Of a stretch of 14,755 nt of DNA, positions 1-14,755 are shown one piece after another. The notes under the pieces are model-generated. The model saw only the letters and a program-made list of their open reading frames with translations. It was not told where the DNA came from and searched no databases. The DNA comes from Candidatus Dojkabacteria bacterium. Its GTDB lineage: Bacteria; Patescibacteriota; Dojkabacteria; B142; OLB20. The stretch is taken from the NCBI GenBank assembly GCA_020429485.1, contig JAGQLK010000011.1, forward strand, positions 1 through 14,755, in the 5' to 3' direction. Each line of letters begins with the position of its first letter. Position 1 is the first letter of the stretch. Both the position numbers and the translations under genes were made by a program.

Positions 1-170
1 ATCAACAAGAAAGAAATGAAGTAGATATTGAGAAATTAATGGCGGATATACAGATAAGAGAACAACAACAACACTACCCTATTACATTACCAGAGGCTAG
101 TAATGCAGATGTGATCATAGTAGCTGATTACAATTCCGCACATCAATACGAATTTACCCTTTATTCATAA
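1..170 (+). CDS. C-terminal fragment of an unidentified protein
   Basis: The only frame open from the left edge begins at base 3 and runs 55 codons to TAA at 168-170; the start lies outside the window. The tail is charged and Gln-rich (a QQQ run from a CAA repeat near 63-71) and ends with the hydrophobic stretch ADVIIVADYN before a short aromatic terminus. An 'ADxII' strand after a basic, Arg-containing helix is seen near the C-terminus of some P-loop nucleoside or nucleotide kinases, but this resemblance is weak and no catalytic motif is in view, so function is not assigned. It lies 21 bases upstream of the phosphohexomutase gene on the same strand, so co-transcription is possible. Confidence 0.6.
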   Translation, partial: QQERNEVDIEKLMADIQIREQQQHYPITLPEASNADVIIVADYNSAHQYEFTLYS

Positions 171-172
171 TT

Positions 173-188
173 TATTTATTAATAAATA
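173..188. repeat. 16-bp perfect AT-only palindrome before the phosphohexomutase gene
   Basis: TATTTATTAATAAATA reads the same on both strands and ends three bases before the ATG at 192. It could be an operator, or simply part of an AT-rich promoter. With only A and T in an AT-rich genome, chance occurrence is plausible. Confidence 0.35.
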
Positions 189-191
189 CAG

Positions 192-1586
192 ATGAAGCAA
201 TTTACAAATGAAGTCCTAGAGTCTTTGTTCCATGCATATGATATTAGAGGCCAAGAACAAGATGGCTTGGGAGAAGAATTCTATGAGCAATTAGGGATGG
301 CTTTCGTGACATTTCTAGATGCACAGAAAATTATTCTAGGCTATGATATTAGGCCAGAAAGCCAGATCTATCATCAAGCATTTATCAAAGGTGCTACATC
401 TCTTGGTTGTGATGTTTTAAATATCGGAGAGATTGCGACCGAAATGATGTATTACGCATCAGGAAAATATGAAGAATATGATGGTGCTGCTACTGTTACA
501 GCATCACATAATCCAGCTGGTTGGAATGGTTGTAAAATGGTCAGAAGTGGTGCAAAAGCGATTAGTAAAGACTCAGGTCTAGTTGATATAAAAGAGATAA
601 TGCTCAATCAAAGCTACAGAGAAAGTACTGGACAAGGTAGCGTTTCAGAACTAGATATTTATCCTGAATACAAAGCTAGAATATTAGAATATTTCGAAGG
701 CGTTGAGCTCAAACCGCTGAAACTCATAGTAGATGCAGGAAATGGTATAGGCGGAAAACTCTGGGATTATATTTTTGACGATGTACCTTTTGAAGTTGAA
801 AAAATGTATTTTGAACCTGATGGTTCATTTCCAAATCATGTGCCAGATCCTCTCAAGGAGGAAAATGTGGCAGAAATTAGAGAAAAATGTTTAAACCAGG
901 ATATAGATCTAGGTATAGCTATTGACGGTGATGGTGATCGTGTATTCTTTATAGATGATGAAGGAAGAAATCCTTCAGGAGTTTACACAGGCTCAATTAT
1001 CGCACGCTATCTACTCAAAACGAATCCAGGCAGAATAATAATCCATGATCCAAGAGTTACATGGCCAGTTGAGAAGGAAGTAATCAAAGCTGGTGGTAAA
1101 CCATTTGCTATTAAAGCTGGTCATTCATTTTTTAAAGAATCGATGTATAAAGAGAAAGGATTATTTGGAATCGAGATGAGTTCTCACTTCTATTACAGCG
1201 ATATGTATAACGCTGACATTGGTATGTCAACAATAGCAATAGTTCTAAAAATGATCCTGGAAGGTATAGACTTTAAGAAAGAGCTAGATTATTTCTACGA
1301 AAACTATCCAATGTCAGGAGAAGTAAATTATCAAGTAGAAAGCGTACCTGCAACCTTAGAAAAAGTAGAAAAAGAATTTAATGATGCAAAAATAAGTCAT
1401 ATTGATGGATTATCTGTTGAATATGAAGATTGGAGATTTAATTTAAGAGGATCAAATACACAACCTCTGATTAGATTGAATCTAGAAGCAAAAGATAAAT
1501 CTACAATCATTGAAAAATTTAAACTGATTGAAGAGTTAATTGGTGGTACCAGAGATAATGTTCCGCCAATGCCTGAGCTAAGGTAA
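192..1586 (+). CDS. Phosphomannomutase/phosphoglucomutase family enzyme
   Basis: This is an alpha-D-phosphohexomutase (COG1109 type), which moves phosphate between C1 and C6 of a hexose such as mannose or glucose to supply sugar nucleotides for surface polysaccharides; it is a cytosolic enzyme. All four signature loops are visible: the N-terminal HAYDIRG (residues 14-20), the active-site serine loop TASHNPAGWNG with phospho-Ser105, the metal loop DGDGDR (245-250), and the phosphate-binding RGSNTQP (419-425). The sugar-specificity loop reads EMSSH (328-332) where the family usually has E-x-SGH, a mild substitution. The 464-residue length is normal. The ATG start is set by HAYDIRG at its usual place near the N-terminus; no ribosome binding site precedes it. 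Whether mannose or glucose phosphate (or both) is the substrate cannot be decided. The LCP protein further along would fit a shared role in envelope glycopolymers, which is inference. Confidence 0.93.
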   Translation: MKQFTNEVLESLFHAYDIRGQEQDGLGEEFYEQLGMAFVTFLDAQKIILGYDIRPESQIYHQAFIKGATSLGCDVLNIGEIATEMMYYASGKYEEYDGAATVTASHNPAGWNGCKMVRSGAKAISKDSGLVDIKEIMLNQSYRESTGQGSVSELDIYPEYKARILEYFEGVELKPLKLIVDAGNGIGGKLWDYIFDDVPFEVEKMYFEPDGSFPNHVPDPLKEENVAEIREKCLNQDIDLGIAIDGDGDRVFFIDDEGRNPSGVYTGSIIARYLLKTNPGRIIIHDPRVTWPVEKEVIKAGGKPFAIKAGHSFFKESMYKEKGLFGIEMSSHFYYSDMYNADIGMSTIAIVLKMILEGIDFKKELDYFYENYPMSGEVNYQVESVPATLEKVEKEFNDAKISHIDGLSVEYEDWRFNLRGSNTQPLIRLNLEAKDKSTIIEKFKLIEELIGGTRDNVPPMPELR

Positions 1587-1622
1587 AAGTGACATTGTTC
1601 TCAAAATAATGTTTAATAAAAG

Positions 1623-1628
1623 TATAAT
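1623..1628 (+). promoter_or_regulatory. Candidate -10 element (TATAAT) for the membrane protein gene
   Basis: A perfect TATAAT lies 17 bases before the ATG at 1646 in the 59-base gap after the mutase gene. No good -35 at standard spacing is seen (TTCTCA, 19 bases upstream, is poor). A short SD-less leader would result. Confidence 0.4.
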
Positions 1629-1645
1629 TTGTTAAATATTTATTT

Positions 1646-2386
1646 ATGGAAAATACTGATGCCCCAGCAGTAAAACCTGTTGAAAATATGGTCGCGCAAT
1701 CAGCTACAGCTGCTACAAAAGTTACCAAACCCAATAAGATGATGATATTTCTTGTTGCTTTAACTTTCGTAGGATTTATGTGTGGTGGATTACTAGGACT
1801 GTTATTAGGAATGAATTTAGATGGCGATGATTCAGCTGATGATACGGATATGATCACAGAAACTGTAGTACCTACAGAAGCGTTAGATGATAGTGAACCT
1901 CCAACTCCAAGTGAATCACCAAGTTCTGGTGATGGAACAGGAGCTCCTTCTTGTCTTGATAGATCATATACCAAACCGTTTGGAGGATTTTATGAGATGA
2001 CATTTAGTGTTGTTTGTAATCAGAACGTATATATTTCTTCGAATTTTGAAACAGGAATGACAGCATACGTTAATTCTAGTTACGTAAACTTTATCTATGC
2101 TACTGATGCTTCACCTGGTTATATTGCAATAAATGTTGGTGAACCAGGAACAGATTTCCATGACAGCATTAAGTCTGGTTACGATAGTACAACTGGTACC
2201 GAGTTTACAAACTCTGTTGGAACAACAATGTTTAGAGAGACTAGTTCAGGTCCCCTCGGTGACTATACTACAATCTACGGCACAGTTAATTTAGGCGGAA
2301 CAGACTATTATTTTCAAGTATCTTATGATGGATTAACAAGCACTCCAGAGATAGACAAAGTAGTAGATACACTTGAATTTAACTAA
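1646..2386 (+). CDS. Single-pass membrane protein with Pro/Asp-rich stalk and exported domain
   Basis: The family is not recognised. The 246-residue protein has a short N-terminal cytoplasmic segment (1-30, ending with Lys), one strongly hydrophobic helix with Gly patches at about 32-57, an acidic Asp/Glu-rich then Pro/Ser/Thr-rich stalk (about 59-101), and a C-terminal beta-rich domain (about 102-246) full of Tyr, Thr, Ser and Gly. The topology suggests a membrane anchor with the stalk and globular domain outside. The outer part holds Cys103 and Cys124, which could form a disulfide. The stalk resembles linkers of envelope proteins in CPR and Gram-positive bacteria. A strong hairpin terminator follows the stop, so it ends a transcript. 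The ATG is chosen because the whole transmembrane segment follows it in the usual position. Confidence 0.85.
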   Translation: MENTDAPAVKPVENMVAQSATAATKVTKPNKMMIFLVALTFVGFMCGGLLGLLLGMNLDGDDSADDTDMITETVVPTEALDDSEPPTPSESPSSGDGTGAPSCLDRSYTKPFGGFYEMTFSVVCNQNVYISSNFETGMTAYVNSSYVNFIYATDASPGYIAINVGEPGTDFHDSIKSGYDSTTGTEFTNSVGTTMFRETSSGPLGDYTTIYGTVNLGGTDYYFQVSYDGLTSTPEIDKVVDTLEFN

Positions 2387-2408
2387 AGTAAATTAAATCT
2401 TAAGATAT

Positions 2409-2440
2409 AAGATGCTACAATTACTGTAGCATCTTTCTTT
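2409..2440 (+). terminator. Rho-independent terminator after the membrane protein gene
   Basis: GATGCTACA (2411-2419), a five-base loop, then TGTAGCATC (2425-2433) make a perfect 9-bp stem, extendable by two A-T pairs, followed by TTTCTTTT. It sits 22 bases after the stop codon. The T-tract ends only a few bases before the helicase ATG at 2444, so the terminator fills the leader space of the next gene. Confidence 0.85.
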
Positions 2441-2443
2441 TAA

Positions 2444-5400
2444 ATGAAGTTTGACGAATACTATTCACAATTAAATCCGGAACAGAAAAAAGCTGTAGAT
2501 ACTATCGAAGGACCTGTATTAGTTATAGCTGGGCCTGGAACTGGTAAAACTCAGACTATTGCCTTAAGAATTGGAAAAATTCTGCTTGATACCCAAGTCG
2601 ATCCACAGAATATCTTATGCTTAACATTTACTGATACTGCTGTTTCAGCAATGAGAAATAGATTGCTCGAATTGATTGGTAAAGAAGCTTATGCAGTTAG
2701 GATTTATACATTTCATTCATTTTGTAATGAAGTAATACAATCAAATTTAGAGCGATTTGGTCAGCTAGGTGCAAATGCAGAGTCAATCACAGATGTAGAA
2801 AAGCTAGATATATTAAGTGGAATTATTAATGAGTTAGAGTTTGATAGCCCACTTAAACCTTTTGGTAATCCAGAGCTGTATATCAAAGAAATTAGTGGAT
2901 TAATATCTGAACTAAAAAGAGAAAGCGTACCTGTAAAGCATTTAAGAAAATTGACAACTACAGATAGTAAATATTTTCTTGGGATCTCAGACAAAGTTTC
3001 AGAGTTAAAAGCCATTAACTATCGAAAGCTAACAAATGAGCTATTTGCTGAGTTTGTTAACTATCTTGCTGATTATGATTCAGATCATGGCTTCACAAAG
3101 TATATTACCCAATTATTCAAAAATCATTTAGCTGCGGACTTTGACGACGAAAAGTTAGAAAGCAAGGCGAGAACGAGTTTGAGAAAGACTATTATCGAAC
3201 TTTATAAAAAGTATTCTGATCCCGTTAATGGAAGCAGGTTGGAAGAATTAGCAAATATCTATGAATCTTATCAAAACGAATTAGTTTCGAGAAAGGTTTA
3301 CGATTATGAAGATATGATTAGATATGTTGTAGAAGCATTTCAAGAAGATGACGAGCTACTAAAAATCTATCAAGAGAAATATCAATATATACTTGTAGAT
3401 GAGTATCAAGATACAAATAATTCCCAAAACTCCACTCTCAAGCTGCTTGGCGGCTTTTTTGATTCGCCTAATATATTTGTTGTGGGTGATGATGATCAAG
3501 CTATTTACAGATTCCAAGGAGCAAGCTTAGAGAATATAGTATATTTCAATCAACTATATGAAAACGACTTAAATGTAGTGGTACTAAAGAATAACTACAG
3601 AAGTCATCAGCATATACTTGATGCCTCATTCTCATTAATAAATAATAATTCCAATTTGATTAAGGATCATATAGAGGGAGTTGATAAGCAACTTAAATCG
3701 AAGGCCAGTATAGAAGAAGGTAGTATAGAGTTACATTCTTTTACTACAGAATCTGAAGAAAATTTATTTATGGTAGAAGAAATTGCAAGTTTAATAAATT
3801 CAGGAGTGAAACCTGAAGAAATTGCAGTGCTATACCGGGAAAATAAAGATGTAAATGATATCGCAGACAGCTTGGAAAGAAAGGCTATCCCCTTCTCTTT
3901 GGTCCGAGGCCAGAATATTTTCAGAGATAATATTATTCAGCAATTTATAAAGCTGGTTAGGTTTATAGTTAATCCAGTTGAAGATTATGACTTATTCCAT
4001 ATTCTAAATTTTGAATTCTTAAATGTCTCAAGTTTAGATCTGGTTAAGTTGCTCAGATATTGTTACCAAAATAGATTGAATATTGGTGATGTGATTTATG
4101 ATTCTGAGACTTTATCAACATTAGATTTAGATTCATTTGATAGTATTCAGCTTTTTGCGTCAAATATCAAGAATTGGCAAAAGCGATCACACAATGAAGA
4201 TTTTGTGATCCTTTTCAATGACCTAATAAGAGAATGCGGTCTGTTAAACTATATTTTAGCTCATGAAAACAAGTACGAATTATTGTTAAAGTTGACTAGG
4301 CTTTACGATGAAATCAAGCATCTTGATCAAAGTAATGATGACTACTTAGCTAAAGACTTTATAGAGCATCTAGACCTAGTAGATGAATATGGCCTCGAGG
4401 TAAATATCAAGCCGATTAATAAAGATCCTAACTCGATTCAATTAATGACAGCACATAGTGCTAAAGGACTAGAATTTGAATACGTATTTATAGTAAGAGC
4501 TGTAGACAAAAAATGGGGTAATAGAGCTCCAAGAGGGAAGATTAAGTTGCCAATGGGAATTACTACTCTGCTTTCGAGCACAGAAAGTAACGAAGAAGAA
4601 AGAAGACTGTTCTATGTAGCGATGACAAGAGCTAAGAGTAAAATATATATGCTTTATTCTCAGAAGAATGCTAATGATAAAGAACAATCCCCTACTCAAT
4701 TTATTGCAGAGACTGATAGCGTGTATGTTAAAAAGATAGAACATGATCAGGAAGAAGAAAAGCACATGGATGCAATGATGCTGGCATTTAATGCAAAGCC
4801 AGAGCTTGAAATGTCGACTCAGGGAGAAGCCTATCTCAAAGAAATACTCAAAGACTACAAACTAAGTGTTACACATATCTCATCATACAAACGATGTCCT
4901 AGGTGTTTCTTGTATAATACTTTACTAAAAGTTCCTAAACTCAAAAACAAAAATGCCGCTTATGGAACCGCTGTGCATAATGCTTTGAAGAGTCTATTAG
5001 TTACATATAATAAAACAGGTAAGTTACCAGAGTTGAACTTTCTGCTCAAAATTTATGAGGAAAACCTATTTAAGGAGCATCTGAGTGACAAGGATATGCA
5101 GGATGCTTTGCAAAATGGAAGATTAATACTTAGTAACTACTATGATTCAAAAGCAGACAAATTCCCTAAAAACAGCCTTTTAGAAACTAGCTTCAGTAGA
5201 CATAATGTTTATGTTGATGATATTCAAATAATAGGTAATATTGATAGAATTGATATTCTTGAAGGAAAGAAAGTTAGAGTGCTTGATTACAAAACTGGAA
5301 ATCCTGATTACAAATCAGCTGAGTTAAATCAAGAAAAACTTGGAGATTATTATTTGCAGCTTGTGTTTTACAAATTATTAATTGAGGAGTCTCCTCTGCT

Positions 5401-5620
5401 AAATTATCAGGTTGAATCAGCAGCAATAGAATTTGTAGAACAGAGCAAAAGAAAGAATGAATACATAACAAAAGAGTATGAAATTCCAGATTCTGATGTT
5501 GTTAAACTTAAAGAAGAAATAGTGGATGTGTATAATAAAATACAAAATCTAGAATTTGAAGAGTGTAATGAAACTGATTGTTATACCCCAGAATTGCATG
5601 ATATACAATTTACAATCTGA
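2444..5620 (+). CDS. UvrD/Rep-family helicase fused to a RecB-like nuclease
   Basis: An ATP-dependent superfamily 1A DNA translocase with a C-terminal PD-(D/E)XK nuclease, the layout of AddA/AdnA/RecB-type DNA break-processing enzymes. Helicase motifs in order: Q-motif Gln13, Walker A GPGTGKT (30-36), the TFTDTAVSAM motif Ia region, Walker B VDEYQD (about 318-323), GDDDQAIYRFQG (348-359), NYRSH (384-388), TAHSAKGLEFE (669-679) and RRLFYVAMTRAK (about 719-731). The nuclease begins near 808 with a SYKRCPRC segment, then His845 (GTAVH), Asp934 (GNIDRID), the DYK of LDYKTG (948-950) and a YYLQL helix. Cys818 and Cys821 before the nuclease core and Cys1041 and Cys1046 at the end could hold an Fe-S cluster as in AddB/Cas4, though the spacing is not the classical one. 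No second AddB/RexB-like subunit is nearby. The ATG follows the T-tract of the preceding terminator and no SD is present. Repair or recombination is the likely role. Confidence 0.92.
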   Translation: MKFDEYYSQLNPEQKKAVDTIEGPVLVIAGPGTGKTQTIALRIGKILLDTQVDPQNILCLTFTDTAVSAMRNRLLELIGKEAYAVRIYTFHSFCNEVIQSNLERFGQLGANAESITDVEKLDILSGIINELEFDSPLKPFGNPELYIKEISGLISELKRESVPVKHLRKLTTTDSKYFLGISDKVSELKAINYRKLTNELFAEFVNYLADYDSDHGFTKYITQLFKNHLAADFDDEKLESKARTSLRKTIIELYKKYSDPVNGSRLEELANIYESYQNELVSRKVYDYEDMIRYVVEAFQEDDELLKIYQEKYQYILVDEYQDTNNSQNSTLKLLGGFFDSPNIFVVGDDDQAIYRFQGASLENIVYFNQLYENDLNVVVLKNNYRSHQHILDASFSLINNNSNLIKDHIEGVDKQLKSKASIEEGSIELHSFTTESEENLFMVEEIASLINSGVKPEEIAVLYRENKDVNDIADSLERKAIPFSLVRGQNIFRDNIIQQFIKLVRFIVNPVEDYDLFHILNFEFLNVSSLDLVKLLRYCYQNRLNIGDVIYDSETLSTLDLDSFDSIQLFASNIKNWQKRSHNEDFVILFNDLIRECGLLNYILAHENKYELLLKLTRLYDEIKHLDQSNDDYLAKDFIEHLDLVDEYGLEVNIKPINKDPNSIQLMTAHSAKGLEFEYVFIVRAVDKKWGNRAPRGKIKLPMGITTLLSSTESNEEERRLFYVAMTRAKSKIYMLYSQKNANDKEQSPTQFIAETDSVYVKKIEHDQEEEKHMDAMMLAFNAKPELEMSTQGEAYLKEILKDYKLSVTHISSYKRCPRCFLYNTLLKVPKLKNKNAAYGTAVHNALKSLLVTYNKTGKLPELNFLLKIYEENLFKEHLSDKDMQDALQNGRLILSNYYDSKADKFPKNSLLETSFSRHNVYVDDIQIIGNIDRIDILEGKKVRVLDYKTGNPDYKSAELNQEKLGDYYLQLVFYKLLIEESPLLNYQVESAAIEFVEQSKRKNEYITKEYEIPDSDVVKLKEEIVDVYNKIQNLEFEECNETDCYTPELHDIQFTI

Positions 5621-5626
5621 TATAAT
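5621..5626 (+). promoter_or_regulatory. -10 element for a leaderless transcript of the receiver-like gene
   Basis: A perfect TATAAT starts directly after the helicase TGA stop (5618-5620) and ends five bases before the ATG at 5632, so the predicted transcription start falls on or next to the start codon. No convincing -35 is seen. Read-through from the helicase is also possible. Confidence 0.5.
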
Positions 5627-5631
5627 CAAAC

Positions 5632-6030
5632 ATGGCAAATAAATTACAGATAGTACAATTCGATGTTGAAGAAAACTACCACACAGTAGTTGATCTGATT
5701 TTGTTTATGATGGGTATAGATATTGTAGAACGCGCATCGAGTATTAACTCTGCTAAGAAAGTCTTCGAAAAAATTGAAGCGGGTAAAATAAAACCAAATG
5801 TTGCTATTGTTTCAGCTTTTCTCCAGAAAGATCATAAAGATGGAGAGCAAGTTGCTAAAAAGCTTAGAGAGCTTATTCCGGATATCAAAATCATTGCATA
5901 CACTGTTCTTGATGATGTTGAATGGGGCGATTATCTAGCTATCAAAACTACTCAAGATCAAGAAAAAGGGTTGATTAAGATATTGGAAGAAATTTCTGGT
6001 AAAGAATATAGATTCGATAACAGTAAGTAG
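5632..6030 (+). CDS. Degenerate response-regulator receiver domain protein
   Basis: A stand-alone 132-residue protein with the outline of a CheY-like receiver: strand 1 KLQIVQF followed by an acidic DVEEN (11-15), a central strand NVAIV (56-60), the 'DG' turn (70-71) before a helix with KKLREL, strand 4 IKIIAYT with conserved Thr91, and a Lys (105) after DYLAI in the place of the switch lysine. Where the phospho-acceptor Asp should end strand 3 there is Ser61, and the following loop looks about two residues longer than usual. So it probably cannot be phosphorylated in the standard way; it may act as a pseudo-receiver binding a partner. No output domain and no histidine kinase are nearby. It starts 11 bases after the helicase stop, which would allow joint expression, but it also has its own TATAAT. 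Identification rests on motif spacing only. Confidence 0.65.
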   Translation: MANKLQIVQFDVEENYHTVVDLILFMMGIDIVERASSINSAKKVFEKIEAGKIKPNVAIVSAFLQKDHKDGEQVAKKLRELIPDIKIIAYTVLDDVEWGDYLAIKTTQDQEKGLIKILEEISGKEYRFDNSK

Positions 6031-6046
6031 TCCCCTTCTACTTATT
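6022..6046. terminator. Weak hairpin between convergent genes
   Basis: TAAGTAG (6024-6030, including the stop of the receiver-like gene), a seven-base C/T-rich loop, and CTACTTA (6038-6044) form a 7-bp stem extendable by a G-T and an A-T pair. The downstream sequence on + is T-rich but has no clean T-run, and none follows on -. It may help end the receiver-like transcript in the 28-base convergent gap. Confidence 0.35.
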
Positions 6047-6058
6047 CATACTTTTCAG

Positions 6059-6874
6059 TTACATTAGTATTTCATCACCGAGTTTAACACCAAGTTTTTT
6101 ATCTGCAGAGTGTCCCTGAACTACCAATTCAATAAATCTGCTATCCTCTATTCCAGAACTCCCAGTGATCAGTGCAACGCTATTATCTGGTACATCCTTA
6201 AGCCTTTCGTAAAATCTAATTTTGCCAAATCGGGTTGAAATTTCTTCATTAATGTCTGTCAAATCATTTTGCAGGAGCGAAGTTTTGCAGTTGCCAAAAT
6301 TATCAATCCACCAAACAACATTAGGTATGTCCTTGATCTTTTGTACGTCTAGTGATGTAGAAGGGAGATCAATGTTTTGTTCAAGGTAATATGCAACTCT
6401 TGGTGAGAAATCAAAACTTCTAAATTGTGTTTTATCAATATGGTTCTTCAAACCAATATCAATAAGTCCTTTGTTATTAAGAAATTGTGTAACAGTAGGT
6501 ATATCATACAAATTGATACTAGAGACTAAATTTAATTTCTTCACAAGAGATAGTGTATATCCATCAATAGTAGAAATTACCGTGATATTCTTATACTTGA
6601 AAGAAGCAAATGGAGTACCATTTTCCCAATGTTTCCCATTACCGTTTTGGTCAATACTAAAGTTCCAGTTACTACTACGCGGAGCTACATTAACTAGAAT
6701 ATATCCTTCCTCATCTCCAACAGCATCTAACATATCAATTAAATTTCCTGCTGCCTCAATATCATTATTGATACCTACAGTATTTACACAGGAATTAAAT
6801 AGCGCAGAAACTCGTGTTGCCTGTCTTCCTAGAGCGTTTTGATCGTTACAGTCGTTGATAATAGTTATAAACAT
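6059..6874 (-). CDS. Divergent SAM hydrolase/SAM hydroxide adenosyltransferase (DUF62) family protein
   Basis: Known members of this family split S-adenosylmethionine with water into adenosine and methionine. The 271-residue length and two-domain layout fit: an N-terminal domain opening with ITIINDCNDQN (family: T-D-F-G), and a C-terminal beta-barrel from about 187 opening with WIDNFGNCKTSL (189-200; family I-D-x-F-G-N-x-x-T-N) and ending with the typical GHSADKKLGVKLGDEI segment. Two motifs expected to carry catalytic residues differ: the VDPGVG-x-x-R loop reads VAPRSSNW (63-70), and the FHGRD-x-FAP loop reads FRSFDFSPRVA (151-161). The enzyme may therefore have altered chemistry or act only in binding. 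The ATG at 6874 has no SD. The best promoter is 160 bases upstream, ahead of a leader ORF and an attenuator-like structure, so expression is probably controlled by read-through. It converges on the receiver-like gene. Confidence 0.78.
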   Translation of the reverse strand: MFITIINDCNDQNALGRQATRVSALFNSCVNTVGINNDIEAAGNLIDMLDAVGDEEGYILVNVAPRSSNWNFSIDQNGNGKHWENGTPFASFKYKNITVISTIDGYTLSLVKKLNLVSSINLYDIPTVTQFLNNKGLIDIGLKNHIDKTQFRSFDFSPRVAYYLEQNIDLPSTSLDVQKIKDIPNVVWWIDNFGNCKTSLLQNDLTDINEEISTRFGKIRFYERLKDVPDNSVALITGSSGIEDSRFIELVVQGHSADKKLGVKLGDEILM

Positions 6875-6900
6875 AATGATTTTATTTAAAATTTAAGCAC

Positions 6901-6925
6901 AAAAAAACTCCCTTTCGGGAGGTTG
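6901..6925 (-). terminator. Rho-independent terminator just upstream of the DUF62 gene
   Basis: On the minus strand, CTCCC-GAAA-GGGAG (arms at 6917-6921 and 6908-6912, GAAA tetraloop) is followed by seven T (6901-6907). Upstream AAC can pair with GTT after the stem if one C is bulged. It ends 26 bases before the DUF62 ATG, so it would stop transcripts before that gene unless opened. It is the terminator half of the attenuator described separately. Confidence 0.8.
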
Positions 6926-6946
6926 TTAAAAAAATTCAATCAAAAA

Positions 6947-7027
6947 TTAACAACTAACCTCCCATCGGAAGCCTGACATCATCCTTGCCATCATTAAATT
7001 TGTTGTTTGGTATTTGCTTGAATTCAT
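6947..7027 (-). CDS. Met-rich 26-codon leader peptide, leaderless
   Basis: The ORF begins with ATG at 7027-7025 and ends with TAA at 6949-6947. Its second half reads LMMARMMSGFRWEVSC, so five of 26 residues are Met, four of them as two Met-Met pairs at 12-13 and 16-17, followed by one Trp (22). The promoter's -10 ends six bases before the ATG, placing the predicted transcript start on the start codon. The last codons (Trp-Glu-Val-Ser-Cys-stop) are also one arm of the antiterminator. The position between a strong promoter and a terminator, just upstream of a gene of the SAM-hydrolase family, suggests a sensor of Met-tRNA supply. It may instead be a short independent gene ended by its own terminator. 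No homologue is known to me. Confidence 0.55.
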   Translation of the reverse strand: MNSSKYQTTNLMMARMMSGFRWEVSC

Positions 7028-7033
7028 GTAGGC

Positions 7034-7062
7034 ATTATATTAATGCAAACTAGTTTAGTCAA
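7034..7062 (-). promoter_or_regulatory. Near-consensus sigma-70-type promoter for the leader/DUF62 transcript
   Basis: On the minus strand TTGACT (7062-7057) and TATAAT (7039-7034) are separated by exactly 17 bases, giving 11 of 12 consensus positions. It is the best promoter in the window. The expected start site coincides with the leader ORF ATG at 7027. Confidence 0.8.
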
Positions 7063-7073
7063 ACCCTTTTAAA

Positions 7074-7088
7074 TATCAGCTACTGATA
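7074..7088 (-). terminator. Possible short hairpin after the RdgB-type gene
   Basis: TATCAG-TAG-CTGATA is a 6-bp stem with a three-base loop, 30 bases after the pyrophosphatase stop. Only TTT follows, then AAAAGGG, so it is weak. It lies just upstream of the leader promoter's -35, which fits separate transcription of the two minus-strand genes. Confidence 0.25.
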
Positions 7089-7117
7089 GTAAGAACTTTA
7101 TACTTATATTATTGCAG

Positions 7118-7666
7118 CTATTCTTGTGTATCTAACCATGCTTTCATATTCTTTAAGGCTCTTGTCCTCATCGAATATTTATTCTTTTCTTCTAGAGTCA
7201 TCTCACCAAAAGTTCTAGTTTCGTCTTCTGGAATAAAAATGAAATCAAATGCAAAGCCATTATTTCCTCTTGGCTCCGTTGAAATATAGCCTTTTACCTC
7301 ACCAGTGAAAATATGAGGTTCACCATTGCTATCCATATATACTAGCGTAGTTAATGCTGTGGCACTTCTGTCTTTTTTATCTCTGAGCAGTTCGCAAAGT
7401 CCCTCTGGTTGAAGATTTTTTACAAAATCACTGATGTAAGTACCTGGTAGTTTACCTAATGCATGAAAAGTTAGTGCGACATCTTCAACAAAAAGTGGTT
7501 TCTGTAATTGGTTATAGTAATCGAGAGCTTTTTGTAGAGCTACTTTCTCTGGGTCTAATGATTGAATTTCTTCTATTTCTAATGGTGTGCCTTCTATTTC
7601 GATACCTAATGCATATCTTGCTTCTTTGATTTTGTCCTCATTGGTTGTAGCAAATATTAATTTCAT
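7118..7666 (-). CDS. rdgB: RdgB/HAM1-family XTP/dITP pyrophosphatase
   Basis: It hydrolyses non-canonical purine triphosphates (XTP, ITP, dITP) to monophosphates and pyrophosphate, keeping deaminated bases out of DNA and RNA; it acts in the cytosol. The family pattern is clear over 182 residues: FATTNEDKIKEA at the N-terminus (family S/T-x-N-x-x-K-x-x-E), FVEDVAL (59-65) with the Glu-Asp pair of the metal site, LPGTYISDF (73-81), GFAFDFIF (137-144; family GFGYDPxF) and TFGEMTLEEKNKYSMR (152-167). The usual Ser-His-Arg of the last motif is Ser-Met-Arg here, and GFGYDP has become GFAFDF, so it is a divergent copy. It is divergent from the IMPDH-like gene across 45 AT-rich bases; both act on purine nucleotides, so shared control is possible. 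The ATG has no SD. XTP pyrophosphatase specificity is family knowledge, not visible. Confidence 0.88.
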   Translation of the reverse strand: MKLIFATTNEDKIKEARYALGIEIEGTPLEIEEIQSLDPEKVALQKALDYYNQLQKPLFVEDVALTFHALGKLPGTYISDFVKNLQPEGLCELLRDKKDRSATALTTLVYMDSNGEPHIFTGEVKGYISTEPRGNNGFAFDFIFIPEDETRTFGEMTLEEKNKYSMRTRALKNMKAWLDTQE

Positions 7667-7711
7667 AGTATATTAAGAATAATAATATATAACCTGTAAC
7701 TCCTCTTCATT

Positions 7712-9235
7712 ATGGCAAAATTTTCTAACGATGAGCAACTTGAAAGTCTAAAGAAAGACTTTAAGCAATTAAAGGATCCTGTAATAGGTAGACAGAGGAT
7801 TTTAGAGTTGGTTAAGGAAGAGGAAGAAGATTTGGATGGGTATTTATCACCTTGGTACAAATTTAGTAAGAAAAGTAAGCATGTTTACCCTAGCCAGGGT
7901 CTGCTTGAAACACCATATGACTATTTAGATTACCATGGTACTCAGATGTTACCTCAGGAGGTATTATTCAAGACATTAAGACTGAGAAGATTTTTCTTGG
8001 AATTATTCAATCATCCGATTAGAATACACTCACTAAAAAAGGTAGATCAAGAAAAGTTTACTCCTCCTCCCAAAATCGAATGTCGAGCAATTGAAGATGC
8101 AATAGGATCTGGTTTGACATTAGCAATAGGAGACATGGGCGCAAGTGTCGTTGGAGATAAATATGAAAGGATCAGTAGATCAGAAAGATACACACAGGGG
8201 CCTTTTATAAAGTTAGGTAAATATGCCAGAGGTGTATTTGTCGGATCAGCATCTCCAGATGTATGGAATAGTGCTGCAGCCACAGCGACGATGGCAGCTT
8301 CTCATAGTTTATGTTCTATTCCTCGCAATGGTCTTCTTTACGATGTTAAGAGACAATCTGACTTTGCTGAAGAAGTATTTGATTGGTTAGCTCGGATGGA
8401 GAATCAAATTCTTCGAGGAAGATCTGATAGGCATGAGGTGGCTTCAATGTGGAAAAGAAATGTTAATGGAGCAATTGAAGCCAATCCTTCGAAAGCCTTG
8501 GAGCGTGCTAAGGCACTATATGATAAAGGAGTCAGATCATTTAGAGTATATTCGCCTGAGCCTGGCACAGGACCAATAGATACACTTTATGCCATGAGAG
8601 ATGAATTCGGAGATGAGATAGAGCTTTTTGCTGGGCAAATTGTATCTGTTAATCAAGCTAAAGATGCGCAAAGAGCAGGTGCTGATGGACTTTACGTAGG
8701 GATTGGAGGAGGAGGTAGATGTATCACAGGTGTAAGAAGTGGTTCGGTGGTTGACTGGCCAGAGTTAGTTTGGAAATTTAGAGGCGAAATAAATATCCCA
8801 GTAATTGCGGAAGGTGGCGCTTCGGATCATATTGCCATTACTCTTCTGCTAGGCGCATCTGGTATCTCAGTTACTCGAATAGTTGGTGGTGGGACAATAG
8901 AATCTCCAGGGGGAGCATTGTATTACACTGGCAAAGGTGGAAGTCTGTTTAAACCTTATGGTGGTGAAGCTTCTGCCAGAACAAAATACTTGGACGGTAA
9001 GTTATTACCTTTTAATGTTCCTTCGTTTGTAGAGGGTGAAACAAGAAAATCTGAAATGAGTTATATCAATTTTGCAATGCCAACATTAACCCATAACTTA
9101 CATCTTTTACAAGAGGACGTCATCTTATCACTGGTATTCAGAGGGGTGAAAGATATTCATGAATTACATGCACTTAAGCCATCTCCTATTAGAAGAATAA
9201 CTTCTTCAGGGGACTTTCAAAGAAACACTCATTAA
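7712..9235 (+). CDS. IMP dehydrogenase/GMP reductase-like TIM-barrel protein without CBS domains
   Basis: The C-terminal 240 residues follow the IMPDH/GMPR fold: GQIVSVNQAKDAQRAGADGLYVG (308-330), the catalytic loop GIGGGGRCITG with Cys337 in the place of the nucleophile (family G-x-G-x-x-C-x-T-R), PVIAEGGASDHIAITLLLGASGISV (363-387; family PVIADGGI), KPYGGEASA (414-422), and FVEGETRKSEM (439-449), like the C-terminal EG segment of IMPDH. The loop Arg is Gly340, and the ribose-binding Asp of ADGG is Glu367, so substrate binding may differ. There is no Bateman (CBS) insert; instead the first ~120 residues form an extra N-terminal region of unknown role. The 507-residue length is unusual, since CBS-less GMP reductases are about 350. 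A role in purine nucleotide conversion is likely, but the reaction cannot be named. A TATAAC at 7688-7693 would give a short SD-less leader before the ATG. Confidence 0.75.
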   Translation: MAKFSNDEQLESLKKDFKQLKDPVIGRQRILELVKEEEEDLDGYLSPWYKFSKKSKHVYPSQGLLETPYDYLDYHGTQMLPQEVLFKTLRLRRFFLELFNHPIRIHSLKKVDQEKFTPPPKIECRAIEDAIGSGLTLAIGDMGASVVGDKYERISRSERYTQGPFIKLGKYARGVFVGSASPDVWNSAAATATMAASHSLCSIPRNGLLYDVKRQSDFAEEVFDWLARMENQILRGRSDRHEVASMWKRNVNGAIEANPSKALERAKALYDKGVRSFRVYSPEPGTGPIDTLYAMRDEFGDEIELFAGQIVSVNQAKDAQRAGADGLYVGIGGGGRCITGVRSGSVVDWPELVWKFRGEINIPVIAEGGASDHIAITLLLGASGISVTRIVGGGTIESPGGALYYTGKGGSLFKPYGGEASARTKYLDGKLLPFNVPSFVEGETRKSEMSYINFAMPTLTHNLHLLQEDVILSLVFRGVKDIHELHALKPSPIRRITSSGDFQRNTH

Positions 9236-9286
9236 TGTGATCTTATAGAAAAATCAACGTTTGTGATTGGTGATTAGAAATAATAA

Positions 9287-9694
9287 ATGCTTAGTGTAGC
9301 AATAGAATTCATCAAAACACTCTTCTCTTCTATTATTGGATTTATTCTGTCTGTTATCTTTATGTTTATTCCTAGTATGAATTTTGATGGTAGTACTATC
9401 TATCATTATGTTGAGGAAGAGTTAGCTATAGATTTACCTGAAAACTATCAAATTATATATGAGTCGCAAGATGAACTTGGGTTTGATCTAACCCAAGAAG
9501 TTATATATAAATATTCAAATGAAGATTTTGATTTGATATTAGCAAGAATTAATACTGCAGAATGGATCCAATCAGAGACAGATTTGCTCACACTGAATAA
9601 ATACTTCGAAGGAGATAGCAGTTTAGGGTACTACATTTATGTTGAGCTGGATGATCAAGAGAATACTATGTACTATAAGTACGCAGACATTTAA
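9287..9694 (+). CDS. Small membrane-anchored protein of unknown function
   Basis: The family is not recognised. The 135-residue protein has one N-terminal hydrophobic helix (about 6-28, with FIKTLFSS then an aliphatic core) and an acidic soluble domain of about 100 residues rich in Asp, Glu, Tyr and Ile. The helix has only one Lys ahead of it and no clear cleavage site, so it is more likely an anchor than a cleaved signal. It starts 51 bases after the IMPDH-like gene with no terminator between, and may be co-transcribed. Its TAA overlaps the stop of the LCP gene on the other strand within TTAA (9691-9694). No SD is seen. Confidence 0.75.
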   Translation: MLSVAIEFIKTLFSSIIGFILSVIFMFIPSMNFDGSTIYHYVEEELAIDLPENYQIIYESQDELGFDLTQEVIYKYSNEDFDLILARINTAEWIQSETDLLTLNKYFEGDSSLGYYIYVELDDQENTMYYKYADI

Positions 9695-11199
9695 TATCCT
9701 TGGATAACGATCGTGATGTCCTCTTTGTTGATGTTTAATCCAGGAGCTTTATCTCCAGGTAGTATTTTAGTATCCAATTTCAGGCTTAGAAAATCCAGGA
9801 CGTCTTTATACTCTCCATTGCTGTAATCAAAGATAAGTATATCGCCTCCTATACTTGTACCTGCTGTGTATTTGCTTTCAGCTAAATTCAATGGATAGTT
9901 TGCTGATTTAAAGTCTTGATATACAGAATTATCTAAATTGGTTTTCCCATTCTTATAACCTCTGCCATAGACAAAAATATTAGCATCAGAGTTATAAAGC
10001 TCAGGTTGTTCCATCACTCTAGCAATAAACTCCTGAACTTCGCAAAATCGATTATCTTCAGGACATGATGCCCAAGCAGTAGGAACCATGTAATATGGAC
10101 CACCTGGTCTATCATGAGGTTGTTTGTTTAAGTAATTTTCATGACCACCTAGCTCTGGATCTAAAACAATATTAGTTATTTCTTTATCATTGAAGTTCTG
10201 GATTATATCTAATGATGCTCTGATTTCTTCTAATGTAGGTTGAGTAAATAAAGTTTTTGACGAAAATATCTGTATTAACCCCATAATTTTTTGTGGATTT
10301 AACAGAGTTTCTGTTGTTAAGATTCTATCTTTAACAGCTTCGATAACAATTTGTTGTCTCCTAGCTCTACCAAAATCAGTTGTAACTTGTCTACTTCGTG
10401 CATATTTGAGCGCATCCTCACTGCTTAAAAAGATATCGCCTTGAGGAAAATAAACACTTTCCCATCCAGTATCACCGTATGGATATACTTCCCATAATTG
10501 TTCTGGATTGTTAACATATATACCTTTTTTACCACCCTGCTCTACACCAATTGTATCTATTATTTCAGTGAAAGCTTCAAGTGTTACAAATCCATAATAT
10601 TGTATTTGTATTCCGGTAATTCCTTCTACGGTATCTACAAGTACTTGTTGGCCTCCACCTGGGCAACCCTTTGATTGTGCTTTATCATAAACCCAATGAA
10701 TACTGCCATGGAATTCAAGGCAAGGTAAACTTACATCTACGCCTAGGTCACGAGGTATCGATATCAACGTAATTTGTTCATTTGCATGATCGTAAACTGC
10801 TTGGATAATTGTGTCAGTATTTCTTGTTCCGGCTTGGCCTTCTGGATGAGTACTTACAAATTCACCGTTTTGGAACGATACATTTCTAGTGTCTATACCT
10901 ACTATCAGTACCGAAGTTATATTGTTATCATGCTTCAGCTCTGGCTCTAGCACGGAATCAATAATATTAGATCCTCTGTCAAAAAGGCTTCCGATATCTA
11001 ATGATTTTGTTGTGGCGCTTTCAGGTTGAGCTGTTTCTGTATTGGGAGTTGCTAGGTATTTGTCTAAAGTGATCGGGATAACTATTAGTAAAGCTAGTGC
11101 GACAAGTGAAACGAATAATAGTACTTTGCCTCTTTGCCATAAAGACTTCTTTTTTTTCTTTGGCTCGGGCGCTTGTTTTGGAAGACTTACAACAATCAA
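9691..11199 (-). CDS. LytR-CpsA-Psr (LCP) family envelope protein with C-terminal LytR_C-like domain
   Basis: LCP proteins attach glycopolymers such as teichoic acids or capsule from lipid carriers to the cell wall. The 502 residues show a cytoplasmic Lys-rich N-terminus (KKKKK at 14-18), one transmembrane helix (about 26-44), a linker, then the LCP domain (about 95-295): VGIDTR (100-105), RNTDT (126-130), SIPRD (147-151), a YGFVTLEAF segment, LSSEDALKYARSRQ (258-271) and DFGRARRQQ (275-283) with the conserved Arg pair. The C-terminal ~100 residues (NIFVYGRGY onward) match the LytR_C type. Cys160/Cys179 and the Cys pair in SCPEDNRFC are outside the membrane and could be disulfides. The frame has no ATG near the N-terminus; TTG at 11199 is chosen because it precedes the charged segment. 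A weak promoter (TTCAAA, 17 bases, TATACT) lies upstream. The phosphohexomutase may serve the same glycopolymer pathway (inference). Confidence 0.9.
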   Translation of the reverse strand: MIVVSLPKQAPEPKKKKKSLWQRGKVLLFVSLVALALLIVIPITLDKYLATPNTETAQPESATTKSLDIGSLFDRGSNIIDSVLEPELKHDNNITSVLIVGIDTRNVSFQNGEFVSTHPEGQAGTRNTDTIIQAVYDHANEQITLISIPRDLGVDVSLPCLEFHGSIHWVYDKAQSKGCPGGGQQVLVDTVEGITGIQIQYYGFVTLEAFTEIIDTIGVEQGGKKGIYVNNPEQLWEVYPYGDTGWESVYFPQGDIFLSSEDALKYARSRQVTTDFGRARRQQIVIEAVKDRILTTETLLNPQKIMGLIQIFSSKTLFTQPTLEEIRASLDIIQNFNDKEITNIVLDPELGGHENYLNKQPHDRPGGPYYMVPTAWASCPEDNRFCEVQEFIARVMEQPELYNSDANIFVYGRGYKNGKTNLDNSVYQDFKSANYPLNLAESKYTAGTSIGGDILIFDYSNGEYKDVLDFLSLKLDTKILPGDKAPGLNINKEDITIVIQGY

Positions 11200-11247
11200 A
11201 ACAAAAGTTACTAACAGTTAAATAGTATATAAATATTTAAGCACAAT

Positions 11248-11278
11248 TTGAAGCAAATTGGTAGTTTTGGTGTATAAT
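11248..11278 (+). promoter_or_regulatory. Promoter for the methyltransferase-like gene
   Basis: TTGAAG (11248-11253) and TATAAT (11273-11278) are separated by 19 bases, slightly long. The start site would fall near 11285, giving a leader of about 16 bases without an SD. It shares the 101-base divergent gap with the LCP gene's upstream region. Confidence 0.55.
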
Positions 11279-11300
11279 TGGCACATTTAATATATAAGCT

Positions 11301-12278
11301 ATGTATCAAGGTATCGGGGAAATATATGCGCATGAGGCAAGTGAAGCATCTCTTAGGAGATTAGAAGGGGCTACTGTAGAACGAAGGATTTATGATTTAG
11401 CTCATGAAAAAGAAGAGCCACAAGTGCTAGTAGATCTAATTGGAACTTTACTCGAACACTATTTTGTTGGTAATTACTCAGGATTAGGTATTGCAGAGGT
11501 TGATGAGATTTATATGAGATTAACTGGTACTACACCAAACTGGAACATGTTACCTCATGACCAGAATTTACAAAGAGTAAATCAGGATGTCAATGAAATG
11601 TTTATTTGGCATGACTTCTTAACAAGAGAAGACAATATAGGCCATACTTCTATAGGTAGTTTAGCTCCTACCATTTTCAGAGTAACAGATAATCTCACTC
11701 AACAAGGTATAGCCTTGCCTGCAGGACGACTGGCAATGGGTGGTGCAAATCAAATCATAAGTATGGCAGAGTTCGCTGCACTAGCTGATATGTTAGGCTT
11801 TCAAGGCGAATGTGCTACTATCGACTTCGTTACTGGCCATAATGGACAATTAGCCAGAGAGCTAGGAGTTGATTTTGTTAAATCAAATATTATACGCCCA
11901 GATGGGTTCGTGCCAGGATCTCTGTCAATGTGGATTCATGATAATTTATTGACTACTTTAATGAATCCAGAACCATATGAAATTATGTCAGGATATGAAC
12001 ATACAGGAGCTATATCCTCTATGATCGAATGGTTAGCACCAGGTGGAATATTAATAGCCAGAGAAACCTCTAAATTAAATTGGCCTGATATGATGGATGC
12101 ATATGGGTTATCTGTTATTGAAGTCCCTTGGTTGAGCTTTGCTAACAGAAGGCAGCAAACCAGATATTTTTGTGGCTATGGTGATACTGAACATGTTGAA
12201 TATGATCAGATGGTAATAGTTGCAAGAAAAGCTGATGGTTCAGAACAAGATGAGTATTGGCATGAAGGATTAGTTTAA
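11301..12278 (+). CDS. Divergent class I SAM-dependent methyltransferase-like protein
   Basis: The 325-residue protein has an N-terminal alpha-helical region of about 135 residues with no known motif, then a segment that follows the order of a Rossmann methyltransferase: RLAMGGANQ (143-151) in the place of the SAM loop, CATIDF (171-176) with Asp175 where the ribose-binding acid should be, LGVDFVKSNIIRPDGF (188-203), GSLSMWIHDNLLTTL (206-220) as the motif IV strand, and MIEWLAPGGILIARET (241-256), which is the typical 'L-x-PGG-x-L' strand. The SAM loop lacks the usual G-x-G-x-G, so activity is uncertain. The substrate is unknown. Its stop shares TTAA (12275-12278) with the kinase-fold gene on the other strand. 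The ATG start lies after a clear promoter; the fold assignment is from motif order only. Confidence 0.6.
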   Translation: MYQGIGEIYAHEASEASLRRLEGATVERRIYDLAHEKEEPQVLVDLIGTLLEHYFVGNYSGLGIAEVDEIYMRLTGTTPNWNMLPHDQNLQRVNQDVNEMFIWHDFLTREDNIGHTSIGSLAPTIFRVTDNLTQQGIALPAGRLAMGGANQIISMAEFAALADMLGFQGECATIDFVTGHNGQLARELGVDFVKSNIIRPDGFVPGSLSMWIHDNLLTTLMNPEPYEIMSGYEHTGAISSMIEWLAPGGILIARETSKLNWPDMMDAYGLSVIEVPWLSFANRRQQTRYFCGYGDTEHVEYDQMVIVARKADGSEQDEYWHEGLV

Positions 12279-13075
12279 CCTGCATATAAAAAGCCCAGTC
12301 TGTCGAGGGTCTCTAGATATTCTTCATTATCAATGTTCTGAATTTGTGCCCAAATTTCATCTGCTTTATCCGGTATTCTCTCGTACAGAAAGCTGTGTAT
12401 TAATTGATATGCGCTGTGTGGAGATATGTTTCTTACAGCACCTCTTAGGATAGCGATTGTGTGGTAAGCGTATATGATACTTTCTTCCCTATCACTTATA
12501 TCAGGTAGTTCACCTATGGTATCAAAATCAAATAGCCAAATGTTTCCATCGGAATCGATACCATAATTTTCTAATATTGGATCATCAAGCTGGGCAATTC
12601 CTAGATATAGTAAGTTATCAACAATATCATAAACTGTATTAAGCATATACTGTACATCATCCTGGGCAATAAGCGGTAGTCTACTTAGAGGTGTAAGACC
12701 TTCGACATATTCATACATCATATAAATATTCATATCTGGGTTTCCTTTTATTCTTGAAACATCTACTGTTGTCTCTCCAACTAGTCTTGGGTATCTCAAA
12801 GGAATGGTTACTTGATCTAGTAACTCATAAACTGAATGTATATTTGCGCTGCCTTCTGCACTGGTGGCTTTTATAAAAAGTGGCGTTGCAAAATTACCTT
12901 CGGAATGACCAGCATATGCAAGGTCTATTCCATATATGCTATCGAAAGGATGATTAGGTATGGCACTATAGTCAGCTTGATAGAAAGTTCCATCAAATCC
13001 TTCTTCATACCATGTTGCAGTCCATTGCTCCAAAAAATGCCTTTTAGATGTTATTACTGGCGAATACTCACTCAT
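12275..13075 (-). CDS. Protein-kinase-like fold protein (aminoglycoside phosphotransferase/small kinase type)
   Basis: Motifs of the kinase fold occur in order (numbered from the upstream TTG at 13084): TPLFIKA with Lys72 in the place of the ATP-binding lysine, a hinge-like MMYEYVEG (122-129), a catalytic-loop equivalent LDDPILEN (166-173) with Asp168 and Asn173 spaced as in HRDxxxxN, and LFDFDTIG (184-191) matching DFG with Asp186. No Gly-rich loop is evident. The His of HRD is Leu. This resembles kinases acting on small molecules or sugars more than Ser/Thr receptor kinases; the substrate is unknown. The start is either TTG at 13084 or ATG at 13075; ATG is preferred because it is the stronger codon and GAG lies six bases before it. 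Its stop shares TTAA with the methyltransferase-like gene, so the two converge. Confidence 0.62.
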   Translation of the reverse strand: MSEYSPVITSKRHFLEQWTATWYEEGFDGTFYQADYSAIPNHPFDSIYGIDLAYAGHSEGNFATPLFIKATSAEGSANIHSVYELLDQVTIPLRYPRLVGETTVDVSRIKGNPDMNIYMMYEYVEGLTPLSRLPLIAQDDVQYMLNTVYDIVDNLLYLGIAQLDDPILENYGIDSDGNIWLFDFDTIGELPDISDREESIIYAYHTIAILRGAVRNISPHSAYQLIHSFLYERIPDKADEIWAQIQNIDNEEYLETLDRLGFLYAG

Positions 13076-13098
13076 TTCACTCAAATTAATGTTATGGG

Positions 13099-13127
13099 AT
13101 TATATACTAGTACCTAAAATGTGTAAA
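13099..13127 (-). promoter_or_regulatory. Promoter for the kinase-fold gene
   Basis: On the minus strand TTTACA (13127-13122) and TATAAT (13104-13099) are 17 bases apart, 11 of 12 consensus positions. The start site is expected near 13092, giving a leader of about 17 bases to the ATG at 13075 or about 8 to the TTG at 13084. Confidence 0.7.
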
Positions 13128-13189
13128 ATATTGTGACTAATAGAAACCAAAGTAAGTTATATAAACTGAGGTATGTCCTATATTCTCAT

Positions 13190-13217
13190 TTGAGGTGAAG
13201 CTTTTGCTTCACCTCAA
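13190..13217. repeat. Perfect 12-bp inverted repeat between divergent genes
   Basis: TTGAGGTGAAGC (13190-13201), TTTT loop, GCTTCACCTCAA (13206-13217). One bulged T allows three more pairs outside (CAT/ATG). No T-run follows on either strand, so it is not a standard terminator. It lies in the 206-base divergent gap between the kinase-fold and sigma-factor genes, about 19 bases upstream of the sigma gene's candidate -35, so a regulator binding site or a structured RNA is possible. The rest of the gap holds the two promoters and nothing else I recognise. Confidence 0.7.
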
Positions 13218-13235
13218 TGTTAAAGGATGTACATA

Positions 13236-13264
13236 TTTAAATATTTCTTTTAAACTACTATCAT
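13236..13264 (+). promoter_or_regulatory. Candidate promoter for the sigma-factor gene
   Basis: TTTAAA (13236-13241) and TATCAT (13259-13264) have a 17-base spacer (4/6 and 5/6 matches). The start site near 13271 gives a leader of about 20 bases ending in AAAGAGA, at best a weak SD. The spacing is good but the -35 is AT-rich and unspecific. Confidence 0.4.
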
Positions 13265-13290
13265 AAAAGTAACGCAACTTTAAAAAGAGA

Positions 13291-13872
13291 ATGGACATAT
13301 CTAAACAAGAGGAAAAGAATCTGGTAGAAAAAACAATGCAGGATATTGCTCATTTTTCTGAACTGTATGAACTGTATCAGGAAAAGATCTATAATTACTG
13401 CTATTACCGCATATATAATGAAGAGCTCGCTTGTGATTTTACAGGCGATGTTTTTATGAAAGCTATCGAAGCGATGCAAAACGGTAAGTACTCTTGGGAT
13501 GATAGAGTTGGATTTGGTGGATGGCTTTATAGAATTGCACACAATAGGATAGTTGATCACTATAAAAAAGCTTCTACCAAAAGAGAGATATTGCTTGATG
13601 AAAAGATAGATAAGGCTTTTGAAGCGGATGCACATGAGTTAGATGAAAAAATAGATACACAAAATGCTCTAACTGATGTCTATAAATTTATTGCAGATTT
13701 TGATGACCAAACACAGTCCCTTTTCGTTTTAAAGTTTAGTGAAGAACATACTTTCAACGAAATTGCGGACATTTTAGAGTTAAATGAATCAACTGTAAAA
13801 ATGAAATATTACAGGGCAATTGAACATATTAAAAAACAACTTAGTTTAGCAAACAGTAAATATGGAGGATAA
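13291..13872 (+). CDS. ECF-type RNA polymerase sigma factor (sigma-70 family)
   Basis: The 193-residue protein contains the two domains of extracytoplasmic-function sigma factors. Sigma region 2 spans about 22-92: YELYQEKIYNYCYYRI, then DFTGDVFMKAIEAM (49-62; family D-x-T-Q-E-V-F), GGWLYRIAHNRIVDHYKK (76-93), the -10 recognition segment. Sigma region 4 spans about 125-183: DDQTQSLFVLKFSEEHTFNEIADILELNESTVKMKYYRAIEHIK, a helix-turn-helix for the -35. An acidic, charged linker (101-124) joins them; no region 1 or 3 is present. The downstream gene overlaps it by 11 bases and encodes a membrane protein with a cytoplasmic N-terminus, the usual partner arrangement for an anti-sigma factor. The ATG is supported by the normal distance to region 2. 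The signal sensed and target promoters are unknown. Confidence 0.92.
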   Translation: MDISKQEEKNLVEKTMQDIAHFSELYELYQEKIYNYCYYRIYNEELACDFTGDVFMKAIEAMQNGKYSWDDRVGFGGWLYRIAHNRIVDHYKKASTKREILLDEKIDKAFEADAHELDEKIDTQNALTDVYKFIADFDDQTQSLFVLKFSEEHTFNEIADILELNESTVKMKYYRAIEHIKKQLSLANSKYGG

Positions 13873-14755
13873 CACTTCACACAAAACTGAAAACATTGTA
13901 AAAGAAGCCTTTCAAAAGAGGCATTCTATGCCTGCGCATAGAAAAGCTCAACTAGACAGGTTGATAGTAAATAAGATCAATGAGGTAAAACAAGAAGAAG
14001 AAATTTCTGAGTTTTATCATGAAGAAATTGCCGCGATTGAAGCAGAAGCGAATTCTGCTGGATTAGCATTCGGTAAAACTTTTTTTCAAACTATGGCAGC
14101 TATGGCTACTATGGCTATGCTTTTGGGTATTGTTTTATTAATCACCTTTGTTAATATTGATTTCCTTAAAACTGAAGAGATTTCAGTAACAGAGTTCGCA
14201 TCATCTCTTAGAGTGGAACCAATAGCTTTCTCTGATAGTGGAGTTGATGTTAATAGTGAATTCATTCTTGAAACTGATTCTAAAGTTAAATTAACTGCTG
14301 AAGAAATTGAAAAAAATATCGTAATTACACCTGAAATCGATTTCTCAGTAGTTGCTCAAGATAATAGCTATGCAATTGTTCCATTGGAAGAGCTTGAGGA
14401 AAATACACACTATCAAATCACTTTACCTCAAGGAACAGAAATTGCAGGTACTGTAATCACTGATGCATTGGTATGGGAGTTTACGACAGAAGAAGGTTTA
14501 CAGATTTTGGGACTGGATCTAGTTGTAACTGATGATTACGGTGACGTTCTCATAGCAGATTTAAACTTTAACGATATTGATTTGGATAGTATAGAAAACA
14601 ATTTCTTAACTATGCCTCTAATTGATGTGAAAGAATTTGTTGCAGAAGATAATAAACTAATTATCATTCCAGAAGACGCTTCTGATTTATATCAACCAGT
14701 AGATATTGCTTTTGATAAGGGTATTAAAGATAAATCTGGTAAAAATCTTGCAGAT
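13862..14755 (+). CDS. Membrane-anchored Ig-like (Big_5-type) protein, candidate anti-sigma partner, truncated by the window
   Basis: Translation from ATG at 13862 stays open through the right edge (298 codons, in frame at 14755). The first ~70 residues are cytoplasmic, charged and helical (KAQLDRLIVNKINEVKQEEE). One transmembrane helix covers about 73-97 (Ala/Met/Ile/Leu-rich). The outer part has two repeats of the bacterial Ig-like type: about 116-210, containing VDVNSEFIL, an LEELEENTHYQITLP strand-turn typical of Big_5 domains, and WEFTTE at its end; and a second starting near 214 with an LIIIPEDASDLYQPVDIAF strand pair. The start codon lies inside the sigma gene and overlaps it by 11 bases, implying translational coupling. 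No zinc-binding HxxxCxxC anti-sigma motif is seen in the cytoplasmic part, so anti-sigma function rests on position and topology. It may be the start of a large surface protein. Confidence 0.8.
   Translation, partial: MEDNTSHKTENIVKEAFQKRHSMPAHRKAQLDRLIVNKINEVKQEEEISEFYHEEIAAIEAEANSAGLAFGKTFFQTMAAMATMAMLLGIVLLITFVNIDFLKTEEISVTEFASSLRVEPIAFSDSGVDVNSEFILETDSKVKLTAEEIEKNIVITPEIDFSVVAQDNSYAIVPLEELEENTHYQITLPQGTEIAGTVITDALVWEFTTEEGLQILGLDLVVTDDYGDVLIADLNFNDIDLDSIENNFLTMPLIDVKEFVAEDNKLIIIPEDASDLYQPVDIAFDKGIKDKSGKNLAD

Follow-up and report, generated by a model that had tools for sequence, protein, structure and literature searches.

Translation of the classical leader peptides of the trp, his, thr, leu and ilv operons starts at a Shine-Dalgarno site, leaderless polycysteine short ORFs were reportedly described in mycobacteria by Canestrari in 2020, and S-box and T-box elements act by binding a ligand or a tRNA and contain no ORF. 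The leader described here shares with the classical attenuators a run of control codons and alternative terminator and antiterminator structures (PMC2965389). According to that 2010 survey, leader peptides were known only from Proteobacteria and Actinobacteria, to which it added a His case in Firmicutes. In the ilvBNC attenuator of Corynebacterium glutamicum, transcription is reported to begin a single nucleotide away from the start codon of the leader (PMC11857589), so that its leader peptide is leaderless, as is predicted here, and this system likewise has control codons and alternative hairpins with a terminator; it senses branched-chain amino acids in Actinobacteria, whereas the present leader carries Met codons, occurs in Patescibacteria and precedes a DUF62-like gene. 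Leaderless short ORFs with Cys runs are described as controlling downstream genes by attenuation in mycobacteria (PMC9031893, PMC4633059). These resemble the present leader, itself predicted to be leaderless, in containing a run of one sulphur amino acid, there Cys and here Met, but are described as having no conserved terminator hairpins (PMC1262725), in contrast to the intrinsic terminator and paired antiterminator kept here. The same survey of Actinobacteria reports no RNA element before methionine operons (PMC1262725). S-box (SAM) riboswitches and Met T-boxes resemble the present case in controlling methionine genes at the RNA level by premature termination, and differ from it in that the leader has no Rfam match. 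Searches of open-licence papers in PubMed Central yielded neither a leader peptide specific for Met nor, for Patescibacteria, any attenuator of the leader-peptide class.

The leader locus of the window

The window, meaning the whole stretch of 14,755 nt that was analysed, comes from an uncultured ultra-small bacterium, and the leader locus lies on its minus strand, 5' of a gene for a DUF62/SAM_HAT-like protein. The features are as follows.

7034..7062, minus strand: sigma-70-type promoter, TTGACT (7062-7057), 17 nt, TATAAT (7039-7034), 11 of 12 consensus bases, from sequence
6947..7027, minus strand: leader ORF of 26 codons and TAA (6949-6947), ATG at 7027, MNSSKYQTTNLMMARMMSGFRWEVSC, predicted to be leaderless
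6977..6994, minus strand: control codons Met12-Met13 and Met16-Met17 (ATGATG GCAAGG ATGATG), from sequence and Met enrichment
6956..6973, minus strand: 1:2 hairpin, GGCTTCC-GATG-GGAGGTT, which could hold segment 2 without a stalled ribosome (p 0.04 against shuffles)
6947..6963, minus strand: segment 2, 5' strand of the putative antiterminator, GGGAGGTTAGTTGTTAA, stop codon included; best duplex within 6963-6951
6917..6929, minus strand: segment 3, TTAACAACCTCCC, computed duplex partner of segment 2 (antiterminator) or, via its own CTCCC, of segment 4 (terminator)
6901..6921, minus strand: intrinsic terminator, CTCCC-GAAA-GGGAG and T7, from sequence; 26 nt separate it from the start of the gene (6874)
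6059..6874, minus strand: the putatively regulated gene, encoding a DUF62/SAM_HAT-like protein of 271 aa
7118..7666, minus strand: upstream gene rdgB/HAM1, outside the switch; its read-through would reach the same terminator

The initial annotation had described this promoter, its spacer and a 26-codon ORF with two Met-Met pairs correctly in every detail, and the terminator was likewise found as it had been described. Promoter-like matches of at least 9 of 12 bases are not enriched in the window (52, against a shuffle mean of 63.6), and that of the leader is one of two 11/12 matches among those listed for the window, with 6 bases between the end of its -10 element and the ATG. The absence of an independent promoter between terminator and gene was borne out, since no minus-strand match of at least 9 of 12 lies in this gap; the 3' neighbour of the gene is convergent. 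Equally, the proposed complementarity between the ORF tail and the 5' arm of the terminator proved stronger than in shuffles, the duplex with segment 3 having an energy of -17.4 kcal/mol (p = 0.006). Segment 2 starts 13 nt past the last Met codon. The 1:2 hairpin (6973-6956), in which segment 2 pairs with the bases that follow the Met codons, was not part of the initial annotation.

When the window RNA is folded as if a ribosome were stalled at the Met run, the antiterminated structure is favoured (-17.7 against -15.0 kcal/mol with the terminator forced), and with the ribosome at the stop codon the terminator forms, in keeping with the suggestion that stalling would free the antiterminator. 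The ribosome-free leader RNA folds at -32 kcal/mol (z -2.06). Its best structure contains the 3:4 terminator together with 1:2, but the centroid contains 2:3, which implies that the free RNA is not clearly off.

A match to the sRNA n00280 at 4572-4665 was discarded, as its 41.8 bits fall short of the gathering threshold (65.2) and it lies inside a UvrD-like gene; the description of n00280 names a helicase gene, and the match probably reflects similarity at the protein level.

Occurrence, methionine specificity and pairing among relatives

SAM_HAT-like genes are rare, being found in 4 of 57 relatives, 4 of 85 genomes of the class and 12 of 379 of the phylum, and in 5/353, 16/285, 5/244 and 15/247 genomes of further samples; these samples overlap partly and each count includes the genome at the centre of its sample. 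Sixteen loci were taken from public records, mostly titled as Patescibacteria groups, with three titled just 'bacterium' and one weak match in an Acidimicrobiia record. Once duplicates and matches lacking the N-terminus had been removed, 55 usable upstream regions of DUF62/SAM_HAT-like genes remained. Those left out comprise loci (labelled here by L-numbers, e.g. L002) where the match does not reach the first 30 residues, L004, L019, L020 and L027-L029 among them, and L083, whose gene is cut at a contig end; the earlier set had consisted of 56 upstreams and 205 controls.

A leader was picked by eye, at first partly using the pairing, at 23 of the 55 loci, and is absent from 32, such that the ORF, Met codons and both pairings sought in relatives are present in the former group and missing from the latter. 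In all 23, the device comprises a short ORF with Met codons, a tail complementary to the 5' arm of a terminator and the terminator itself, while the sequences cannot be aligned (examples are MKIFIVNTNSMMMPRIGGIC in L002, MNVKAQIEMMMAMMTLKNEGTFSYI in L007, MDNKNSMMMMMMRMMNLFHVG in L069, MEKNYEKMMMDMMMFTV in L074 and MLNQQAKMMMSMMMGMMPQSFSLENFV in L088). As judged by eye, the leaders have only Met codons and pairings in common, the peptide and sequence otherwise varying. Three are Met-weak (L023, L025 and L076), with L023 and L025 containing Met-x-Met only, and that of L078 precedes cysK, itself upstream of SAM_HAT at the same locus. Between leader ORF and gene, a hairpin with a T-run is found in 22 of 23 cases, L023 being detected under another hairpin rule. 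Within the last 150 nt, a terminator-like hairpin is present at 20 of 23 loci with the leader and 5 of 32 without it (L009, L024, L034, L072 and L077). Retention of the hairpin with loss of the ORF, named at the outset as a sign against an attenuator, is therefore seen in these five, but otherwise the hairpin tracks the leader. Those at L072, L034 and L009, which have no Met ORF, possibly represent other control or the end of an upstream gene.

A quick tree of 51 rows, 22 with the leader, was used to study its history (L018, L024, L035 and L100 were left out because their open part is shorter than 150 aa). Eleven changes in leader presence are needed, against 16.8 when shuffled, with 1 of 500 shuffles as low; well-supported branches force just 2 changes, and L006, the closest row to the window, is without a leader. 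This fits an old feature that has often been lost, although the tree is not proof. Two irregularities of the genes were observed: the SAM_HAT-like gene at L018:3001-3779 appears to be frame-broken near residue 66-76 with its leader intact, and the frames of L024 and L035 contain 11 and 7 in-frame TGA codons, suggesting that TGA is a sense codon there.

Methionine specificity was assessed with a fixed rule, namely an ORF of 9-50 codons in which a single amino acid takes up 3 or more of 6 codons, followed by a terminator. Controls were the regions upstream of mechanically defined ORFs of 120 or more aa at the same loci, some of which are perhaps not genes. For Met, 17 of the 55 regions upstream of SAM_HAT satisfy the rule, against 1 of 201 controls, and at a threshold of four the counts are 12 of 55 and 0 of 201; the sole control match is the cysK leader of L078, which precedes SAM_HAT. 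None of ten other amino acids comes near Met under the same rule. The counts for Cys, Trp, His, Tyr and Phe are 0, 0, 0, 0 and 5 of the 55, against 1, 0, 0, 0 and 2 of the 201 controls; those for Ile, Lys, Asn, Gln and Asp are 7, 0, 3, 0 and 3, against 6, 1, 0, 0 and 1, Ile being the highest. Asp at four or more (3/55 against 0/201) is perhaps an ATG run read in another frame.

Averaged over the 23 leaders, the promoter score peaks at a distance of 6 nt between the -10 element and the start codon, reaching 6.30 where shuffles average 4.4 (z 6.3, with 41 distances looked at). In 12 of 23 leaders the highest-scoring promoter match falls 6-8 nt away from the start codon; L018 makes a thirteenth by a tie, and in the remaining 10 that match is 11-35 nt away. 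No Shine-Dalgarno pairing below -4 kcal/mol is found at 22 of 23 leader starts, nor at 20 of 23 SAM_HAT starts. By promoter spacing, the leaderless start originally proposed is hence probable for the window and would extend to the other leaders with clear spacing, but is not universal.

Compared with dinucleotide shuffles, the leader tail is more complementary to the 5' arm of the terminator in 18 of 22 leaders at p < 0.05 and in 13 at p < 0.01 (Fisher combined p 9.5 × 10-25), when the arm is taken with the loop and 8 upstream bases under a looser hairpin rule, by which L023 has no hairpin. The misses are L003 (0.065), L021 (0.055), L071 (0.26) and L074 (0.077). An initial test with a short 5' arm had given 11 of 22 at p < 0.05 (Fisher 9.7 × 10-13; L075 without a hairpin). 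In the fairer subset of 17 leaders picked by rule, 13 have pairing at p < 0.05. Segments from the same locus pair with a mean of -17.6 kcal/mol, which weakens to -9.5 if segments from different loci are combined; in 12 of 22, no other partner surpasses the locus's own. Given that the hairpin sequences differ among most loci, this implies that both pairings have changed in concert. A 1:2 hairpin is no general feature, reaching p < 0.05 against shuffles in 4 of 22, the window included. Pairing of the tail with the 3' arm of the terminator (2:4) was rejected as a general explanation, at 2 of 22 with p < 0.05 (combined p 0.0035); the two are L025 (0.002) and L086 (0.012). The tail of L025 copies the 5' arm of its terminator and would consequently pair with the 3' arm.

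The distance between the last Met codon and the start of segment 2 is 4-17 nt, with a median of 11, and falls within 9-13 nt in 16 of 22 leaders; relative to the stop codon, segment 2 is located between 24 nt before and 20 nt after. Its start matches the place where the leading edge of a ribosome would be expected if it stalled with Met in its A site. The stalled state was modelled by folding from a point 9 nt beyond the final Met codon, or from segment 2 where that is closer; the best structure then lacks the terminator in 15 of 22 leaders, and contains it in 17 of 22 once the ribosome is placed at the stop codon. Comparison across relatives thus supports the original reading of a Met-sensing attenuator, and the observation in the window is confirmed as real and beyond chance by Met specificity, pairing and promoter spacing.

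Gene context and the DUF62/SAM_HAT-like protein

A scan blind to the downstream gene was made of 277 genomes with the motif ATGATGATGN3ATGATG; all 30 rows were examined, being filtered for a short frame and a terminator and then inspected. It returned six new leaders (L119, L125, L126, L128, L129 and L131), together with L135, which is the known leader of L026. Among the rows set aside, L132 passed the filter but is by inspection the coding tail of a D-rich protein, read in the wrong frame and with its terminator 110 nt on, and the terminator of L140 goes with a frame of 241 aa. A previous scan, covering 10 genomes (41 rows, made up of 30 and 9 more places, the last two overlapping others) had yielded cases of a short ORF with a terminator before SAM_HAT-like genes and otherwise one ATG-repeat tract.

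The leader of L119 precedes a metA-like gene (homoserine O-succinyl/acetyltransferase-like; PF04204 E 1 × 10-60, below the NCBIfam cut-offs). Those of L126, L129 and L131 precede proteins with faint DUF62-like motifs, for which hmmsearch gave E values of 6 × 10-6 to 1 × 10-4 in a set of only 7, and which belong to no Pfam family. L125 and L128, both in family f78, have Met-run leaders, terminators and significant pairing, and lie near uncharacterised proteins. The six were chosen by motif and terminator with pairing disregarded, and 4 of 6 nevertheless pair at p < 0.05 (combined 1 × 10-6), the misses being L129 (0.088) and the metA leader L119 (0.26). Their distances from the last Met codon to the pairing segment (4, 8, 8, 0, 5 and 17 nt) are mostly shorter than in the main set. 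The contig carrying the metA-like gene (L119/L145; G121 contig 70) also bears a second, different DUF62-like gene (L029).

In the cysK leader of L078, MINQKINQIMMCCMCFC, Met and Cys codons are mixed and the antiterminator pairing extends to 22 bp; the gene product is above the cut-off for cysteine synthase family TIGR01136. A methionyl-tRNA synthetase (MetRS) gene lies directly 3' of SAM_HAT in L002 (2324-3787; 11-nt overlap) and L069 (1-1443; 27-nt gap), and 60 nt from it on the opposite strand in L088, all three being above the cut-off for TIGR00398. The leaders before metA-like and cysK genes, and MetRS 3' of SAM_HAT in two loci, strengthen the link to methionine. For the metA-like, cysK and SAM_HAT-MetRS cases the target gene lies in the metabolism of the sensed amino acid, while for the window gene this follows from fold only.

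The window protein has the DUF62/SAM_HAT family fold in a predicted structure model. The C-terminal domain PF20257 is recognised above the cut-off (E 1.4 × 10-7), whereas that of L026 falls below it. By contrast, the N-terminal domain PF01887 was not listed for three members at E values up to 10, a search in which HMMER filters drop most weak matches, and the window protein found nothing in the PDB at E up to 1. The described members of this group, namely the DUF62 SAM hydrolases, the chlorinase SalL and the fluorinase (PH0463/2wr8, TM/2zbu, MJ1651), thus differ from the present proteins, in which the N-terminal half is unrecognised by PF01887. They differ also at the active site. The water-activating triad of SAM hydrolases is given as D68-R75-H127 (PMC4859513), but there is no His among the columns that are 90% conserved in 43 proteins here, and the FHGRD of MJ1651 aligns with FRSfd. 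When four known hydrolases were aligned by profile to the divergent N-terminal half, no equivalents of Asp68 and Arg75 could be placed. The gene product nonetheless probably yields methionine, by analogy through a reaction converting SAM to methionine and an adenosine product. Of the earlier suggestion of methionine release from SAM, induction at low Met fits the metA, cysK and MetRS context, while the release itself is deduced from the fold and the conserved His of known enzymes is missing. Bacterial-type SAM synthetase (PF02773) was found in 4 of 20 SAM_HAT-bearing genomes tested and the archaeal type (PF01941) in 0 of 20, some of the genomes being incomplete (that of the window is 77%); a synthetase is recognised in so few although their DUF62-like enzyme should need SAM.

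Proposed attenuation and alternative explanations

The locus has a run of control codons, an intrinsic terminator, a mutually exclusive antiterminator and a geometry in which segment 2 would be either free or covered, all features of the attenuator class. The ORF, its Met run, both pairings, their geometry, the promoter spacing and the gene context are established at the level of sequence, and on this basis we infer ribosome stalling, transcription termination and an enzyme reaction. RNA polymerase would start at or beside the leader ATG, and a ribosome would load on the 5'-terminal AUG with no Shine-Dalgarno site. With ample charged Met-tRNA, it would reach the stop codon and cover segment 2, allowing the 3:4 hairpin to form and transcription to end before the SAM_HAT-like gene. 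Were Met-tRNA short, the ribosome would stall in the Met run with its front edge just short of segment 2, which could then pair with segment 3, blocking the terminator and permitting transcription of the gene. One complication is that a lack of methionine should slow down the initiation of leader translation as well. That the device is a methionine-responsive, ribosome-mediated transcription attenuator is, in our judgement, highly likely.

This control codon is also the start codon, and leaderless mRNAs are described as starting on a 5'-terminal AUG (PMC9031893). In-frame AUGs might consequently act as a loading trap, the leader sensing the general translation state or initiator fMet-tRNA with antitermination still as the output. 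Such a trap is improbable. The Met runs lie inside an ORF of one frame with segment 2 a median of 11 nt on, as for elongation stalling; the Cys codons among the Met codons of the cysK leader would be needless for a start-site trap; and three leaders (L026, L126 and L128) retain the Met run despite a GTG start as judged by the best promoter, which for L126 and L128 is a good one 6-7 nt away. Since promoter, ORF and terminator form a complete unit, with 26 nt between the T-run and the gene in the window, the 127-nt transcript might alternatively be a small RNA, or encode a small protein, in its own right and with a terminator of its own, the DUF62-like gene being otherwise transcribed. The recurrence of this unit before one gene type across large divergence with only Met codons constant, the maintenance of mutually exclusive pairing and the lack of a promoter-like site after the terminator in the window make this very unlikely.

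Met T-boxes exist, and a metabolite-binding RNA might control the terminator, the ORF being incidental. Methionine genes of other bacteria are indeed described as being under S-box control (PMC1262725), but no S-box, T-box or other Rfam element matched the leader in a covariance-model search of 4227 families at E up to 1, and the Met codons and pairings are, by eye, all that the leaders share; this explanation is barely credible. A chance arrangement of AT-rich sequence, for which it can be said that promoter-like matches in the window are no commoner than in shuffles, is equally hard to entertain given the Met rule (17/55 against 1/201 control upstreams) and the combined pairing probabilities (9 × 10-25, and 1 × 10-6 in the motif-picked set). 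Hence the device is real, widespread in relatives and very probably a methionine attenuator. Its logic, translation-coupled attenuation, is known; the amino acid (Met) and the lineage (Patescibacteria) are apparently new.

A broader reading, to which we would give slightly less than an even chance, is that Patescibacteria possess an old Met-leader regulon, many of its leaders being leaderless, whose chief target is a methionine-making, unrecognised branch of DUF62 that probably splits SAM scavenged from the host; scavenging is suggested by the scarcity of SAM synthetases noted above. The physiological role of at least some DUF62-type enzymes has been called so far unknown (PMC12120602), and this reading, if true, would give them one. 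Searches that rely on conserved RNA structure would probably overlook the device, which has no conserved RNA sequence. In genomes as small as these, it would be an instance of translation used to sense an amino acid. It also ties to methionine shortage a DUF62-like enzyme whose role is unclear, along with metA-like, cysK and methionyl-tRNA synthetase genes. This tie makes the purpose of DUF62-type enzymes directly testable.
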